DNA of 64,000 bases from Acidobacteriaceae bacterium (GTDB lineage: Bacteria > Acidobacteriota > Terriglobia > Terriglobales > Acidobacteriaceae). The stretch lies in contig PMSQ01000199.1 of the NCBI GenBank assembly GCA_003168355.1, positions 32,128-96,127 on the forward strand. Reading direction: 5' to 3'. The notes under the pieces were generated by a model. It ran no database searches. It worked only from the letters and a program-made list of their open reading frames with translations, and was not told the DNA's origin. The position numbers and the translations under genes were made by a program. Below, piece after piece: positions 1 through 64,000 of this stretch. Numbering within the stretch: position 1 is the stretch's first letter; the number at the start of each line of letters is the position of its first letter.

Positions 1-918
1 GTCAACGATCTCACCGATCCGAAGACGCTGGCGCACCTGCTGAAATACGACTCCATTCTCGGCAACCTGCCAAACAAGATTACTGCCGGCGCCGACAGCA
101 TCACCATCGACAACAAGACCATCAAGGTGTTCAAGGAAAGAGATCCGGGCGCGCTGCCCTGGGATTCGGTGGGCGCTCAAGTGGTGATCGAATCGACCGG
201 GCATTTTACCGATGCCGCGGATGCAAAGAAGCACATGCGCGGATCCGTGAAGAAGGTGATCATCTCAGCTCCGGCGAAGAATGAAGACATCACGCTTGTG
301 CTGGGCGTTAACCATGAGAAGTACGACGGCGCCAAGCACCACATTATTTCCAATGCGTCCTGCACAACAAACTGTCTGGCGCCGATCGCCAAGGTGATCA
401 ATGACGAGTTCAAGATCGTCAGTGGCACCATGACGACGATTCACTCTTATACCAACGACCAGGTGATTCTCGATTTTCCGCACAAAGACTTGCGGCGGGC
501 GCGAGCGGCGGCGATCAACATGATTCCCACGTCCACCGGTGCGGCGAAAGCTCTCAAGCTGGTAATTCCTGATCTTGCAGGAAAACTGGATGGCTTCGCT
601 ATGCGCGTGCCTACGCCGAATGTTTCGGTAGTCGATCTGGTGGCGTGGGTGGAAAAGAAGACGACCAGGGAAGAAGTAAACGCGGCGCTGAAGAAAGCAT
701 CGGAGAGCGGTCCGTTGAAGGGGTACCTCGGTTTTGAAGAAGGCGAACTGGTTTCGTCGGACTTCAAGGGCGATGCTCGCTCATCGATCGTCGATGCGCC
801 CATGACGCTGGTGGTGGGCGGCAATTGCGTCAAGGTGATCTCCTGGTATGACAATGAATGGGGATACTCCAGCCGCGTACGGGACTTGATTCACTACATC
901 GCCGGCAAGGGTCTGTAG
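1..918 (+). CDS. gap: Glyceraldehyde-3-phosphate dehydrogenase, 5' end outside window
   Basis: Converts glyceraldehyde 3-phosphate plus phosphate and NAD(P) to 1,3-bisphosphoglycerate in cytosolic glycolysis. The reading frame is open from base 1 to the TAG at 916-918, giving 305 visible residues. The family is about 335 residues long, so roughly 30 N-terminal residues carrying the start of the Rossmann fold are missing. The catalytic motif [12 protein letters not shown] places the nucleophilic cysteine at bases 361-363. The C-terminal [11 protein letters not shown] motif is intact. It is followed after 150 bases by pgk, the next enzyme of the pathway, which supports a glycolytic operon. Confidence 0.97.
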
Positions 919-952
919 GCTGTAAGCACCGGCATTTTGCATGCTGTCGAGA

Positions 953-973
953 GTGCGGGCGGGGCGCCCGCAC
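953..973. repeat. Perfect hairpin between gap and pgk
   Basis: An 8-base stem (GTGCGGGC at 953-960, GCCCGCAC at 966-973) encloses a 5-base GC-rich loop. No T-run follows, so it does not look like an intrinsic terminator. It may be an RNA-stabilising or processing hairpin between the two glycolytic cistrons, or a REP-like unit. Confidence 0.5.
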
Positions 974-1070
974 AGGCTGCTCTGAGCTTGTAGAAGGGAT
1001 AGCCGCCGGGCGGCGCTATTCGTTATCTCGCTTCTAATCTTTCATTTCTAATCTAAGGACGAACCAGCCA

Positions 1071-2282
1071 ATGTCCAAGCTCTCCATCCGTGATCTCCCT
1101 TTGAACGGTAACCGTATCTTTATGCGCGTTGACTTCAATGTTCCCCTGGAAGACGGACGCGTCATGGACGACACCCGCATCCGGGAAACCCTGCCCTCTA
1201 TAGAGTACGCACTGCGGCATGGGGCAAGACTTATTCTGGCCTCGCATCTGGGCCGGCCCATGGGGAAGCCCAACGCGAAGATGAGCCTGAAGCCGGTAGC
1301 CGAGCGGCTGCGCATGGTGCTCGACAAAGAACTGGCCCGCGGCGAAAACGTGGGCTTCTGCCCCGACTGCGTGGGTCCGGAAGCCGAAGAAGTCGCCACG
1401 CAACTGGAAAAGGGCCAAACCTTGCTTCTGGAGAACCTGCGCTTTCACGCCGAGGAGGAAGCCAACGACCAAAAGTTCGCCAAGCAACTGGCAAGTCTGG
1501 CGGATTTCTACGTGAATGATGCGTTCGGCGCGGCGCATCGGGCGCATGCTTCCACTGTTGGCATTACCAAGTTTGTGTCCAAATCTGCGGCTGGACTGCT
1601 CATGGAGAAGGAACTGCAGTATCTGGGCAAAGCGTTGGAACATCCGGAAGCGCCGTTTGTGGCAATCCTGGGCGGCGCCAAAGTTAGCGACAAGATCGGC
1701 GTGATTCGGAACCTGATGGGCAAGGTCGATTCGCTCATCATCGGCGGCGGTATGGCCTACACCTTTCTGAAGGCGCAGGGGCAGCAGATTGGCAAGTCGC
1801 TGCTCGAAGCCGACAAAGTGGACCTGGCGCGGCAACTACTGGAGGAGGCCAGGCAACGAAATATCAAGTTCCTTCTGCCGATCGATCACGTTGTCGCGAT
1901 GAAACCGGAAACCAACGCGGTGGTGCAGCAGATCGGCGAAGGCCAACCCATTCCGGCTGATCGCATGGCGCTCGACATTGGGCCGAAAACGATTGAACTA
2001 TTCTCGGAGGAGATTTCGCGAGCCCGCACAATTGTCTGGAACGGACCGATGGGCGTGTTTGAGGTTCCGGGATTTTCCCGCGGAACTTTCAAGATAGCTC
2101 ATGCCGTGGCGGAAAATGCGGGAGCGATTTCGATTGTGGGCGGCGGCGACACGGTCGCGGCAGCGCACGCGGCCGAAGTTGCGGATAAGATGACGCATAT
2201 TTCCACCGGTGGCGGGGCGTCCCTGGAGTTCTTGGAAGGCAAGAAGCTGCCGGGAGTCGAAGCGTTGACGGACAAAAAGTGA
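1071..2282 (+). CDS. pgk: Phosphoglycerate kinase
   Basis: Transfers the acyl phosphate of 1,3-bisphosphoglycerate to ADP in glycolysis. The 403-residue length fits bacterial PGK. Family signatures are visible: [18 protein letters not shown] near the N-terminus, the substrate-binding HLGRP, the [11 protein letters not shown] segment around residue 203, and a glycine-rich GGGDTVAA nucleotide site near the C-terminus. The stop codon TGA shares bases with the GTG start of the next gene (GTGA, 2279-2282), implying translational coupling to the macro-domain gene and then tpiA. Confidence 0.98.
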
Positions 2283-2908
2283 TCGGTCTGGATACGAGCG
2301 TGCAAGATTTCAAAGTTCGGATCCTCCTGGACCACGGGCGGACCATCGAGTTCCAGGGTCCAGCCGACATTACCGGCGAGACTACCGACGCAATCGTGAA
2401 TGCGGCGAATTCATCTCTTCTGGGCGGAGGCGGAGTCGATGACGCCATTCACCACGCGGGCGGTTCGGCGATCCTCGCTGAATGCCGGCAAATTGTGAGC
2501 AAGATTGGAAGCCTGCCCGCCGGAAAGGCCGTGATCACTACCGGCGGACGCCTTACCGCAAAGCACGTGATCCACACCGTTGGCCCGGTCTATCGCGGCG
2601 GAGAACATGGAGAGGCGGAAAAGCTGGCGAGTTGTCATCGCGAGTGCATTCGCTTGGCCGACGAGCACGCCCTCAACTCTTTGTCCTTTCCTGCCATCTC
2701 GACGGGAGCGTTTGGCTACCCCGCTTCGCAAGCGGCGACCATCGCGATTTCCTCTACGGTTGACGCTCTAGCCTCAGCCCACCATGTAAGCAAGGTTCGA
2801 TTCGTTCTGTTTGACATCGCGACATTGAGAACCTACACGCGGGCCGCCGAGAAGTTACGCGATCTGAATTCTGCTTCCTCCTACACACTCGAGAAGGGAT
2901 CTTCATGA
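2279..2908 (+). CDS. Macro-domain protein (predicted ADP-ribose/O-acetyl-ADP-ribose hydrolase)
   Basis: A 209-residue macro-domain protein. The diagnostic ADP-ribose-binding segment [21 protein letters not shown] lies at about residues 38-58, and the second loop ([13 protein letters not shown]) at about 140-152. Bacterial relatives such as YmdB remove acetyl or ADP-ribosyl groups from O-acetyl-ADP-ribose or modified targets. The GTG start overlaps the pgk stop and its own TGA overlaps the tpiA ATG, so it sits as a coupled middle cistron between two glycolytic enzymes. About 20 residues precede the core and about 30 follow it. The substrate cannot be read from sequence; a link to NAD or triose-phosphate metabolism is inferred from position only. 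Confidence 0.9.
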
Positions 2909-3654
2909 GAACCAAGTTGATGGCCGCCAACTGGAAGATGAATAAAACGCCGGATGAAACTGGCGACTTCTTCCGCGATTTTCTGCCGCTGGTCGCGGAT
3001 CACAGCCGCGACCAGATTGTAGTCTGTCCGCCTTACACCGATGTGCACGCTGCGATTCAAGCTGTACGGGGCTCTAGTGTGGCAATCGGCGCTCAGAACG
3101 TGCACTGGAAAGCGGACGGCGCTTACACCGGGGAAATTTCGGCGGGGATGCTGCTGTGCCTGGGCGTGACCCATGTGATTGTCGGCCACTCCGAGCGGCG
3201 GCAATACTTTGGAGAGACCGACGACACCGTGAACTTGCGGCTAAAAACCGCGCTGGAAGCCGGTCTCACTGCCATCTGCTGCGTGGGAGAGGTGCTCGAA
3301 GAGCGCGAGGCCGGACTGACCGACGACGTGCTGCGACGACAATGTGTGCGAGCTTTTCATGCGATCTCCGCCAGGAAAGCCGTGAAGCTGGTTGTCGCCT
3401 ATGAACCGGTGTGGGCGATTGGCACGGGCAAGACGGCAACGCCCCAGATCGCGGCCGAAGCCCATGCCGTCATCCGGCGGGAAGCTGCCGAGGTATTTGG
3501 CGAGGAGTTCGCGGCCAAACTTCGCATTCTCTACGGGGGATCGGTCAAGCCCGACAACGCCTCGGTTCTGATGGCGCAAGAGGAGATCGATGGTGCGCTG
3601 GTGGGCGGGGCGTCGCTCGATCCGAAGTCGTTTGCGGGGATTGTGAAGTACTGA
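2905..3654 (+). CDS. tpiA: Triosephosphate isomerase
   Basis: Interconverts dihydroxyacetone phosphate and glyceraldehyde 3-phosphate. The 249-residue TIM-barrel shows AANWKMN at the N-terminus, catalytic His95 in GHSERR, catalytic Glu167 in AYEPVWAIGTGK, and the phosphate-binding GGSVKPDN and GALVGGASL loops. Start and stop overlap with the upstream gene is ATGA (2905-2908). It closes the gap-pgk-macro-tpiA run; 179 bases separate it from the next gene. Confidence 0.98.
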   Translation: MRTKLMAANWKMNKTPDETGDFFRDFLPLVADHSRDQIVVCPPYTDVHAAIQAVRGSSVAIGAQNVHWKADGAYTGEISAGMLLCLGVTHVIVGHSERRQYFGETDDTVNLRLKTALEAGLTAICCVGEVLEEREAGLTDDVLRRQCVRAFHAISARKAVKLVVAYEPVWAIGTGKTATPQIAAEAHAVIRREAAEVFGEEFAAKLRILYGGSVKPDNASVLMAQEEIDGALVGGASLDPKSFAGIVKY

Positions 3655-3833
3655 CGTGAAGCGCCGCCCCGCTCGGCTGGACAGTGAGAGCCTGACCTGA
3701 GCGGAGTCGAAAAGGGCGGCTTTCCCCACATGACCATCGTGACACTAACGCTGATGCGGACTACTGTTTGATCTGCTAATCTTCTCTGCTCGCAATCCCT
3801 GGGGTTCAATCTGCTCGAAGATAGAGAGCGCGG

Positions 3834-5114
3834 ATGACGGAAACTGTGCGTCCTGAGCCGAGCCGGCTGTACCGCTGGCTGGTTTTGATCTTTGTCAGCC
3901 TGGCGATGTTTGGCAGCTACTACGTGTACGACGCTCTTAGCCCGCTTGCCGATGTGCTCAAGCAACAACTCGGATTCACTGACTTAGATATTGGATTCCT
4001 TCAGGCGATTTACAGTTTCCCTAACATTTTCACGGTGGTCATCGGCGGTTTCATCATTGACCGCATTGGGCTGCGAAAGTCGCTGATGATCTTCGGCGTG
4101 CTTTGTTTCATTGGTCCAGCGATCACTGCCGCATCCGGCCACCTCTCGATCATGGCAACTGGACGCCTCATTTTTGGAATGGGCGCGGAATCGCTCAATG
4201 TTGCCGTCATCACCGCGCTGGGGCGCTGGTTCCGAGGCAAGGAACTGAGCTTTGCTTTTGGCTTGAACCTGACTACGGCGCGCCTGGGCACGTTTGCCGC
4301 GCTCAACTCCCCGACCTGGGCACGTTGGGCTTATGCCAGTTGGCGAACTCCGTTCCTGATCGCGCTCGCCTTCTCGGCCTTGTGCGTGGTGGCAGCGGTT
4401 ATCTACTGGGCCATGGAAGTCTGGGCCGAAAAGAACTACAGCCTGGGAGCGGTTTCCACCGACAAAGTGGTCTTCGCCGACCTGTGGAAGTTTGGCGTGA
4501 GTTACTGGCTGATCGTCGCGCTGTGCATTGTCTTCTACTCGGCCATCTTCCCTTTTCAGACGTTTGCGGTGAAATTTTTCATGGAGGCGCACGGCACGTC
4601 GCGTGAATTTGGCGGGTTCTTGTCCAGCATGCTGACCCTGTTTGCCATGATTGCAACGCCGCTGTTTGGGCTGTTGGTGGATCGCGTGGGCAAACGGGCG
4701 CTCTTGATGATGTTCGGGTCGCTGCTGCTGATCCCGGTGTATCTGATGATGGCGTACACGCATGTCAGCTTGTACGTGCCGATGGCGATGATGGGGGTGG
4801 CGTTTTCGCTGATTCCCGCGGTGATGTGGCCTTCGGTGGCCTACATCGTCGATCAGTCGAAGCTGGGAACCGCGTACGGGTTGATGACGATGATCCAGAA
4901 TATCGGGCTATTCGGCCTTAACTTAGTAGTGGGATGGGCCAACGAATATGGTCACGCCGATGCCGCCAACCCTGCCGGCTACCACCTCGGGATGTGGATT
5001 TTCTCAGTGTTAGGGATTCTCGGGGTTCTGTTCGCCTTCTTGCTGCGGCAACGGGAGTTGGGGCCGCATGGGCATGGTCTGGAGACGATTACTACGGCCA
5101 AGAGTGCGGCCTGA
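3834..5114 (+). CDS. MFS transporter, MFSD1-like
   Basis: A 426-residue protein with about 12 hydrophobic segments, the size of a single major facilitator superfamily carrier in the inner membrane. MFS loop motifs are visible: IDRIGLRKS after helix 2 and LVDRVGKRA in the second half, the repeated basic turn typical of the two six-helix bundles. Overall resemblance is to the MFSD1-like group, but the substrate cannot be deduced. It stands alone; upstream bases 3659-3733 carry a GC-rich repeat ending in CTTTCCCCACA, and no partner enzyme overlaps it. Confidence 0.88.
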   Translation: MTETVRPEPSRLYRWLVLIFVSLAMFGSYYVYDALSPLADVLKQQLGFTDLDIGFLQAIYSFPNIFTVVIGGFIIDRIGLRKSLMIFGVLCFIGPAITAASGHLSIMATGRLIFGMGAESLNVAVITALGRWFRGKELSFAFGLNLTTARLGTFAALNSPTWARWAYASWRTPFLIALAFSALCVVAAVIYWAMEVWAEKNYSLGAVSTDKVVFADLWKFGVSYWLIVALCIVFYSAIFPFQTFAVKFFMEAHGTSREFGGFLSSMLTLFAMIATPLFGLLVDRVGKRALLMMFGSLLLIPVYLMMAYTHVSLYVPMAMMGVAFSLIPAVMWPSVAYIVDQSKLGTAYGLMTMIQNIGLFGLNLVVGWANEYGHADAANPAGYHLGMWIFSVLGILGVLFAFLLRQRELGPHGHGLETITTAKSAA

Positions 5115-5369
5115 CCTGGGGCAGCCGCTACCGATTTGCGAAGATCGCGACTCTTCGGGCCGGCTCGGGTTTAGGGTCTAGGGGGAGGTAGGCGCATCCA
5201 AGCCTCCGAATGCAAAGGCTTTCCAGTACCGTCTGGGTCGCAAAATGAGCTAGGCAGCAAGCATCCGAAGATTGGTAGAAATACTCTGATATTCTGGAAG
5301 TGAGGAAGCCATTACCATCTCGGCGAGAGCCGCAAACAATACAACACAAACTACTTAAGCCGCATCCCA

Positions 5370-6008
5370 ATGAATGCGGCCGGAAAAGAGAACTTGACCG
5401 AGCCACAACAGAAACAGGGCGCCGATCCTAGCGAAGCCGAGGCCATCGAACGGGCTAAGCTAGGGGACGCGGATGCGTTCCGGGTGCTCTACGACAAGCA
5501 CAAGCGGCGGGTGTATTCGCTGTGTCTGCGAATGACGGCGAACACGGCCGAGGCCGAGGACCTGGCGCAGGAAGCGTTTCTGCAGCTCTACCGTAAAATC
5601 GCGACGTTCCGCGGGGAGTCGGCATTTTCAACATGGCTGCACCGGCTTTCGGTAAACGTCGTGCTGATGCACTTGAGGAAGAAGAGTCTTCCGGTGGTTT
5701 CGTTGGAAGAGACCACGCAGGGCACCGAGGATGATTCCCCAAAGAAGGATTTCGGAGCGGATGATGTGGCATTGGCCGGATCCATTGACCGGCTGCAACT
5801 GCAGAGGGCAGTCAGCGATCTCCCTCCCGGCTATCGCACGATCTTTGTACTGCACGACATCGAAGGCTACGAGCACAACGAAATCGCAGGATTGGTGGGA
5901 TGCTCGATCGGCAACAGCAAATCGCAGCTACACAAGGCACGCATGAAGTTGCGCGACCTGCTCAAGATGAATAGAGCCGAAAAGGCCGGGAAATCTCGCG
6001 CAGGCTAG
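5370..6008 (+). CDS. ECF-type RNA polymerase sigma factor
   Basis: A 212-residue sigma-70 family protein without regions 1 and 3. Region 2 is visible at about residues 40-100 ([20 protein letters not shown], then [16 protein letters not shown]), and region 4 at about 145-200 ([23 protein letters not shown] followed by the recognition helix [16 protein letters not shown]). It should direct RNA polymerase to a dedicated promoter set. The gene 107 bases downstream encodes a membrane anti-sigma factor, so the pair probably forms a membrane-signalling switch that also covers the following DUF4097 gene. Confidence 0.94.
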
Positions 6009-6114
6009 ACAGGGACTCAAAACATCGGTCCAACCAGAAACAGTAATTACCTGGGCAGGGGCGTTCGAGTTGCGGCTACAATTGAGCCGCGGCGGACTTT
6101 CGGGAGAGGTTAGT

Positions 6115-6732
6115 ATGAATTGCGTTGAGCTAGAGCAGAGCTTGGCGGAAGCAGAAAGCGTCGGAAGTGTGGAACATAGAGCCCATCTGAGGGCTTGCCC
6201 AGCGTGCTCGGCGCTGGTGACAGAGTTGAATCAGATCGTCGCGGCGGCGAGCCAACTGCAAGCGGCGCACGAACCCAGTCCAAGGGTGTGGAATTCCATT
6301 GAGATCGCATTGCGCCAGGAGAGGTTGATCCGTCCGCAGCGGGCGCGGCCGAGGGTACCCTCGTTCAGCACGCGCTGGGGAGGGGCACGCTGGCTGGTGC
6401 CAGCGGCGGCCATGTTGCTGCTGGCTCTGGGAATATACGTGCGGCGTGAGTCCCTGCCCAATCAGCTAGCCCAGCACGCGTCGGTCGCCGTGCCGCTTGC
6501 AAATCCGGCCGACCTCAATGACGACGACCTGATGCAGGAGGTCGCCGACAACGCTCCGGCGATGAAAACGCAATACGTAGAAAACCTGCGGCGCGTGAAT
6601 CAGTCCATCCACGATGCGCAGGGGGTAGTGGACGAGAGTCCGAACGACGAGGAAGCCCGCCGCTCGCTGATGGAAGCGTACCAGCAGAAATCCATGCTTT
6701 TTGAGATGGCGATGGACCGTTCTCTGCCATAA
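6115..6732 (+). CDS. Zinc-binding anti-sigma factor, membrane anchored
   Basis: A 205-residue partner of the preceding ECF sigma factor. The cytoplasmic N-terminus has the ZAS-type signature HRAHLRACPACS (His-x3-Cys-x2-Cys). One transmembrane segment (WLVPAAAMLLLALGIYV) follows at about residues 100-116, then a charged, probably periplasmic tail. A longer open frame runs upstream, but the ATG at 6115 is preferred because GGGAGAGG lies just upstream and the zinc motif then has normal spacing. It probably holds the sigma factor inactive until an envelope signal arrives; the signal is unknown. Confidence 0.88.
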   Translation: MNCVELEQSLAEAESVGSVEHRAHLRACPACSALVTELNQIVAAASQLQAAHEPSPRVWNSIEIALRQERLIRPQRARPRVPSFSTRWGGARWLVPAAAMLLLALGIYVRRESLPNQLAQHASVAVPLANPADLNDDDLMQEVADNAPAMKTQYVENLRRVNQSIHDAQGVVDESPNDEEARRSLMEAYQQKSMLFEMAMDRSLP

Positions 6733-6797
6733 TGGTGGAAGTTTTGCGGGCCGTGTTTTAAGGCGATGACGGATCAGTTGGCTTGGGGGAGTGGTAT

Positions 6798-7661
6798 ATG
6801 GTGAACAGACACACCGCAAAACTGGTTGCGATTGGCGTGATCGTAGCGGGCACGCTGGTGGCCGAGAGCAGGAAAGAGTACCACTTCGCGGTAGGACCTA
6901 AAGCGGGCGTGTCAGTAATGAATCCATACGGCTCCATTTCGGTGAGACCGTCGTTGAACAATACCGTGGTGGTGAATGCGATTTTGCACTCCGACAAGGT
7001 CGAGGTGGATAACAACCAGAACGGAAACCGCGTGGATATTCAGTCGCACCTGCTTGCCGGGGCCGACTCGGATTCAGGACGCGTAGATTATGAGGTTCTG
7101 GTTCCGGCCGATGCCAGCGTCACCCTGCATTCCAACACCGGGTCCTTGAGCGCCGAGAAACTGCACGGCGACGTGAGTCTGGAAAGTCCAGGAGCGGAAG
7201 TGAATGTCCGCGATATCTCGGACGCGCATGTGCATGTGAAAACCATGAACGGCTCCGTGAATTTGGACAACATCCAAAACGGCCACGTCGAGGTCGACTC
7301 CTTGAGCGGAGAAGTTACGCTAAAGGGCGTGAATGGCCCGCTGGTGCAAGTGGTTTCGACCAGCGGCAGAATCAATTACATTGGCGACTTTGGCAAAAGC
7401 GGCGAATATCGCCTGACCAGCCATAGCGGCGATATTGACGCCACCATCCCCGAGTGGACTTCGGCCGACGTGAGCGCCCGCTCCGTTCGCGGAGAAGTGC
7501 ACGACGACATTCCTCTCCAACCCAAAACCCACACCTATTTCGCACTCGACAAGGGACGTGCCTTCGCAGGTACGGTGGGCCGGGTAGCGGTATCATCCAC
7601 GGTGGTATTGCGGACCTTCAGTGGTAAAATTCACCTCAGAAAACGCTCCGAAAAACAATAA
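6798..7661 (+). CDS. DUF4097-type beta-repeat envelope protein
   Basis: A 287-residue protein with a short hydrophobic N-terminus (LVAIGVIVAGTLVAE), likely a signal peptide or anchor. Repeated beta-strand units such as GSLSAEKLHGDVSLESPG and SGEVTLKGVNGPL are typical of DUF4097/putative-adhesin proteins that form a beta-helix. These often accompany ECF sigma/anti-sigma pairs. ATG 6798 is favoured over an upstream in-frame start because GGGGGAG is placed 6 bases ahead of it. Its function is unknown; extracytoplasmic sensing or surface attachment are guesses. Confidence 0.82.
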   Translation: MVNRHTAKLVAIGVIVAGTLVAESRKEYHFAVGPKAGVSVMNPYGSISVRPSLNNTVVVNAILHSDKVEVDNNQNGNRVDIQSHLLAGADSDSGRVDYEVLVPADASVTLHSNTGSLSAEKLHGDVSLESPGAEVNVRDISDAHVHVKTMNGSVNLDNIQNGHVEVDSLSGEVTLKGVNGPLVQVVSTSGRINYIGDFGKSGEYRLTSHSGDIDATIPEWTSADVSARSVRGEVHDDIPLQPKTHTYFALDKGRAFAGTVGRVAVSSTVVLRTFSGKIHLRKRSEKQ

Positions 7662-7732
7662 GAAAAACGAAGAGTAAACCGGATCGGCGAAAAGCGCGTC
7701 CTAAAGGCTCGGCCAAGCCCGCGAGAAATGGT

Positions 7733-8332
7733 GTGTTTCATCGCCAGGCTGGGACGACTCGACGACCGCCCGGCCCCGGGGCAGTGATCCTGATTGGCTT
7801 CATGGGCGCCGGCAAAAGCAGCGTAGGCGGGGCGCTGGCCCGGCAAATGGGATGGACGTTTGAGGATCTCGACGAGCGGATTGAGCGGCGCAATGGGCGG
7901 AAGGTACAGGAGATATTTCGCGATTTGGGGGAAGCTGAGTTTCGTCGGGCTGAGCATGAGGCTTTGAAAGAACTGCTGAAGGGCTTGCGGGAGGGCGCTG
8001 AGAGAGTCATCGCCCTCGGGGGTGGAGCGTTTGTGCAGAAGCGCAACGCCAGGTTGATCGAAGCGGGAGGAGTTCCCACGGTGTTCCTGGACGCGGACGT
8101 GGATGAGTTGTGGCGTCGTTGCAGGTCGCAAGCCGAGCAGCAAGGAACTGAGCGCCCATTGCTGGGGGGACTGGAAGGTTTTCGTGAACTCTACGAGAAG
8201 CGGCGGCCGCATTACATGAAAGCATCCTGGCGGCAGGAAACTGGGGGAAAGAACATCGAGGGGATTGCGGAAGAACTGGTTCAAGCTCTTGGGTTGAGGC
8301 GACGTGAGGGAAGGCGAGGAGAAAAGCAGTGA
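7733..8332 (+). CDS. aroK: Shikimate kinase
   Basis: Phosphorylates shikimate in the pathway to chorismate and aromatic amino acids. The Walker A loop GFMGAGKSSVG lies at about residues 22-32, the shikimate-binding DLDERIE around 45-51 and the GGGAF motif around 98. At 199 residues it is slightly longer than the usual 170-180. The start is unsure: GTG 7733 has no good ribosome site, and the same frame stays open upstream with a very basic stretch reaching into the preceding gene's 3' end. Its TGA overlaps the GTG of the next gene. Confidence 0.93.
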   Translation: MFHRQAGTTRRPPGPGAVILIGFMGAGKSSVGGALARQMGWTFEDLDERIERRNGRKVQEIFRDLGEAEFRRAEHEALKELLKGLREGAERVIALGGGAFVQKRNARLIEAGGVPTVFLDADVDELWRRCRSQAEQQGTERPLLGGLEGFRELYEKRRPHYMKASWRQETGGKNIEGIAEELVQALGLRRREGRRGEKQ

Positions 8333-9078
8333 CTCTGATGGCGCGGATGCGATGGGGAACGGTGGTGGTTCTAGCGGGCGCGGCTGTGCTGTATGCCGGC
8401 GACAAGAAAGACAAGCCCAAACCCGCGACCAGCCAGGTGGTGGATTCGGGATCGTTCGGGGTTTTCGTCAAGGGCCAGCGTGTAGTCACAGAAACCTTCA
8501 GCGTGCGGCAAGACAACGGTGTCAGCATAGTAAAGTCGCAACTGAAGGAGACCGGCGGTTCCGCCTCCTCCGGGCAGAAGTCGGAACTGGAAATGACCGG
8601 CTCCGCGGAGGTGGTTCGTTACGAATGGAGCGATGGCAGCGGGTCCCTGGTGGTCACGCCCAACAATGATTTTCTGCTCGAAAAGATCATGACAGCGGGG
8701 TCCTCCAAGCCGGCCGAGCAGTCGTTTCTCATGCCTAGCACGGCGGCGATTCTCGACAACAATGTTTTCGTGCACCGCCAGGTGCTGGCGTGGCGTTATC
8801 TGGCAACCAACTGTCACACGGACAACGGTACCCAGAAGTGTCAGCAGGGACCACTGGATTTCGCCGTGTTAGTGCCGCAAGAGCGAACCTCGATGACCGT
8901 CCGCTTGGAGTTGGTGGGAGTGGAGAAAGTCACCATCCGCGGAGCGGAACGGGAACTGCTGCGGCTGAACCTGAAGGGCGAAGCCTTCTCCTGGACCCTT
9001 TGGGTAGATGAAAAAGATCAGTTCAAGCTAATGCGCGTGGTGATCGCGGACGATAATACCGAAGTAGTGCGGGACTAG
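8329..9078 (+). CDS. Secreted protein of unknown function
   Basis: A 249-residue protein with an N-terminal signal peptide (RMRWGTVVVLAGAAVLYAG), then a lysine-rich linker and a beta-rich body. Its GTG start overlaps the aroK stop (GTGA); ATG 8338 is an alternative. A pair of cysteines around residues 164 and 171 could form a disulfide in the periplasm. No family is recognised. Overlap with aroK shows co-translation but does not suggest a shared role. Confidence 0.75.
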   Translation: MTLMARMRWGTVVVLAGAAVLYAGDKKDKPKPATSQVVDSGSFGVFVKGQRVVTETFSVRQDNGVSIVKSQLKETGGSASSGQKSELEMTGSAEVVRYEWSDGSGSLVVTPNNDFLLEKIMTAGSSKPAEQSFLMPSTAAILDNNVFVHRQVLAWRYLATNCHTDNGTQKCQQGPLDFAVLVPQERTSMTVRLELVGVEKVTIRGAERELLRLNLKGEAFSWTLWVDEKDQFKLMRVVIADDNTEVVRD

Positions 9079-9125
9079 TGAGAACGCAGCAGGTACGCGG
9101 GATTTGACTTGGAATTGACGGGGTA

Positions 9126-10217
9126 TTGATTTTGCCGCTGGCTGATGCACGTACGGCTCGGGTTGTGATCACGCTGCTGCTGTTTGCGCTGGGCATGGGG
9201 TTTCTCTACGTGGCCCGGCAGACGCTTATCGCGTTCCTGTTTGCGATTTTTTTTGCCTACCTGATGAGCCCCCTGGTGTCCTATCTGGAGAAGCTGCTGC
9301 ATGGGCGCGGACGCGCCATCGCCGTAATCTACGTGTTGTTGCTGGGGCTGGTCGTGCTGTTTTTCATTTCCATGGGCCCGCGGATCGGCCGGGAAGGCGG
9401 GCGCTTAACCGAATCGCTGCCGGCTCTGGCCCAGTTGAGTTCTGGACAGATCGCGGAACAACTCGGACAGCAACATGGCTGGAACAACAAGGCCGTCGAT
9501 ATGCTTCGGGACTACCTCGCCAACCACGGCGACGAAATCGCCAAGCTGGCAAAGAATGTGGGGCTGCGGGTTGCTGACGTGGCGAAACAGGCGTGGTTGC
9601 TGGTGGTTGTCCCACTATTGGCGATTTTCTTTCTGAAGGATGGCCGGGCCTTCAGCGAAATCCTGCTTTCATTGGTGCAGTCGCGGCCGCAGCGCGAACT
9701 GCTGCAAGGCGTACTCAGCGACTTGAACCAGATGCTGGCCCACTTCATCCGCGCGCAACTCACCTTGGCGGCCCTGACCTTCGTCATGTATTCGGCGGTT
9801 CTGGCCACGATGCACGTGCAGTATGCGCTGGTGCTGGGAACGCTGGGGGGCTTGCTGGAATTTATTCCGGTGGTCGGTCCGCTGGCAGCCGGAGTAGTGA
9901 TTATAGGCGTGGCCTTGCTGAACGGTTACGGTCATTGGCTGGCGTTGATCGTCTTTCTTGGCATTTGGCGGCTGATTCAGGATTATGTGACTTCGCCGCG
10001 CATCATGGGACACAGCATGGAACTGCATCCGCTGGCGGCAATTTTTGGTGTGATGGCGGGCGGCGAGATCGCCGGCATTCTTGGCATTTTTCTTTCGATC
10101 CCGGTCATGGCGAGTCTCCGGATTTTCTTCCGGCGCTGGCGGCTGTATGCCGAGAAGCGAAAGTTCGGCCCGCTCAATGAGTACGCATTAGGCAGCCCGG
10201 TGGGACGGCCGAAGTAA
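9126..10217 (+). CDS. AI-2E family transporter (PerM/UPF0118)
   Basis: A 363-residue polytopic membrane protein. The family pattern is clear: two N-terminal hydrophobic hairpins, a central soluble segment (about residues 85-150), then membrane helices with GTLGGLLEFIPVVGPLAAG and a C-terminal segment IPVMASLRIFFRRW. Members include TqsA and various solute or ion exporters, so the substrate is open. The start is taken as TTG 9126, 47 bases after the previous gene; no ATG precedes the first membrane segment. Confidence 0.9.
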   Translation: MILPLADARTARVVITLLLFALGMGFLYVARQTLIAFLFAIFFAYLMSPLVSYLEKLLHGRGRAIAVIYVLLLGLVVLFFISMGPRIGREGGRLTESLPALAQLSSGQIAEQLGQQHGWNNKAVDMLRDYLANHGDEIAKLAKNVGLRVADVAKQAWLLVVVPLLAIFFLKDGRAFSEILLSLVQSRPQRELLQGVLSDLNQMLAHFIRAQLTLAALTFVMYSAVLATMHVQYALVLGTLGGLLEFIPVVGPLAAGVVIIGVALLNGYGHWLALIVFLGIWRLIQDYVTSPRIMGHSMELHPLAAIFGVMAGGEIAGILGIFLSIPVMASLRIFFRRWRLYAEKRKFGPLNEYALGSPVGRPK

Positions 10218-10315
10218 GGAGCACTTCCAATCCCTAGTTCTTGGCGTTCAGTTCTCTCGTTTTCCAGGCTTCCCTTCTCACACTTGGCCGTGCGCTCTCC
10301 GGTTCTCTGGCCTCT

Positions 10316-11347
10316 TTAACTGCCAGAGGCGCCTGCTCCGGTTGCTTTCTCCGCATTTATGTTGCGCAGGAATTCGGCGGCGGCTTCCGGCAGCACGGTG
10401 TTGATGAACATGCCGGAGCCCAGTTCGAAACCGGCGACGCGCGTGAGGCGCGGAATCACGCTCACATACCAATGGAAATGGCGGGCTCCGGCATAATCGG
10501 AAGGGCTGCTGCGGATAGTGAAATTAAGGTCGGGGTTTTCAAGTCCAACATGGATCTTGGCCAGCAGACTCCGCAAAACATGTGCAGGATCCGCGATCTC
10601 GGCGGGTGAGATGTCGCCAAAGCTGGCCATGTGGCGGAGAGGAACGATGTGGGTGGCGAACGGCGTGGCCGAGGCGAAAACCTCCATGGCGACGAAGTGC
10701 TCGCTCTTTAGGACAATGCGTGTTTGCTCCTCAACCTCCCGTTCCACCATATGACAGTACATACACTTTCCCTCGTCGTCATAGTAGAGCAGGGCCTCAT
10801 GCAGCCGATGCCTTACCTGGCTGGGGATCACAGGCGTTGCGATGAGTTGGGAATGCGGATGCTGCAGGCTGGCTCCAGCGTCAGCCCCGTGGTTCTTGAA
10901 AATTGTGACGTGGTTGACACGGCGATCCATGCTCAACAGGTTGTAGCGTTCCCGGTAGACGCGCAGAATGCTGGCCACCTGTGCATCCGGCAGCAGGGCC
11001 ATGCAGCAGGAGTGGTCGGGACTGTCGATGATGACTTCGTGAACGCCGAAGCCCTCGATGCGTCGCCAGACGTCCTGCAGGCTGCGCGTGGGCTGAGCGG
11101 CGCTGGACAACGCGGCGAACTTGTTGGGGATGACTCGGACCGTCCAGGGTTCGCCGGCATTTGACGGGAACCGCATGACTTCGGACGGGGTCTTGCTCTC
11201 GTTGCCCGGACAGAAGGGGCAGCTTTCCACGAACGCGGGCGCGGTTTGCGCTGGTCGGCGAGTGGCCAACTCCTCGGGGCGCTTGGCGCGTTCAGTGGCG
11301 ATGATGACCCATTCCTTGGTAAAAAAATTCTGACGCAGCTCCGGCAT
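10316..11347 (-). CDS. galT: Galactose-1-phosphate uridylyltransferase
   Basis: Exchanges UMP between UDP-glucose and galactose 1-phosphate in the Leloir pathway. The 343-residue HIT-superfamily enzyme shows the catalytic HPHSQ motif with His163-Pro164-His165, and zinc-site cysteines in CPFC at residues 43-46. A further CMYC pair occurs around 195-198, and the C-terminal segment has the expected HFHWYV. It is a single minus-strand gene between two plus-strand units; no galK or galE neighbours it in the window. Confidence 0.95.
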   Translation of the reverse strand: MPELRQNFFTKEWVIIATERAKRPEELATRRPAQTAPAFVESCPFCPGNESKTPSEVMRFPSNAGEPWTVRVIPNKFAALSSAAQPTRSLQDVWRRIEGFGVHEVIIDSPDHSCCMALLPDAQVASILRVYRERYNLLSMDRRVNHVTIFKNHGADAGASLQHPHSQLIATPVIPSQVRHRLHEALLYYDDEGKCMYCHMVEREVEEQTRIVLKSEHFVAMEVFASATPFATHIVPLRHMASFGDISPAEIADPAHVLRSLLAKIHVGLENPDLNFTIRSSPSDYAGARHFHWYVSVIPRLTRVAGFELGSGMFINTVLPEAAAEFLRNINAEKATGAGASGS

Positions 11348-11546
11348 GGTGATCCTCCAGCATCTTCTATCGGCAAGCGGAGCACGGCACTGTAGCGGCC
11401 GAGTACTTTCGGCTTCCGGAGCGGCACGGAAGTGGTTGTCGTTTCGGCATTTTGCCGGGTTTACGTCGATGTGGAATCCTGAGTTGGTGCCGTTTTCGCA
11501 AACAATTTGTAATTAGAGGCTGTTGTAGAATTCAAGGTACCTTCTT

Positions 11547-12614
11547 ATGAGCGAGAAACTTCCTATCGGGATTCTGGGCGCTACTGGCGTGGTCGGGCAA
11601 AGGTTCATCCAGATGCTGGAGCGCCATCCGTGGTTCGAAGTGGCCTGGCTGGCCGCGTCCGATCGTTCTGAGGGCAAGACTTACTATGAGGCCGCGCGCT
11701 GGCGGCTCAAGACACCGATTCCAGCAAACGTGGCTGCAATGAAAGTTTCCCCGGCCACGCCCGAGGGCGCGCCGAAGATCATTTTCGCCGCGCTCGACGC
11801 TGCGATTGCCGCTGAGATGGAACCGCGCTTTGCCGAGGCAGGATGTGCCGTGGTTTCCAATTCCAGCGCGTTGCGCATGCACCCCGATGTGCCGTTGGTG
11901 ATCCCCGAGGTAAATGCCGGGCACATCAAGCTGATCGATGGGCAGGCGTGGCGGAAGAAATCCGGTGGCTTCGTGGTGACCAATCCCAACTGTTGCGCCA
12001 TCGGACTGGTGCTGGCACTGGCTCCCCTGCAGCAACGTTTCGGCCTGGAAGCCGTTATGGCTGTAACTCTGCAGGCGGTCAGCGGCGCGGGTTACCCAGG
12101 GGTGGCTTCACTCGACATTCTGGGCAACGTGATTCCCTACATCCGCAATGAAGAAGAAAAGATGGAAGAGGAAACGCTCAAGCTGCTGGGGCAACTGAAC
12201 GGAACCAAAGTTGTGCCAGCGACTTTCGCTATGAGCGCGCAGTGCAATCGCGTTGCGGTGGAAGACGGACACACGGAATCGATTTCGGTGCGGCTGAAAA
12301 CGAAGGCCAGGCCAGAAGAGATCATCACGGCGTGGAATGGCTATCGTGCCGAGCCACAGGAGTTGAAGCTGCCCAGCGCGCCCCAGCAGCCGATCGTTTA
12401 TTTGACGGAGAATGACCGTCCGCAACCGCGGTTTGATGTTGACCTGGGAGCAGGCATGACCACCGCCGTCGGCCGACTGCGGCCTTGCGGCGTGCTGGAT
12501 TGGAAGTTTACCGTGCTCTCGCACAACACGATTCGCGGAGCCGCCGGCGCGGCCGTGCTGAATGCGGAGCTGCTCAAGGCCAAGGGCTACCTCGCCATGG
12601 GCGACGTGAAATGA
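11547..12614 (+). CDS. asd: Aspartate-semialdehyde dehydrogenase
   Basis: Reduces aspartyl phosphate to aspartate semialdehyde, the branch point for lysine/diaminopimelate, threonine and methionine. The 355-residue protein is of the archaeal/fungal-like type. It has an N-terminal GATGVVGQRFI nucleotide loop, the catalytic NPNCCAIG cysteine at about residue 151, and SGAGYPG further on. It heads the set asd-lysC-dapB-dapA-dapD, with 37 bases to lysC. No lysine or SAM riboswitch was recognised in the 199 bases before it. Confidence 0.96.
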   Translation: MSEKLPIGILGATGVVGQRFIQMLERHPWFEVAWLAASDRSEGKTYYEAARWRLKTPIPANVAAMKVSPATPEGAPKIIFAALDAAIAAEMEPRFAEAGCAVVSNSSALRMHPDVPLVIPEVNAGHIKLIDGQAWRKKSGGFVVTNPNCCAIGLVLALAPLQQRFGLEAVMAVTLQAVSGAGYPGVASLDILGNVIPYIRNEEEKMEEETLKLLGQLNGTKVVPATFAMSAQCNRVAVEDGHTESISVRLKTKARPEEIITAWNGYRAEPQELKLPSAPQQPIVYLTENDRPQPRFDVDLGAGMTTAVGRLRPCGVLDWKFTVLSHNTIRGAAGAAVLNAELLKAKGYLAMGDVK

Positions 12615-12651
12615 CATCCGAGCACCACTCCCATAACCCCGCAAGCGGGTC

Positions 12652-14031
12652 ATGCCGATGATCGTGATGAAGTTCGGCGGCACTTCGGTGGAGGATGCCC
12701 GGGCCATCGAGCGCGTGGCGGCGATCGTGAAAGACCGGCTGCCGCAAAAGCCGGTGGTCGTGGTCAGCGCCATGGCCAAAGTTACCGACACGCTGCTTAC
12801 CATGGCGCGCGCCGCGGGAGCCGGGGAACGCAAAACGGCGCTCAAACTCTGCCGCTCCCTTCAGGAGCGGCATTACAACACCGCCAGCGAGCTGCTGGGC
12901 ACGGCACTGTTTACCGACTTTCACGCGGAACTGGGAGCCGACTTCGAGGGGCTCGACGAACTGCTTCGCGGAATTTCCGCAGTCGGCGAGTTGACCCCGC
13001 GGACCACCGATCACGTCGCCGCCTTTGGTGAAATGCTTTCCAGCAAGATTGTAGCGGCAGCGTTTTCCGCCCACGGTCTGAACGGTGTGCACGTAGACGC
13101 GCGCGAAGTCCTGGTCACCGACAGCAGCTACATGGAGGCGGCGCCACAGTACGAAGAAACCAACGAACGCCTGCAAACCAGAGTGAAGCCGCTGCTCGAT
13201 GCCGGTCAGGTTCCAGTGATGGGCGGCTTCATCGGGTCCAACCGCGCAGGCATTACGACGACGATCGGACGGGGCGGCTCTGATTTTTCCGCCGCGATTG
13301 TGGGCGCGGGGCTGGGCGCTGAACGGATTGAAATCTGGACCGACGTGGACGGAATTCTTACCACCGACCCGCGTATTTGTCCCGATGCGCGGCGCATCAA
13401 GGTGATCAGCTTCGACGAAGCGGCGGAACTGGCCTACTTCGGCGCAAAAGTGCTGCACCCGGCGACAGTGCTGCCGGCGATCCAGAAAAATATTCCTGTC
13501 TACGTATTGAATTCGCGCAACCCTTCGTGCGAAGGGACGAAAATCATAACCCGCGCCCCGCAGGGGAAAAACATTTTCAAGGCGATTGCGGTAAAGAAGC
13601 GGATCACCATTGTGGACGTGGCAGCGCCGCGCATGCTGCTGGCTCACGGCTTCCTGCGCGCAATCTTCGAGGCCTTTGACCGGCACAAGGTTGCGGTTGA
13701 CGTGGTCTCGACCTCCGAGGTAAGCGTTTCTCTAACTGTCGATTCTAACCAGGCAATTCCGGCGCTGGCCGCCGATCTGGCCAAGCTGGCCGACGTAAAA
13801 TATGAGGGTCGGAAGGCGATCGTATGTCTGGTGGGCGAGAGCCTGCGGGATAAACCGGGCGTGGCGGCGCTCGTATTTGGTGAGTTGGCGGACAAGAAGA
13901 TTCGCATGATTTCGCAGGGCGCTTCGGAGATCAATTTGACTTTTGTGATCGAAGAAGATGAAGTGCCGGAAGTGATCCAGCGCCTGCACCGCACATTTTT
14001 TGCCGACCTGGACCCTGAAGTGTACGCTTAA
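12652..14031 (+). CDS. lysC: Aspartate kinase
   Basis: Phosphorylates aspartate to commit it to the aspartate amino-acid family. The 459-residue monofunctional enzyme opens with the KFGGTSV motif and has the substrate loop GRGGSDFSA around residue 207. Two tandem ACT-type domains occupy about 310-455 (VDVVSTSEVSVSLTVD and IRMISQGASEINLTF); in this family they bind end-product lysine or threonine. Start is ATG 12652, although ATG 12658 is possible. No homoserine dehydrogenase fusion is present. Confidence 0.96.
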   Translation: MPMIVMKFGGTSVEDARAIERVAAIVKDRLPQKPVVVVSAMAKVTDTLLTMARAAGAGERKTALKLCRSLQERHYNTASELLGTALFTDFHAELGADFEGLDELLRGISAVGELTPRTTDHVAAFGEMLSSKIVAAAFSAHGLNGVHVDAREVLVTDSSYMEAAPQYEETNERLQTRVKPLLDAGQVPVMGGFIGSNRAGITTTIGRGGSDFSAAIVGAGLGAERIEIWTDVDGILTTDPRICPDARRIKVISFDEAAELAYFGAKVLHPATVLPAIQKNIPVYVLNSRNPSCEGTKIITRAPQGKNIFKAIAVKKRITIVDVAAPRMLLAHGFLRAIFEAFDRHKVAVDVVSTSEVSVSLTVDSNQAIPALAADLAKLADVKYEGRKAIVCLVGESLRDKPGVAALVFGELADKKIRMISQGASEINLTFVIEEDEVPEVIQRLHRTFFADLDPEVYA

Positions 14032-14134
14032 GAGCTTCCATCGCAGCTATCTCGGGAGAAGACCACGCGGAGGGCTCTGGGTTTCTTGTAAACTCCGCGC
14101 GGGTTTCTCGGCGATCTCCGCGTTAAGGTTTTCG

Positions 14135-14827
14135 ATGAACATTCTCCTTCTCGGACGTGGAAAAACCGGCTCGCTGGTGGCGGAAGTAGCGCGCCAGCAC
14201 GGGCATGACGTTCAAGTCCTGGGCGCCACGGAGAATGCTGGAGGGGCAACTCTCACCGCGGAGAAGTTGCGCGGAATTGAGGTAGTGATCGATTTCACCA
14301 CTCCTGCCTGCGTCGTCGCCAATATCGAAGCCTGTGTTACTGCCGGCAAGAACGTTGTAGTCGGTACGACCGGTTGGTATGACGAGCTAGATCGTATCTG
14401 CAAGCTCGTAGAGAGCCACGGTACGGGATTCCTTTTCGGGGCCAATTTCTCAGTAGGCGTAAATCTGTTTCTCGACGTCGCACGTGCCGCCGCGGCCGCC
14501 TTGCGGCACGAGTATTCCGGACAAATCTTCGAGCGCCACCACGTTCACAAGAAGGACGCTCCCTCGGGAACTGCTATCGCCATCCAGCACGTAATGCGCG
14601 AAGCCAGCGGCGATGAAAAGAACAGAGATCTCGAGATTACTTCCTTTCGCGAAGGCGATGTTGTTGGTATGCACGAGGTCGTGCTTGAGTCCGCGGCCGA
14701 TAGGATCTATCTCTGCCACGACGCCAAGTCCCGCCAGGGCTTCGCGGATGGCGCGGTGCGCGCGGCCGAGTGGCTCGCGGGTAAGAAGGGCTTCTACGCC
14801 TTCAAGAATGTCTGGCGGGAGTTGTAG
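14135..14827 (+). CDS. dapB: 4-hydroxy-tetrahydrodipicolinate reductase
   Basis: Reduces the DapA product in lysine/diaminopimelate synthesis with NAD(P)H. At 230 residues it is a short DapB. The nucleotide loop GRGKTG is near the N-terminus, VIDFTTP is present, and the catalytic/substrate motif ERHHVHKKDAPSGTA lies at about residues 131-145. The open frame reaches upstream to 14000, overlapping lysC, but ATG 14135 is chosen because the Rossmann fold begins directly there. It sits between lysC and dapA. Confidence 0.95.
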   Translation: MNILLLGRGKTGSLVAEVARQHGHDVQVLGATENAGGATLTAEKLRGIEVVIDFTTPACVVANIEACVTAGKNVVVGTTGWYDELDRICKLVESHGTGFLFGANFSVGVNLFLDVARAAAAALRHEYSGQIFERHHVHKKDAPSGTAIAIQHVMREASGDEKNRDLEITSFREGDVVGMHEVVLESAADRIYLCHDAKSRQGFADGAVRAAEWLAGKKGFYAFKNVWREL

Positions 14828-14877
14828 TTCCGCCGCCGCCCGTTCCCCCACAGGCCCATTCGCGCTATCTTATAACC

Positions 14878-16008
14878 ATGCAACTCCGTGGCTGCGGCAC
14901 CGCACTCGTAACACCTTTTCATCAGGATGGTTCTGTCGACAATGCCGCCCTGCGCAATCTAGTGGCATGGCAGGTCGAGTCCGGCATCGATTTTCTCGTG
15001 CCCTGCGGAACCACGGGCGAGACGCCCACACTCACTCACGACGAATGGCTGCAAGTAATCGATACGACCATCGAAGTGGTGGCGGGACGCGTGCCCATCA
15101 TGGCGGGCGCAACATCGAACTCCACGCACGAGGCCGTTGAAAAAGCCAAAGAAGTTTCCGACCGGCCTGGAGTCGACGCCATTCTCACCGCTTCTCCGTA
15201 TTACAACAAGCCCACGCAGGAGGGCCAGTACCGGCACTTCAAAGCGATCGCCGAGGCTGTGGGCGACAAGCCGGTCATCCTTTACAACGTGCCCGGCCGC
15301 ACCGGAGCTAACCTGGAACCAGCAACTCTGGCGCGGCTGGCGGAGATTCCGAACATTGTGGGTGTCAAGGAAGCCAGCGGCAACATGACGCAGGTCGCCG
15401 AGTCGATCAACCTGGTGCCCGAGACGTTCCTAGTTTTCTCGGGAGACGATGCGGTTACGTTGCCGGTGATCGCGCTGGGCGGTGTGGGAGTCGTCTCGGT
15501 GGCATCGAACGAGATTCCGCACGAGATGGCAACCATGACGCGAGCTGCGCTGGGCAATGACTGGGCCACGGCACGCAGCATCCATCGCAAGTATCTGCCC
15601 TTGATGCAGGCGAACTTCATCGAATCAAGTCCGCTTCCGGTGAAGGCCGTGCTGGCCATGATGGGTAAGATTGAGGAGAACTATCGTCTGCCGCTCTTGC
15701 CCATGCGCCGTGATACACGATCGAAGTTGCAGAAAATTGTGATGGAGGTTGGACTGGTCGCCAAGCCGGCAACGCCAGCACCGGAAGCGACGGAATTTTA
15801 CATCTACGAAAACTGGGCGGCAGGCCCGCACAAGATCGTGCTGCACCGTGGATCTTGCGGACAATGCAATCAGGGCAAGGGCCGTCCGGCTGGGCACGAC
15901 GCCAATCACGCGCGCTGGCACGGTCCCTATGCAACGCCGGCTCAGGGACGCGAAGCGGCGCATGGCATGACCGGCGTGCTGATCCGCAGTGAGTGCAAGT
16001 GCGTGTGA
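14878..16008 (+). CDS. dapA: 4-hydroxy-tetrahydrodipicolinate synthase with cysteine-rich C-terminal extension
   Basis: Condenses aspartate semialdehyde and pyruvate. Residues 1-296 form a complete DapA barrel: GTTGETP at 44-50, catalytic Tyr136 in LYNVPGRTG, and Schiff-base Lys164 in GVKEASG. Normal DapA ends near residue 295; here about 75 extra residues follow without a stop. The extension (306-376) holds YIYENW, His323, Cys327-x2-Cys330, WHGPYAT at 347-353 and a terminal Cys373-x-Cys375, suggesting a small metal-binding domain. Its role is unknown. No Shine-Dalgarno site is visible; TATCTTATAAC lies 3 bases before the ATG, so the transcript could be leaderless. Confidence 0.95.
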   Translation: MQLRGCGTALVTPFHQDGSVDNAALRNLVAWQVESGIDFLVPCGTTGETPTLTHDEWLQVIDTTIEVVAGRVPIMAGATSNSTHEAVEKAKEVSDRPGVDAILTASPYYNKPTQEGQYRHFKAIAEAVGDKPVILYNVPGRTGANLEPATLARLAEIPNIVGVKEASGNMTQVAESINLVPETFLVFSGDDAVTLPVIALGGVGVVSVASNEIPHEMATMTRAALGNDWATARSIHRKYLPLMQANFIESSPLPVKAVLAMMGKIEENYRLPLLPMRRDTRSKLQKIVMEVGLVAKPATPAPEATEFYIYENWAAGPHKIVLHRGSCGQCNQGKGRPAGHDANHARWHGPYATPAQGREAAHGMTGVLIRSECKCV

Positions 16009-16050
16009 AACTCAGAAGTTAAGAAGTCAGAATGCAGAAATAAGAATGCG
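16009..16050. repeat. Degenerate heptamer array after dapA
   Basis: Six 7-base units of the type AACTCAG, AAGTTAA, GAAGTCA, GAATGCA follow the dapA stop directly. A second set reading TGAACTC-TGACTTC-TGCATTT on the same strand at about 16070-16090 is roughly the reverse complement, so the region could fold. The array resembles those at 22174, 40050, 40191 and 48765. Confidence 0.6.
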
Positions 16051-16094
16051 TAGTTTAGGGTTTTACCTTTGAACTCTGACTTCTGCATTTCCTT

Positions 16095-16100
16095 TATACT
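16095..16100 (+). promoter_or_regulatory. Possible -10 element of dapD
   Basis: TATACT lies 8 bases before the dapD ATG and no ribosome-binding site intervenes. A TTGAAC at 16069-16074 is a possible -35 hexamer, but the 20-base spacing is long. If used, dapD would be transcribed without a leader or almost so. Confidence 0.35.
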
Positions 16101-16108
16101 CTTCCCGC

Positions 16109-16939
16109 ATGCAATCCCTTAAATCCTCCATCGAACGTTTCGCCGCCCAGGGTGAGGTAGAACACAATCCCGACGCGCGGCCGGCGTTTCTCGAATTCCG
16201 TGACGCACTCACCCAGGGCAAGATCCGCGCCGCCGAAAAGATCGACGGCCGCTGGGTAGTCAACACTTGGGTCAAACATGGCATCCTGCTGGGATTCCGC
16301 TTGGGTGAACTCACTGAGTCGGGCGCCGCCGGCCTGACCTTCGTGGATAAAGACACCTTCCCTGCCCGGCAGTTTTCTGTGGCCGACCGCGTGCGGATTG
16401 TGCCCGGCGGATCTTCGGTGCGCGTGGGAGCGTATGTGGCGCCGTCGGTGATCTGTATGCCTCCGATGTTCATCAATGTGGGCGCTTACGTCGACGAAGG
16501 CACCATGGTGGATTCCCATGCGCTGGTGGGTTCGTGCGCGCAAGTCGGCAAGCGCGTGCACCTGAGCGCCGCGTCGCAGATCGGCGGAGTGCTCGAGCCG
16601 GTCAATGCGGCGCCTGTGATCATTGAGGATGACGTGCTGGTCGGCGGCAACTGCGGAGTCTATGAAGGCACGCTGGTGCGAGCGCGGGCTGTGCTGGGCG
16701 CAGGAACGATTTTGACGCGCTCGACGCCACTCTACGATCTGGTGCGTGGCGAGGTCTATCGCGCGACGCCGGAAGCGCCGCTCGAAGTTCCAGAAGGCGC
16801 GGTGGTGGTGCCGGGATCGCGTGCGGTGAAGAAAGGCGCCGCCGCGGAGTTGGGAATCTCTTTGTATACGCCGGTGATCGTAAAGTACCGCGACGAGAAG
16901 ACGGATCGCGGGATCGAGATGGAAGATTGGTTACGGTGA
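16109..16939 (+). CDS. dapD: Tetrahydrodipicolinate N-succinyltransferase
   Basis: Succinylates tetrahydrodipicolinate, so this organism uses the succinylase branch to meso-diaminopimelate. The 276-residue protein has an N-terminal helical part and a left-handed beta-helix of hexapeptide repeats at about residues 105-215 (for example [19 protein letters not shown] and [17 protein letters not shown]). The C-terminal end has VKYRDEKT. It follows dapA after a heptamer-repeat spacer and completes the asd-lysC-dapBAD set; dapC and dapE are not in the window. Confidence 0.96.
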
Positions 16940-17036
16940 TTCGTTACGTGCGGGATTCAACCCAACAGCAGATTCCTCTTTTGTCTGGCCGCGCTTTGGC
17001 GCGGCTGCACAAGCGTTCGGAATGACATGAGTCTAT

Positions 17037-17687
17037 CTAACCGATGCGAATGGCCAGTTTCCGCATGCCATCGGAAGCAACATGGATCTCCCCGAGTTTC
17101 GGTACAACGAAATCGGCCTCGCCTAGCGCGGATGCAAGATACGTGCTGGTCAATCCAATCACCTTCATGCCACCTGCGTGCGCAGACCGGATTCCCGCTG
17201 GCGCGTCTTCGATCACCAAACACTCCGCGGGATTCACGCCCAACTGCTCCGCCCCCTTCAAATACGGCTCCGGATGCGGCTTTCCATTGACCACATCGTC
17301 GGCAGTAATCATCACGTCAGGAACCGGGATCCCCGCGAGCTGCAGCCGTGCAGTTGCCAGATGGCGCGATCCGGACGTGACTACGCCCCAGCGGCCTTCG
17401 GGAACCGAGCGGACAAGATCGATGGCACCGGGCATCACAGCGACTCCGTCGTGGTCCGCAGCTTCGCGTTTTTCCAGATTGCGTACCTCCAACTCCGCAT
17501 CAAGATGAGGAGCGACGGTTCGAATCACCTCGAGGGCTCGGACGCCGTGGGCAATGGCAATCACCTTCTCCTCGTCAATACCCCGCTCGCGGGCCCAGAT
17601 GCGCCACTGCCGCCCCACGGAACCGGTGGAATCGACGAGAACTCCGTCAAGATCAAAGAGGATGGCGGAACAGCGAAAGGTGGTCAT
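17037..17687 (-). CDS. HAD-family sugar-phosphate phosphatase or phosphomutase
   Basis: A 216-residue haloacid-dehalogenase hydrolase. Motif I is FDLDGVLVDS with the nucleophilic aspartate, motif II is VVTSGSR, motif III is the lysine of GKPHPEPY, and motif IV is VIEDAPAGI. A helical cap lies between motifs I and II (about residues 20-80). These features match the beta-phosphoglucomutase/sugar-phosphatase subgroup; the substrate is unknown. The frame is open 24 codons further upstream, but ATG 17687 sits at the usual distance from motif I. It converges on dapD. Confidence 0.88.
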   Translation of the reverse strand: MTTFRCSAILFDLDGVLVDSTGSVGRQWRIWARERGIDEEKVIAIAHGVRALEVIRTVAPHLDAELEVRNLEKREAADHDGVAVMPGAIDLVRSVPEGRWGVVTSGSRHLATARLQLAGIPVPDVMITADDVVNGKPHPEPYLKGAEQLGVNPAECLVIEDAPAGIRSAHAGGMKVIGLTSTYLASALGEADFVVPKLGEIHVASDGMRKLAIRIG

Positions 17688-17782
17688 TCTTTTTTTTACC
17701 ATATTGTTCGACACCGCCGCGCGGGAGCCGTCTCTAAGATGATCGGGACTACGCCGCAAGCAATCCGTAAGACGGTATTGCG

Positions 17783-18484
17783 TTAGCGGGAGGGCGGCAG
17801 CAGAATCTCCGACCCTTGTGGCGCCAAGGCCGCTTGCTGTATTTGCTGGCGGAGTTGCAAATGGCGTTGGCGGAAGTGGCCTTTGGCTCGCTCACCCCAG
17901 GCGCGCACGAACCAGTAGTTCAAGGCTGCACCGATGGCGGAACTGGTCAGCGGAATCAGCCGCCCTGCCCACTTCTCCACAACTTCAGCACTGGCGCGTG
18001 CGGCAATGCGCTGGATCACGCGCGGAACGAACTTATTGACCACTTCCTTTTCCAGCAGTTCGCGGCTGATGTCGACCCCGGCCGCGCTGGCGGCGGCAAT
18101 CCAGAGTTCGGCGATTTCATCGTCTGTGCTGAATTGAAAGCCATAAACCAGGCTCAGCTTCTGGATGGTGCGCATGGTAATGGCCGATAGGATGCCGAGA
18201 TCAGGAAATATAGTGATCAGCCCGCCGAGGCCGAAGCCCGCACCCTCAACCGCGGCGAGTTTCATGCCGCTGCGAATGATCTCGCCGGCCACCGCATCCA
18301 GTTCGCCCATCTCCAGCGAGTACACTCCGTGATAGCCGCTGATGGGCAATCTGTAGGCGGTGCGCAGTTGCAGCAGAAACTTCCCTTGATCGACCTGAAC
18401 CGTAGAGTAGGCGCGCGTCAGCGCTTTGATCAGCGTCTTCTCGACGCGGCCTCGAAGCCAGGATTTTGATTCAGCGTCGGCCAT
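17783..18484 (-). CDS. EcsC-family protein
   Basis: A 233-residue protein matching the EcsC family, first described beside the Bacillus ABC exporter EcsAB. Visible are a hydrophobic glycine-rich stretch (GAGFGLGGLITIFPDLGILSAITMRTI) at about residues 80-106 and a second hydrophobic region near 185-205 (LIPLTSSAIGAALNYWFV). It probably associates with membranes. Biochemical function is unknown and no ABC transporter lies next to it. It is divergent from the RNase J gene, 79 bases away. Confidence 0.82.
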   Translation of the reverse strand: MADAESKSWLRGRVEKTLIKALTRAYSTVQVDQGKFLLQLRTAYRLPISGYHGVYSLEMGELDAVAGEIIRSGMKLAAVEGAGFGLGGLITIFPDLGILSAITMRTIQKLSLVYGFQFSTDDEIAELWIAAASAAGVDISRELLEKEVVNKFVPRVIQRIAARASAEVVEKWAGRLIPLTSSAIGAALNYWFVRAWGERAKGHFRQRHLQLRQQIQQAALAPQGSEILLPPSR

Positions 18485-18563
18485 TGCTTCAAAGTTACCT
18501 CATCGCGGTGGAGAATGCCATGCAGGAGCGAAACCCTCTCTGTGCTAGCATCATGAGTATCTA

Positions 18564-20228
18564 ATGCCAACTGGAAAACTGCAGATTATCCCCCTGGGCG
18601 GCCTCGGCGAGTTTGGTATGAACTGCATGGCTGTGCGCTGGGGTGACGACATTATCGTGATCGACGCGGGCCTTATGTTCCCCGAAGCTGAATTGCTCGG
18701 CGTGGACATTGTGGTCCCAGATATTTCCTACCTCATCGAGAACCGCCAGCGGATTCGCGGGATCATACTCACCCACGGCCACGAGGACCACATTGGCGCA
18801 CTGCCGTGGTTTCTCTCCGAACTCAAAGTGCCGGTCTGGGGCACAGAATTCACTCTGGCCTATGTGGAGGACAAACTCGACGAGCACGGACTGCTCGACG
18901 ATGCCGACCTTCGCGAAATGCAAGCCGGCGAGCGCTTCAAGGCCGGCGTGTTTACCGTTCATCCCATCCGCGTGACGCACAGTCTGGTCGATTGCGTTGC
19001 GCTCGCAATTCACACCCCGCTCGGCGTGATCATTCATACCGGCGACTTCAAGGTCGATCCCACGCCCACCGACAATCACCTCTTCGATCTGCACTCCTTC
19101 GCCGAGTATGGCAAACAAGGCGTGCTGGCGCTGTTTCAGGATTCCACCAACGTTGAGCGTAAGGGATACACGCCCAGCGAGCGCGCCGTGCGCCGCAAGT
19201 TTGACGAAGTTTTCGCCCACACTCAGCGGCGACTGTTTATTTCGTGCTTTTCCTCTTCGATTCACCGCATCCGTTTAGCGGTGGAACTGGCTCACCAGCA
19301 TGGACGCAAGGTGGCCTTTATCGGCCGCTCCATGAACAACTCCGCGGAAATCGCCGAGGATCTCGGCTATCTGGAAATTCCCGACGGCCTCGTGATCAAC
19401 CCCGGAGACATGAAGAATTTTCCGCCGGAAAAAGTCTGCGTGATGATCAGCGGAACTCAGGGCGAGCCCATGTCCGCTCTGTCCCGCGCGGCAGTCGACA
19501 ACCACAAGCACGCCAAAATCGAGAAGGGTGACACGGTCGTGCTCTCGTCGCGTATTATCCCGGGCAACGAGAAAACGATCTACCGCATGATCGATCACTT
19601 ATTCCGCCGCGAAGCGCACGTAATTTATGAAGACGGCACGTCGCCTCCCATCCACGTCAGCGGACACGCCAGCCAGGACGAACTGAAGCTCATCATCAAC
19701 CTGGTCAAGCCGAAATACTTCATTCCCATCCACGGCGAGTACCGTCAACTAAAGCTGCACGCCGAAATGGCTGGCGCCATGCATAGTTCGGTGGGCAAGG
19801 TAATCCTCATCGAGAGCGGCGACGTTCTCGAGTTCGACGAACACAACGCCCGCAAGGCGGGGAAAGTCAACGTGGGCCGCGTCTGCATCGATTCCGGCTC
19901 GCGAACCGACGTGGTCGAGGATTTAATTATTAAAGACCGGCGGCACTTGAGCGAAGACGGCATCGTGCTGCCCATCATCGCCATCAACAAGCTTACCGGC
20001 CGCGTAGAAACCGCGCCGGAAATCGTAACGCGCGGCTTCAATCCTGGCGAAGATGGATTACTCGACGGAGCCAAGCGCATCGTCGAAGACACATTGGCGC
20101 ACTCCAGCGAAGAAGAAAAAGCCGACTACGGCGTGATCAAGGAAAAGATCCGTGCCGATTTGAAGCGATACATTTCCAGGCAGACGCAGAAACGGCCGCT
20201 GATTATGCCAGTGATCTTGGAGATCTAG
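18564..20228 (+). CDS. rnj: Ribonuclease J
   Basis: A 554-residue metallo-beta-lactamase/beta-CASP nuclease that trims and degrades RNA from 5' ends or internally. The zinc-binding HGHEDHIGALPW motif places His71, His73, Asp75 and His76. Later metal ligands include the HTGDFKVD aspartate, with beta-CASP motifs (FISCFSSSIHRI, PGDMKNF) and HVSGHAS following. The C-terminal domain is complete. No RNase E was seen in the window, in keeping with an RNase J-based decay system, but that is only suggestive. Confidence 0.95.
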   Translation: MPTGKLQIIPLGGLGEFGMNCMAVRWGDDIIVIDAGLMFPEAELLGVDIVVPDISYLIENRQRIRGIILTHGHEDHIGALPWFLSELKVPVWGTEFTLAYVEDKLDEHGLLDDADLREMQAGERFKAGVFTVHPIRVTHSLVDCVALAIHTPLGVIIHTGDFKVDPTPTDNHLFDLHSFAEYGKQGVLALFQDSTNVERKGYTPSERAVRRKFDEVFAHTQRRLFISCFSSSIHRIRLAVELAHQHGRKVAFIGRSMNNSAEIAEDLGYLEIPDGLVINPGDMKNFPPEKVCVMISGTQGEPMSALSRAAVDNHKHAKIEKGDTVVLSSRIIPGNEKTIYRMIDHLFRREAHVIYEDGTSPPIHVSGHASQDELKLIINLVKPKYFIPIHGEYRQLKLHAEMAGAMHSSVGKVILIESGDVLEFDEHNARKAGKVNVGRVCIDSGSRTDVVEDLIIKDRRHLSEDGIVLPIIAINKLTGRVETAPEIVTRGFNPGEDGLLDGAKRIVEDTLAHSSEEEKADYGVIKEKIRADLKRYISRQTQKRPLIMPVILEI

Positions 20229-20302
20229 CCAGATTCGGAACCCGATTGAATTCGGCCGCACCGAATGCTATATTTTCTGCGTTCGATAGTGAGGTGGTTT
20301 TC

Positions 20303-21058
20303 ATGAAGTTCTTCTCCTTGCTAGCAGTATCCCTCCTGCTTACCTGCACCATTGCGGCTCAAGAGTCCGATGAAGTGTGGCGCGGACCCGATGGGGGCAC
20401 GCGATATCGCGTAGAAGGCATCAAAGTCCTTCCCGTCACCGGAAAGCCGTTTTCGGGCCGGAGCACCACCGAGTGGACTCGCAACCTCGAAGACGGAAGC
20501 GTTGTCACCACGCATCTCTATGCGATGGTTGCCCGGGACAGCCAAGGCCAGATCTACCGCGAACGCCGCAGTTTCGTCCCTGCCAATACGGAGGAGCAAT
20601 CGAAACTGAAGGCCATCCTACTTTTCGACCCCGTCGCCCACACGCGAACAATCTGCGCGGTTGCGTTGCGTCGCTGCACGGTCACCGGCTATTATGCGCC
20701 CACTTCGTTTACGCCGCTGCCGGCCGGACCGTTCGACAACGGGACGCGCTTCCTTACTCGCGAGAGCCTGGGGTCTGACACCGTCGATGGTGTTAACGTC
20801 ATCGGCACGCGCGAAACGATTTCCATTAACGCCGGCGTAGTGGGAAACAGCCAGCCCCTGGTTACCACGCGAGATTTCTGGTACTCCCCCGACCTTCAGA
20901 TAAATTTGTCCGTTACTCGCAAGGATCCAAGGGAAGGTACGCAGGCGATTCGCGTGGTTGATCTCTCTCGCTCCGAACCCGATCCTGCAATGTTCAAGGT
21001 TCCCGCCGGTTTTGTCGTCCAGGACCTCCGGCGCGGATCCACGACAGCTGAGAATTGA
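20303..21058 (+). CDS. Secreted protein of unknown function
   Basis: A 251-residue protein with a typical signal peptide (FFSLLAVSLLLTCTIAAQ, cleavage likely after AAQ or nearby). The mature part is beta-rich with a cysteine pair at about residues 119 and 127, and ends in RSEPDPAMFKVPAGFVV, a terminus common in acidobacterial secreted proteins. ATG 20303 is chosen over an upstream in-frame start because GAGG sits 8 bases ahead and the signal peptide starts there. No enzyme motif is visible. Confidence 0.78.
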   Translation: MKFFSLLAVSLLLTCTIAAQESDEVWRGPDGGTRYRVEGIKVLPVTGKPFSGRSTTEWTRNLEDGSVVTTHLYAMVARDSQGQIYRERRSFVPANTEEQSKLKAILLFDPVAHTRTICAVALRRCTVTGYYAPTSFTPLPAGPFDNGTRFLTRESLGSDTVDGVNVIGTRETISINAGVVGNSQPLVTTRDFWYSPDLQINLSVTRKDPREGTQAIRVVDLSRSEPDPAMFKVPAGFVVQDLRRGSTTAEN

Positions 21059-21205
21059 TCGATACTCCGTGGCGCCAGCTAGCTAAGCGGTTCTTCCACC
21101 ACCTTAGCCCCGGAAAGCGCGCACAGTCGCGGCCCGTGATGTAGAGCGTACCGCGGTATTTCCGATCGTCCTAGACTCACAATCTGTATATTAAAAGCGT
21201 AACCT

Positions 21206-22180
21206 ATGGTCAGCCTGGCGAAAATCAAAGAAGCCCAATCCCGCATCCACGGCGTGGCCGTGCAAACGCACCTGATCGAATTCAATTATCCAGAATCCGG
21301 CGCTCGCCTCTACCTCAAACCCGAAAACCAGCAACCCATCGGCGCCTTCAAGCTTCGCGGAGCTTATAACAAGATCGCGTCCATCTCGCCCGAAGAGCTG
21401 CAACGTGGAGTCATTACCTACTCCAGTGGCAACCACGCGCAAGGTGTAGCCTACGCGGCGCGCGCGCTGGGTGTGAGGGCCGTCATAGTGATGCCGGACA
21501 ACGCTCCGGCGATCAAGCGCGAGGCCACGGTGGCGCTGGGCGCGGAGATCGTCTTCGTAGGCCCGGGCAGCGCCGAGCGCCAAGTCAAAGCCGAAGAACT
21601 GGCCGCGCAGCATGGATACGTGATCGTGCCTCCCTACAACGACGAGCAGATTATCGCCGGCCAGGGGACGATTGGATTGGAGATTCTCGAAGACCTGCCA
21701 GAGGTGGAAACGGTTCTTGCGCCGGTCGGCGGCGGAGGACTGATCAGCGGCGTGGCTACGGCGATTAAGTTGAGCAAGCCCTCGGTGAAGGTAATCGGCG
21801 TAGAACCGGAACTGGCAGGCGATGCGCAGGCTAGCTTGCGCGCGGGAAAGATCGTTGAGTTCCCTGCCAGCGAAGTTTCCCGCACTCTCGCCGACGGGCT
21901 GCGTACGCAAAGCATCGGGCCGATTAACTTCGAGCACATCCGCCGTTACGTGGACGACATCGTAACCGTAACCGAAGATGAAATTCGCGAAGCGGTTCGA
22001 TTGCTGGCGCTGAATCCCAAAACCGTGGCAGAGCCCAGTGGAGCTGTGGCCACAGCCGGCTTCCTGTTCCGCCGCGACCGGCTTCCGCAAACGAAGCTGA
22101 ACGTCGCCATCATCAGCGGCGGCAACATCGATCCCAAGATGCTGGAAGAATTACGCCAGGAGGCACTTCATAGCAGTTAG
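21206..22180 (+). CDS. PLP-dependent threonine/serine dehydratase-like enzyme
   Basis: A 324-residue fold-type II pyridoxal-phosphate enzyme. The Schiff-base lysine lies in GAFKLRGA at about residue 50, SSGNHAQG binds the substrate carboxylate, and the glycine loop APVGGGGLISG binds the cofactor phosphate. There is no C-terminal ACT regulatory domain, which fits the short catabolic TdcB/serine-racemase/hydroxyaspartate-lyase group rather than biosynthetic IlvA; the choice between these cannot be made here. TATATT at 21187-21192 may be a -10 box with a very short leader. The stop codon falls inside a heptamer array. Confidence 0.9.
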   Translation: MVSLAKIKEAQSRIHGVAVQTHLIEFNYPESGARLYLKPENQQPIGAFKLRGAYNKIASISPEELQRGVITYSSGNHAQGVAYAARALGVRAVIVMPDNAPAIKREATVALGAEIVFVGPGSAERQVKAEELAAQHGYVIVPPYNDEQIIAGQGTIGLEILEDLPEVETVLAPVGGGGLISGVATAIKLSKPSVKVIGVEPELAGDAQASLRAGKIVEFPASEVSRTLADGLRTQSIGPINFEHIRRYVDDIVTVTEDEIREAVRLLALNPKTVAEPSGAVATAGFLFRRDRLPQTKLNVAIISGGNIDPKMLEELRQEALHSS

Positions 22181-22194
22181 CAGTTAGCAGTTAG
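22174..22194. repeat. Tandem heptamer CAGTTAG x3
   Basis: Three exact CAGTTAG units. The first supplies the TAG stop codon of the preceding dehydratase gene (22178-22180). Confidence 0.8.
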
Positions 22195-22411
22195 CTTTCT
22201 GAAGGTCTTGCTCCACCGGGGCGGCGAGCAGAAACTTGCTTTCGATTCCACTAAACCCAAACTACTCTGGGCCGGAAGGGATCGTGCAAAGACGCAGCAC
22301 ATTAAGCCAACCCACCAGTTGCGGCTCAGAAGCCGCGTCATTCCCGCCATCCTCTATTCTGACCGCCAGTCGCTGCGGCGGAATTATCTCTTTCGCCCAG
22401 CCGTTAGCCGA

Positions 22412-22633
22412 TTATTTCGAGCGCGCGGCGACTGCCCACCGCCGGATCGCGACCACGGACCAAACGGCCTCGACCAATCCGAACGGCCAAGCTCCCTGCA
22501 AAAATCCGTATACAGACCCGAGCGCGCAGGCTCCGGCAAAAGCCAGAATGAACCAGCGGCTCCGCGCTTCCAGGGCATAGCACACTAGCATTGCCGTCAC
22601 TGCAAACAAACCAAATATCGTCAAGGGTTTCAC
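22412..22633 (-). CDS. Small two-helix membrane protein
   Basis: A 73-residue protein with two hydrophobic segments (LTIFGLFAVTAMLVCYAL and WFILAFAGACALGSVYGFL) followed by GAWPFGLVEAVWSVVAIRRW. The internal pattern (YALE-R-S, YGFLQGAWPFG, E-WS-VA-RRW) matches a short conserved membrane protein known from various bacteria, from memory only. It is the only convincing gene in 22195-22856; the rest shows no coding or RNA feature. Function unknown. Confidence 0.65.
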   Translation of the reverse strand: MKPLTIFGLFAVTAMLVCYALEARSRWFILAFAGACALGSVYGFLQGAWPFGLVEAVWSVVAIRRWAVAARSK

Positions 22634-22856
22634 AAGTGTGCCGTCCCGCTGCAGCTTGCACTATCTCATGGGAGCCGATCGCATGTCTCCGTATCTCCCG
22701 CGATTCTGCATTGATCTCTTTAGGTGGCGGCCAAGATTCGCGGGTAGGAGTCTGGAACTACGCTGGTGACCAGTGATTCTGACTTCCGCAAACTTGGTCA
22801 CAGCTTTCCCATCGTTTGGCTGAGGGCTTGACCAAGGTCTGCGGCTGCGGCCCCGG

Positions 22857-24317
22857 TCAGAAGTGGAAAATCAAATCGCTCGCGGCTGTGAGCTGATTAT
22901 GCCGTCGCCCGTTATCGTAAGCCGTCACATTCCACGCTCGCTCGAATCGCAATTCCGGACGCAACTGCACCGTTGTACCGATCCAATGGCACCACATGAT
23001 CGTGTTCTCGGAGTACTTTGTTTCGTAGCCCGTACGCTGCCCTTTCTTATCGTCGAGAAAATCGCTGCGAAACGAAAGGAAGTCATGCGCTGAGAGTTCC
23101 TTTTGCAGGAAGTCGACCACAGCGTATTCAGGAGCAGTGCAACGCTGTTGCCCCGGCAGGCAGTACGCGGCATTCGCGCCGGTTTCCGGGTGAATATTGC
23201 CTCCCAGAGCAGGCACGTCGCGCTCGTACATATACCAGGCTTCGGTTGCCATGTGCACCGTCTTCGAGAACTTGTGATACCAGGTGCCGTCATACTGCTG
23301 CAGATTGTTGTACGCGTACTTGCCGTCATTGATCCCGTTGGCGCAAGCATAGACGTTGTCGTTCACCGACTTCGTGGTATATCCCAGGCAGGCCGTACCC
23401 GAGGGCTTCGCATCTGTCGTCCACAGGGCAACATCGTGGCCGCCGGTGATCCCGAGTTGCACCAGCCACTGCTCGTTCAGCTTGACCGTCGCAATCAAAC
23501 CCGTGTCGGTAAACGGATCAATCGCATAAAGCAGCGAGTGACTGAAAATGTAGTTGTTCGGAGCCAACTGGGCTTCGATCCCAGGCACGGAAATGAATCG
23601 GCCCACCCTCACATTCATTCCTTGCGCAACCTGCGGAACGTAAATATCGACATACTCCAGCGTAGGGTCAAAGCCATATTCATCATGATCGTTTACCCAC
23701 GCGCCGCTCAGGTAACCCTTGCCTGTCGTAAACCGATAATCCGTGCCGTACAGTGCGGTGAGGTGATAGCCCCAGTCGACATGATCGCGCTGCACCGAAT
23801 CCGGTAGCCGCTCGGCATAGAGAACAAGTTGATTTAACTCAAAACGATTCGCGTAGACATCATTCGCCTCTGGCGCATTGCTTACCGCGGACGTGCTGAA
23901 GTTTAACGTCGGATCGATCCATCCATACAGCTTCGTCCGGGTCCTCGCCTGGTTGATCGCCGTCATCAGCGGATAGCTGTTCGTATCCGGCTCACCAATC
24001 ACCGGCGAACCTCCATAGGACCAATCCGAATTTGGAAATGGCGGCGAATCCAGCGGCGACGGAAGCCCCCGCCGCTCGGGGGTCGACAAGGAAGCAACCG
24101 GCGATGAAGTAGCCGTCCCCCGCCAGTCCTGGCGATAAAACTCCGCCCAGCGGCCAAAGAACCCCTTCTCCTTCGCAATGCCTGGCTTCGGCGCGTCAGG
24201 CGGCGGATCGCTCCCATTGGCCTGTTGTCCCCGAGCCAGATCACACCGCAAGAACACGACGCACACCAGTAAGAGCAAAAAGCATCGGCCTCGCTCGAAC
24301 CTATTCTTTAAACGCAT
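22857..24317 (-). CDS. Outer-membrane beta-barrel protein (OmpL-like porin family, BBP2)
   Basis: A 486-residue protein with an N-terminal signal sequence (CFLLLLVCVVFLRCDLARGQ), a proline-rich linker to about residue 110 and a long series of alternating amphipathic strands. It ends in a terminal phenylalanine (LIFHF), the usual outer-membrane barrel signal. Sequence style (FSTSAVSNAPEANDVYANRFELNQ) fits the putative beta-barrel porin-2/OmpL-like family. Its start overlaps the 3' end of the GH15 gene by 17 bases, so the two are probably co-expressed. Transported solute unknown. Confidence 0.85.
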   Translation of the reverse strand: MRLKNRFERGRCFLLLLVCVVFLRCDLARGQQANGSDPPPDAPKPGIAKEKGFFGRWAEFYRQDWRGTATSSPVASLSTPERRGLPSPLDSPPFPNSDWSYGGSPVIGEPDTNSYPLMTAINQARTRTKLYGWIDPTLNFSTSAVSNAPEANDVYANRFELNQLVLYAERLPDSVQRDHVDWGYHLTALYGTDYRFTTGKGYLSGAWVNDHDEYGFDPTLEYVDIYVPQVAQGMNVRVGRFISVPGIEAQLAPNNYIFSHSLLYAIDPFTDTGLIATVKLNEQWLVQLGITGGHDVALWTTDAKPSGTACLGYTTKSVNDNVYACANGINDGKYAYNNLQQYDGTWYHKFSKTVHMATEAWYMYERDVPALGGNIHPETGANAAYCLPGQQRCTAPEYAVVDFLQKELSAHDFLSFRSDFLDDKKGQRTGYETKYSENTIMWCHWIGTTVQLRPELRFERAWNVTAYDNGRRHNQLTAASDLIFHF

Positions 24318-26073
24318 GAGTTAGATGGAAGGCTGTGTTCACCAAGCCGACGTGAGAGAACGCCTGAGGAAAATTGCCCAGCTGGCGTTTAGCGACGGGA
24401 TCATATTCTTCCGCCAAAAGCCCAACATCGTTCCGGATCTCTAAAAGCCGTTCAAACATTCGGACTGCATCCTCGTGGCGTCCCTGCAGCTCATAATTGT
24501 CCGCCAACCAAAACGAGCAAGGCAGAAACGTTCCTTCTCCATGCGGCAGGCCATCGACGGCGGGGTCTTGCGTGTACCGTCCCACAAAGCCATTTTTCAT
24601 GAGATGGGTCTCGATCGCTTTAACCGTACCCATTACCCGCGAATCATCGGCCGCAAGAAAACCAACCAGCGGCATCATCAGGATGCTGGCGTCAAGGTGT
24701 TTGCCTCCGTAATACTGCACAAAGGAATTCATATCCGTATCGAAACCCTGCCGGCAAACCTGTTCATGGATCGCCTCTCGAAGTTTTTTCCATCGAGCAA
24801 TATCGATCGTGAACCGGCCCTTTTCCGCCGACCTTATCAGGCGATCGACTGCGACCCACGCCATCATCTTCGAGTGGACAAAATGCCTCCGCGGACCGCG
24901 CACCTCCCAAATGCCCTCATCCGGCCGCTCCCATCCCGTCTCCAGAAATTCCAGCATCGCCGGGACCAAGTCCGCACGCGAGTGTTTTGCCGGTCCCAGT
25001 CCCGCTTCGCGCGCCTGAAAAAGCGTGTTGACCACTTCCCCAAAAATATCCAACTGATACTGCGTGTAAGCCGCATTGCCGGTCCGGACTGGCGCCGATT
25101 TCTCGTACCCCGCCAGCCAAGGCAACTCCAGCTCCGTAAGCCTCCGTTCGCCATGGAGCCCGTAAACAATATTTAATTCCGAGGGGCTTCCGGCGACGGC
25201 TCGCAGCAGCCATTCCCGCCACTCCCGCGCCTCGTCCAGATATCCGGCGTGGAGCAGGGATTGCAGGGTTAAGGTCGCATCCCGCACCCAGCAAAAACGA
25301 TAGTCCCAGTTCCGCACCCCGCCCAGCAACTCCGGCAGTGATGTTGTTGGCGCGGCTACGATCCCGCCCGTGGGCAGAAATGTCAGACCTTTTAGCGTGA
25401 TCAGCGAACGCAACACCGCATCCCGCCATTTGCCCTGATAAGTGCAGCGATCCGACCACTCCCGCCACCATTTCTCCGTCTTCTGAATCGCCACGCCAAT
25501 ATTCACCGGCTCAGGCTCCCGCTCGTGCGAGGGATACCAGGTCAGATCGAACGAAACTTTTTGTCCTTCCACAACCGTGAACTCCGCCTCCGTCTGCATG
25601 TTTTCACCCTGAAGCGGAACATCCGCTCGCAGCCGAATCATGTCCGGACCAGCGATGGCGGAAATCCCGTTATCGGTCCGCCGAACCCATGGCACCACCA
25701 ATCCGTAGTCGAATCGAATCACCAGCTCCAATTTCATGCGGATCTGCCCTCTGGTGCCCACCACCACGCGCAGCAGCTCGGGCATCGCACTGCGAAGAAC
25801 CATGCAGTCGATCAGCGTTGCCGATCCGCTTGCGGTTTCAAACTCAGTCTCCAGAATAAGAGTCCCGTCTCGATACCGCCGTCGAATGGCGAGGACGGGC
25901 TCCGCCGGTGTAATGGACCAATGCCCGTTTTCAGCCGTTCCGAGCAGCGCCGCGAAACAGGCCGGGGAATCAAAGTGCGGAAGACAACACCAGTCGATCG
26001 ATCCCTGTTTTGAAACTAAGGCGGCTGTGTGGCAGTCGCCAATCATCGCGTAATCTTCAATCGGTATAGACAG
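24301..26073 (-). CDS. Glycoside hydrolase family 15 protein (glucoamylase/trehalase-like), probable CTG start
   Basis: A cytosolic-type GH15 enzyme of about 590 residues with no signal peptide. The (alpha/alpha)6 catalytic domain shows WDYRFCWVRDATLTL, with the acid region near ANSEL in family members replaced here by TFLPCSFWLADNYELQGR containing LADNY. Family members hydrolyse alpha-glucosidic bonds such as trehalose or maltooligosaccharides. The first ATG is at 26046, but the nine codons before it encode the conserved N-terminal PIEDYA preceding IGD. The only start-like codon in that stretch is CTG 26073, with GGAGG 7 bases ahead (26081-26085). The start is therefore set at CTG. Confidence 0.85.
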   Translation of the reverse strand: MSIPIEDYAMIGDCHTAALVSKQGSIDWCCLPHFDSPACFAALLGTAENGHWSITPAEPVLAIRRRYRDGTLILETEFETASGSATLIDCMVLRSAMPELLRVVVGTRGQIRMKLELVIRFDYGLVVPWVRRTDNGISAIAGPDMIRLRADVPLQGENMQTEAEFTVVEGQKVSFDLTWYPSHEREPEPVNIGVAIQKTEKWWREWSDRCTYQGKWRDAVLRSLITLKGLTFLPTGGIVAAPTTSLPELLGGVRNWDYRFCWVRDATLTLQSLLHAGYLDEAREWREWLLRAVAGSPSELNIVYGLHGERRLTELELPWLAGYEKSAPVRTGNAAYTQYQLDIFGEVVNTLFQAREAGLGPAKHSRADLVPAMLEFLETGWERPDEGIWEVRGPRRHFVHSKMMAWVAVDRLIRSAEKGRFTIDIARWKKLREAIHEQVCRQGFDTDMNSFVQYYGGKHLDASILMMPLVGFLAADDSRVMGTVKAIETHLMKNGFVGRYTQDPAVDGLPHGEGTFLPCSFWLADNYELQGRHEDAVRMFERLLEIRNDVGLLAEEYDPVAKRQLGNFPQAFSHVGLVNTAFHLTHAFKE

Positions 26074-26396
26074 GAATTCCCCTCCGCAAAAATAGGATCG
26101 ACAGAGCCCTTATCTTCTCACAGACCTCTATGTGCCCTGCTGGGAAGCACAACCTTCAGTCCCAGCGCAACGTACCGGGCGATGTCGGATTGTCATCCTG
26201 AGGACCGCGCTTTTTGCGGGCCGAAGGACCGATGCCCTTGCCGGCAGTGCCGGTGCTGCGAGCTGCCGCCCACCGTTAGTCCCTTGAAGGCCGAGATTTC
26301 ACAAGTTTCGGCCGCCGCCTCTGACCCATCCTTATCATTTCACCCGCATCAGATTATCCGTAGAATCTTCCCAGGCATCACGAAGGTGAGACAACA
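26074..26396. other. Intergenic region between GH15 and tolC-like genes
   Basis: About 320 bases between two divergent genes. It holds the GGAGG site of the GH15 gene at its left end, a stretch with TGTCATCCTGAGGACCG at about 26190-26206 that belongs to the dispersed ATGACA repeat class in reverse orientation, and GC-rich short palindromes near 26240-26260. No convincing gene is seen; promoters for both flanking genes should lie here. Confidence 0.5.
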
Positions 26397-27722
26397 ATGA
26401 AACGAAAATCATGGAGTAGTACGAGCGTTCATAAACTCTTATCGGCGGTCCTCTTCTTTCTGCCAGCTTCCCTGCTCGCCGAACCGCTCACGCTCCATCA
26501 GGTAGTGGAACTCGCTCTAAAACACGCCACTGGAGTGGACATCGCTGCCGCCGACGAACAGCACGCCGCCGCCAGTTACCGCGAGCTCCGCAATAGCTAC
26601 ATTCCCCAACTGAATGCGGGAGCCGGGATCGGCTGGTCCGATGGTTTTCCCCTCAGCCTCGAAAACTCCGCTCCTTCACTCTTCAACCTGACCGCTCAAT
26701 CCGCGCTCATCAATCCGGCGCTGAGGGATTTCATTCACGCCGCGCAGTCCGACGTCACAGTCAGCAAGTTGCACATCAAAGACCAACGCTATCAAATTAT
26801 TCAGGATACGGTGTTGAGCTATGCCGAGCTGGCCAAATGGGCGCGGCGTCTGAGCGGGCTGCGCGAGGCCGAGGCTGCGGCGCTGGAGATGCAAACAGCC
26901 GTGACGCAGAGGATCAAAGAAGGGATCGACAGCGAAATGGACGGGACCAGGGCTCGCTTATCGGTAGCGCGGGTGCGTTTGCGCCTGGCTGAGGCTAGCG
27001 GTGCGGCTGATGTTCTTCGCGAGCATCTTTCCCGGGTAACGGGAATTCAAGCGGCTTCCATCGAAATCGATTCCGAGTCCATGCCTGCTCTGCCCGCGGT
27101 CGAACCGCAGGAGGATTCTCGGGATTCCATAGACAAGGCCGCAGACTCGACCCCCTCGGTGGAGGCAGCAGTGGAACATGCCCGAGCGCAATACCTGCGG
27201 GCGAAGGGAGAGCACAAGTCCTTGTGGCCGAGCATGGACTTTGCCGCCCAGTACGCCAACATCGCCACTTACAATAATTACCAAAAGTTTTATCGAATGA
27301 ATAGCTTTCAGCCCAACAACCTTACGATCGGTGTGGCCCTCCACTTCCCTTTCTTTAACTTTGCCCAGCACGCTCGCGTGCAGGAAGCGGAATCGGATGC
27401 CTTCAAAGCTAGGAAGCAGGCGGAAGCCGCTCGGAACCAGGTTTCCGAGGAAACCTTGCGCCTTCAGCGTTCCGTCACCCAGATGCAGGCTGCTCACGAT
27501 GTTGCGGAACTTGAGTATGAGATCGCCCAGAAAAACGTGGCGGCGGTTCAAACTCGCATGGACTCGTCGACTGCAAACCTGCACGATCTCGATGACGCCC
27601 GCTCGCAGGCCACCGAACGTTTCATCACGTTCCAGGATGTCACCTTCGAACTGGAGCGCAGCCAGGTCTCACTCTTGCGCGCCACCGGAGACCTGGAAAG
27701 CTGGGCTCTGGGAAGCAAATAG
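26397..27722 (+). CDS. TolC-like outer-membrane efflux protein
   Basis: A 441-residue protein with a signal peptide (LLSAVLFFLPASLLAEP) and the two internally similar halves of an outer-membrane factor: long heptad-rich helices at about residues 115-200 and 320-420 that would form a periplasmic tunnel, and strand regions (YANIATYNNYQKFYRM) for the barrel. AGGTGAG lies ahead of the ATG. No RND pump or membrane-fusion protein is adjacent, so the inner-membrane partner must be elsewhere. Confidence 0.88.
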   Translation: MKRKSWSSTSVHKLLSAVLFFLPASLLAEPLTLHQVVELALKHATGVDIAAADEQHAAASYRELRNSYIPQLNAGAGIGWSDGFPLSLENSAPSLFNLTAQSALINPALRDFIHAAQSDVTVSKLHIKDQRYQIIQDTVLSYAELAKWARRLSGLREAEAAALEMQTAVTQRIKEGIDSEMDGTRARLSVARVRLRLAEASGAADVLREHLSRVTGIQAASIEIDSESMPALPAVEPQEDSRDSIDKAADSTPSVEAAVEHARAQYLRAKGEHKSLWPSMDFAAQYANIATYNNYQKFYRMNSFQPNNLTIGVALHFPFFNFAQHARVQEAESDAFKARKQAEAARNQVSEETLRLQRSVTQMQAAHDVAELEYEIAQKNVAAVQTRMDSSTANLHDLDDARSQATERFITFQDVTFELERSQVSLLRATGDLESWALGSK

Positions 27723-27745
27723 TAATGCCAGGAGCGCCTAAGAAA

Positions 27746-27790
27746 CAGCAGGTTCCTCACCGTGCCTTCGGCACCGTTCGGAATGACAAG
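27746..27790. repeat. Dispersed intergenic repeat (CAGCAGGTTCC ... GGAATGACA)
   Basis: Begins CAGCAGGTTCC, contains the hairpin GTGCCTTCGGCAC and ends TTCGGAATGACAAG. The same frame of motifs recurs at 33101-33164. Confidence 0.65.
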
Positions 27791-27955
27791 GATTCTTGGT
27801 TATCGACAGCCCGTTCCCCAGCAGCGGAGTTCACTCCGATGCCTCTTTTCACCCGTTCGCTGCATCAAACTTGGTATCCAACGACGAACCTGCATAAACA
27901 CTGCTTTTCCAATACATTGGCCGCCCATGAATGGTAAAATAACTACTCACCTACT

Positions 27956-29419
27956 ATGCCTCTTAAAACACTATTTCTGAACCCTCCTTCTTTTGAAAAC
28001 TTCGACGGTGGGGCCGGCTCCCGTTGGCCTGCTACCCGCGAAATCGAGTCTTATTGGTACCCGGTTTGGCTGGCTTACCCGGCTGGAATGCTGGAGGGGG
28101 CCCGGTTGCTGGATGCTCCTCCGCACCATGTTTCGGCGGAGCAGACGATTGAGATTGCCAAGGACTATGAGTTTCTGGTGCTGTTCACCTCGACTCCCGG
28201 TTTTCCTGGCGACATCGGCCTCGCCAAGGCCATCAAGGCGGCGAATCCTAAGATCAAGATTGCTTTTGTTGGACCGCATGTGAGCGTGCTTCCGGAGAAG
28301 TCCTTGCGGGACTGTCCGGCGATCGATTTCGTTGCGCGTAAGGAGTTTGATTACGCCGTGGTCGATTACGCCAAGAGCAAACCGCTGGAAGATATCCCCG
28401 GCGTTTCGTTCCTGAAAGATGGGAAGATCGTGCACAATCCGGACGCGCCGCAGATTCAGGATCTGGACGCGTTGCCGCACGTTACCGACATTTACAAACG
28501 CGATCTCGACGTTACCCGTTACAACGTGCCGTTCCTGTTGAATCCTTACGTCTCGCTCTATACCACGCGAGGCTGCCCGGCGCAATGCACCTTCTGCTTG
28601 TGGCCGCAGACTTTGAGCGGACATCCGTGGCGCAAACGTTCCACCGACGATGTCGCCGCGGAAATGGCAAAGGTAAAAGCTTACTGGCCGGAGGTGAAGG
28701 AATTTTTCTTCGACGATGATACCTTCAACATCCAGAAGGCACGCACCATCGAACTGTGCGCCAAGTTGAAGCCGCTCGGCCTGACGTGGTCCTGCACCTC
28801 ACGCGTGACTACCGATTTCGAGACCCTGAAAGCGATGAAGGAATCTGGATGCCGTCTCCTCATCGTGGGCTACGAATCCGGCGATCAACAGATTCTGAAG
28901 AACATCAAAAAGGGTGCTACGGTCGAGCGCGCCCGCCAGTTCACCAAAGACTGTCACAAGCTGGGCCTGGTCATCCACGGCGATTTCATCATGGGGCTGC
29001 CGGGCGAGACGCACGAGACCATCAACAATACCATCGCGTTCGCCAAGGAACTGGACGTGGAAACCATTCAGGTCTCCGTGGCCCATGCTTATCCCGGCAC
29101 CGAGCTCTACGATTACGCCGTAAAGAACGGGTTCATGGTCGGCGACAACAAGATGGTGGATGAAGGCGGCCATCAGCTCGCGCACATCCAATACCCCGGA
29201 CTGCCCGCGGATGACATTCTTTCCGCCGTGCATCGTTTTTACGACGAATATTATTTCCGGCCCAAGGCTGTGTTCCGCATCTTGAGGAAGGCCGCATTCG
29301 ACAGCAACGACCGCAAGCGGCTTTACAAAGAAGCGAGGACGTTTTTGAAGCTGCGCTCAGCGCGCAACAAGCTGGTCAAGCAACATAGCGACGAGGCTGC
29401 CGAACTTGCCAAGGCTTAA
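27956..29419 (+). CDS. hpnJ: Hopanoid-associated B12-binding radical SAM protein HpnJ
   Basis: A 487-residue protein with an N-terminal cobalamin-binding-like domain (about residues 5-150) and a radical SAM domain with the iron-sulfur cysteines in RGCPAQCTFC (Cys207, Cys211, Cys214). The sequence YWYPVWLAYPAGMLEGARLLDAP is characteristic of HpnJ. HpnJ is linked to forming the cyclitol head group of bacteriohopanepolyols from a ribosyl precursor. It faces the minus-strand hopanoid genes across about 2.2 kb. TAAAAT at 27935 may be a -10 box. Confidence 0.9.
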   Translation: MPLKTLFLNPPSFENFDGGAGSRWPATREIESYWYPVWLAYPAGMLEGARLLDAPPHHVSAEQTIEIAKDYEFLVLFTSTPGFPGDIGLAKAIKAANPKIKIAFVGPHVSVLPEKSLRDCPAIDFVARKEFDYAVVDYAKSKPLEDIPGVSFLKDGKIVHNPDAPQIQDLDALPHVTDIYKRDLDVTRYNVPFLLNPYVSLYTTRGCPAQCTFCLWPQTLSGHPWRKRSTDDVAAEMAKVKAYWPEVKEFFFDDDTFNIQKARTIELCAKLKPLGLTWSCTSRVTTDFETLKAMKESGCRLLIVGYESGDQQILKNIKKGATVERARQFTKDCHKLGLVIHGDFIMGLPGETHETINNTIAFAKELDVETIQVSVAHAYPGTELYDYAVKNGFMVGDNKMVDEGGHQLAHIQYPGLPADDILSAVHRFYDEYYFRPKAVFRILRKAAFDSNDRKRLYKEARTFLKLRSARNKLVKQHSDEAAELAKA

Positions 29420-29436
29420 TAAGGCTTACTAAGGAT

Positions 29437-29532
29437 GCGAGCCAGACGCGCGATTATTGTGTCGCAGAGAACGCGACACTTCGCGTGGCTCGCCCATATC
29501 CTGAGCCAAGCAAAGAACGCTTGGCTCAGGAT
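29437..29532. repeat. Multi-hairpin repeat downstream of hpnJ
   Basis: Holds a perfect 14-base stem (29498-29511 with 29519-29532; 7-base loop). Next to it is an 8-base outer stem, GCGAGCCA (29437-29444) with TGGCTCGC (29486-29493), which encloses a small 5-base stem. A GGAATGACA end follows at about 29570. No T-run follows the long stem. Confidence 0.75.
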
Positions 29533-29594
29533 GACAATCAAGGGCCCGACCGCGTGCTCGGAATGACAAGCAAGCCGCACCACCTAAACTTCCC

Positions 29595-30080
29595 GTGAAC
29601 TTTCGCAAGTATCTTGTGCTGGCCGGAGTCACGGTCTTCGCCGCGGCCGGAGACTCCATGCTCTCGCACGGGATGAAGCAAACCGGCAGCATTTCCCTCA
29701 ATCACCTGCAAGGGGTCATCTTCGCAGTGCTCAATCCCTGGGTCGCCATCGGAATTCTTCTTCTGCTGGCGTTCTTCGCCACGTACATGACCGCCCTCTC
29801 CTGGGCCGATCTCACTTACGTTCTGCCCGCGACTTCGCTTGGCTACGTGCTGCTCGCGCTGGTCGCCAGATTTTTGCTGCACGAGCACGTCAGTCCGTTG
29901 CGCTGGCTGGGGATCGCTTTGATCACCGGCGGAGTGGGATTTATCGCTGGAGGGCCGGCACTTACGGAGCATCCGCATACGGCCAAGGCTCAGGACGCGC
30001 CGAGCGCCATCGCGGTCGGCCAAGCCCCACTTGTCGCAAAGAACGCGAGAAATGGGGCACCCAGTGGAGTGGAATCATGA
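29595..30080 (+). CDS. EamA/SMR-like half-transporter 1
   Basis: A 161-residue protein with four hydrophobic segments (about residues 8-24, 42-66, 74-95 and 105-120), the size of a small-multidrug-resistance or ArnE/ArnF-type half transporter. The C-terminal 40 residues are hydrophilic and appear to be encoded by a dispersed repeat (GCAAAGAACGCG ... GGGGCACCC). Its stop overlaps the next ATG (ATGA, 30077-30080), so the two probably form a heterodimer. Location beside hopanoid genes suggests, but does not prove, flipping of a lipid-linked sugar or hopanoid. Confidence 0.82.
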   Translation: MNFRKYLVLAGVTVFAAAGDSMLSHGMKQTGSISLNHLQGVIFAVLNPWVAIGILLLLAFFATYMTALSWADLTYVLPATSLGYVLLALVARFLLHEHVSPLRWLGIALITGGVGFIAGGPALTEHPHTAKAQDAPSAIAVGQAPLVAKNARNGAPSGVES

Positions 30081-30457
30081 AGGGCATTTATACCTGGAGC
30101 GCGATCTTCGCTATCGTCTTCGCGTCGGTGGTCGGCGATGTGCTTCTCGCCCGCGCCATGAAGCAAGTCGGCGACGTTGGCGCCTTGTGGCGACGCATTG
30201 GCTTCGTCGCCGTGATCGGCCGTACGCTGGGCAATCCCTACTTTCTCTTCGGCGTCACGGCCATGGCCGTGGCCTTCTTCAGCCTGCTGTTTGCACTCTC
30301 CTGGGGAGACGTAAGCCTGGTCGCCCCTGCCGCCGCATCCCTCACATTCATCGGCAACGCCGTCGCCGCGAAAATCTTTTTGCATGAACGGGTGGACCGG
30401 CGGCGCTGGATTGCGGCTGGTCTTGTAGCGGCGGGGGTGGCGCTGCTGGCGGGTTGA
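30077..30457 (+). CDS. EamA/SMR-like half-transporter 2
   Basis: A 126-residue protein with four membrane segments (YTWSAIFAIVFASVVGDVLLA, a middle pair around residues 48-72 and 80-100, and the last GLVAAGVALLAG). It pairs by a 4-base overlap with the preceding half-transporter and shares its arrangement, including a DVLLARAMK motif parallel to the partner's DSMLSHGMK. Such adjacent half transporters usually act as antiparallel heterodimers. The substrate is unknown. Confidence 0.82.
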   Translation: MKGIYTWSAIFAIVFASVVGDVLLARAMKQVGDVGALWRRIGFVAVIGRTLGNPYFLFGVTAMAVAFFSLLFALSWGDVSLVAPAAASLTFIGNAVAAKIFLHERVDRRRWIAAGLVAAGVALLAG

Positions 30458-30986
30458 AAAGGCCCCGCCCATTGTCATTCCGAATCGGGCTGAAAGTCCG
30501 GGGAGGACCCTGATTTCCCGTGCTAGATACGACAATTTTCTGACAACGCCGGCAGTCGAGCTATTCTGGAGATGTTTCGCAGCCGGCGGCCAGCTCACAT
30601 TTACCCCGGGATGTGGGAACTGAGCCGTTCCGAATGAAAGATTTTTTCACTCTGGTTCAACAATTTGCGCTATCACGCTAGAACCAGCACTCCGAGAGCC
30701 CAATCCGTAATACCCCCACAGTAAGCCCGGCATGAGCGAGCTACCTTCGCCCGGCTGACCCTGGAACAAAACGGTAACCTACATAACGTCCCCCACGTTC
30801 CCTAGTGCGAAATGTCGATGCACGTACGGCGTTATCCCGCAACCGGATGGTCTTCTCCTTCAACTAACTTTATGCCTCAAGATGCGTGCCCTCGCTCAGA
30901 GAAATGGCACGTGAAGTGCAACGCGCAGGTCAGGATTGCGAGCAAGTCGCCGGGCAAATGCAGATTGGCGCTTGCAGGACTGGTGT
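30458..30986. other. Intergenic region without a recognised gene
   Basis: About 530 bases. A fragment at 30474-30495 (TGTCATTCCGAATCGGGCTGA) is a reversed copy end of the GGAATGACA repeat class. The remainder has no coding frame with a plausible start, no hairpin with T-run and no recognised RNA gene. Confidence 0.5.
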
Positions 30987-31616
30987 ATGGTGAAACGATT
31001 TGCACTTGTCGAAGTCGTTTCGTTTGTGTTGCTGATTGCCTGCGCGGCGGTATGCCAGGACGTGCGTCCGACCCTTCCTGATGCGCCTTTGGTGCAGACC
31101 GCAACTCGGGCGCAAAGCCTTAACGTGCTCGAACAGGCGCGCTCACCTCTGGAATTTGGCGTGATGCCCGGCTACGCAGCCGTGGTGCGCCAAAGCGAAT
31201 TCGCCGCTACGTACAGAACAGCATCCCGTCAGGAAAAGTCGCGCACTATTTTTGAGAAATATCTGGCACCGTCGTCGCCAAAGCAGCAGGGCGATCGACT
31301 TTCCAGCAATGGCAGCTTGATGGGCCGGGCCACGAATGCAGCTTCGCGCATCATTGTCACGCGGGATGAGTCCGGAAGGGCCAGGTTGAACACCTCGTAT
31401 CTCCTGCGAGCACTGAGCTCAGTCGCCGCTGACACCGCCTCGACTCCGTATTGGAGGCGTTCTGCCGGAGAGCCGTTCAGCGATTTTGGTTCGACCGTTG
31501 GCGGTGACGCCGGCATGAACGTATGGCACGAGGTTGGTCCCGGCCTTCAGCATTTGATGAGAAACCACGCGCCGAAATTCGTGTCCAGGATCGAAGAGCG
31601 CATCGTCCACCGCTAG
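30987..31616 (+). CDS. Secreted protein of unknown function
   Basis: A 209-residue protein with a signal peptide (VVSFVLLIACAAVCQ). The C-terminal half (about residues 110-205) has a distinctive alanine/serine-rich segment with SVAADTASTPYWRR, FGSTVGGDAGMNVWHEVGPGLQ and a KFVSRIEERI end, reminiscent of conserved secreted proteins of acidobacteria. ATG 30987 starts directly before the signal peptide; the frame is open 17 codons further upstream. It lies between the transporter pair and the convergent hpnE, with no motif that reveals a role. Confidence 0.72.
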   Translation: MVKRFALVEVVSFVLLIACAAVCQDVRPTLPDAPLVQTATRAQSLNVLEQARSPLEFGVMPGYAAVVRQSEFAATYRTASRQEKSRTIFEKYLAPSSPKQQGDRLSSNGSLMGRATNAASRIIVTRDESGRARLNTSYLLRALSSVAADTASTPYWRRSAGEPFSDFGSTVGGDAGMNVWHEVGPGLQHLMRNHAPKFVSRIEERIVHR

Positions 31617-31659
31617 CTCCCGGCCCAGCCGGCACGAGATCGCGACCGAAATCGTAACC

Positions 31660-33069
31660 TCAGCGCGCAAACAAGCGCATCAAGCCGGAAGCCGGAAGAT
31701 CAGGTACAAGGAACTTTCTGTCCGTCATTCCACAGGCAACCATCAGCGCTTCCGCAGCCAGATATCCGCTGCGCACCGCGCCTTCCATGGTGGCCGGCCA
31801 GCCGGTGGCGGTCCAGTCTCCAGCGAGAAAAACACGTGGCCACGCGGTGGTTTGCTGCGGACGGTAAGCGTCAATGCCGGGGCGCGGCGAATAAGTCGCG
31901 TGGACTTCCTTGATCACGGTCGACTTCACCAAATTCGCTGTACGCGCCTCCGGAAAAAATTCGCGGACTTCTTTCAGGGCTAAGTCAACAATCTCGGTAC
32001 GCGATTTATCGATGAGGGTCTTCGAGGCGCTCACGACGAGTTCAATGTAGCTGCCGGAGTCTCCCTGGGCATTGCCGCGCGTCGCCAATAGGCGCGACTT
32101 GTGGAACATCCATTGAATTGTGCGGTCGAGGAGGACGGCGTGGTCGAGATCGGAGATTTGGCGGTCAAACCAGAGGTGAATGCCGGTAATGGGACAGGAT
32201 TCGAAGTGGGTGAGCTTTTCGCGTAGCGGGACGGCTTCGGGAGTTTCCGGGAGGACACGGTCGAGGCCGTCGAAGGGCAGAGCGAGAACGAGATAATCGA
32301 AGGTTTCTTCCGCTTCGCTAACGCGAACCTTGACCTGCGTGGGCTCGGAAAAAAAAGTTTCCAGCGAGGCGCGGAAGCGAATCTGGCCGCTGCGGGCGCG
32401 AATGTAATCTCCCGCACGATTGTAAAGCTCGGTCAAGGGAATGGCAGGAACGCCCATGTGGCGCGCCGCGGGGGACTTCATCGACTCGCGGACGACCTGC
32501 GCGGCGTAGGAAATTGAAATCAGGTCAAGGTCCTCACTCAGAGAGCTGATCAGGATCGGCTTCCAGAAGCGCTGGATGGCGTTCTCGGTCTGGCCGTGTC
32601 GGCGACACCAGTCGAGAAACGATCGGCCGGTGTCGGGTTGCGAAGTCAAAGTCAGGGCCGCGATGGCGCGGGAAATTACGAACTTGTCTTTCGCTGAGAG
32701 AAAAGGAAAACGCAGAAACGATGGCGCAGTGTGCAGCGGCGCGGGCAGCGGAGAAGCACGCATCACACTGGTGCGTCCCCCGGGCTCGATGAAGGTCATT
32801 TCGTCGTACCAGCGGATTTTGTCTTCCACACCGATGCGGCGGTAGAACTCGACCAGGTTAGTGCAGACGCGAAAGAGGACGTGCTGGCAGTTATCGACGA
32901 CTTCACCGGTGCCGGGATGTTCATAGGAAGACGCCCGCCCGCCGAGATACGGACGGCGCTCGAAGAGCATAACGCGAAAGCCGGAATCGGCGAGCGCGCA
33001 GGCTGCGGCTAGGCCGGCGAGGCCGCCTCCGGCTATCGCTACAGTAGGTTGGGTTGGGGTCTGGATCAT
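31660..33069 (-). CDS. hpnE: Hydroxysqualene dehydroxylase HpnE
   Basis: A 469-residue FAD-dependent amine-oxidase-fold protein. HpnE reduces hydroxysqualene to squalene as the third step of the HpnC/D/E route. The N-terminal dinucleotide loop is GGGLAGLAAACALADSG with FERRPYLGGRA following, and the C-terminal FAD motif is VFLAGDWTATGWPATMEGAVRSG. It is the last gene of the minus-strand hopanoid set, 131 bases after hpnD, with a dispersed repeat in the gap. Confidence 0.93.
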   Translation of the reverse strand: MIQTPTQPTVAIAGGGLAGLAAACALADSGFRVMLFERRPYLGGRASSYEHPGTGEVVDNCQHVLFRVCTNLVEFYRRIGVEDKIRWYDEMTFIEPGGRTSVMRASPLPAPLHTAPSFLRFPFLSAKDKFVISRAIAALTLTSQPDTGRSFLDWCRRHGQTENAIQRFWKPILISSLSEDLDLISISYAAQVVRESMKSPAARHMGVPAIPLTELYNRAGDYIRARSGQIRFRASLETFFSEPTQVKVRVSEAEETFDYLVLALPFDGLDRVLPETPEAVPLREKLTHFESCPITGIHLWFDRQISDLDHAVLLDRTIQWMFHKSRLLATRGNAQGDSGSYIELVVSASKTLIDKSRTEIVDLALKEVREFFPEARTANLVKSTVIKEVHATYSPRPGIDAYRPQQTTAWPRVFLAGDWTATGWPATMEGAVRSGYLAAEALMVACGMTDRKFLVPDLPASGLMRLFAR

Positions 33070-33100
33070 GAATGCGGCTACGTTATTGCCGCTGGAACAA

Positions 33101-33164
33101 CAGCAGGTTCCCTTCGACTTCGCTCAGGCTCTCACCGAGCCTTCGGCTCGATTCGGAATGACAA
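33101..33164. repeat. Dispersed intergenic repeat between hpnD and hpnE
   Basis: Starts CAGCAGGTTCC and has an internal hairpin, GAGCCTTCGGCTC. It ends TTCGGAATGACAAAA, like 27746-27790. It interrupts an otherwise tight operon. Confidence 0.65.
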
Positions 33165-33200
33165 AAATTTGGTTCAAACCGGTTCGAAATGGCAAACTTA

Positions 33201-34160
33201 TCATGTGAGGCGCTGCAGAAAACCTTTCCCGAGGATGCGCAGCTTCTCGCTGACGGTGAGGCTCACCTTGCCGCTGAAGACGTCATACTGCTGCTCGGCG
33301 ATTTTCTCGAGCAGCCTGCGGTAGATGTTGACCAGCACCCACAACGCGGGCTGGCTGTCTTCCGAGATATAGGGGATCAGTTGGTCGCCGGCATGGTAGA
33401 ACTCGCGGGCGCGGTCGGCTTCGAGTTTCAGCAAGGGGCGGAAGCGTGGTGCATCCGGGTTGGCAAGCAGATCCGCGGCAGACAGACCGAACCTGGCCAA
33501 GTCCTCTTCCGGCAAGTAAACGCGGCCCATGGCGGCGTCTTCCGTCACGTCGCGAATAATGTTGGTGAGTTGGAAGGCCAGGCCGCACTGCTCAGCCAGC
33601 GATTCAGCCGCGGGATCGCGATAGCCGAAGATGTGGATGCAGACGAGGCCCACCACTGACGCCACGCGGTAACAATAGACTTTCAGATCTTCGAAGGTTC
33701 TGTATTGCACGGTGAGCGGCACAGCCGCAGCCTCGGCGGAAGGAGGTGGTTCATGGCTCTCCGATCCGGATTCCACATCCATTGCAGTTCCCATGGCGAG
33801 TTCGTCGAGCAGGCCCGCGGGGATGGTATATCTGCGTTGCGCGTCGGTCAGCGCCAGAAGAATTGGATCGTCGCTAGGCTCACCTTGCTGCGCGCGGTGC
33901 AGCGCATCCAGCCATGTGTCCAGCTTGAAGCGGCGTTCTTCAAAACTGAGGCTGGAGTCGTCAGTAATGTCATCGCAACGCCGCATGAAGGCATACACGG
34001 CGCACAGCGCTTGGCGTTTGCGCTTGGGGAGCACCAGAAATGCGTAGTAGAAATTTTTCGCATTGGTGCGCGTGATCCCGCGGCAAACCGAATACGCCAT
34101 GGTGAGCTGCGCCGGCGCCGGATTCCACGGAGTCAACACTTGCTGTGCTCCTGCACTCAT
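33201..34160 (-). CDS. hpnD: Presqualene diphosphate synthase HpnD
   Basis: A 319-residue trans-isoprenyl diphosphate synthase-like enzyme joining two farnesyl diphosphates into presqualene diphosphate. The first aspartate motif is in FMRRCDDITDD (about residues 58-68) and the second in QLTNIIRDVTEDAAMGRVYLPEED (about 195-218). ITRTNAKNFYYAFLVLPKRKR at the N-terminus is typical of HpnD. Its ATG overlaps the hpnC stop by 4 bases (34157-34160), so the two are coupled. Confidence 0.94.
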   Translation of the reverse strand: MSAGAQQVLTPWNPAPAQLTMAYSVCRGITRTNAKNFYYAFLVLPKRKRQALCAVYAFMRRCDDITDDSSLSFEERRFKLDTWLDALHRAQQGEPSDDPILLALTDAQRRYTIPAGLLDELAMGTAMDVESGSESHEPPPSAEAAAVPLTVQYRTFEDLKVYCYRVASVVGLVCIHIFGYRDPAAESLAEQCGLAFQLTNIIRDVTEDAAMGRVYLPEEDLARFGLSAADLLANPDAPRFRPLLKLEADRAREFYHAGDQLIPYISEDSQPALWVLVNIYRRLLEKIAEQQYDVFSGKVSLTVSEKLRILGKGFLQRLT

Positions 34161-35098
34161 AACAACTTCCCCAGCGCGGCCCGCGCCACCAGCGCCAGCT
34201 TGCGCGGCTTGGAGATGACCGGGTGGCGTCCGAGTACGGCAAAGCCCTGGCGCTCGATTGCTCTCAGAATCTCCTGGCCACCGCGGCTGAAGAGTTCGAG
34301 ATCTACCGCTAAAGCTCTGTCCACCTTCTTGACGAGCGGCAGGCCGCGATCAAACCATTGGCGGGCGCGCTCCACTTCAAACTTCATCATCTCGCAGAAC
34401 GCAGGAGTGTTGCGCTTCTGCGCCAGATCTTCCTCGCTCACTGAATAACGACGCAAATCTTCCAGCGGCAAATAGATCCGTCCCTTACCGTAGTCCACGG
34501 TCACGTCCTGCCAGAAGTTTGCCAACTGTAGCGCAGTGCAGGTGTAGTCGGAAAGTTGCTGACGCTCGACGTCGTTATAGCCGCAAAGGTAGAGAACAAG
34601 ATGTCCAACCGGATTCGCGGAATAGCGGCAATAGCCGAGAACATCGTCGAAGGTTTCGAAGCGGGTGACGGTCTGATCCTGACAGAAGGCGATGAGGAGA
34701 TCGGAGAATTCGTGTTTCGGGATGTTGAACTTCCGCACGGTTTCCGCCAGAGCAACAAAAACGGGATGGCGGGGATGGCCATCGTAGCAAGCGTCCAGTT
34801 CCGTCTCCCACTCATTGAGCAGAGCCAGCGCAGCGGCCGCGTCTCCAACTTCGTCGCCCAGATCGTCGGAGATGCGGCAGTAGGCGTAGACATTCAGGAA
34901 ATCCTGGCGCAACTTCTTGGGCAGAAACCAGGTGGCGACGGAGAAGTTTTCGTAGTGGGTGCGGGCCAGGCGGCGGCAGTATTCTTGGGACTCTTCCAGC
35001 GAAGGAGCGGACTGCGGGATGGCATATTCGGCGGGCAGGCGGCTCCAACCGTTTACCAGCGGCGTGACACGAGAATCAGAAGTGGTGGTAGCAGTCAT
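34157..35098 (-). CDS. hpnC: Hydroxysqualene synthase HpnC
   Basis: A 313-residue squalene/phytoene-synthase-fold enzyme converting presqualene diphosphate to hydroxysqualene. HpnC-type features are THYENFSVATWFLPKKLR near residue 50, the acidic motif YCRISDDLGDE (about 74-84), and ANFWQDVTVDYGKGRIYLP (about 197-215). It starts the tight hpnC-hpnD pair; 345 bases of repeat-bearing DNA separate it from the upstream dehydrogenase genes. Confidence 0.94.
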   Translation of the reverse strand: MTATTTSDSRVTPLVNGWSRLPAEYAIPQSAPSLEESQEYCRRLARTHYENFSVATWFLPKKLRQDFLNVYAYCRISDDLGDEVGDAAAALALLNEWETELDACYDGHPRHPVFVALAETVRKFNIPKHEFSDLLIAFCQDQTVTRFETFDDVLGYCRYSANPVGHLVLYLCGYNDVERQQLSDYTCTALQLANFWQDVTVDYGKGRIYLPLEDLRRYSVSEEDLAQKRNTPAFCEMMKFEVERARQWFDRGLPLVKKVDRALAVDLELFSRGGQEILRAIERQGFAVLGRHPVISKPRKLALVARAALGKLL

Positions 35099-35443
35099 TC
35101 AGTAATTAGCACGGTCTCGATTGTTGTTCGCTCCCCCGGCGCCACCTGGGACTCGTGCTGTCGTTCTGGAACCGGCTAGGGGCTAAAGCCAAAAATCCTG
35201 GACACTTTACGCGGAGCTTAAGCGCCGTGCCTCCACGGTGCTGCCCACCATTGAGTACAGCACCCCTAGTTCAAGAAAACCCTGAGCATCATGAGAACTC
35301 CTTGCATTGCCGACGCGACTGCACGCTTGCATGGGATCCTTCGACTGCGCAAGACGCCCACTTCGCGTCTTGCTTCGCTCAGGATGACAGACCACCTTAA
35401 TACAGCAGATCATTCTAATGACAGCCCGCCTCCACGGCATCAA
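35099..35443. other. Intergenic region with dispersed repeat
   Basis: About 345 bases upstream of hpnC on the minus strand. Bases 35330-35392 form a repeat beginning GGGATCCTTCGACTGCG with an inner AAGACGC/GCGTCTT pair and ending CTCAGGATGACAG; a near relative lies at 58890-58950. The remainder (35099-35329) has no recognisable gene and may hold an hpnC promoter. Confidence 0.6.
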
Positions 35444-36493
35444 TCAGTGGCCGGGAATGATGGCCGTTTTGATGTCGCCACCGCGGTTCAGCATGTGGCG
35501 CAGCACCTTCTGCAAGCTGGAGAGCGGAGCTTCACCGGTGATGTAATCGGTCGGGCGAATCTTCTTGGCCGCTATTAACCCAAACGCGCGGCGCACGGTT
35601 TCCGGAGTGTGATGGAACGTGGCCTTCAGCGTAATCTCGGAATAGTGCAGGCGGTTGGTATCGAGTTGCACCTTGCTGCCGCTGGAGCATCCGCCGAAGA
35701 AATTGACGGTACCGCCTTTTCGCACCATCTCCACCGTCCATTCCCAGGCTTCGGGACGGCCTACCGCCTCGATCACTACATCGCAGCCGCGCTTCTGCGG
35801 GGTAAGCGCGCGCACCGCCTCGATTACATTCGCCACTTTGGTGGTCTGCACAATCTCGTGCGCGCCCATGTGCTTAGCGGCTACGACCTGTTCGTCGCGC
35901 TTCACCACCGCGATCACGTTGCAACCGATGGCGCGCGCCACCTGCACAAACATCAGCCCGATGGGGCCGCCGCCGATGATGGTAACGGTGTCCCCGATTT
36001 CCACCCCGGTCTCGTGCAAGCCGCGGAGCACGCAGGCCAGAGGCTCAGTCATGGCCGCGTCTTCAAAACTCACGTTAGCCGGAATGACCAGCATGTTGGC
36101 CTCGACGATGCGCCGCGGCACGCGGATGTATTCCGCATAGGCTCCATTATTGAAGAGCAGGTCTTCGCAGAGATTTTCCTGGTGCTTGGAGCAGTAGAAG
36201 CACATCTGGCAGGGAGCGGAATTCAGCGCCACCACGCGCTGGCCTTTCTTGAAGCTGAGCACGCCCTCGCCGACTTCTTCGATCACGCCGGCCAGCTCAT
36301 GGCCGAAGAGCGCCGGAGGAACAATCATGCGGGCGTGATAGCCGCGCTGGTACACCTTGAGGTCGGTGCCGCAAGTGAGAGCCACCTGCACTTTGACCAA
36401 GACCTCGCCCTTTTCCACGCGAGGGATGGGCACTCTTTCAATCTTCAGATCTTCTTTGCCGTACAGAACGGCAGCTGTCATTTTTCCATTCAC
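35444..36493 (-). CDS. Zinc-dependent alcohol/polyol dehydrogenase (MDR), second of a pair
   Basis: A 349-residue medium-chain dehydrogenase. Catalytic zinc ligands are visible in LTCGTDLK and FGHELAG. The structural zinc lobe has four cysteines in PCQMCFYCSKHQENLC, and the cofactor loop is IIGGGPIGL. Its ATG overlaps the stop of the upstream paralogue (36490-36493). Substrate is unknown; the position inside the hopanoid operon makes a polyol side chain or a sugar intermediate a reasonable guess only. Confidence 0.88.
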   Translation of the reverse strand: MNGKMTAAVLYGKEDLKIERVPIPRVEKGEVLVKVQVALTCGTDLKVYQRGYHARMIVPPALFGHELAGVIEEVGEGVLSFKKGQRVVALNSAPCQMCFYCSKHQENLCEDLLFNNGAYAEYIRVPRRIVEANMLVIPANVSFEDAAMTEPLACVLRGLHETGVEIGDTVTIIGGGPIGLMFVQVARAIGCNVIAVVKRDEQVVAAKHMGAHEIVQTTKVANVIEAVRALTPQKRGCDVVIEAVGRPEAWEWTVEMVRKGGTVNFFGGCSSGSKVQLDTNRLHYSEITLKATFHHTPETVRRAFGLIAAKKIRPTDYITGEAPLSSLQKVLRHMLNRGGDIKTAIIPGH

Positions 36494-37632
36494 TGCTGGC
36501 TTCTTCCTTCCCAGGCGTCACTTTTCCATGTGATCCCAGGCTGAATCACGACCTTCATTGACTCAGGCTGCGGATGAGCCGCGAGTTTCAACGCCTGCGC
36601 AGCCTCCTGCAACGGGAACCGGTGGCTAATCAGCCGTTCCAGGTTCATTTCTCGGCCCATCACAAAACGAACTGACTCTTCCTGCAAATCCACGGACGCG
36701 CTATAAGAGCCCAGCAGCGACTTCTCATCCACGCAAATCGCGGCGGGATCCACAACCACTTCCCCGCGCTGGGTTTGCGCGAACAACAATACGCGACCGC
36801 CGGGACGAACCGCATCCATGGCCGGACGAATCAACGCATTGCTTCCCACCGCCAGGATCACGGCATCGGCGCCGCGCCCTTCGGTCCGTTCGCGAATTGA
36901 GTTCACCACGTCATCTTTCGACGCGTCGACCGTATTCTGTAATCCGAGGCTTTCAGCTATTTTAAGCCTCTCGGGATACAAATCGGAAGTAATAACGGTG
37001 GCCCCCGCCCGGAGGGCCAAGACACTTAGTATGATGCCGATGGGACCCTGCCCGATGGCCAGCACGATTTCGGCTGGTTGCAGGCTCAGCGCCTCGATTC
37101 CCTTCATGCAGGTATTTACCGGCTCCACGAAGCTAGCCTGCTCAAACGAGACGCTGTTCGGGATCTTGACCGTTCCCTGATCGACGATCCAATCCATAAC
37201 GCGGACGTATTCCGCGAAGCCTCCGCCAGAGGGCTCAAAATTGGCGGTGCATCCGACTTTCTTATAAGTGGCACACTGGGCAAAAGTATTATGACGGCAG
37301 TAATAGCAGGAACGGCATGGAATGTGATGGAAGACGACCACCCGGTTCCCAGGTTGGAACTTGCTGACGCCCGCGCCGACGGCAGCAACTACGCCCGAGG
37401 TTTCATGGCCGAAGATGCGCGGCGGGGAATGGGATCCGGAGGCAATCTTCTTGAGGTCGGTACCGCAAACGCCGCAGGTGTGCACGCGCAGAAGCAGTTC
37501 TCCTGGGCCAATCGCGGGCACGGGAACCGTCTCCAGACGGACGTCGTTGACGCCGCGGTAAACGGCGGCCAACATGGTTGCCGGAATCGACTGGCTCCGG
37601 TCTTCGATCGCGATTTGTCCGGCAATTCCCAT
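36490..37632 (-). CDS. Zinc-dependent alcohol/polyol dehydrogenase (MDR), first of a pair
   Basis: A 380-residue medium-chain dehydrogenase with the catalytic CGVCGTDLKK and FGHETSG motifs, a structural zinc lobe in PCRSCYYCRHNTFAQC, and the cofactor loop AIGQGPIGI. It resembles the following dehydrogenase and overlaps it by 4 bases, so the pair may act on one intermediate in two steps or as a heteromer. About 20 residues precede the usual start of the fold; an internal Met at residue 20 is a possible alternative start. Confidence 0.87.
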   Translation of the reverse strand: MGIAGQIAIEDRSQSIPATMLAAVYRGVNDVRLETVPVPAIGPGELLLRVHTCGVCGTDLKKIASGSHSPPRIFGHETSGVVAAVGAGVSKFQPGNRVVVFHHIPCRSCYYCRHNTFAQCATYKKVGCTANFEPSGGGFAEYVRVMDWIVDQGTVKIPNSVSFEQASFVEPVNTCMKGIEALSLQPAEIVLAIGQGPIGIILSVLALRAGATVITSDLYPERLKIAESLGLQNTVDASKDDVVNSIRERTEGRGADAVILAVGSNALIRPAMDAVRPGGRVLLFAQTQRGEVVVDPAAICVDEKSLLGSYSASVDLQEESVRFVMGREMNLERLISHRFPLQEAAQALKLAAHPQPESMKVVIQPGITWKSDAWEGRSQQ

Positions 37633-37724
37633 TCAGCTTGCAATGAACTCCAATTAGATGAACACCAATTAGATGCTCTTAACACCCACTTTGCATCGGG
37701 GGTGCCGATTCAGGCACCGGAACC

Positions 37725-38279
37725 CTACTTCTGGGCACCGTCTGGGGTCCTCGGGTCGGTATTGGTGAACCGGACCACTACCGTCATCGAATCCAGATAA
37801 GGCGAATCCGGCGGCGTAAAGTGAAAAGCCTTGACCTGCAGCACGACATAGAAACTATCCACTTTGATGATGCGCTTGGCGCCTACCGGCACGGGCGCGA
37901 AGCCGCCAGGCTCCAGGCGCCATAGGGCATCCCTGGCAGCATTTCTCGGATCGTCGGACGGCTGGGGAGACGTTAGCAGGACGTTGTCGTAAATGGGGTG
38001 GTGCATATCCGCGAGCCTTACTTGCCAGGAGGTGATTTTGGTGTCGCCCTCGGGCACTCGCGGAAGGATCGAGAACACATACCGGTCGTCTCCCCGCGAG
38101 TCTTTGATGCGCTCGCGGTAAGCCGAGTCTTGCGGTGTGAGCTTAGCCTCAAAGCTCTCTTCGACGATGCGGGTCTCGCCATTGCGAAAGCTCTCGGCAT
38201 ACAGAGAACTAGGCGCGGACTGCGCGGCCAGAGGCATGGCTGCAAATAAAACAATCGGGAGCAGCATGTGGATTCTCAC
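37725..38279 (-). CDS. Secreted protein of unknown function in the hopanoid operon
   Basis: A 184-residue protein with a signal peptide (MLLPIVLFAAMPLAAQSA). The mature domain is beta-rich and shows no known motif. Its start overlaps the hpnG stop by 4 bases (38276-38279), implying co-translation with a hopanoid side-chain enzyme. It could be a periplasmic factor for lipid handling, but nothing in the sequence shows this. Confidence 0.75.
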   Translation of the reverse strand: MRIHMLLPIVLFAAMPLAAQSAPSSLYAESFRNGETRIVEESFEAKLTPQDSAYRERIKDSRGDDRYVFSILPRVPEGDTKITSWQVRLADMHHPIYDNVLLTSPQPSDDPRNAARDALWRLEPGGFAPVPVGAKRIIKVDSFYVVLQVKAFHFTPPDSPYLDSMTVVVRFTNTDPRTPDGAQK

Positions 38280-39067
38280 TCACGACCTCCAGCGCGCGAG
38301 GGGATCGTAGCTGCAGGCTGCGGAATCGGGTGCGGAGGCGCCGCGATCTTTTCTTGGGCTTTATCTGACGTATGGCTTGACGCCTGGCTGAGTTCCTGAC
38401 GGAGATGCTTCAGATGCTCACCCAGTATCTTCGCTGCCTTGCGGCTGTTGCTGGCGAGGGTCGCAACGCGGCTCCAAAGCCACGGCCTTAGTGCAACAAA
38501 TACTGTAAAGCTCGCGGTCCTGAAGCGCCCCTTGGGGTCGATGAAGCGGGCCATTGCAGGGATTTCAAAATTCGACTCGTCGGAGATCACCTTGGTGGCG
38601 GCGAAGCGAATCCCGTGTGCGCGGGCGGCCGCACCTACCGCGGCGGCTTCCATGTCCACGGCTTTCGCCCCGTAGGCTTGCGCAAGATCGGTTTTTTGCT
38701 TTACTCCAGCCACGACCATGAAGGTCACCAGAGAATTTTGCCGGTCTCCGTCTTCTATTTGGACGCGGCTTCCGTCCCGCGCATCGATAACCGCTGATGG
38801 TGCGAAAAGATCACCCACGCGTAAGCCCGGAGCGAGCGCGCCCGCAAACCCTACCGAATGCAACAGCGTGGGACGGTATAACTCGATCACGGCTTCGGAG
38901 GCGCGGCGCGCAGCCTCGAGGCCAATGCCACCGCAGACAACAACCATGTCGTCCCGCTCAAAGAAAACAAAGCTGCGGCCTTCGTAGTGCTGCTCGACGC
39001 GGCGGCAACTCTTCGTTAGCCCGCTGACTTCGCGCTCCAGGGCAGCCACAATGGCGACTTTATACAT
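38276..39067 (-). CDS. hpnG: Hopanoid-associated nucleosidase/phosphorylase HpnG
   Basis: A 263-residue nucleoside phosphorylase-fold protein. HpnG removes adenine from adenosylhopane to give a ribosyl hopane. Visible are the N-terminal VAIVAALEREV, the glycine motif VCGGIGLEAAR, SVGFAGALAPGLRVGD, and the base-side VDMEAAAVGAAARAHG and ATKVISDES. The frame extends 69 codons upstream, but ATG 39067 matches the fold start and overlaps the hpnA 3' end by 8 bases. The roughly 50-residue C-terminal tail rich in Gln, Ser and Pro is unusual. Confidence 0.88.
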   Translation of the reverse strand: MYKVAIVAALEREVSGLTKSCRRVEQHYEGRSFVFFERDDMVVVCGGIGLEAARRASEAVIELYRPTLLHSVGFAGALAPGLRVGDLFAPSAVIDARDGSRVQIEDGDRQNSLVTFMVVAGVKQKTDLAQAYGAKAVDMEAAAVGAAARAHGIRFAATKVISDESNFEIPAMARFIDPKGRFRTASFTVFVALRPWLWSRVATLASNSRKAAKILGEHLKHLRQELSQASSHTSDKAQEKIAAPPHPIPQPAATIPSRAGGRE

Positions 39068-40046
39068 ATCCGTTGGCTCTAAACCACTCCACGGCGCGGC
39101 GCAACGCATTTTCCGCCGGCATTGCAATCCATCCCAACTCCCGCTCTGCTTTGCCGGAACTAGCCCACATTTTTTTCTTACCCATGCGCACGGTTTCGAC
39201 TGTAGCGCGGGGCTCGCGGCCGAGCAGCCGGCCTGAGACGGTTTGATCCACCGCGCCCGCCGCAAAGGCAACAAAGTAAGGCAGCTTCACTTTCGGTGAC
39301 GGCAAGCCCGCGATTGTGCCCAACTTGTCCAGAATCTGTTTCAAGGTCAGGTTCTCGCCGCCCAGGATGTAGCGCTCGCCGCTCTTGCCTTTTTCCAGAG
39401 CCGCCACATGGCCGCAGGCGCATTCACGAACATCGACCAGGTTCAATCCGGTCTCGACGTAGGCGGGAAACTTCCGCTTCAGAAAGTCCACGATAATTCT
39501 TCCCGTTGGAGTCGGCTTGATATCCCGCTCGCCCACCGGGGTCGTCGGATTCACGGTCACCACTCGCATCCCGCCGCGGCCTGCTTCCATCGCCACCTGT
39601 TCCGCCATAAACTTCGAGCGCTTGTAGTGGCCGATCATGTCGGCGAGGGCGACTGGCGAATCTTCATTCGCTGGATGCCCGTTGCCGGTGAATCCCACTG
39701 TCGCAACGCTGGAGGTGTACACCACGCAACGCACGCCGTTTTTGCGCGCCGCTTCCAGAATCGCCCGCGTGCCTTCCACGTTCGAACGGTACATCTCGGC
39801 CGGGTCCTGTACCCAGAGCCGATAGTCGGCAGCCACGTGAAACAAAACCTCGCAACCTGCCATCGCCTTTTCCAGGGACGCGGAATCGCGGAGATCACCG
39901 GTTGTGGTCTCGGCCTTGAGGCCCTCCAGATTCTTTAGATTGCTGGTGGCACGCACCAGCAGCCGAAGAACGGCCCCCTGCTCGGCTAAGACCCGGGCTA
40001 CGTGACTTCCGAGGAATCCGGTTGCGCCTGTGACGAAAGCTTTCAG
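39060..40046 (-). CDS. hpnA: Hopanoid-associated sugar epimerase HpnA, non-standard start
   Basis: An extended short-chain dehydrogenase/NAD-dependent epimerase of about 328 residues. The frame encodes the full nucleotide loop VTGATGFLGSHVARVL at its N-terminus and the catalytic tyrosine motif (YKRSKFMAE). The first GTG (39956) would delete the nucleotide loop. In-frame TGA lies at 40056-40058 and only CTG codons (40046 and 40052) occur before the loop, so a CTG start at 40046 is proposed. A heptamer array abuts this position and may have displaced the original start. Confidence 0.85.
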   Translation of the reverse strand: MKAFVTGATGFLGSHVARVLAEQGAVLRLLVRATSNLKNLEGLKAETTTGDLRDSASLEKAMAGCEVLFHVAADYRLWVQDPAEMYRSNVEGTRAILEAARKNGVRCVVYTSSVATVGFTGNGHPANEDSPVALADMIGHYKRSKFMAEQVAMEAGRGGMRVVTVNPTTPVGERDIKPTPTGRIIVDFLKRKFPAYVETGLNLVDVRECACGHVAALEKGKSGERYILGGENLTLKQILDKLGTIAGLPSPKVKLPYFVAFAAGAVDQTVSGRLLGREPRATVETVRMGKKKMWASSGKAERELGWIAMPAENALRRAVEWFRANGYV

Positions 40047-40049
40047 AGG

Positions 40050-40080
40050 CAGTTCTCAGTTCTTAATTCTCAGTTCTCAG
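40050..40080. repeat. Heptamer array at the 5' end of hpnA
   Basis: CAGTTCT, CAGTTCT, TAATTCT, CAGTTCT and a partial CAG in tandem. On the minus strand it supplies the TGA that closes the hpnA frame upstream. Confidence 0.75.
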
Positions 40081-40100
40081 TAGCCACCCCGGTTCAACTG

Positions 40101-40170
40101 AGGCCCTCAGGGGCTAAAGCCCGCTATTTGCCTGACCCGGGGCAGGCACGGCTGAAGCCGTGCCCTTCCC
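40101..40170. repeat. Dispersed palindromic repeat (AAAGCCC ... AGCCGTGCC class)
   Basis: Contains GGGGCTAAAGCCC, then a perfect 9-base stem GGCACGGCT (40145-40153) with AGCCGTGCC (40156-40164), then CTTCCC. A second copy lies at 50194-50258 and a related one inside recN. Confidence 0.7.
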
Positions 40171-40190
40171 GAAATGTTTAGAAGGCCCTG

Positions 40191-40211
40191 CTAATTGCCA
40201 ATTGCTAACTG
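40191..40211. repeat. Heptamer array at the 3' end of shc
   Basis: CTAATTG, CCAATTG, CTAACTG in tandem. The shc stop codon (CTA on the plus strand, 40205-40207) lies inside the third unit. Confidence 0.65.
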
Positions 40212-42178
40212 CTGCTCTTCTCCATTACTTTTGCATACGTCGTAAGCGCGAGTAGCGGGAAGTATTGCCGGTAGAGGTGATAGTTCAGATAGAACACGCG
40301 CGGAAAACCCGTGCCCGTGCAATAAAGCTCATCCCACGAACCATCCTCTTTCTGCGTGCGCAGCAGGTAAGCAATACCGCGAGCCACGGAATCGCTGCGG
40401 GTATCGCCTACCGCAAGCAATCCGAGAATCGCCCACGCGGTCTGCGAAGGGGTGCTCGGCCCAATGCCGCGCAGATTTGGATCGTCGTACGATCCCACGG
40501 TCTCGCCCCACCCCCCGTCGGGGTTCTGCACCATGCGCAGCCACTCCGCCGCCTGCTGGATGCAGGGCTCGTGGTTGTCCATGCCAATCGCTTCCAGCCC
40601 GCGCAGCACCAGTGCCGTGCCGTAAATGTAGTTCACGCCCCAGCGCCCAAACCAGCTGCCATCCGGCTCTTGTTCCTTGCGCAGGAATTGAATCGCCCGG
40701 TTCACCGCTGGATTGTTTTTGTCATAGCCGTAGGCCGCCATCATTTCGAGGGTGCGTCCGGTAATATCCACGGTCGCGGGATCGAGCATGGCATTGTGAT
40801 CAGCGAACGGCATATTTTGAAACACCATGCGGTTGTTGTCCTTGTCGAAAGACGCCCAGCCGCCGTTCTTGCACTGCATCGATAAGACCCAATCGATCGC
40901 CCGCTGCACCGACTCGCGCTGGTAGCGTCCGTTTGGATGCTCCACCCGGCTGAGAGCCAGGCAAACCATTGCGGTATCGTCCACATCCGGATAAAACTCG
41001 TTGTTGAATTCGAAGTACCATCCGCCCGGCTTGCCGTTCTTGTTCTTGATCTGCCAGTCGCCTGGATTCCGCACTTGCTTCTGGAGGATCCAGTCGGCGC
41101 ACTTCACCATGCGCGGATCATTGGCCGGTACTCCCGCTTCGCCCAAGGCGAACATGGCGTAGGCCGTATCCCACACCGGAGACATGCACGGCTGCATCCG
41201 GAAGGTATCGCCCTCCTCGATGCCGAGCTTCTCAAACTCATCCAGCGCCCGGATCACCTGGGGATCGTCCACCGAGTAACCGAGGCAACGCATGGCGATG
41301 ATCGAGTTCATGATCGAGGGATAAATGCCGCCAAGTCCGTCGCTCATCTCGAAGCGCTCCAGCATCCATTTCTCGGCCGCCTTCAATGCGACCGAACGCA
41401 GCGGCCGCACGTGGACACGCTCAAACCAATGAGTCATGCGGTCCATACAAAGGAAGAAATTCCGCCACGAAACCAGCTTCCTGGACCAGCGCAAGTGCAT
41501 GCGCGACTTTTGCATGCCGCCAACAAACAGCTCTTCGACACCCATTTCACGGGGAATCTTCTTGAACGGTTTTTTGGCGTAGCAGATGGAAAGCGAGACC
41601 AGGATGGCCCGCGACCACGACGAAATCTCGTAAATATTGAACCAGAACCATTTGGGAAACAGCACAATCTCCGGCGGAATGGCTGGGGCCGCATCGTAAT
41701 CGTATTGCCCAAAGAAACACAGATAGATCTTGGTGAATGTATTGACTTCGGTGACCCCACCGAGTTCGAGAATCTTCTTGCGGGCGCGCTGCAGCACGGG
41801 ATGATCCGTGTTGTATCCCGCCAGCTTCAGCCCGAAATACGCCTTCACAGACGCGCTGACGTTGGACGGCCCCGCCGGATAGGTGCTCCACCCGCCATCT
41901 TCATTCTGGTGCTGAACAATCCAGTTCGCCGCCTTGCGGAAGCGCTCGGGATCGCCCGTGCCCAGCAGGGTATGCAGCAGAATGTAATCCGACTCCAGGG
42001 TGGTGTCAGCTTCCAGTTCGCCGCACCAATAGCCATCCTCGTGCTGAGCGGAGAAGAGAAGCTTGCGGGCGGCGGCCATGGCGGCGGCCACGCGACTGGA
42101 GAGTCCATCGATCTTGCCAAAGCGAAGTTGGGGTGCGGAAGCTAAGTTCGACTCGGGGGAGTTTGTATCCGTCTCCAT
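40205..42178 (-). CDS. shc: Squalene-hopene cyclase
   Basis: Cyclises squalene to hopene/hopanol at the inner membrane. At 657 residues it has full family length. The catalytic DVDDTA motif is at residues 398-403. Several QW-type repeats stabilise the double barrel, for example QNEDGGWS near 91, QCKNGGWASF and QNPDGGWGE. The strongly aromatic C-terminal YLNYHLYRQYFPLLAL is intact. It starts 15 bases after ispH and is followed by hpnA across a 158-base repeat-filled gap. Confidence 0.98.
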   Translation of the reverse strand: METDTNSPESNLASAPQLRFGKIDGLSSRVAAAMAAARKLLFSAQHEDGYWCGELEADTTLESDYILLHTLLGTGDPERFRKAANWIVQHQNEDGGWSTYPAGPSNVSASVKAYFGLKLAGYNTDHPVLQRARKKILELGGVTEVNTFTKIYLCFFGQYDYDAAPAIPPEIVLFPKWFWFNIYEISSWSRAILVSLSICYAKKPFKKIPREMGVEELFVGGMQKSRMHLRWSRKLVSWRNFFLCMDRMTHWFERVHVRPLRSVALKAAEKWMLERFEMSDGLGGIYPSIMNSIIAMRCLGYSVDDPQVIRALDEFEKLGIEEGDTFRMQPCMSPVWDTAYAMFALGEAGVPANDPRMVKCADWILQKQVRNPGDWQIKNKNGKPGGWYFEFNNEFYPDVDDTAMVCLALSRVEHPNGRYQRESVQRAIDWVLSMQCKNGGWASFDKDNNRMVFQNMPFADHNAMLDPATVDITGRTLEMMAAYGYDKNNPAVNRAIQFLRKEQEPDGSWFGRWGVNYIYGTALVLRGLEAIGMDNHEPCIQQAAEWLRMVQNPDGGWGETVGSYDDPNLRGIGPSTPSQTAWAILGLLAVGDTRSDSVARGIAYLLRTQKEDGSWDELYCTGTGFPRVFYLNYHLYRQYFPLLALTTYAKVMEKSSS

Positions 42179-42193
42179 TAATGTGCGGCTCCG

Positions 42194-43174
42194 TTAGTCC
42201 GCGGTAACACTTACCGGAGCGGCGGCGATAGCCTCGACAATCTCCGGCGGCAGCCCGAAGCGGACGTTTTCCGGCATCACTTCGAGTTCCTGCACATTGT
42301 CGAAACCCTTGGTGGCGAGAAACTTCATGGTTTCCTCCACCAGGCATTCCGGCGCCGAAGCGCCGGCCGTCAGCGCGATCGTCCTTACGTCTACCAACCA
42401 CTGGGATTCGATGTCCTTGTAGCTGTCGATGAGATGCGCGTTCGTACCCAGGTTCCGCGCCACTTCGACCAGACGATTCGAATTTGAACTGTTTTCCGAC
42501 CCCACAACCAGTAGCAGATCAGCTTCCGAAGCGACCTGTTTCACGGCTACCTGGCGGTTTTCCGTGGCGTAGCAAATGTCCTGCGCTGCCGGTCCTTTGA
42601 TGTTGGGAAACTTCTTCTTCAAGGCGGCGATGATGTCTTTCGTTTCGTCCAGGCTTAGCGTGGTCTGGGTTAGATACGCCACGCGATCCGGATCCGGCAC
42701 GGAAAGCGACTTCACCTGCTCCGGAGTGCCCACCACCTGCGTTACGAGCGGAGCCTCGCCGAGGGTTCCAATAACTTCGTCGTGGTCGTGGTGCCCGATC
42801 AGGATCAGCGAATAGCCTTCTTTGGCAAACTTCACCGCTTCCACATGCACCTTGGTGACTAGCGGACAAGTGGCATCGATCACCCGGAGTCCGCGCCTGG
42901 CGCTGTGCTCCCGCACCTCGGGCGAAACTCCATGCGCGCTGTAGATGACGCGCTCGCCGTTGGGAACTTCGTCCTCGCTGTCGACGAAGATCGCGCCCTT
43001 GCCGCGCAATTCGTCCACCACAAAACTGTTGTGGACGATTTCCTTGCGGACGTAGATGGGCGGACCGAAGGCTTCCAGAGCGATGCGGACCACGTCGATG
43101 GCCCGCACCACCCCGGCACAGAAGCCCCGCGGCTTCAGCAAAAGCAACGTTTTTCCCTGGCTATCTGGCACCAT
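42194..43174 (-). CDS. ispH: 4-hydroxy-3-methylbut-2-enyl diphosphate reductase
   Basis: Last enzyme of the MEP pathway; makes IPP and DMAPP with a [4Fe-4S] cluster. The cluster cysteines are visible in KPRGFCAGV (about residue 19), DATCPLV (about residue 103) and DICYATENRQ. Substrate-binding SAHGVSPEV and IGHHDHDEV are present. At 326 residues it has normal length, and GGGAG lies just before the ATG. Being first in the minus-strand hopanoid set links precursor supply directly to squalene-hopene cyclase. Confidence 0.96.
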   Translation of the reverse strand: MVPDSQGKTLLLLKPRGFCAGVVRAIDVVRIALEAFGPPIYVRKEIVHNSFVVDELRGKGAIFVDSEDEVPNGERVIYSAHGVSPEVREHSARRGLRVIDATCPLVTKVHVEAVKFAKEGYSLILIGHHDHDEVIGTLGEAPLVTQVVGTPEQVKSLSVPDPDRVAYLTQTTLSLDETKDIIAALKKKFPNIKGPAAQDICYATENRQVAVKQVASEADLLLVVGSENSSNSNRLVEVARNLGTNAHLIDSYKDIESQWLVDVRTIALTAGASAPECLVEETMKFLATKGFDNVQELEVMPENVRFGLPPEIVEAIAAAPVSVTAD

Positions 43175-43380
43175 TCAACTCCCGTTCTTGTGATCTTCCT
43201 ATAGACTCTGTAAGATGCAAAATCCGGCCTGGAATCTGTACGGTCAGGGTACACGAACCCATTGGAGCGATACTAATAAACTACCGGAAAGTGCTCTTCT
43301 GGTCAACGTAAGCCACAGAAACGGCGGGGATTAGCAGCGAAGGGTGAGAATTTGAGCTTGACCGGCATAGGTGGCGCTGC

Positions 43381-43767
43381 TTACCACAACCGTTTTACGC
43401 CGTATCCGTCCAGCGCGCGATCGTTGCTCACAATTGGTATGTTTTCAGCGAGAGCCTGAGCGATCAGCATGCGGTCGAAGGGGTCTTTGTGTGGACCGGG
43501 GAGTAAGCCCGCACGAATACTGTGTTCGGCGGTTACGGCCAAAATCTTTATCCGCTCCCGCGTCAGTGTTTCAACAAAGTCTCGGATCAGATCTGCCGCC
43601 GCCGGGAGTCTTCCCAAGCGAACCTTAGTGGCGATCTCCCAGGCAGAAACCGTGCTCACGAGCGAAATATTGTCTCGGTCTTTGATCAGGGCGCGGGCTG
43701 TCCTAGAGAGATGAGGATCGTTTGTCATCCACCAAATCAAGGCATGGGTATCGAGCAGGCAACGCAA
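43381..43767 (-). CDS. vapC: PIN-domain toxin VapC
   Basis: A 128-residue PIN-domain ribonuclease of a type II toxin-antitoxin pair. Acidic metal-binding residues are placed as expected: CLLDTHALIWW with Asp6, SAWEIATK with Glu, and DPFDRMLIAQA with the third and fourth acids. VapC toxins cleave tRNA or rRNA unless bound by their antitoxin. It begins 6 bases after the antitoxin gene. It lies outside the neighbouring transposon. Confidence 0.92.
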   Translation of the reverse strand: MRCLLDTHALIWWMTNDPHLSRTARALIKDRDNISLVSTVSAWEIATKVRLGRLPAAADLIRDFVETLTRERIKILAVTAEHSIRAGLLPGPHKDPFDRMLIAQALAENIPIVSNDRALDGYGVKRLW

Positions 43768-43773
43768 GGGCCC

Positions 43774-44004
43774 TTACTCCCAGCCTTCCAGCTCTTCCGG
43801 AGGCAGCGGCTCAAAAAATTCCGGCCCGATCTTGATTTTTCCCTTCCACGCGCCGGGCTTACGATCTCCGCGCTCGTCCGCGATGGCAACCAGTCGCACC
43901 ACTGGCTGTTTTCCGCGGGCGATAACGATCTCCTCGCCCCGGCAGGCCTTCTCTATGAGCCGGGAAAGCTGTGTCTTTGCCTTATGGATGGTGATGGTTT
44001 CCAT
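43774..44004 (-). CDS. vapB: Phd/VapB-type antitoxin
   Basis: A 76-residue Phd/YefM-like antitoxin. The N-terminal half (TITIHKAKTQLSRLIEKACRG, then EEIVIARGKQPVVRLV) is the DNA-binding and dimer fold, and the acidic C-terminus (FFEPLPPEELEGWE) is the toxin-binding tail. Such antitoxins repress their own operon. The transposon target duplication begins 55 bases upstream of the start, so the native promoter may be altered. Confidence 0.92.
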   Translation of the reverse strand: METITIHKAKTQLSRLIEKACRGEEIVIARGKQPVVRLVAIADERGDRKPGAWKGKIKIGPEFFEPLPPEELEGWE

Positions 44005-44058
44005 GTCGTCAATGGTTAGCTAAGTAATCTTAGCTAATCTGCTCCGACGCCGTCAAGC

Positions 44059-44066
44059 TCTCTTTT
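44059..44066. repeat. Target-site duplication, left copy
   Basis: TCTCTTTT, repeated exactly at 46876-46883. An 8-base duplication is the usual length for IS1595-family insertion. Confidence 0.9.
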
Positions 44067-44095
44067 GGTAATAATATAGTTGACTGACTACGGTC
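44067..44095. repeat. Left terminal inverted repeat of the transposon
   Basis: 29 bases beginning GGTAATAATATAG and ending ACTACGGTC, exactly matching the reverse complement of 46847-46875. Confidence 0.93.
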
Positions 44096-44352
44096 TACTT
44101 TGATTTCCCGAATAAACCCACGCATACCAGGAACGCCATAAGCCCAGTCGCGGATACCATGACGATAAATGCGAAAATCCCTACGGCCATGCCAATCCAG
44201 TAACTGATCGGTTCCTTGTCCCGGCGAGAGGTGCTGCGGCGGCCTTTGATTATTGTAGTAAGGACACCACTGCGAAAGGATTTGTAATAACCGTTTCCAA
44301 GGAGGAAGGCGATCGTCGCACAAAAAAAGAGTATGAAGAGTTCACGCGCCAC
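44095..44352 (-). CDS. Small membrane protein, transposon passenger
   Basis: An 85-residue protein with two hydrophobic segments (LFILFFCATIAFLLGNGYY and YWIGMAVGIFAFIVMVSATGLMAFLVCVGLF) and a basic loop between them. Its TAG stop (44095-44097) overlaps the last base of the left terminal repeat, so the gene fills the element to its edge. No family is recognised. It lies 31 bases after the PIN-like gene and may be its third partner, or unrelated cargo. Confidence 0.6.
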   Translation of the reverse strand: MARELFILFFCATIAFLLGNGYYKSFRSGVLTTIIKGRRSTSRRDKEPISYWIGMAVGIFAFIVMVSATGLMAFLVCVGLFGKSK

Positions 44353-44383
44353 TTACGCCGCTCTTTCCGCCCTCCGCTGCTCG

Positions 44384-44821
44384 TTACTTGGCTCGTGTTC
44401 GTCGCGTGCGGTGGGTTGCTGTGATTGTTGTACAGTTTGTGATACTACCCTCTTTGCTAAAGGTAGCAAACCATGGGCGCGGCTGCTTTTTGTACATTCG
44501 CAAGACGGTAGCTTTTAGTTTGACGACCGCCGCTAGCCACTCGCGCAATTCCTCTGGCGATGATGGATTGGATGTCGTGGCAAGAATCGTTGCGTTCGGA
44601 TGCTTCTTAATTTCCTCTATGTGGGTCTTGCCCATTTCATGATCCGTGGTAAGTAAGAGCCACTTTTCTTCGTGGCACTTGGCAATAATAGGGCCATCGA
44701 GAACCCCGTTTTGCTTGCCTTTCCTTCCGTCTGGAAAGATGACTCTAAAATCGCGCAACTGAAAATACGGCGCGAGCGTCGCGACGGCTGAATCGCTAGC
44801 GAAACAGTCGTCCAAGAACAC
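44384..44821 (-). CDS. PIN-like (DUF5615-type) putative toxin, transposon passenger
   Basis: A protein of about 145 residues. The N-terminal FLDDCFASDSAVATLAPYF and the central DGPIIAKCHEEKWLLLTTDHEMG match the acidic pattern of PIN-like nuclease domains (Asp-Asp near the start, Asp before the helix, TTDHEM). The C-terminal 40 residues are basic. GTG 44821 is preferred because the fold begins there, 10 bases after the upstream stop; an ATG at 44896 would overlap the DUF433 gene by 65 bases. PIN-like proteins of this type commonly pair with DUF433 antitoxins. Confidence 0.72.
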   Translation of the reverse strand: MFLDDCFASDSAVATLAPYFQLRDFRVIFPDGRKGKQNGVLDGPIIAKCHEEKWLLLTTDHEMGKTHIEEIKKHPNATILATTSNPSSPEELREWLAAVVKLKATVLRMYKKQPRPWFATFSKEGSITNCTTITATHRTRRTRAK

Positions 44822-44831
44822 TACACAGTCG

Positions 44832-45632
44832 TCATGCCACTTTTGGTATGGCTTCGTCAATATGGGACAGGGCCTGTCGGACTTGTCGCTCGTCAATTCG
44901 GTAATCGTCGGCGATATTTTTAATATCTTCGCCTGCCCTTGATCGGCCCCACAAAATGTTTACCGGAATTCGCGTACCAGTCAAAACGAGGCGTCCAGAC
45001 ATAACCTCTGGATTCATTGCCACCGGAGTGCTCACATCATCGTCCGCAGCGTAGCGCCACGGGAACATCTCGTTGCGTGTTTTTGAGATTCGTATTCCCC
45101 ACGTTTTTACGACTTCTGGGATGTAATCAGGGACACTGGAATCGCCAAGGGTAATCGCCCTTCTCGCGCGTTTTCCTCTGCCAGGAATGATTAGCGCAAG
45201 GCGCTGCATCACATCAATTTCATGCGTCAGAAGAGGGTGCTCGCTGCCCGTTTTTTCGCGTGCGTCACTCATTGCCACGCGAAGATATTGCAGCGATTTA
45301 CGATGCTTAAACCGAAGAAGGTGGATTTTGTAAGCTTCTTCTAAATCACGAAATGATAGCAATGTGATATAGGCGTTAACGCTCTCCCGCGCTATTTTTA
45401 GGTAACCCGATGCTCTGAGAATTGGGTGTTCGCTGGCGTACCAGCTATAGAGCGTTCCCGAACTCATTGCCAAGAAGGTCGCGGCCTCTGGAATCGTGTA
45501 CGTGGGTATTTCGGCTTTGGGTTGTTTCGGCTGGCGAATTGGTTTGTTGTAATACATGGATTGTTCGATGTCAGGGCCGAGGAAAATGTTATCGCTACGG
45601 ACAAAATGAGGGTATTGACTTTGGTCATACAT
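44832..45632 (-). CDS. DUF433 protein with N-terminal HTH, putative antitoxin, transposon passenger
   Basis: A 266-residue protein. The C-terminal about 65 residues (GRLVLTGTRIPVNILWGRSRAGEDIKNIADDYRIDERQVRQAL) are a DUF433 domain, the usual antitoxin partner of PIN-like toxins. Residues 45-95 (YTIPEAATFLAMSSGTLYSWY) look like a MerR/excisionase-type helix-turn-helix. ATG 45632 is preferred over TTG 45647 because GGAG lies 9 bases ahead. It precedes the PIN-like gene directly. At 266 residues it is much longer than the typical 75-residue DUF433 antitoxin. Confidence 0.75.
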   Translation of the reverse strand: MYDQSQYPHFVRSDNIFLGPDIEQSMYYNKPIRQPKQPKAEIPTYTIPEAATFLAMSSGTLYSWYASEHPILRASGYLKIARESVNAYITLLSFRDLEEAYKIHLLRFKHRKSLQYLRVAMSDAREKTGSEHPLLTHEIDVMQRLALIIPGRGKRARRAITLGDSSVPDYIPEVVKTWGIRISKTRNEMFPWRYAADDDVSTPVAMNPEVMSGRLVLTGTRIPVNILWGRSRAGEDIKNIADDYRIDERQVRQALSHIDEAIPKVA

Positions 45633-45658
45633 CGGCGCAGACTCCAATCTGAGCCGAT

Positions 45659-45835
45659 ATGCCGAGTCATCCCAAACTTTCCGCCAAGAATGTCACGGGC
45701 GACTTCGACAAATTCACGAATTTTATGCGGCGTCTAGTGTCCGTTCCACATAGTGAGATCAAAGCTAAGCTGGACGCCGAGAAGCGGTCGAAACAGAAGA
45801 AGCGCGCTTCCCACGCTTCCCACGAAAAAGATTAG
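45659..45835 (+). CDS. 58-residue basic protein, transposon passenger
   Basis: ATG 45659 to TAG 45833-45835. The protein has an ordered part (VTGDFDKFTNFMRRLVSVPHSEIKAK without gaps, residues 12-37) and a Lys/Arg-rich tail. The pattern FD-FT----LL-VPH-EIKAKL-AEK is one I recall from small proteins beside transposases in other bacteria, which supports it being real. It runs opposite to both neighbours: 26 bases from the DUF433 start on one side and overlapping the transposase stop (45832-45835) on the other. Function unknown. Confidence 0.6.
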   Translation: MPSHPKLSAKNVTGDFDKFTNFMRRLVSVPHSEIKAKLDAEKRSKQKKRASHASHEKD

Positions 45836-46827
45836 AACGCCTCGCTTTCCCCCACCTTGCCAGTTACCTCTGCGAAGGTTAACCGCTTCCCCGCGATCTG
45901 CGATAAAGCTAAAGTGAATCTTTCCGCGTCGGACAGTCTACGCCCATTTTCATCTTTGCGGTTATTGAATCGGAACATTTGCTCATCAAGGTAGCGATGC
46001 AGATGGAACGGCTCGACTGCGACATACGTTCCATTCAATCCACGCTTGAGCAAAGACCAATAGTTCTCTAATCCGTTCGTGTGAACTTGCCCGTTGACGT
46101 ACTGCTCCATGTGATTCACAAATTCATGAACGTAATCGTTTGGCAGCGAACGATAGACCTTTGCTTCATCGGTGTAGATTTTTGATCCGGGTGCGACTTG
46201 ATCAAGAACCGCAGTCTGCAAAGATGCTCGGTTTACTTTGGGAACCACGGTAGCGCGAACGGTGCGCGATTCGCGATCTAGCACGCCCCATACGGCAGTC
46301 TTATTGACCAGTGCAGCATCTCCCATCGAAGTCTCGCGCGCAATTCTGAATTGTGCGCGGCGTTTCGCGCTCATGTTCTTCGCCTTGCCGCCCACGAAAG
46401 TTTCATCCGACTCAATCTCGCTACCCGGCCCACCCATCTTGACGAAGGTTCCGGTCTGCATTGCGAGTCTAATTCGGTGCATCATGAACCATGCCGACTT
46501 TTGGGTCACACCAATAGCGCGGCCAATCTCATAGGACGAGATTCCGTTGCGGCAGTTCGCCAGCAGCCAAGTTGCGGGTAGCCACTTTTCAAGCGGGACA
46601 GGCGAGTCCTCGTAGACGGTGCCAATCTTGAGCGAGAACTTTTGTTTAGGATGCTTCTCGTAGCAGCGATAGAGCCGCGCTTTCTCAAGGTAAGTGACCT
46701 TCTCGGAATTGCAGTACGGGCAGCGAACCTTGCCATCTGACCAGCGCACGGCAATCATGAACTGGCGGCAGTTTTCGTAGTCTGAGAAGAACTGAATCGC
46801 TTGTTGTAGAGTCTGTGGGCCTTTCAT
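45832..46827 (-). CDS. IS1595-family transposase (ISXO2-like)
   Basis: A 331-residue transposase. The N-terminal zinc-ribbon region has RCPYCNSEK and a later RCYEKHPKQKFS. An HTH region follows (GISSYEIGRAIGVTQKSAWFMMHRIR). The ISXO2-like catalytic domain shows the first acid in ESDETFVGG, the second in YTDEAKVY, and the last site in TNGLENYWSLLKRGLNGTY. ATG 46827 is chosen, matching the family start MKGPQTL; a GTG at 46845 is nearly in the right terminal repeat. The frame is uninterrupted, so the enzyme may be active. Confidence 0.95.
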   Translation of the reverse strand: MKGPQTLQQAIQFFSDYENCRQFMIAVRWSDGKVRCPYCNSEKVTYLEKARLYRCYEKHPKQKFSLKIGTVYEDSPVPLEKWLPATWLLANCRNGISSYEIGRAIGVTQKSAWFMMHRIRLAMQTGTFVKMGGPGSEIESDETFVGGKAKNMSAKRRAQFRIARETSMGDAALVNKTAVWGVLDRESRTVRATVVPKVNRASLQTAVLDQVAPGSKIYTDEAKVYRSLPNDYVHEFVNHMEQYVNGQVHTNGLENYWSLLKRGLNGTYVAVEPFHLHRYLDEQMFRFNNRKDENGRRLSDAERFTLALSQIAGKRLTFAEVTGKVGESEAF

Positions 46828-46846
46828 GTGCTTAAGGTAGCACACT

Positions 46847-46875
46847 GACCGTAGTCAGTCAACTATATTATTACC
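46847..46875. repeat. Right terminal inverted repeat of the transposon
   Basis: 29 bases beginning GACCGTAGTCAGTC, the exact reverse complement of 44067-44095. The adjoining target duplication TCTCTTTT is at 46876-46883. Confidence 0.93.
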
Positions 46876-46965
46876 TCTCTTTTAGGCATCCGCTCACTTG
46901 TTACCTTCCTTTTATCTCGCTATGGCGGTCGGGGCATCGCCAGGTTTGCCGCCGGGACGCCTGCG

Positions 46966-48708
46966 CTACCCGTTTGCTTTGATCATTTGCTCGGCGTGCT
47001 TGCGCGAAGTATCGGTCAATTTGGCGCCGCTGAGCATGCGCGCCACTTCCTCGGTACGCTCCTCGCCGGCAACGGGGCGGATCGAGGTGCGCGTCCGTCC
47101 ATTGCGTTCCTTTTTCTCGATCACGTAGTGATGGTCGGCAAAGGTCGCGATTTGCGGAAGGTGGGTCACGCACAAAACCTGGTTGGCACGCGCCAGTTCC
47201 TTTAATTTCTTTCCCACCGCTTCGGCGGCTCGGCCTCCGATGCCGATGTCGATTTCATCGAACACCATGGTGCGTTGCTTCACAGGGGCTGAAGGCCCGG
47301 ATGAATTTGATCCGCTGACGCGGCCCTGAAGGGCCGCTCTTCCACTTTGCCTGCCCGTCTGCACGCTCACTTTCAGCGCCAGCATCACCCGTGACAATTC
47401 TCCGCCCGAAGCAATATGTTCCAACTGCCGCATAGGCTCGCCGGGATTGGTCGCAATCATGTAAACCACCTGATCGATTCCCGTCGTTGTCCAGCTCCCC
47501 TCTTGTTCCGACATCGCCATCTCGATGCGGAAGGCTGACTTCATGGCGAGGTCGTTGATTTCCGATTCCACCAGCTTTTCCAGTTTCCGCGCCGCATCTT
47601 GCCGCTTTTTCGACAGTGCCAGAGCCGCTCGCAAATATTCCTCACCAGTTTTGGCCAGATCGGCCCGCAGATCGCGCAGGATTTCGTCTTTGTTCTCAAT
47701 CTCCGAAAGCTTATGGGTCACGTCCGCTCCGAACGCAATCACGTCATCGAGCGCCGGACCATACTTACGCTTCAACCGGTCGAGCGCTGCCAGCCGGTCT
47801 TCCACCTCCGCCAGGTGCTCGGGCGAAGCGTGAATTCCGCCCGCGTAATCCCGCACCGTGGCGCCCACATCTTCCACGCTGATCCTCGCTGTCTCCAGCG
47901 CAGCCAGCGCTTCCTGGAATTTCGGCTCGTAGCGGGCCAGCTCTTCGATCTGCTTTTGCGCGGCGCGCATCGATGCGGACGTGGAACCATCCCCCTCATA
48001 CAGCAGATCGAAGGCCTGCATGGCAGCGTTGTAAATCTTCTCGGCATTGGCGAGCACACGCTTTTCTGTTTCGAGTCGCTCGTCTTCGCAGGCTTGCAGC
48101 TTGGCTTCTTCAATCTCCCGTTTCTGAAACATCCACAGATCTACAAGCCGCAACCGGTCCTGCTCACCCTGTTCCAGTTCATCGATGCGGCCGCGAATTG
48201 CCTTCCACGCTTCGTATGCCGCGGCTACCGGCTCGACTTGGCTGCCGGCAAACTGATCGAGCAACTCCAGGCGAGCCGTGGCGTCGAACGACAGAATCGA
48301 TTCGCTTTGCGCATGGATCGTCGCCAGATGCGGCGCAAGCTGCCGCAGCAAGGCGACGGTGGCAGCCTGATTGTTTACGAATGCGCGGCCTTTGCCCCCA
48401 ACCGCAATCTCACGACGCACAATCAGCGAGCCGTCCTCCGATTCATCCAGCCCGTTGTGCTCCAGGATTTTCTCGATCGCCTCCGCAGCGCTGCTTTCGC
48501 ACTCGAAAACCGCCGACACCACCGCCCGCTCGGCGCCTGTGCGGATTACGTCACTCGAGGCTTTATCGCCCAGCAACAGGGCCAGCGCATCGATCAGAAT
48601 GGATTTCCCCGCGCCCGTTTCGCCAGTCAACAGGTTCAAGCCCGAGGCGAATTCCACCGCCGCGTTGTCGATAACCGCGTAGTTCTCCAGCCGCAATTCA
48701 ACCAGCAC
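46966..48708 (-). CDS. recN: DNA repair protein RecN with an in-frame repeat insert
   Basis: A 580-residue SMC-like ATPase for double-strand break repair. Walker A is GETGAGKS (29-36), the coiled-coil middle spans about 160-390, the ABC signature is SGGELSR (434-440) and Walker B is MVFDEID (481-487). Between the signature and Walker B, residues about 451-479 are extra compared with typical RecN. They are encoded by a palindromic GC-rich repeat (47283-47337). The frame is intact, so the protein is probably functional with a longer surface loop. Confidence 0.95.
   Translation of the reverse strand: MLVELRLENYAVIDNAAVEFASGLNLLTGETGAGKSILIDALALLLGDKASSDVIRTGAERAVVSAVFECESSAAEAIEKILEHNGLDESEDGSLIVRREIAVGGKGRAFVNNQAATVALLRQLAPHLATIHAQSESILSFDATARLELLDQFAGSQVEPVAAAYEAWKAIRGRIDELEQGEQDRLRLVDLWMFQKREIEEAKLQACEDERLETEKRVLANAEKIYNAAMQAFDLLYEGDGSTSASMRAAQKQIEELARYEPKFQEALAALETARISVEDVGATVRDYAGGIHASPEHLAEVEDRLAALDRLKRKYGPALDDVIAFGADVTHKLSEIENKDEILRDLRADLAKTGEEYLRAALALSKKRQDAARKLEKLVESEINDLAMKSAFRIEMAMSEQEGSWTTTGIDQVVYMIATNPGEPMRQLEHIASGGELSRVMLALKVSVQTGRQSGRAALQGRVSGSNSSGPSAPVKQRTMVFDEIDIGIGGRAAEAVGKKLKELARANQVLCVTHLPQIATFADHHYVIEKKERNGRTRTSIRPVAGEERTEEVARMLSGAKLTDTSRKHAEQMIKANG
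47283..47337. repeat. Palindromic repeat inside recN
   Basis: Contains GGGGCTGAAGGCCC and a perfect 8-base stem, GCGGCCCT (47320-47327) with AGGGCCGC (47330-47337). Similar in plan to the intergenic repeats at 40101 and 50194. Confidence 0.75.
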
Positions 48709-48764
48709 AAACCCGTCCTAGGAAGATGATGTCGAAGATTTGCGCAGCATAGCATGAAAGGTAT

Positions 48765-48866
48765 TTGCCTGTTGCCCGTTGCCGGTTTGCGGCGGGAAAA
48801 ATCGAACAGGCTGCTCGGGTACAAAACTGGCAACTGACAACTAGCTGCTGGCAACTGTATTCTGTA
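48765..48866. repeat. Two opposed heptamer arrays upstream of recN
   Basis: TTGCCTG-TTGCCCG-TTGCCGG-TTTGCGG at 48765-48792 and AACTGGC-AACTGAC-AACTAGC-TGCTGGC-AACTGTA-TTCTGTA at 48825-48866. Units of one array are roughly complementary to the other, so the region could form a long imperfect hairpin between two divergent genes. Confidence 0.65.
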
Positions 48867-48884
48867 GACACCTAAGGAGGGCGA

Positions 48885-50105
48885 GTGCGCTGCGGACGTT
48901 GCGGCAATGAAAATTCCGAGGCCAACCGCTTTTGCGGGATGTGTGGAGCAGCTCTGGTGGCACAGACTGGGGCACCCGATCCTCGAGTGCGAGCGACTTC
49001 CACGCCTGGGGAAAAGAGGGCAGAGCTGGGACCGAGTGGTTCGTCTGTGGATCCGCGACCGCCGACACGCTCTGCGATAGAGGTAGCGCCGGCTATCTCT
49101 TCCCGGACAGTCCCTGCCCCGATAACCACTCCTCCGAGAAACACTCCCCCGATAATCAGCGGACCGTCTTTTCTGGGACTGGGCACACCTACGGATCGGC
49201 AAAGCGTGGATTCCCCGAGCGGCCACGATCCAATGCGCTCTTCCGGAAATCTGGACTACCTTCTCGAAGATGAAGAAGAGTCGAAATCGGGCTGGGGTAA
49301 GTTTGCGTTGATTGTGATCGCCCTGATCCTGGTGGGTGGTTTCGGATACTTGCGCTGGAAGCAAGGAGGTTTCGACTGGCTGACCAAGGGCGACCGGAAA
49401 CCTGCGGCGGCTACGCAATCGGAGGAATCTCCGCCAAGCGCTACGGATTCTGGGAGCGGGACGAGCGCCGCGCCAACTCCGGTAGGTGCGGCTCCGGCGA
49501 CCACCGCAAGCGGGACCGCGACACCACCAGGCGCAGCCGCACCGCCCCCTGCAGAGGAATCGACGGTTTCACAAACGGCTCCTGCGCAAGCTTCTTTGCC
49601 GCAGAGCAGTTCGCCGCAAACCGCGCTTCCTGAGGCCGGTCCGACACCGACAGCTTCAGCCCAGGACGGTACAACGAATTCGAACCCGCCTGCGGACTCT
49701 GCATCGCAACCTGCGAGTGCTGATTCCGACACGCGGCCGCCTCAGGCGGAAACGGCCCCCGCCGTGAAGCCGCGGGAGCGCAAGCCCACGCCCGCAAAGC
49801 CGGCCGATCCCGTGGCTGAGGCGCAACGCTATATCTATGGAAGCGGGGTGAGCCAGGACTGCGACCGCGGCCTGCGGCTATTGAAGCCGGCCGCCGAGCA
49901 GTCCAATCCGAAGGCAATGATCTCTCTGGGCGCGCTTTATTCCACCGGCACGTGCACGCCGCGCGACTTGCCGACTGCCTACCGTTGGTTTGCACTCGCC
50001 CTGCACAAGCAGCCCGACAATCAGGCACTGCAGGATGACCTGCAGAAACTTTGGAGCCAGATGACGCAACCCGAGCGCCAGCTTGCGATCAAGTTGAGCC
50101 AGTAA
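48885..50105 (+). CDS. Zinc-ribbon membrane protein with C-terminal Sel1-like repeats
   Basis: A 406-residue protein. It opens with a zinc-ribbon (CGRCGNENSEANRFCGMCGA; Cys-x2-Cys ... Cys-x2-Cys). A disordered stretch follows to about residue 140, then a transmembrane helix (KFALIVIALILVGGFGYL, about 144-161), a long Ala/Pro/Thr/Ser-rich linker, and a final domain with Sel1/TPR-like helices (DRGLRLLKPAAEQSNPKAMISLGALYSTG). GTG 48885 follows AAGGAGG by 4 bases. The layout suggests a cytoplasmic metal-binding head and a periplasmic protein-binding tail; the function is unknown. Confidence 0.85.
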   Translation: MRCGRCGNENSEANRFCGMCGAALVAQTGAPDPRVRATSTPGEKRAELGPSGSSVDPRPPTRSAIEVAPAISSRTVPAPITTPPRNTPPIISGPSFLGLGTPTDRQSVDSPSGHDPMRSSGNLDYLLEDEEESKSGWGKFALIVIALILVGGFGYLRWKQGGFDWLTKGDRKPAAATQSEESPPSATDSGSGTSAAPTPVGAAPATTASGTATPPGAAAPPPAEESTVSQTAPAQASLPQSSSPQTALPEAGPTPTASAQDGTTNSNPPADSASQPASADSDTRPPQAETAPAVKPRERKPTPAKPADPVAEAQRYIYGSGVSQDCDRGLRLLKPAAEQSNPKAMISLGALYSTGTCTPRDLPTAYRWFALALHKQPDNQALQDDLQKLWSQMTQPERQLAIKLSQ

Positions 50106-50193
50106 GCGAAGGCTGATGCGGTTCCTTCCCGTACTTGCCCGGAACGCTGTCTGGCTGCTATGTTTTCGCCACAGCTTTCGGCGGGTTTGTCTT

Positions 50194-50258
50194 CAGGGAC
50201 TGAAGCCCGCTTCGTTATTTGCGATAGCGGCACGGCTGAAAGCCGTGCCCTTCCCGGG
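50194..50258. repeat. Dispersed palindromic repeat (AAAGCCC ... AGCCGTGCC class)
   Basis: Contains GGGACTGAAGCCC, then a perfect 9-base stem GGCACGGCT (50229-50237) with AGCCGTGCC (50241-50249), followed by CTTCCC. Same element type as 40101-40170. Confidence 0.7.
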
Positions 50259-50328
50259 TCGGGTTGCGCATAAGAGCAATCCGGCAAGGCTGGATTTTAC
50301 GTATATCTACTAAGGAAGAGACTAGCGT

Positions 50329-50877
50329 TTGTCGAGTCCGCAACGACAAGGAATTTCGGCGGATCTAGCCGTCGTCACCGGCCTGAAAGCCGGTGATCAG
50401 GGGGCGATGGCGGAGCTCTATGACCGCTACTCTTCGATAGTGTATGCGGTAGCCTTACGAGTGCTCGGAGACACGGGAGCGGCGGAAGACGTGCTTCAGG
50501 AAGTGTTCTTACAGTTGTGGCGCAATCCCAGCGCCTTCGACGCGGCACGCGGTAGTTTAGGAGGCTGGCTGGCCGTCATCACGCGCAACCGAGCCATTGA
50601 CTCCCTCAGAAAGCGTCGCCCCGAGACAGATATAGAGGATGTAGTGTTGTCGGTGTCGCCTGACTTGGCCGGAGAAGCAGAACGGGCGCGGGCTTCCGAG
50701 AAAGTGCGTGGAGTGATGGGGACCATGGCGTCGGCTCAGCGCAGCGCATTGGAAATGGCTTATTGGGAAGGCATGAGCCATTCTGAGATTGCGGATAAGA
50801 CGGGGGAACCGCTGGGCACGATTAAGACGCGGATTCGCGCGGGATTGATTGCGCTGCGGAAAGCGTTTCAGACATGA
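50329..50877 (+). CDS. ECF-type RNA polymerase sigma factor, SigK-like
   Basis: A 182-residue sigma factor. Region 2 shows AMAELYDRYSSIVYAVALRVLGD and AEDVLQEVFLQLWRNP (about residues 24-70), and region 4 shows LEMAYWEGMSHSEIADKTGEPLGTIKTRIRAGL (about 141-173). It starts with TTG 50329 after AAGGAAGAG. The gene 88 bases downstream encodes an RskA-type anti-sigma factor, so it belongs to the SigK/RskA regulatory type. Target genes are unknown. Confidence 0.94.
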   Translation: MSSPQRQGISADLAVVTGLKAGDQGAMAELYDRYSSIVYAVALRVLGDTGAAEDVLQEVFLQLWRNPSAFDAARGSLGGWLAVITRNRAIDSLRKRRPETDIEDVVLSVSPDLAGEAERARASEKVRGVMGTMASAQRSALEMAYWEGMSHSEIADKTGEPLGTIKTRIRAGLIALRKAFQT

Positions 50878-50882
50878 AGGAG

Positions 50883-50931
50883 TAGCGGAGCTGTGCTCCG
50901 CGGACGGCCGAGGGAGGCTGTCCCCACATAG
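50883..50931. repeat. Short GC-rich palindromes between sigma and anti-sigma genes
   Basis: CGGAGCTGTGCTCCG forms a small hairpin, followed by GCTGTCCCCACA. A similar GACAGC-CGAGACC-GCTGTC hairpin occurs at about 51851-51870. Confidence 0.45.
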
Positions 50932-50965
50932 AAGCTTGAGTGAGTTGAGCAACGTGGATTAAGAG

Positions 50966-51739
50966 ATGAGTGCGCACGAACAATACGCCGAGGATCTTGC
51001 CCTATATGCGCTCGATGCGCTGAAGGGAGAAGACCGCACAAAACTCGAGCTGCATTTGGCAGGCTGCGCGTCGTGCCGGCTGGAGTTGGAGCAACTTCGC
51101 GGCGACACGGCGCTGCTGGCGATGTCCGCGACTGGTCCGAGGCCTCCGCAGCGGGCGCGTCAGCGGCTTTTGGACGCTGTGGCACGGGAGCCACGGCTGC
51201 CGGTTGCGGCGCACGCTATACCACGCCGCGGGTGGTGGGGATGGCTAGGATGGGCGGCTACGGCGGCGGTTGTGATATTCGCATGGTCGCTGTGGCGGGA
51301 CAATTCCGCGCTGCAGCAGAGTTTGGCTTCGGCCAGTTCCCAGGCGCAGGAGAGCACGCGCGAGTTGGGGGAGCTGCGGAAGATTGCGGCGCCGATCATT
51401 CAGCCGGAGGCGCAGCGGATAACGCTGGTAGCTGTGAAAGCTCCGCCGCAGCCGCAAGGTAAAGCATTTTACCTGCGCAACCGCGGGAGTCTGGTTTTCC
51501 TGGCAAACAATATGCCGCCACTGCCACCGCAAAAAACTTATGAACTGTGGCTAATTCCTACCAGCGGGGCTCCGATTCCGGCGGGAGTGTTCAAGCCCGA
51601 TGCTCAGGGGAATGCGAGCGTGGTGAATCCTCCGCTCCCGGCGGGAACCGAGGCCAAGGCATTTGCGATTACAGTGGAGAACGAAGCGGGTGCGGCCACG
51701 CCTACGATGCCGATTGTGATGGTGGGCGCGGGCGAGTAG
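50966..51739 (+). CDS. RskA-like anti-sigma factor
   Basis: A 257-residue partner of the preceding sigma factor. The cytoplasmic N-terminus (EQYAEDLALYALDALKGED, LELHLAGCASCRLELEQL) carries an H-x3-Cys-x2-Cys zinc-type anti-sigma domain. One transmembrane helix is at about residues 96-112 (LGWAATAAVVIFAWSLW). The outer domain (KTYELWLIPTSGAPIPAGVF to the end) matches the C-terminal RskA fold. Family members release their sigma factor after regulated proteolysis. Confidence 0.92.
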   Translation: MSAHEQYAEDLALYALDALKGEDRTKLELHLAGCASCRLELEQLRGDTALLAMSATGPRPPQRARQRLLDAVAREPRLPVAAHAIPRRGWWGWLGWAATAAVVIFAWSLWRDNSALQQSLASASSQAQESTRELGELRKIAAPIIQPEAQRITLVAVKAPPQPQGKAFYLRNRGSLVFLANNMPPLPPQKTYELWLIPTSGAPIPAGVFKPDAQGNASVVNPPLPAGTEAKAFAITVENEAGAATPTMPIVMVGAGE

Positions 51740-51845
51740 CGGGTAGTTACTGGTGGTTTAACGCCGCGCTCTCGTCCGCAAGGCTGAAAGAGTTTTGCTT
51801 ACCAAGATCGAAGGGATGTGCCCGGAGCGCCTCGTTCCGCTTGGC

Positions 51846-51880
51846 GGGACAGCCGAGACCGCTGTCCCTACGCGGGTATC
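51846..51880. repeat. Hairpin repeat downstream of anti-sigma gene
   Basis: GGGACAGC-CGAGACC-GCTGTCCC forms an 8-base stem with a 7-base loop. It lies between the anti-sigma gene and a convergent small gene; no T-run follows, so a terminator role is doubtful. Confidence 0.5.
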
Positions 51881-51917
51881 TGAAGGTTCTTTTCCGCTGG
51901 CTACCAAATCTACGAAA

Positions 51918-52235
51918 TCACTTTTCCAGGGCTTTAACGGCTTTCGCCTTGGCGGCGTGTTCTTTTCTGTAGGCGCGGGCGATGTCGCCGAGAGGGGTTT
52001 CATACATAGGAGACGAACCGAATTCCGATAGCGGCTGCTCGCCTTGGGCATACGTGTAAGGATTTGAGCCAAGCAGGCTGGATTCCTGCGCCATGGCATG
52101 CTCGGAAGCATGCTGCGCATGTTCGAACATCTGAACCGGCTGGGCGGTGTTACTCAGGATGGGCGCACTCTGCCCGAAGGCAGTGGTGGCACAGAGCAGG
52201 CAAAGAAAACAGAGAGCGAAGATTGACGTCTTCAT
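51918..52235 (-). CDS. Small secreted protein of unknown function
   Basis: A 105-residue protein with a signal peptide (FALCFLCLLCATTAFGQSA). The mature part of about 84 residues is polar, with a His-rich patch (FEHAQHASEHAMAQE) and a lysine/alanine-rich C-terminus (AYRKEHAAKAKAVKALEK). Histidines could bind metal, but no family is known. It converges on the anti-sigma gene and stands alone. Confidence 0.68.
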   Translation of the reverse strand: MKTSIFALCFLCLLCATTAFGQSAPILSNTAQPVQMFEHAQHASEHAMAQESSLLGSNPYTYAQGEQPLSEFGSSPMYETPLGDIARAYRKEHAAKAKAVKALEK

Positions 52236-52603
52236 AAGATTGATCCTAGTCCGGGGGAAACTGCATATTGATGTGAAAAACCTGACGGAATGCCCGATTA
52301 GCGCGGCTTCCGCGGTGGTAAGGGCAATCCGTATACCAAAGCGGAGCGGGTGGGATTCGAGTTAGCGGACGCGGATGGACGCGAGAAGCAAGGATTTGCA
52401 CATATGTGGAAGATCGGGGTTTGAAGGCCGGTAAAGGGGGATTTAGAGGCGAGAGATATAAGAATAAGGTGGTGTGGTGGTAAAAATACCTTGCCGGCTA
52501 GAAGTAACCGCCAGCGGGTAAGGGGTCCTTTGGCTGCGGTTGTGCTTCGCGTTCGCGAAGCACAAACCTTCGCTCGGGATGACAACCTTAAGGGAGCGAC
52601 TGC
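52236..52603. other. Intergenic region with repeat end
   Basis: About 368 bases between divergent genes. Near 52545-52583 a copy of the repeat class (CGCGTTCGCGAAGC ... CGCTCGGGATGACAACC) is present. AAGGGAG at about 52589-52595 is the ribosome site of the next gene. The remaining bases show no reliable gene. Confidence 0.5.
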
Positions 52604-53371
52604 ATGAGATCACGCATGATTCTCTTATACGTTCTGCTGCTGCCCGCGGGTTTGCGGGGACAGACCAATTGCGAAGAGGGCAACGGACCGTTGGATCTCA
52701 CCCCGCCGAAAACGTTGAGCGTACAGGAAGTGATCCAGAAACTTGGGGCGGCTGAGGCAGCTGCCAAGGAAGCCCGTCTTCATTACACCTACAAGCAGGA
52801 TGTGCTGATGCAGACGCTCAACGGCAAAGACGTGACGGGAGAGTTTCACGAGGTCACAAACGTTTCCTACGACGAGAAAGGTAAGCGCAAGGAGGAAGTG
52901 ACATTCGCGGCCCAGCCTTCATTGCGAGGCATTCAACTCACTGAGGGAGACATGGAGGATATTCGGATCTTCATGCCGCTCATGCTGACCAGCGAGGACT
53001 TGCCGCAGTACAACCTGACTTATGCCGGGCAGCAGCACGTCGATGACCTGGATACCTACGAGTTCCATCTGGAACCGAAGAGAAAAGAGGAGAAGGGCAA
53101 GCGATATTTTGAAGGGCGAATCTGGGTGGACGCGCAGGATTTCCAGATCGTGAAGCTGTGCGGCAAGAGCGGACCGGAAAAAGTACAAGTCAAGAAACAT
53201 GACCGACCAGATTTACATCCCACGTTCGTTACGTATCGCCAACAGGTCGACGACAGGTACTGGCTTCCAGCGTACACGCGCTCGGATGACACGCTGCGGT
53301 TCAGGTCAGGATCGGTGCATGTGCGAGAGATCATAAAATACACCGGGTATAAACGGACCAGCGGTCGCTGA
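52604..53371 (+). CDS. Secreted protein of unknown function
   Basis: A 255-residue protein with a signal peptide (MILLYVLLLPAGLRGQ). The mature chain has strand-rich repeats and the segment YFEGRIWVDAQDFQIVKLCGKSG at about residues 165-188, which resembles the pattern in lipoprotein-sorting (LolA-like) or DUF1329-like beta-sheet proteins where an outer-membrane lipid-binding fold is tested. The match is loose. AGGGAG precedes the ATG. It is separate from the following protease by 312 bases. Confidence 0.72.
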   Translation: MRSRMILLYVLLLPAGLRGQTNCEEGNGPLDLTPPKTLSVQEVIQKLGAAEAAAKEARLHYTYKQDVLMQTLNGKDVTGEFHEVTNVSYDEKGKRKEEVTFAAQPSLRGIQLTEGDMEDIRIFMPLMLTSEDLPQYNLTYAGQQHVDDLDTYEFHLEPKRKEEKGKRYFEGRIWVDAQDFQIVKLCGKSGPEKVQVKKHDRPDLHPTFVTYRQQVDDRYWLPAYTRSDDTLRFRSGSVHVREIIKYTGYKRTSGR

Positions 53372-53683
53372 ACACGAGACGAAATTTTTAACCTTCCCGG
53401 GAGTGCAGAAAGTTGGAGTGGAACGATGCCACCGGTTTCGCAAAAGCGGAGCGGTGCGAGCACCTCGCGAAGAGGCGGGTTTTTTATTGCGCCAAAATGG
53501 AATTTACGAAAACCGGACAGGAGAATGAGAAGGACATTTGCACGTTGACTTGAGGTCCGAGGCGCATCGAGAATCGTGCGGTCTAGTATCCGCGGCGTGC
53601 GGTCGCTCAGGATGTGGGCATGGGCGCTCCTAAAGTGAGGGGTCGTTCTCGAATCACTTATTCAAGACAATCAGGAGGATGAA
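53372..53683. other. Intergenic region with possible weak terminator
   Basis: Bases 53463-53484 have CCTC-GCGAA-GAGG followed by CGGG and six Ts, a weak intrinsic-terminator-like pattern. The rest to 53683 shows only an AGGAGG ribosome site at about 53672-53677 for the protease gene. Confidence 0.4.
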
Positions 53684-54877
53684 ATGCGCAAACGAATCAT
53701 CATGACCATCGCCATGCTTGCCGCCGCAAGCCTGGTCTCCGCCCAAGTTCGACGAGGTAACGGCATCGTTCCAGATTCGAGCATCGAGAAGCCTGAGGAC
53801 GTTGGCGTAAGAATGCACACCAACTACATTTTCTATGCGCCCAACGGCGTAATTGAGGCAGTGGCCAATCCTGGAGGAGAAACGCCGGCTTCGCTGGGTT
53901 GCGTGTACGACGTAGTTTCCAGCCCGATCAGCGGATGCCCGATCGCGACCGCCTCGGAAGTGCCGACGGGAGGCAGCGGAGTGATCGTCATTGTGGATGC
54001 GTACGACTATCCCAGCGCTGCGGCTGACTTGGCGACGTTCTCCAGCGAATTCGGCCTTCCTGCGCCGAACTTCGCCGTGCAGTATGCCACGGGAAGCAAA
54101 CCTGCGAATGGATGCAGTAACGGATGGAATGGAGAGGAGTCGCTCGACATCGAATGGGCGCACGCGATGGCGCCGAATGCCCAGATCATCCTGATGGAAG
54201 CGGCTTCTTCCTCGAACAGCGCTTTGTATACGGCGGTAACGGCGGCGAATTCCTATATTGCAGCGCACGGTGGAAAGGGCGAGGTGTCGATGAGTTGGGG
54301 AGGAAGCGAAACCAGCAGCGAGACTGGCTCGGACCATTTCTTTACGCAATCGGGTGTGGTGTATTTTGCCTCGGCGGGCGATTCGCCGGGAGTGATCTAC
54401 CCTAGTTCCTCGGTAAATGTGGTTTCTGCCGGCGGCACGCAGGTGAATCGCACCGGCGGCAATTACACGAACCAGACGTCGTGGAGCGATGGCGGGGGCG
54501 GCACGAGCAGATACGAGGCCAGACCCTCGTTTCAGAGCGGGGTTTCGGGTGTGGTGGGCTCGCACCGCGGCACCCCCGATCTTTCGTTTGACTCCAGCGG
54601 CGGTTCGCCGGTGGCGGTCTACAACTCCAACTGCTACGGAGGATGGCTGGAGGTGTACGGCACCAGCGTAGCCTCACCGTCACTGGCCGGCATCATCAAC
54701 AACGCCGGAACCTTCCACGCCAGCAGCAACGCGGAGAACACTGAGATTTACACGAACATGAGCAATACAAGCGACTTTACCGATATCACTTCGGGCAGTT
54801 GCGGAACGCACAGCGCGACCACCGGCTATGATTTGTGCACCGGTGTGGGCGTAGATAAGGGATTGGCTGGCAAATAG
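53684..54877 (+). CDS. Sedolisin-type (S53) serine protease without pro-domain
   Basis: A 397-residue secreted protease with a signal peptide (IIMTIAMLAAASLVSA). S53 catalytic residues can be placed: Glu151-x3-Asp155 in GEESLDIEWAHAMAP, the oxyanion Asp233 in SAGDSPG, and the nucleophile Ser328 in YGTSVASPS. Typical sedolisins have a large N-terminal activation domain; here only about 70 residues separate the signal peptide from the catalytic core. Calcium-site-like residues near the end (DITSGSC, YDLCTGVG) are visible. AGGAGG precedes the ATG. Confidence 0.85.
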   Translation: MRKRIIMTIAMLAAASLVSAQVRRGNGIVPDSSIEKPEDVGVRMHTNYIFYAPNGVIEAVANPGGETPASLGCVYDVVSSPISGCPIATASEVPTGGSGVIVIVDAYDYPSAAADLATFSSEFGLPAPNFAVQYATGSKPANGCSNGWNGEESLDIEWAHAMAPNAQIILMEAASSSNSALYTAVTAANSYIAAHGGKGEVSMSWGGSETSSETGSDHFFTQSGVVYFASAGDSPGVIYPSSSVNVVSAGGTQVNRTGGNYTNQTSWSDGGGGTSRYEARPSFQSGVSGVVGSHRGTPDLSFDSSGGSPVAVYNSNCYGGWLEVYGTSVASPSLAGIINNAGTFHASSNAENTEIYTNMSNTSDFTDITSGSCGTHSATTGYDLCTGVGVDKGLAGK

Positions 54878-54900
54878 GGCCGGTGCATCGTATCCATGTG

Positions 54901-54927
54901 ACCCGCTCCGTGAGGAGCGGGTTTTTT
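54901..54927 (+). terminator. Rho-independent terminator of the sedolisin gene
   Basis: Perfect 9-base stem ACCCGCTCC/GGAGCGGGT with a GTGA loop, followed directly by a run of Ts. It lies 23 bases after the protease stop. Confidence 0.9.
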
Positions 54928-54981
54928 GTTCGCGTGGCGATGGAGCTGAAGGTTGGTGGTCGAGTGGAAAATCTGTGCTCG

Positions 54982-56772
54982 TCAGGTTGTGCTGGGTACT
55001 TCAATAGCACGCCGGCTGCCGTATTTCTCAAAAACGGAGTTGCGTGAAATTACGCCTTCCAACTGACGGGCGTTGGCGCGATTCACTACAGGGACGAGCG
55101 CGTAATCGTTGACGTAGCGCAAAGCGGAATCGAGAGGGAGGTCTGGATAGAGACTGGGCAACGACTGGGCGGGAAGGACAGAGCCAAGCGTGAGTTCGCC
55201 CTTGCCTTCCTGGAAAAGGCGCTGAAGTTGGTCGCGGCTGATGATGTTCCAGCCACTGGGATGCATGCGCACAAGGAAGGTAACGTCGGGGGACTCCTGA
55301 ATGCGGTGGGCGTTGGCGTCAACGTAATCCTGAGCGTTCAGAATGGTGGCGGGAACGGGAAGCATGGCATCTTCGACGCGGAGGATGGCTTCTTCGCGGT
55401 CCTCTTCGAGCGAGGGCAGGATGAGGCCGTCCTGGCGCGTGAGCAGGTCGAAGATGGGGATGGTCTGGAAGCCGCGCGAGACGAGATAAGAGAATGTGTT
55501 GGCGACGATGACGGGAACAATGATCTCGTAGTTACCGCTGACTTCGAGGACCATGAAGACGGAAGTCATGGGAACACGCAGGAATCCGGCAAAGAGGACA
55601 CCCATGCCGACTAGGACGTAGGTTCCGGTGGATCCGGTAAGTTGAGGAAAGTAGAAGCGTTCGATGTCGCCGATGGCGCCACCAAGCATGGCTCCGATGA
55701 AGAGCGTGGGGGCGAACATGCCGCCGGGAGTGCCGCTGACGAAAGAGAAAGTGGTGGCGATAATTTTCAAAACCGCGAGGATGGCAAGGACTTTCCAGGC
55801 GTACTGGCCGTGCATGGCCTGGTCCATGGAATCGTAACCGGCACCCATGATTTGCGGAGCGCCGAGGAAAGCGATGAGTCCGACGAGAAGTCCGGCGAGC
55901 GCGGGTTGAAAATATTGCGTCCAGCGGGGCAGAGCTTTGAGGCGAGGGCGCAGATAGCCGATGGACTTGGCAAATGCCACCGAGGCTAGGCCGCCGACAA
56001 TGCCGAGCACAGCGTAAGCAAGAAGTTCGGTAGGCCGCTTGAAGGTGGTGACGGGAATGCGGAAGAGCGGTTCGCTGCCGAGAAACCAGCGCACGATCAC
56101 GACACTGGAAACGGCAGAGAGGACGACGGACCCGAGGATGCCGGCGCTCCAGCGTCCGATGACCTCTTCGATGACGAAGAGGACAGCGGAAATGGGAGCG
56201 TTGAAAGCGGCGGCAAGGCCAGCGGCGGCGCCGACCGGAGCCATGAGGCGGAGTTTCTCGCGGGAGATTTCGAGCTGCCGTCCGAGAGCGGAGGCGATGC
56301 TGGCTCCGATCTGAAGAGCGGGATCTTCGGGGCCGAGGGATTGACCGGAGCCGATGGCGAGCGCGGCGCAGATGAACTTTCCGATCGCGGTGCGGAAGGG
56401 GATGAATCCGTTGAAGATATAGAGGGCGGCCTTCGTCTGGTTTACGCCGCTGCCACGGATCGTAGGGAACACATGCAGCACAAGGGCGGCAACCACCAGG
56501 CCGGTAAGTGACGGAACCGCGAACAGCCGCCAACTGTGCGTCTGCGGAAGCGGACCGAGCAGGGCGAGGTGCATCCAGTCAATGGCGAGACGAAAGCAGA
56601 CAACGGCGAGGCCGGAAAAAATTCCGATGAAGACGGAGAGAATCAGGAAGAATACTTCTTCGTGAAAGACGCCTTCGAGCGTGGAAAACAAACGGCGGGG
56701 AGTTTGGAGTCGCGCCGGTGTGGTCGTCGACGAAGCCGCGGGAGATGGGTTGGCGGAAGCCAGATTGCTCAT
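54982..56772 (-). CDS. ClC-family chloride channel/transporter with C-terminal CBS-type region
   Basis: A 596-residue ClC protein. Ion-path motifs are present: GSGVNQTK (GSGIP-like), GPEDPALQIGA with the gating glutamate, and GGMFAPTLFIGAMLGG (GxFxP). About 18 membrane helices are expected between residues 35 and 445. The C-terminal 140 residues (LRVEDAMLPVPATIL and beyond) look like paired CBS modules that sense ligands. Its ATG overlaps the stop of the TPR gene by 4 bases (56769-56772), so it is translated from that gene's mRNA. Confidence 0.93.
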   Translation of the reverse strand: MSNLASANPSPAASSTTTPARLQTPRRLFSTLEGVFHEEVFFLILSVFIGIFSGLAVVCFRLAIDWMHLALLGPLPQTHSWRLFAVPSLTGLVVAALVLHVFPTIRGSGVNQTKAALYIFNGFIPFRTAIGKFICAALAIGSGQSLGPEDPALQIGASIASALGRQLEISREKLRLMAPVGAAAGLAAAFNAPISAVLFVIEEVIGRWSAGILGSVVLSAVSSVVIVRWFLGSEPLFRIPVTTFKRPTELLAYAVLGIVGGLASVAFAKSIGYLRPRLKALPRWTQYFQPALAGLLVGLIAFLGAPQIMGAGYDSMDQAMHGQYAWKVLAILAVLKIIATTFSFVSGTPGGMFAPTLFIGAMLGGAIGDIERFYFPQLTGSTGTYVLVGMGVLFAGFLRVPMTSVFMVLEVSGNYEIIVPVIVANTFSYLVSRGFQTIPIFDLLTRQDGLILPSLEEDREEAILRVEDAMLPVPATILNAQDYVDANAHRIQESPDVTFLVRMHPSGWNIISRDQLQRLFQEGKGELTLGSVLPAQSLPSLYPDLPLDSALRYVNDYALVPVVNRANARQLEGVISRNSVFEKYGSRRAIEVPSTT

Positions 56773-57965
56773 TGACTTGCAGCCTCGCGCTTTTGAGAAA
56801 TCAGAAGGAGTGCCAGGTCGAGGCCCTGGGGCTGGCCACAGGCAGCAGCGGTCCGCTGCTCGATTTGGAAGACCACATCCATGATGGCATCGGGAAGATC
56901 AGTTTCTCCTGGAGAGCGAAGGCGGGCTAGCTCTGATTTCGCGGCAGTCCAGCGGGATTGCAGAGTGGGAAGCGGAGATGCGGTGAAACTTGCGGCGGCG
57001 GCCGTGGTAGCAGGGGCAGTGGCCGCTTTGAGATCAAGGCCTGCCTGCTGAGCGCACTCGGTGAGCCGCTCGCCAGCTTGGGCGAAGGCGGCGGCGATGC
57101 GGCGGTTGCGCTCCGCGTCTGAGATGTGACTCTGAAAGGGATTGGTGCGGAGAATTAGCTCTGTGGTTGCGAGGAGCTGGCGAGAGTCGGCATCCTCGGG
57201 ATGGGCGTTGACGGCGGCCCGCAAATAGTGTTGGGCAGCGGCGTAGTTGCCGGTGCGATACGCGGCTTCGCCGGCTCCGGCCAGTGCGGATGGGTTGTCG
57301 GGATTGAGGCGGAGAACTTCCTCATACTGGGTAAGTGCGCCTGCGTAGTCGTGAGCTTGCGCGAAAAGTTGCGCCGTCTGGAGATGCGAGGCAGGATCGG
57401 GCGGCAAGGCGGTGGCGAGGGCCATGATCTCCGATTCAGCTTGAGCAGGAGCGTTTTTCCGGAGCAAGAATTGGATGAGTTCAATCCGAGCCCGGCTGCG
57501 GTTCGCATCCTGGTCAGAGTTCCAGACTCCGTACATGGCGTTGTGATAGTAGCGGGTCGCGTCTTCGATCGAGCCGCGGTGAGCGGCGACGCGGGCGAGA
57601 GCGAGATTGACGGCTGCATCCTGAGGAGTTCGCTGCCAGAGAGCGATCAGGTAGGATTCGGCTTCGTCCAGACGGCGGGGATCGTTGCTGTCACGCAAGG
57701 CACGGGCCAGACTGAGCTGATATTGGGAGTTGGTGGGATCGCAAGTGAGGGCGGCGCGGAAGGCGGCGATCGCGTCGTCATAACGGGCGGCGCTGGCCGC
57801 GGCGAAACCCTGCTGGTAGAGCCTGCGGCCGCGGGCCTGCTGATTGAGGTTGTAGCGGAAAACCAGATGGCTCACGGCGGCGAAGCCCGTAGCAGCGGCG
57901 AGAGTGAGTACGAGAAGGATGACGGGCGCGGAACGCGGAATCAGCTTGGGAAACTTCCACGACAT
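56769..57965 (-). CDS. Membrane-anchored TPR protein
   Basis: A 398-residue protein with one N-terminal membrane segment (APVILLVLTLAAATGFAAVSHLVF) and several tetratricopeptide repeats at about residues 45-270 (for example LYQQGFAAASAARYDDAIAAFRAAL and ALTQYEEVLRLNPDNPSALAGAGEAAYRTGNYAAAQHYL). The C-terminal third is alanine-rich. ATG 57965 is chosen as it directly precedes the membrane segment; an upstream extension of 43 codons is open. Coupled to the ClC gene; probably a scaffold at the inner membrane. Confidence 0.83.
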   Translation of the reverse strand: MSWKFPKLIPRSAPVILLVLTLAAATGFAAVSHLVFRYNLNQQARGRRLYQQGFAAASAARYDDAIAAFRAALTCDPTNSQYQLSLARALRDSNDPRRLDEAESYLIALWQRTPQDAAVNLALARVAAHRGSIEDATRYYHNAMYGVWNSDQDANRSRARIELIQFLLRKNAPAQAESEIMALATALPPDPASHLQTAQLFAQAHDYAGALTQYEEVLRLNPDNPSALAGAGEAAYRTGNYAAAQHYLRAAVNAHPEDADSRQLLATTELILRTNPFQSHISDAERNRRIAAAFAQAGERLTECAQQAGLDLKAATAPATTAAAASFTASPLPTLQSRWTAAKSELARLRSPGETDLPDAIMDVVFQIEQRTAAACGQPQGLDLALLLISQKREAASQ

Positions 57966-58095
57966 ATCTCGTATCACGATATCATCTGCAGGGCGGAACG
58001 CGGCAAGGGCGAGCGCAAAATTGCGCTTGAAGATCTCCCGTTCAGGTAAGATACTTCGTCCACGAGGAACGTGGCGGGAGATCACCTTATCCACG

Positions 58096-58806
58096 ATGAA
58101 TCGCGAATATCACAAAGGATACAGCCAGGAATTGCACCGGGACATGGATGCGCTGGTTTTCGGGCATGCGGGAACGCCGCTGCTGGTGTTTCCGACTTCC
58201 ATGGGGAAATTTTTCGAGTATGAAGACCGAGGGATGATTGGCGTACTGGCGCCGAAGATCGAGCGCGGCGAACTGCAGATATTTTGCCCAGACGCCGTCG
58301 ATACCGAGAGTTGGTACAACAAGGGCGTGCATCCTAAGGTGCGGGTGCTGCGGCACTTGCAGTACGAGCGCTATATTCTGCATGAAATGGTGCCGTTTAT
58401 CCGGTGGAAGAATCAGACGCCGCGGCTGGCGGTGACCGGGTGCAGCTTCGGAGCTTATCATGCGGTGAATTTTGCGCTGAAGCATCCGGATGTGGTGACA
58501 CACTGCGTCAGCATGAGCGGGGCGTTTGATATCCATCAGTTTCTGGATGGATACTACGACGATGACTGCTACTTCAATTGTCCGCCGGATTATCTGCCAA
58601 ATCAAAATGATGATTGGTTCCTGAGCCGCTACCGGCAGATGAAAATCGTGCTGGGGTCAGCGGATTGGGATATCTGTCTGGACCAGAATGTGAAGCTGTC
58701 AGCGATTCTGAATGGCAAAGCCGTGCCGCACTGGCTGGATATCTTCGGCGACAACTCGAAGCATGACTGGCCGCTGTGGTTGAGGATGGCGGGGAAGTAT
58801 TTTTAG
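58096..58806 (+). CDS. Esterase-like alpha/beta hydrolase
   Basis: A 236-residue cytosolic hydrolase. The nucleophile elbow is GCSFGAY (Ser at about residue 116). An oxyanion-type loop lies in LLVFPTSMGKFFEYED, and a C-terminal His (KHDWPLW) with an Asp before it completes a plausible triad. It resembles esterase-D-like proteins. A longer frame starts at 57904, but ATG 58096 is better since the conserved fold begins at once. It opens the plus-strand run of ligase genes and may cleave or transfer acyl groups there. Confidence 0.8.
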   Translation: MNREYHKGYSQELHRDMDALVFGHAGTPLLVFPTSMGKFFEYEDRGMIGVLAPKIERGELQIFCPDAVDTESWYNKGVHPKVRVLRHLQYERYILHEMVPFIRWKNQTPRLAVTGCSFGAYHAVNFALKHPDVVTHCVSMSGAFDIHQFLDGYYDDDCYFNCPPDYLPNQNDDWFLSRYRQMKIVLGSADWDICLDQNVKLSAILNGKAVPHWLDIFGDNSKHDWPLWLRMAGKYF

Positions 58807-58889
58807 GGAGGGCTTCAGCTTCGGCGACCCGCGAGGGTTGGATGCACGGGGAGAATGCCTTGTTGCGGCAGTTGACAGGGCTGGGAGTG

Positions 58890-58950
58890 CAGGGTCCTTC
58901 GATTGCGTGACTGCTTCGCTTCTCGAAACAGTACTTCTCAGGATGACAAA
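58890..58950. repeat. Dispersed intergenic repeat (CCTTCGA ... AGGATGACA class)
   Basis: Starts GGGTCCTTCGATTGCG and ends CTCAGGATGACAAA, close in plan to 35330-35392. Confidence 0.6.
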
Positions 58951-58970
58951 TTTTATTTGGAGATGAATTT

Positions 58971-59978
58971 GTGAAGAAGATTGGAATTCTGTTTGGAATG
59001 GAAAACACGTTTCCGCCGGCGGTAGTGGAGAAGATTAATGCCATGGGCGTTGATGGGGTGACGGCGGAATTTGTGCAGGTGGGCGGGGTGCGGATGGATG
59101 AGCCCAAGAAATATGACGTGATCATTGACCGGATCTCGCAGGATATTCCGTTCTACCGGGCGTACCTGAAGAATGCGGCACTGCACGGGACGATTGTGGT
59201 GAATAATCCGTTCTGGTGGTCGGCGGATGACAAGTTTTTCAACTATGCGCTAGCGCATAAGCTGAGCGTGGCGATTCCGCCAACTGTGATTTTGCCCCAC
59301 AACAAGCATCCTGAAGGAACGACCGACAAGTCGATGCGGAACCTGATTTTTCCGCTGAACTGGCAGGAGGTGTTCGATTACGTCGGCTTCCCCGCTTTTC
59401 TGAAGCCTTATTCCGGAGGCGGGTGGAAGCATGTCTACCACGTGCATTCGCCGGAGGAATTTTTCCAGCATTACAACCAGACGGGCGATTTGTGCATGAC
59501 GCTGCAACATGGCGTGGTGTTTGAGGAGTATTACAGGTGCTATGTGGTGGGGCAGGAAAAAGTGCACATTATGAAGTACGACCCCAGGCTGCCGCATCAT
59601 GAACGGTACGTGAAGGGAAATCCTCCTCCGTCGTCGGCGGCGCTGAAGGAGCGCATCGAGAAGGATGCGCTGACATTGTGCCGGGTGTTGGGGTATGACT
59701 TGAATACGGTAGAGTTTGCGGTGGAGGGCGGCGTGCCGTATGCGATTGATTTTCTGAATCCGGCGCCGGATGCGGAGATTACGTCAGTTGGGCAGGAGAA
59801 TTTTGATTGGATAGTGAAGGCGGTTGCGGAGATGGCGGTGAAGATGGCGGGAAGCGGGGAGAATCCGGCGCGGGAGTTGCGCTGGGCGGAGTTTTTGAAC
59901 GGTATGCCGGTGAAGAAAACTCGCAAGGCGGAGCCGGGGTGGGTTGCGGAGCGGAAACGGGGGAAGGCGGCGAAGTAG
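58971..59978 (+). CDS. ATP-grasp-type ligase
   Basis: A 335-residue protein with ATP-grasp features: the central domain VGFPAFLKPYSGGGWKHVY (nucleotide-contacting lysine, glycine loop) at about residues 140-158, EEYYRCYVVGQEKVHIMKYDP, and the C-terminal metal site GVPYAIDFLNPAPDAEI. ATP-grasp enzymes form amide bonds through acyl phosphates. GTG 58971 has a GGAG site ahead. The product cannot be deduced; a GCS2-type ligase and an aminopeptidase nearby suggest peptide-like chemistry. Confidence 0.88.
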   Translation: MKKIGILFGMENTFPPAVVEKINAMGVDGVTAEFVQVGGVRMDEPKKYDVIIDRISQDIPFYRAYLKNAALHGTIVVNNPFWWSADDKFFNYALAHKLSVAIPPTVILPHNKHPEGTTDKSMRNLIFPLNWQEVFDYVGFPAFLKPYSGGGWKHVYHVHSPEEFFQHYNQTGDLCMTLQHGVVFEEYYRCYVVGQEKVHIMKYDPRLPHHERYVKGNPPPSSAALKERIEKDALTLCRVLGYDLNTVEFAVEGGVPYAIDFLNPAPDAEITSVGQENFDWIVKAVAEMAVKMAGSGENPARELRWAEFLNGMPVKKTRKAEPGWVAERKRGKAAK

Positions 59979-59980
59979 AG

Positions 59981-60331
59981 GTGGACGAGCTAAAGAAAAA
60001 GCGCTTTCTTTGGGGCATATTACTTGTGTGCGCACCGTGGATCCCTACCCTGATTGGCCTCGGCAGGGCATTCAGGGGTATTTCGGAACAAAAGGCGACC
60101 GGGCTCGGCGCAATCGGAGCCGGTCTCACTGAGTCATTCCTCTTGTGTGGTATCGGCGCGATTCTCGTCGGCCAAGTAACGGCCATCGTCTTACTGTTCC
60201 GGGCATTTTCGTCTGGACATTGGCTCCGCAGCTCGTTTTCTGTCCTGTCTATTGGCTTGAGTGCATTGATGTTCCTTCTTGTTTGTCTTTTCTTGTGGTT
60301 TTCCTGGTTCCAGGCGCACCGCAGCTTCTGA
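59981..60331 (+). CDS. Small membrane protein in the ligase cluster
   Basis: A 116-residue protein with three hydrophobic stretches (FLWGILLVCAPWIPTLIGLG, FLLCGIGAILVGQVTAIVLLF and SIGLSALMFLLVCLFLWFSWF). The GTG start at 59981 lies 2 bases after the ATP-grasp stop, indicating coupling; the frame is open upstream but that part is antisense to nothing useful. No family recognised. It could anchor or export the cluster's product, which is inference from position. Confidence 0.65.
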   Translation: MDELKKKRFLWGILLVCAPWIPTLIGLGRAFRGISEQKATGLGAIGAGLTESFLLCGIGAILVGQVTAIVLLFRAFSSGHWLRSSFSVLSIGLSALMFLLVCLFLWFSWFQAHRSF

Positions 60332-60436
60332 GCAGGGTCCTTGGAGTGGTTGTTATACTGTCATAGCCTCAATTTGCCCACCTGTTACAAGAACACAAGG
60401 GTGGACATTTGGATTTGCTCCTGCGCGGCGCACGCG

Positions 60437-61576
60437 ATGAAACCTACTTTCAGCATCGGGATCGAAGAGGAATATCAGACGGTGGATCCGGAGACGCGGG
60501 ATCTGCGGTCGCATATTCAGGCGGAGATCCTCGAAAAGGGCAGGCTGATCCTGCAGGAACGGGTGAAGGCGGAGATGCACCAGTCCGTGGTGGAGGTGGG
60601 GACCGGTGTTTGCAAGAACATGAAGGAAGCCAAGGCGGAAGTGAAGATGCTGCGGCGCGATATTATCAGGCTGGCCAAGGAAAACGGGCTGAGGCTGGCT
60701 TCGGTGGCGACGCATCCGTTTGCGGACTGGCGGGTGCAGGAGATTCATCCGGACCCACGCTACAAAAACATTGTAGAGGACATGCAGTTGGTGGCGCGGG
60801 CGAATCTGATTTTTGGGCTGCACGTGCATATTGGGATTGAAGATCGCGAGACCGCGATCCACATGATGAATCACGCGCGTTATTTTCTGCCGCATCTGCT
60901 GGCGCTGTCGACGAATTCGCCCTTCTGGCTGGGGATGAATACAGGATTGAAATCGTACCGGTGCAAGGTGTTCGACAAGTTTCCGCGCACCAACATCCCC
61001 GATTATTTTCCCAGCTGGGGCGAGTACGAAAACTTCATCAAACTGCTGATCAAGACGAACTGTATCGACAATGCGAAGAAGATCTGGTGGGATATCCGTC
61101 CGCATCCGTTCTTTAATACGATTGAGTTCCGGGTGTGCGATATTCCCATGCGCGCCGATGAAACGATCGCGCTGGCGGCGCTGATTCAGGCAACTGTGGC
61201 GAAGTTGTACAAGCTGCATACGGCGAATCAGGGATTTCGCTTGTACCGGCGTGCGCTTCTCATGGAGAACAAGTGGCGTGCGGCACGTTATGGAATGGAC
61301 GGGAAGCTGATCGATTTCGGCAAGCAGACGGAAGTGCCGGCGCGGGATTTGATCCTCGAGTATTTGGAATTTGTGGATGATGTGGTGGACGAACTGGACT
61401 CGCGCGAGGAATTGAACTACATCCACACCATGCTGAAAACGGGCAGCGGCGCGGACCGGCAGTTGCGGGTGTATCAGGAAACTGGCGATTTGAAGAAAGT
61501 AGTCGATTACATCATTGAGGAGACGGAAACCGGCCTAGAGGAAAACGAGCCGGCGGCCGTAAGAAAAGTGGGATGA
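60437..61576 (+). CDS. GCS2/YbdK-type carboxylate-amine ligase
   Basis: A 379-residue member of the glutamate-cysteine ligase type 2 family, which joins a carboxylate and an amine using ATP. Signature parts are the N-terminal FSIGIEEEYQTVD (Mg/substrate acids), FGLHVHIGIEDRETAI around residue 125, NSPFWLGMNTGLKSYR, and IEFRVCDIP. ATG 60437 is chosen because the fold starts there. Its TGA overlaps the start of the next gene (ATGA). Real substrates of this group are largely unknown; true glutathione synthesis is not implied. Confidence 0.9.
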   Translation: MKPTFSIGIEEEYQTVDPETRDLRSHIQAEILEKGRLILQERVKAEMHQSVVEVGTGVCKNMKEAKAEVKMLRRDIIRLAKENGLRLASVATHPFADWRVQEIHPDPRYKNIVEDMQLVARANLIFGLHVHIGIEDRETAIHMMNHARYFLPHLLALSTNSPFWLGMNTGLKSYRCKVFDKFPRTNIPDYFPSWGEYENFIKLLIKTNCIDNAKKIWWDIRPHPFFNTIEFRVCDIPMRADETIALAALIQATVAKLYKLHTANQGFRLYRRALLMENKWRAARYGMDGKLIDFGKQTEVPARDLILEYLEFVDDVVDELDSREELNYIHTMLKTGSGADRQLRVYQETGDLKKVVDYIIEETETGLEENEPAAVRKVG

Positions 61577-62697
61577 CTATTCCTGCAGACGAAGTCAAGA
61601 CTCACACCCCTTCGGCAGGCTCAGGGCAGGCTCTTCGCAAAGAACGCGAAGGATCGGGCATCCAACAACGAGGGTGGGGCACCCGCGATCAGATTTCTTT
61701 TGATCCTGAATACACTCCTGGGGCGCGCAATGCTGTGAGGGTTTGCCTGCGCGTGCAGCCTGAGGAGAAGGTTTGCGTCATCACGGATGAGGCAACGCTG
61801 GAGATCGCGGCGGCGATTGTGAGCCAACTCGAGGAGTTGGGCGCACCCTATCGCACCTGGGTGCTGGAAGATCTGGCGGAGCGTCCGCTGAAAGATTTGC
61901 CTCCGCAGATTCTGGAAGATCTGGAGACGAGCCAGGTTTCAATCTTTGCCGTGTGGGCGCAGAGGAACGAACTGCGCACGCGTATGCAGATGACGGACGT
62001 GGTGAACCGGCGGAAGATCCGGCACGCACACATGGTGAACATCAACCGGCAGATCATGCTGGAGGGCATGCGGGCGGACTTTCAGAAGGTGGACCGGCTG
62101 AGCGCGAAAGTTGTTGCGATGGTGCGCAAGGCGCGGCAGGTGCGGGCGAAGACGGCGGCGGGAACGGACCTGACGGCGGAGCTGAATCCGAATTATCGCT
62201 GGCTGAAGACCAGCGGAATTATTTCTCCGGAAAAATGGGGAAATCTGCCGGGAGGAGAAATTTTTACAACGCCCGGCGAGGTCAACGGGACGTTCGTAAT
62301 CGACGGCGTGGTGGGGGATTATTTGTGCACGAAGTTTGGAAGCCTGCAAGAAATGCCGCTTACGATTCACATGAAAAATAACCGGTTGACCGAAGCACAC
62401 TCGGAGAATCGCGAACTGGAAGATGACTTCTGGAAGTACACGCACACGGATGAGAATAGCGACCGTGTCGGCGAGTTTGCCATTGGAACGAACATCGATT
62501 TGAAAGATGTAATTGGGCAGATTCTGCAGGATGAGAAATATCCCGGAGTGCATATTGCGTTTGGGAATCCTTATGGTGCGCACACGGGGGCGGAGTGGGA
62601 TTCGTCGACCCATATCGATGTGGTGGGGCGGAAATTTCATATTTGGGTTGACGACGAGCAGATTATGCGAGATGGAAAGTTCTTGGTGGAGGCGTAA
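61573..62697 (+). CDS. M29-like aminopeptidase with repeat-encoded N-terminus
   Basis: A 374-residue metallo-aminopeptidase of the M29 type. The core contains VNGTFVIDGVVGDY, EAHSENRELEDDF and the metal-ligand region GEFAIGTNIDLK, IAFGNPYGAHTGAEWDSSTHIDVV. The first about 40 residues (TPSAGSGQALRKER, then WGTRDQ) come from a dispersed repeat (GGCAGGCTCAGGGCAGGCTC, GCAAAGAACGCGAAGG, GGGGCACCC) and do not look conserved; a natural fold start is near residue 42. It overlaps the ligase stop, so both are co-translated. Confidence 0.86.
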   Translation: MTIPADEVKTHTPSAGSGQALRKEREGSGIQQRGWGTRDQISFDPEYTPGARNAVRVCLRVQPEEKVCVITDEATLEIAAAIVSQLEELGAPYRTWVLEDLAERPLKDLPPQILEDLETSQVSIFAVWAQRNELRTRMQMTDVVNRRKIRHAHMVNINRQIMLEGMRADFQKVDRLSAKVVAMVRKARQVRAKTAAGTDLTAELNPNYRWLKTSGIISPEKWGNLPGGEIFTTPGEVNGTFVIDGVVGDYLCTKFGSLQEMPLTIHMKNNRLTEAHSENRELEDDFWKYTHTDENSDRVGEFAIGTNIDLKDVIGQILQDEKYPGVHIAFGNPYGAHTGAEWDSSTHIDVVGRKFHIWVDDEQIMRDGKFLVEA

Positions 62698-62705
62698 GGC
62701 ACCCA

Positions 62706-63068
62706 GTGAAAGTGATTGTCGAAGAGTCCCGAGTCGCGGTTCTGAAAAAGGCGTACCAGGCGTTTAACGCTCGTGACATCGACGCCGCTTTGGCGACCAT
62801 GCAACCGGACGTGGAGTGGCCGAATGGCATGGAGGGTGGTACGGTTCATGGCCGTGCTGCCATCCGGGAATACTGGACGCGGCAGTGGGGCATCGTCGAT
62901 CCGCATGTCGAGCCCGTGAGTTTCGATCTGGATGAAGCGGGCCGAGTTATAGTCGCGGTTCACCAGGTAGTCCTTGATCGCTCTGGGAAAACGCTGCTGG
63001 ACCGGATGGTCGAGCACGTGTATTCGATAGAAGGCGGCCTCATTCGCAATATGGAAATCCGCGAGTGA
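62706..63068 (+). CDS. SnoaL-like (NTF2-fold) protein
   Basis: A 120-residue protein with the cone-shaped NTF2-like pattern: helix AVLKKAYQAFNARDIDAALA, then PDVEWPNGMEGGTVHGRAAIREYWTRQW and several strands ending in GGLIRNMEIRE. SnoaL-like proteins act as small isomerases, hydrolases or binding proteins. GTG 62706 starts 8 bases after the aminopeptidase stop and probably shares its mRNA. Specific role unknown. Confidence 0.83.
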   Translation: MKVIVEESRVAVLKKAYQAFNARDIDAALATMQPDVEWPNGMEGGTVHGRAAIREYWTRQWGIVDPHVEPVSFDLDEAGRVIVAVHQVVLDRSGKTLLDRMVEHVYSIEGGLIRNMEIRE

Positions 63069-63093
63069 GATTCCAGCATTGCCCGCTCCGGCT

Positions 63094-64000
63094 ATGATTC
63101 CTTTCCTCCGAAAGCAGTTCAACGCCAGCTTTACTCCCGAAAAATATCAGGAATTCTTGCGGCGGATTGACCACGCTTGCGGAACGCATGTGTCCTTCCG
63201 GCTGTCGGAGACTCCTTGTTTCTTTCCGAAGTCTCTACTCGGTCGAATGGCAGAGGACGGGAAAGAGTTGATCCGGCAACTGGTGGATAGTCCGGAGTAT
63301 CGGGCACGGTCAGATGAGTCGATTCCGGCGGAATATCGGGTGGCGAATGAGCCGGCGCATCCGATGTTTGTGCAGGTTGATTTTGGGCTGGTCCGCGATG
63401 CGGGCGGCGAGTTGCAGCCGAAGTTGGTCGAGTTGCAGGCCTTCCCTTCTCTTTATGCGTATCAGCTCACGATGGCGCAAAGCTACATTGACGTGTACGG
63501 GTTGGGAGGGCGGGCTTCGGGCTCCGGTTTTCGGGCTTCGACATCCGGCCAGGCGGAGTTGCAGTTCTTTTTGAGTGGACTGGATCAGAAGTCTTATCGT
63601 GAACTTTTGCGGCGGGCAATTGTGGGCACGCATGATCCAGAGAACGTGATCCTGATGGAGATTCATCCGCAAGAGCAGAAAACTCTGCCGGACTTTCTGC
63701 TGACGGAGAAGATGTTGGGAGTGCGGACCGTCGATATTGAGGCGATCAAGAAGCAAGGATCACAGCTTTACTACGAACGGAAGGGCGGCCGGGTGCCGAT
63801 CCGGCGGATCTACAACCGGGCGATTGTGGATGAGTTGCAGCGCAAGCATGTGAAGCTTGGGTTTGATTTCCGCGACGATCTCGACGTGGAGTGGGCGGGA
63901 CATCCCAATTGGTATTTCCGCATCAGCAAGTTTTCGATTCCGTATCTGCAGCACGAGTCGGTGCCGAAGACGTGGTTTCTGAACCAACTGAAAAAGATTC
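63094..64000 (+). CDS. Uncharacterised conserved-looking protein, 3' end outside window
   Basis: Open frame of 302 codons from ATG 63094 to the window edge. Visible motifs include VQVDFGLVRDAGGELQPKLVELQAFPSL, a short low-complexity Gly/Ser/Arg insert (GGRASGSGFRASTSG), VILMEIHPQEQKTLPDFLLTEK and the closing PNWYFRISKFSIPYLQHESVPKTWFLNQL. The Glu-x-Gln region and WYFRISKFS hint at a nucleotide-binding ligase-like fold, but no family is certain. It may be a further ligase of the cluster. No ribosome site stands out. Confidence 0.72.
   Translation, partial: MIPFLRKQFNASFTPEKYQEFLRRIDHACGTHVSFRLSETPCFFPKSLLGRMAEDGKELIRQLVDSPEYRARSDESIPAEYRVANEPAHPMFVQVDFGLVRDAGGELQPKLVELQAFPSLYAYQLTMAQSYIDVYGLGGRASGSGFRASTSGQAELQFFLSGLDQKSYRELLRRAIVGTHDPENVILMEIHPQEQKTLPDFLLTEKMLGVRTVDIEAIKKQGSQLYYERKGGRVPIRRIYNRAIVDELQRKHVKLGFDFRDDLDVEWAGHPNWYFRISKFSIPYLQHESVPKTWFLNQLKKI

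Follow-up and report, generated by a model that had tools for sequence, protein, structure and literature searches.

A five-gene amidoligase cluster shared across bacterial phyla, with a probable small peptide-like product

The end of a 64,000-nucleotide stretch of an Acidobacteriaceae contig (the window) carries a run of ligase and hydrolase genes and raises the question of which of them belong together and what they might make. The initial annotation had read the run as a possible amidoligase cluster for a peptide-like product.

Gene content and conservation of the locus

Six complete ORFs and one ORF crossing the window end occupy 58096-64326, all on the plus strand as had been stated (Table 1); the cut-off gene was followed on the contig to its end at window-equivalent position 64326. 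The close packing ascribed to the genes was found in part. The GCS2 and M29 genes share a 4-bp ATGA overlap, and gaps of 2, 8 and 25 bp separate the ATP-grasp gene from the membrane protein gene, the M29 gene from the SnoaL-like gene and the latter from the last ligase gene, respectively, but 164 bp lie between the esterase and ATP-grasp genes and 105 bp between the membrane protein and GCS2 genes. Scanning the locus for promoters and terminators gave a signal at chance level.

Table 1 Genes of the locus, with window coordinates and the basis of each assignment
Feature	Position	Strand	Basis or remark
alpha/beta-Hydrolase, esterase D-like (core gene 1)	58096..58806	+	PF00756; Ser117/His223 invariant
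ATP-grasp ligase, Ddl/RimK/LysX type (core gene 2), GTG start	58971..59978	+	AlphaFold/Foldseek; Pfam without match
Small membrane protein, local insertion (non-core)	59981..60331	+	Homologue in three same-genus loci only
GCS2/YbdK-type carboxylate-amine ligase (core gene 3)	60437..61576	+	PF04107, PRK13515
M29-type metallopeptidase-like protein (core gene 4, swappable slot)	61573..62697	+	PF02073; AmpS 1zjc profile match
SnoaL-like protein, local insertion (non-core)	62706..63068	+	PF12680; place not shared by 40 relatives
GSS/YgiC-type ATP-grasp ligase (core gene 5)	63094..64000, on the contig to 64326 (L002:7222-8454)	+	Fold match

Comparison with 40 loci of the same family gave a core order of esterase, ATP-grasp ligase, GCS2 ligase, hydrolase and GSS-like ligase, which, with M29 in the hydrolase slot, is intact in about half of these loci and elsewhere is broken by insertions or losses. 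The membrane protein and the SnoaL-like protein, which the initial annotation had counted as cluster members, did not hold that place: the former recurs in three of the 40 related loci, all of one genus, and the latter in one, at another position and in another orientation. Because they are rare or displaced among the relatives, both are regarded as passengers. The TPR and ClC genes upstream, as well as a kinase and later genes downstream, were also considered and set aside, their conservation being confined to the neighbourhood of the source genus.

Within the phylum, the GSS-like ligase was found in 40 and the ATP-grasp ligase in 88 of 297 genomes. The distribution of the former is nested in that of the latter: where the GSS-like match is strong (37 genomes), 36 also encode the ATP-grasp ligase, a frequency to be read against the overall 88 of 297 with kinship ignored. 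G256, the one that lacks it, also carries a truncated GCS2 gene. Since about 50 acidobacterial genomes carry the ATP-grasp ligase without the third ligase, in some cases with GCS2 nearby, the product may differ between lineages. In distant acidobacterial families the cluster was found again, in some with the esterase gene divergent. GSS-like ligases without partners in the stretch examined were observed in several other families of the phylum (L104, L106, L109, L112, L114, L116, L119 and L120), and most of these genomes encode the ATP-grasp ligase elsewhere.

A scan of 84,980 species genomes yielded at least 576 confirmed relatives, the best 80 of which were taken for taxonomy and locus comparison. 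These best 80 of at least 576 belong to Acidobacteriota, Bacteroidota (many Pedobacter isolates, Belliella and Rhodothermales) and Ignavibacteriota, together with single genomes labelled Calditrichota, Planctomycetota, Eremiobacterota, Vulcanimicrobiota, Verrucomicrobiota and Pseudomonadota; the phyla represented by single genomes need care because some of these are metagenome bins. Many of the carriers are soil and environmental bacteria, and those in culture include Pedobacter, Bryocella, Silvibacterium and Belliella. All core genes are on one strand in 49 of the 51 loci from these best 80 of at least 576 relatives that have at least four core genes. In compact loci every core gene overlaps its neighbour or lies no more than about 50 bp away, as in L133, where the spacings of the five genes are 17, 22, -4 and -29 bp. 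Pairwise distances among the three ligases are correlated with one another (Spearman 0.76-0.80, kinship ignored). The proposed amidoligase cluster is therefore conserved, with ligases of different folds and hydrolases linked in several families and phyla; scatter of the genes was looked for in other genomes and not seen, the five core genes remaining together even in distant ones. The initial annotation had also remarked on the lack of a carrier protein or NRPS, and neither was found in the set conserved across phyla.

Among the gene families neighbouring the operon, only the five core families and a glutamine-amidotransferase (GATase) alternative, described below, recur widely across phyla. 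Searching plasmids for the cluster gave no matches, and comparison of the operon with the PADLOC models of anti-phage defence gave none either. Several more local associations were observed. Behind the operon in 14 Pedobacter-type loci (L131, L134, L135 and other Sphingobacteriaceae) lie three genes, 4.4-6.1 kb downstream from where the ATP-grasp gene starts, which we take to be cyclic-nucleotide-binding-regulator-like, YceI-like and pirin-like. An aldo/keto-reductase-like gene lies near the operon in eight loci of two phyla (L132, L142, L149, L154, L163, L183, L196 and L200), a recurrence that may be due to chance because the family is common. Family f27 (L213:4928-8267 and L214:4883-8400) has a head-to-tail three-gene unit ending in a divergent ATP-grasp gene (~165 bits) directly after an enterochelin-esterase-like gene, and in one of these two loci, L214, the first gene of the unit is weakly like peptidase S51 (17.5 bits, below the cut-off). 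As an esterase and an ATP-grasp-type gene are paired in f27, this pairing may predate the five-gene set.

Enzymes of the core and the exchange slot

The classes first assigned to the esterase, GCS2, M29 and SnoaL-like proteins were upheld by Pfam matches above the cut-off, and that of the first ATP-grasp protein by its fold. The esterase scored 35.6 bits against a Pfam cut-off of 22, and its Ser117 (GCSFG) and His223 (HDWP) are invariant in an alignment with 16 relatives; its gene is kept upstream of the ATP-grasp gene, in some loci divergent. The SnoaL-like protein matched SnoaL_2 with 48.5 bits (cut-off 27). The GCS2 protein belongs to the GCS2/YbdK family (220.9 bits, cut-off 21) and matched the NCBIfam model PRK13515 ('carboxylate-amine ligase') with 557 bits against a cut-off of 371, whereas none of the 'glutamate-cysteine ligase' equivalogs of NCBIfam was passed (best 377.8 bits, cut-off 409). 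Residues E10/E12, E46/E53, H129 and E230/R232 are invariant in 20 sequences and presumably have an active-site role, by analogy with E. coli GshA.

Core gene 2 gave no match in Pfam. Its AlphaFold model has a pLDDT of 85.8, and all 50 of the 50 Foldseek matches listed are ATP-grasp ligases (Ddl, VanA, LysX/ArgX, RimK and the graspetide ligase MdnC), with E values of ~1e-14 to 5e-12. Although the fold is similar, the protein falls outside the RimK family TIGR00768, scoring 22.9 bits against a cut-off of 143.4. Core gene 5 matched no family in Pfam (E <= 0.1) or NCBIfam (E <= 1), including the glutathionylspermidine synthase sequence family. For its orthologue in L187 (65% identical), an AlphaFold model with a pLDDT of 93.3 was compared with the PDB, and all 19 Foldseek matches with E <= 0.001 fall in one superfamily, which includes human and yeast glutathione synthetase, glutathionylspermidine synthetase, E. 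coli YgiC/YjfC, nematode GSS-like effectors and fungal Cp1B. Judged by this modelled fold, the last gene, which had been suspected of being another ligase, is the third ligase of the set, of the eukaryotic-type glutathione synthetase/YgiC/Cp1B ATP-grasp fold. The idea that the two ATP-grasp ligases are duplicates of each other was rejected, as profile comparison shows no relation between them (probability 0.11%). An in-frame insert of ~15 residues in core gene 5 (window 63508-63555, GGRASGSGFRASTSGQA region) is missing in nearly all relatives.

The M29-like protein belongs to the M29 peptidases (61 bits, cut-off 27). Its candidate metal ligands E229, E301, H327, Y334, H347 and D349 are invariant among relatives, four of them being aligned to AmpS and H347/D349 assigned by motif only. 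A dispersed 28-bp repeat, CTTCGGCAGGCTCAGGGCAGGCTCTTCG, was observed at window 61610-61637 inside the 5' end of this gene; the genome holds nine copies (<=3 mismatches) against none for a reversed control, and the copy in the gene encodes extra N-terminal residues that are missing from most relatives.

Between the GCS2 and GSS-like ligases, Pedobacter and several further lineages have, in place of the M29 protein, one of the class-I glutamine-amidotransferase fold, in which a Cys-His-Glu set (C107, H210 and E212) is invariant. Among 49 scan loci from the best 80 of at least 576 relatives, slot 4 holds M29 in 24 and GATase in 19, is empty in six and holds both in none. On a tree of the three concatenated ligases, the M29/GATase state requires two changes, or six with the empty state counted. 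In L110, GATase lies upstream of the esterase and slot 4 is empty. The use of two unrelated folds at one position suggests that they share one task. Because M29 and GATase alternate in the slot and never occur together, an amide-cleaving step is supported, and the shared task would be amide hydrolysis, which is common to M29 aminopeptidases and several GATase-fold enzymes. Plant gamma-glutamyl peptidases, which have the GATase fold, remove gamma-Glu from glutathione conjugates. GATase-fold proteins may also supply ammonia rather than cleave amides, and the M29-like profile weakly matches NicX; since the M29 fold includes this dioxygenase, the protein in slot 4 may be something other than a peptidase.

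Proposed pathway and alternative explanations

Three amide-forming ligase types (GCS2/YbdK, Ddl/RimK-type ATP-grasp and glutathione-synthetase-type ATP-grasp) are thus found in a fixed-order set with an esterase and the M29/GATase slot, and the catalytic signatures of the core enzymes are retained across relatives. We consider it probable, though far from certain, that the five enzymes form a dedicated pathway, independent of NRPS, for a small and probably intracellular metabolite; its peptide-like character we infer from the enzyme classes. In such a pathway the GCS2 ligase would join an amino acid, perhaps Glu via its gamma-carboxylate, to an amine to form an amide, and the two ATP-grasp enzymes would attach two more units via acyl phosphates, with the GSS-type enzyme placing an amino acid or a polyamine-like amine at the carboxyl end as a cap. 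The hydrolase in slot 4 may take an amide-linked residue (a gamma-glutamyl or N-terminal block) off an intermediate, or recycle the product, and the esterase may free an ester- or thioester-linked form. As no transporter is conserved, the product is probably kept inside the cell. Successive ligases alongside an esterase and a slot for amide cleavage, with no conserved transporter or carrier, most likely reflect the stepwise assembly of a small molecule. That this molecule is a previously undescribed glutathione-like low-molecular-weight cofactor or protectant, made by GCS2 and two ATP-grasp ligases with interchangeable trimming hydrolases and extending beyond many Acidobacteriota and Bacteroidota to other phyla, is put forward tentatively, as a doubtful proposal.

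The main alternative, which we judge unlikely, is protein modification, whereby one or both ATP-grasp enzymes and GCS2 would attach amino acids to a macromolecule such as a protein, comparable to RimK acting on RpsF, and M29 or GATase would remove them. Such reversible tagging has the logic of a ligase combined with a hydrolase, and the fold of core gene 2 resembles those of RimK and LysX/ArgX, which act on proteins; however, this protein misses the RimK cut-off (see above), no conserved carrier or tag protein adjoins the operon, and three consecutive ligases better suit stepwise small-molecule assembly.

A glutathione-like thiol pathway appears decidedly unlikely. Here GCS2 would form gamma-glutamyl-cysteine or an analogue, the ATP-grasp or GSS-type enzyme would add a residue, slot 4 would strip gamma-Glu, and the esterase would be S-formylglutathione hydrolase-like. 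The GCS2 and GSS-type folds are the matching enzyme classes, the source genome has no PF04262 GshA and its sole GCS2 gene sits in the operon, a single marginal PF02955 match (23.6 bits) is present in that genome, and an S-formylglutathione hydrolase structure is among the esterases to which the profile of the esterase has a weak match. Nevertheless, the GCS2 protein passes PRK13515 while failing all glutamate-cysteine ligase equivalogs, no thiol-using enzyme is conserved beside the operon, and nothing indicates cysteine.

ATP-grasp enzymes that cross-link a short precursor peptide are the hallmark of graspetide-type RiPP clusters, and MdnC is among the fold matches of core gene 2. A cluster of this type is very improbable here, given that clustering of ORFs of >=80 aa revealed no conserved small ORF recurring beside the operon and that a GCS2-type ligase is foreign to graspetide clusters; compact loci, with their overlaps or spacings of <=~50 bp, leave no place for a precursor peptide between the core genes. 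Finally, the membrane protein and SnoaL-like genes show that insertions occur at this locus, but a chance gathering of unrelated genes in the source contig is scarcely credible and is excluded for the five core genes because their order and strand are conserved in several families and phyla.

Relation to known systems and significance

The gene cluster is of a known kind. Amidoligase neighbourhoods were reportedly described by Iyer et al. in 2009 as ATP-grasp and COOH-NH2/GCS2 ligases encoded with peptidases and predicted to perform successive ligations. The present locus shares with them the linkage of ATP-grasp and GCS2-type ligases with hydrolases, and differs in its fixed five-gene unit, its third, GSS-type ligase and its M29/GATase exchange slot. 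That survey (Mol Biosyst 5:1636) is cited in PMC4431377. No description of the five-gene combination was found in the open-access full-text literature; an earlier listing in the 2009 survey is possible.

Biosynthesis of glutathione and glutathionylspermidine (GSS, GspS and YgiC/YjfC) resembles the cluster in the fold of core gene 5, and the first ligase of glutathione synthesis and GCS2 are in one fold family, whereas the cluster has no sequence-level membership in these families and has an extra Ddl/RimK-type ATP-grasp ligase, a hydrolase and an esterase. E. coli YbdK (1r8g) is a homologue of the GCS2 protein (profile match of 226 bits over 330 residues), but the latter fits best with PRK13515 and stays under the cut-off of the YbdK model PRK13516. 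In the PuuA/PuuD gamma-glutamyl putrescine pathway and with BtrJ/BtrG of butirosin biosynthesis, a ligase adds a glutamyl block that a hydrolase of a different fold later removes. Other ligase families are used in those pathways, while three ligases are present here and a blocking step would be expected only by inference. In the E-64 pathway, fungal Cp1B makes a pseudodipeptide by coupling an epoxide diacid with amino acids (PMC12568646). It has the ATP-grasp fold of core gene 5 and is likewise a stand-alone ligase of an NRPS-independent pathway, but it is fungal and is partnered by an amide bond synthetase, and the steps described involve neither a GCS2 nor an M29/GATase partner (PMC12568646).

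The exchange of M29 and GATase offers a concrete, testable clue to the chemistry of the pathway. Neither Pfam nor NCBIfam covers the ligase family of core gene 5, whose fold relatives are useful biocatalysts. Three amide ligases in a small operon that crosses phyla point to an unrecognised and widespread metabolite.
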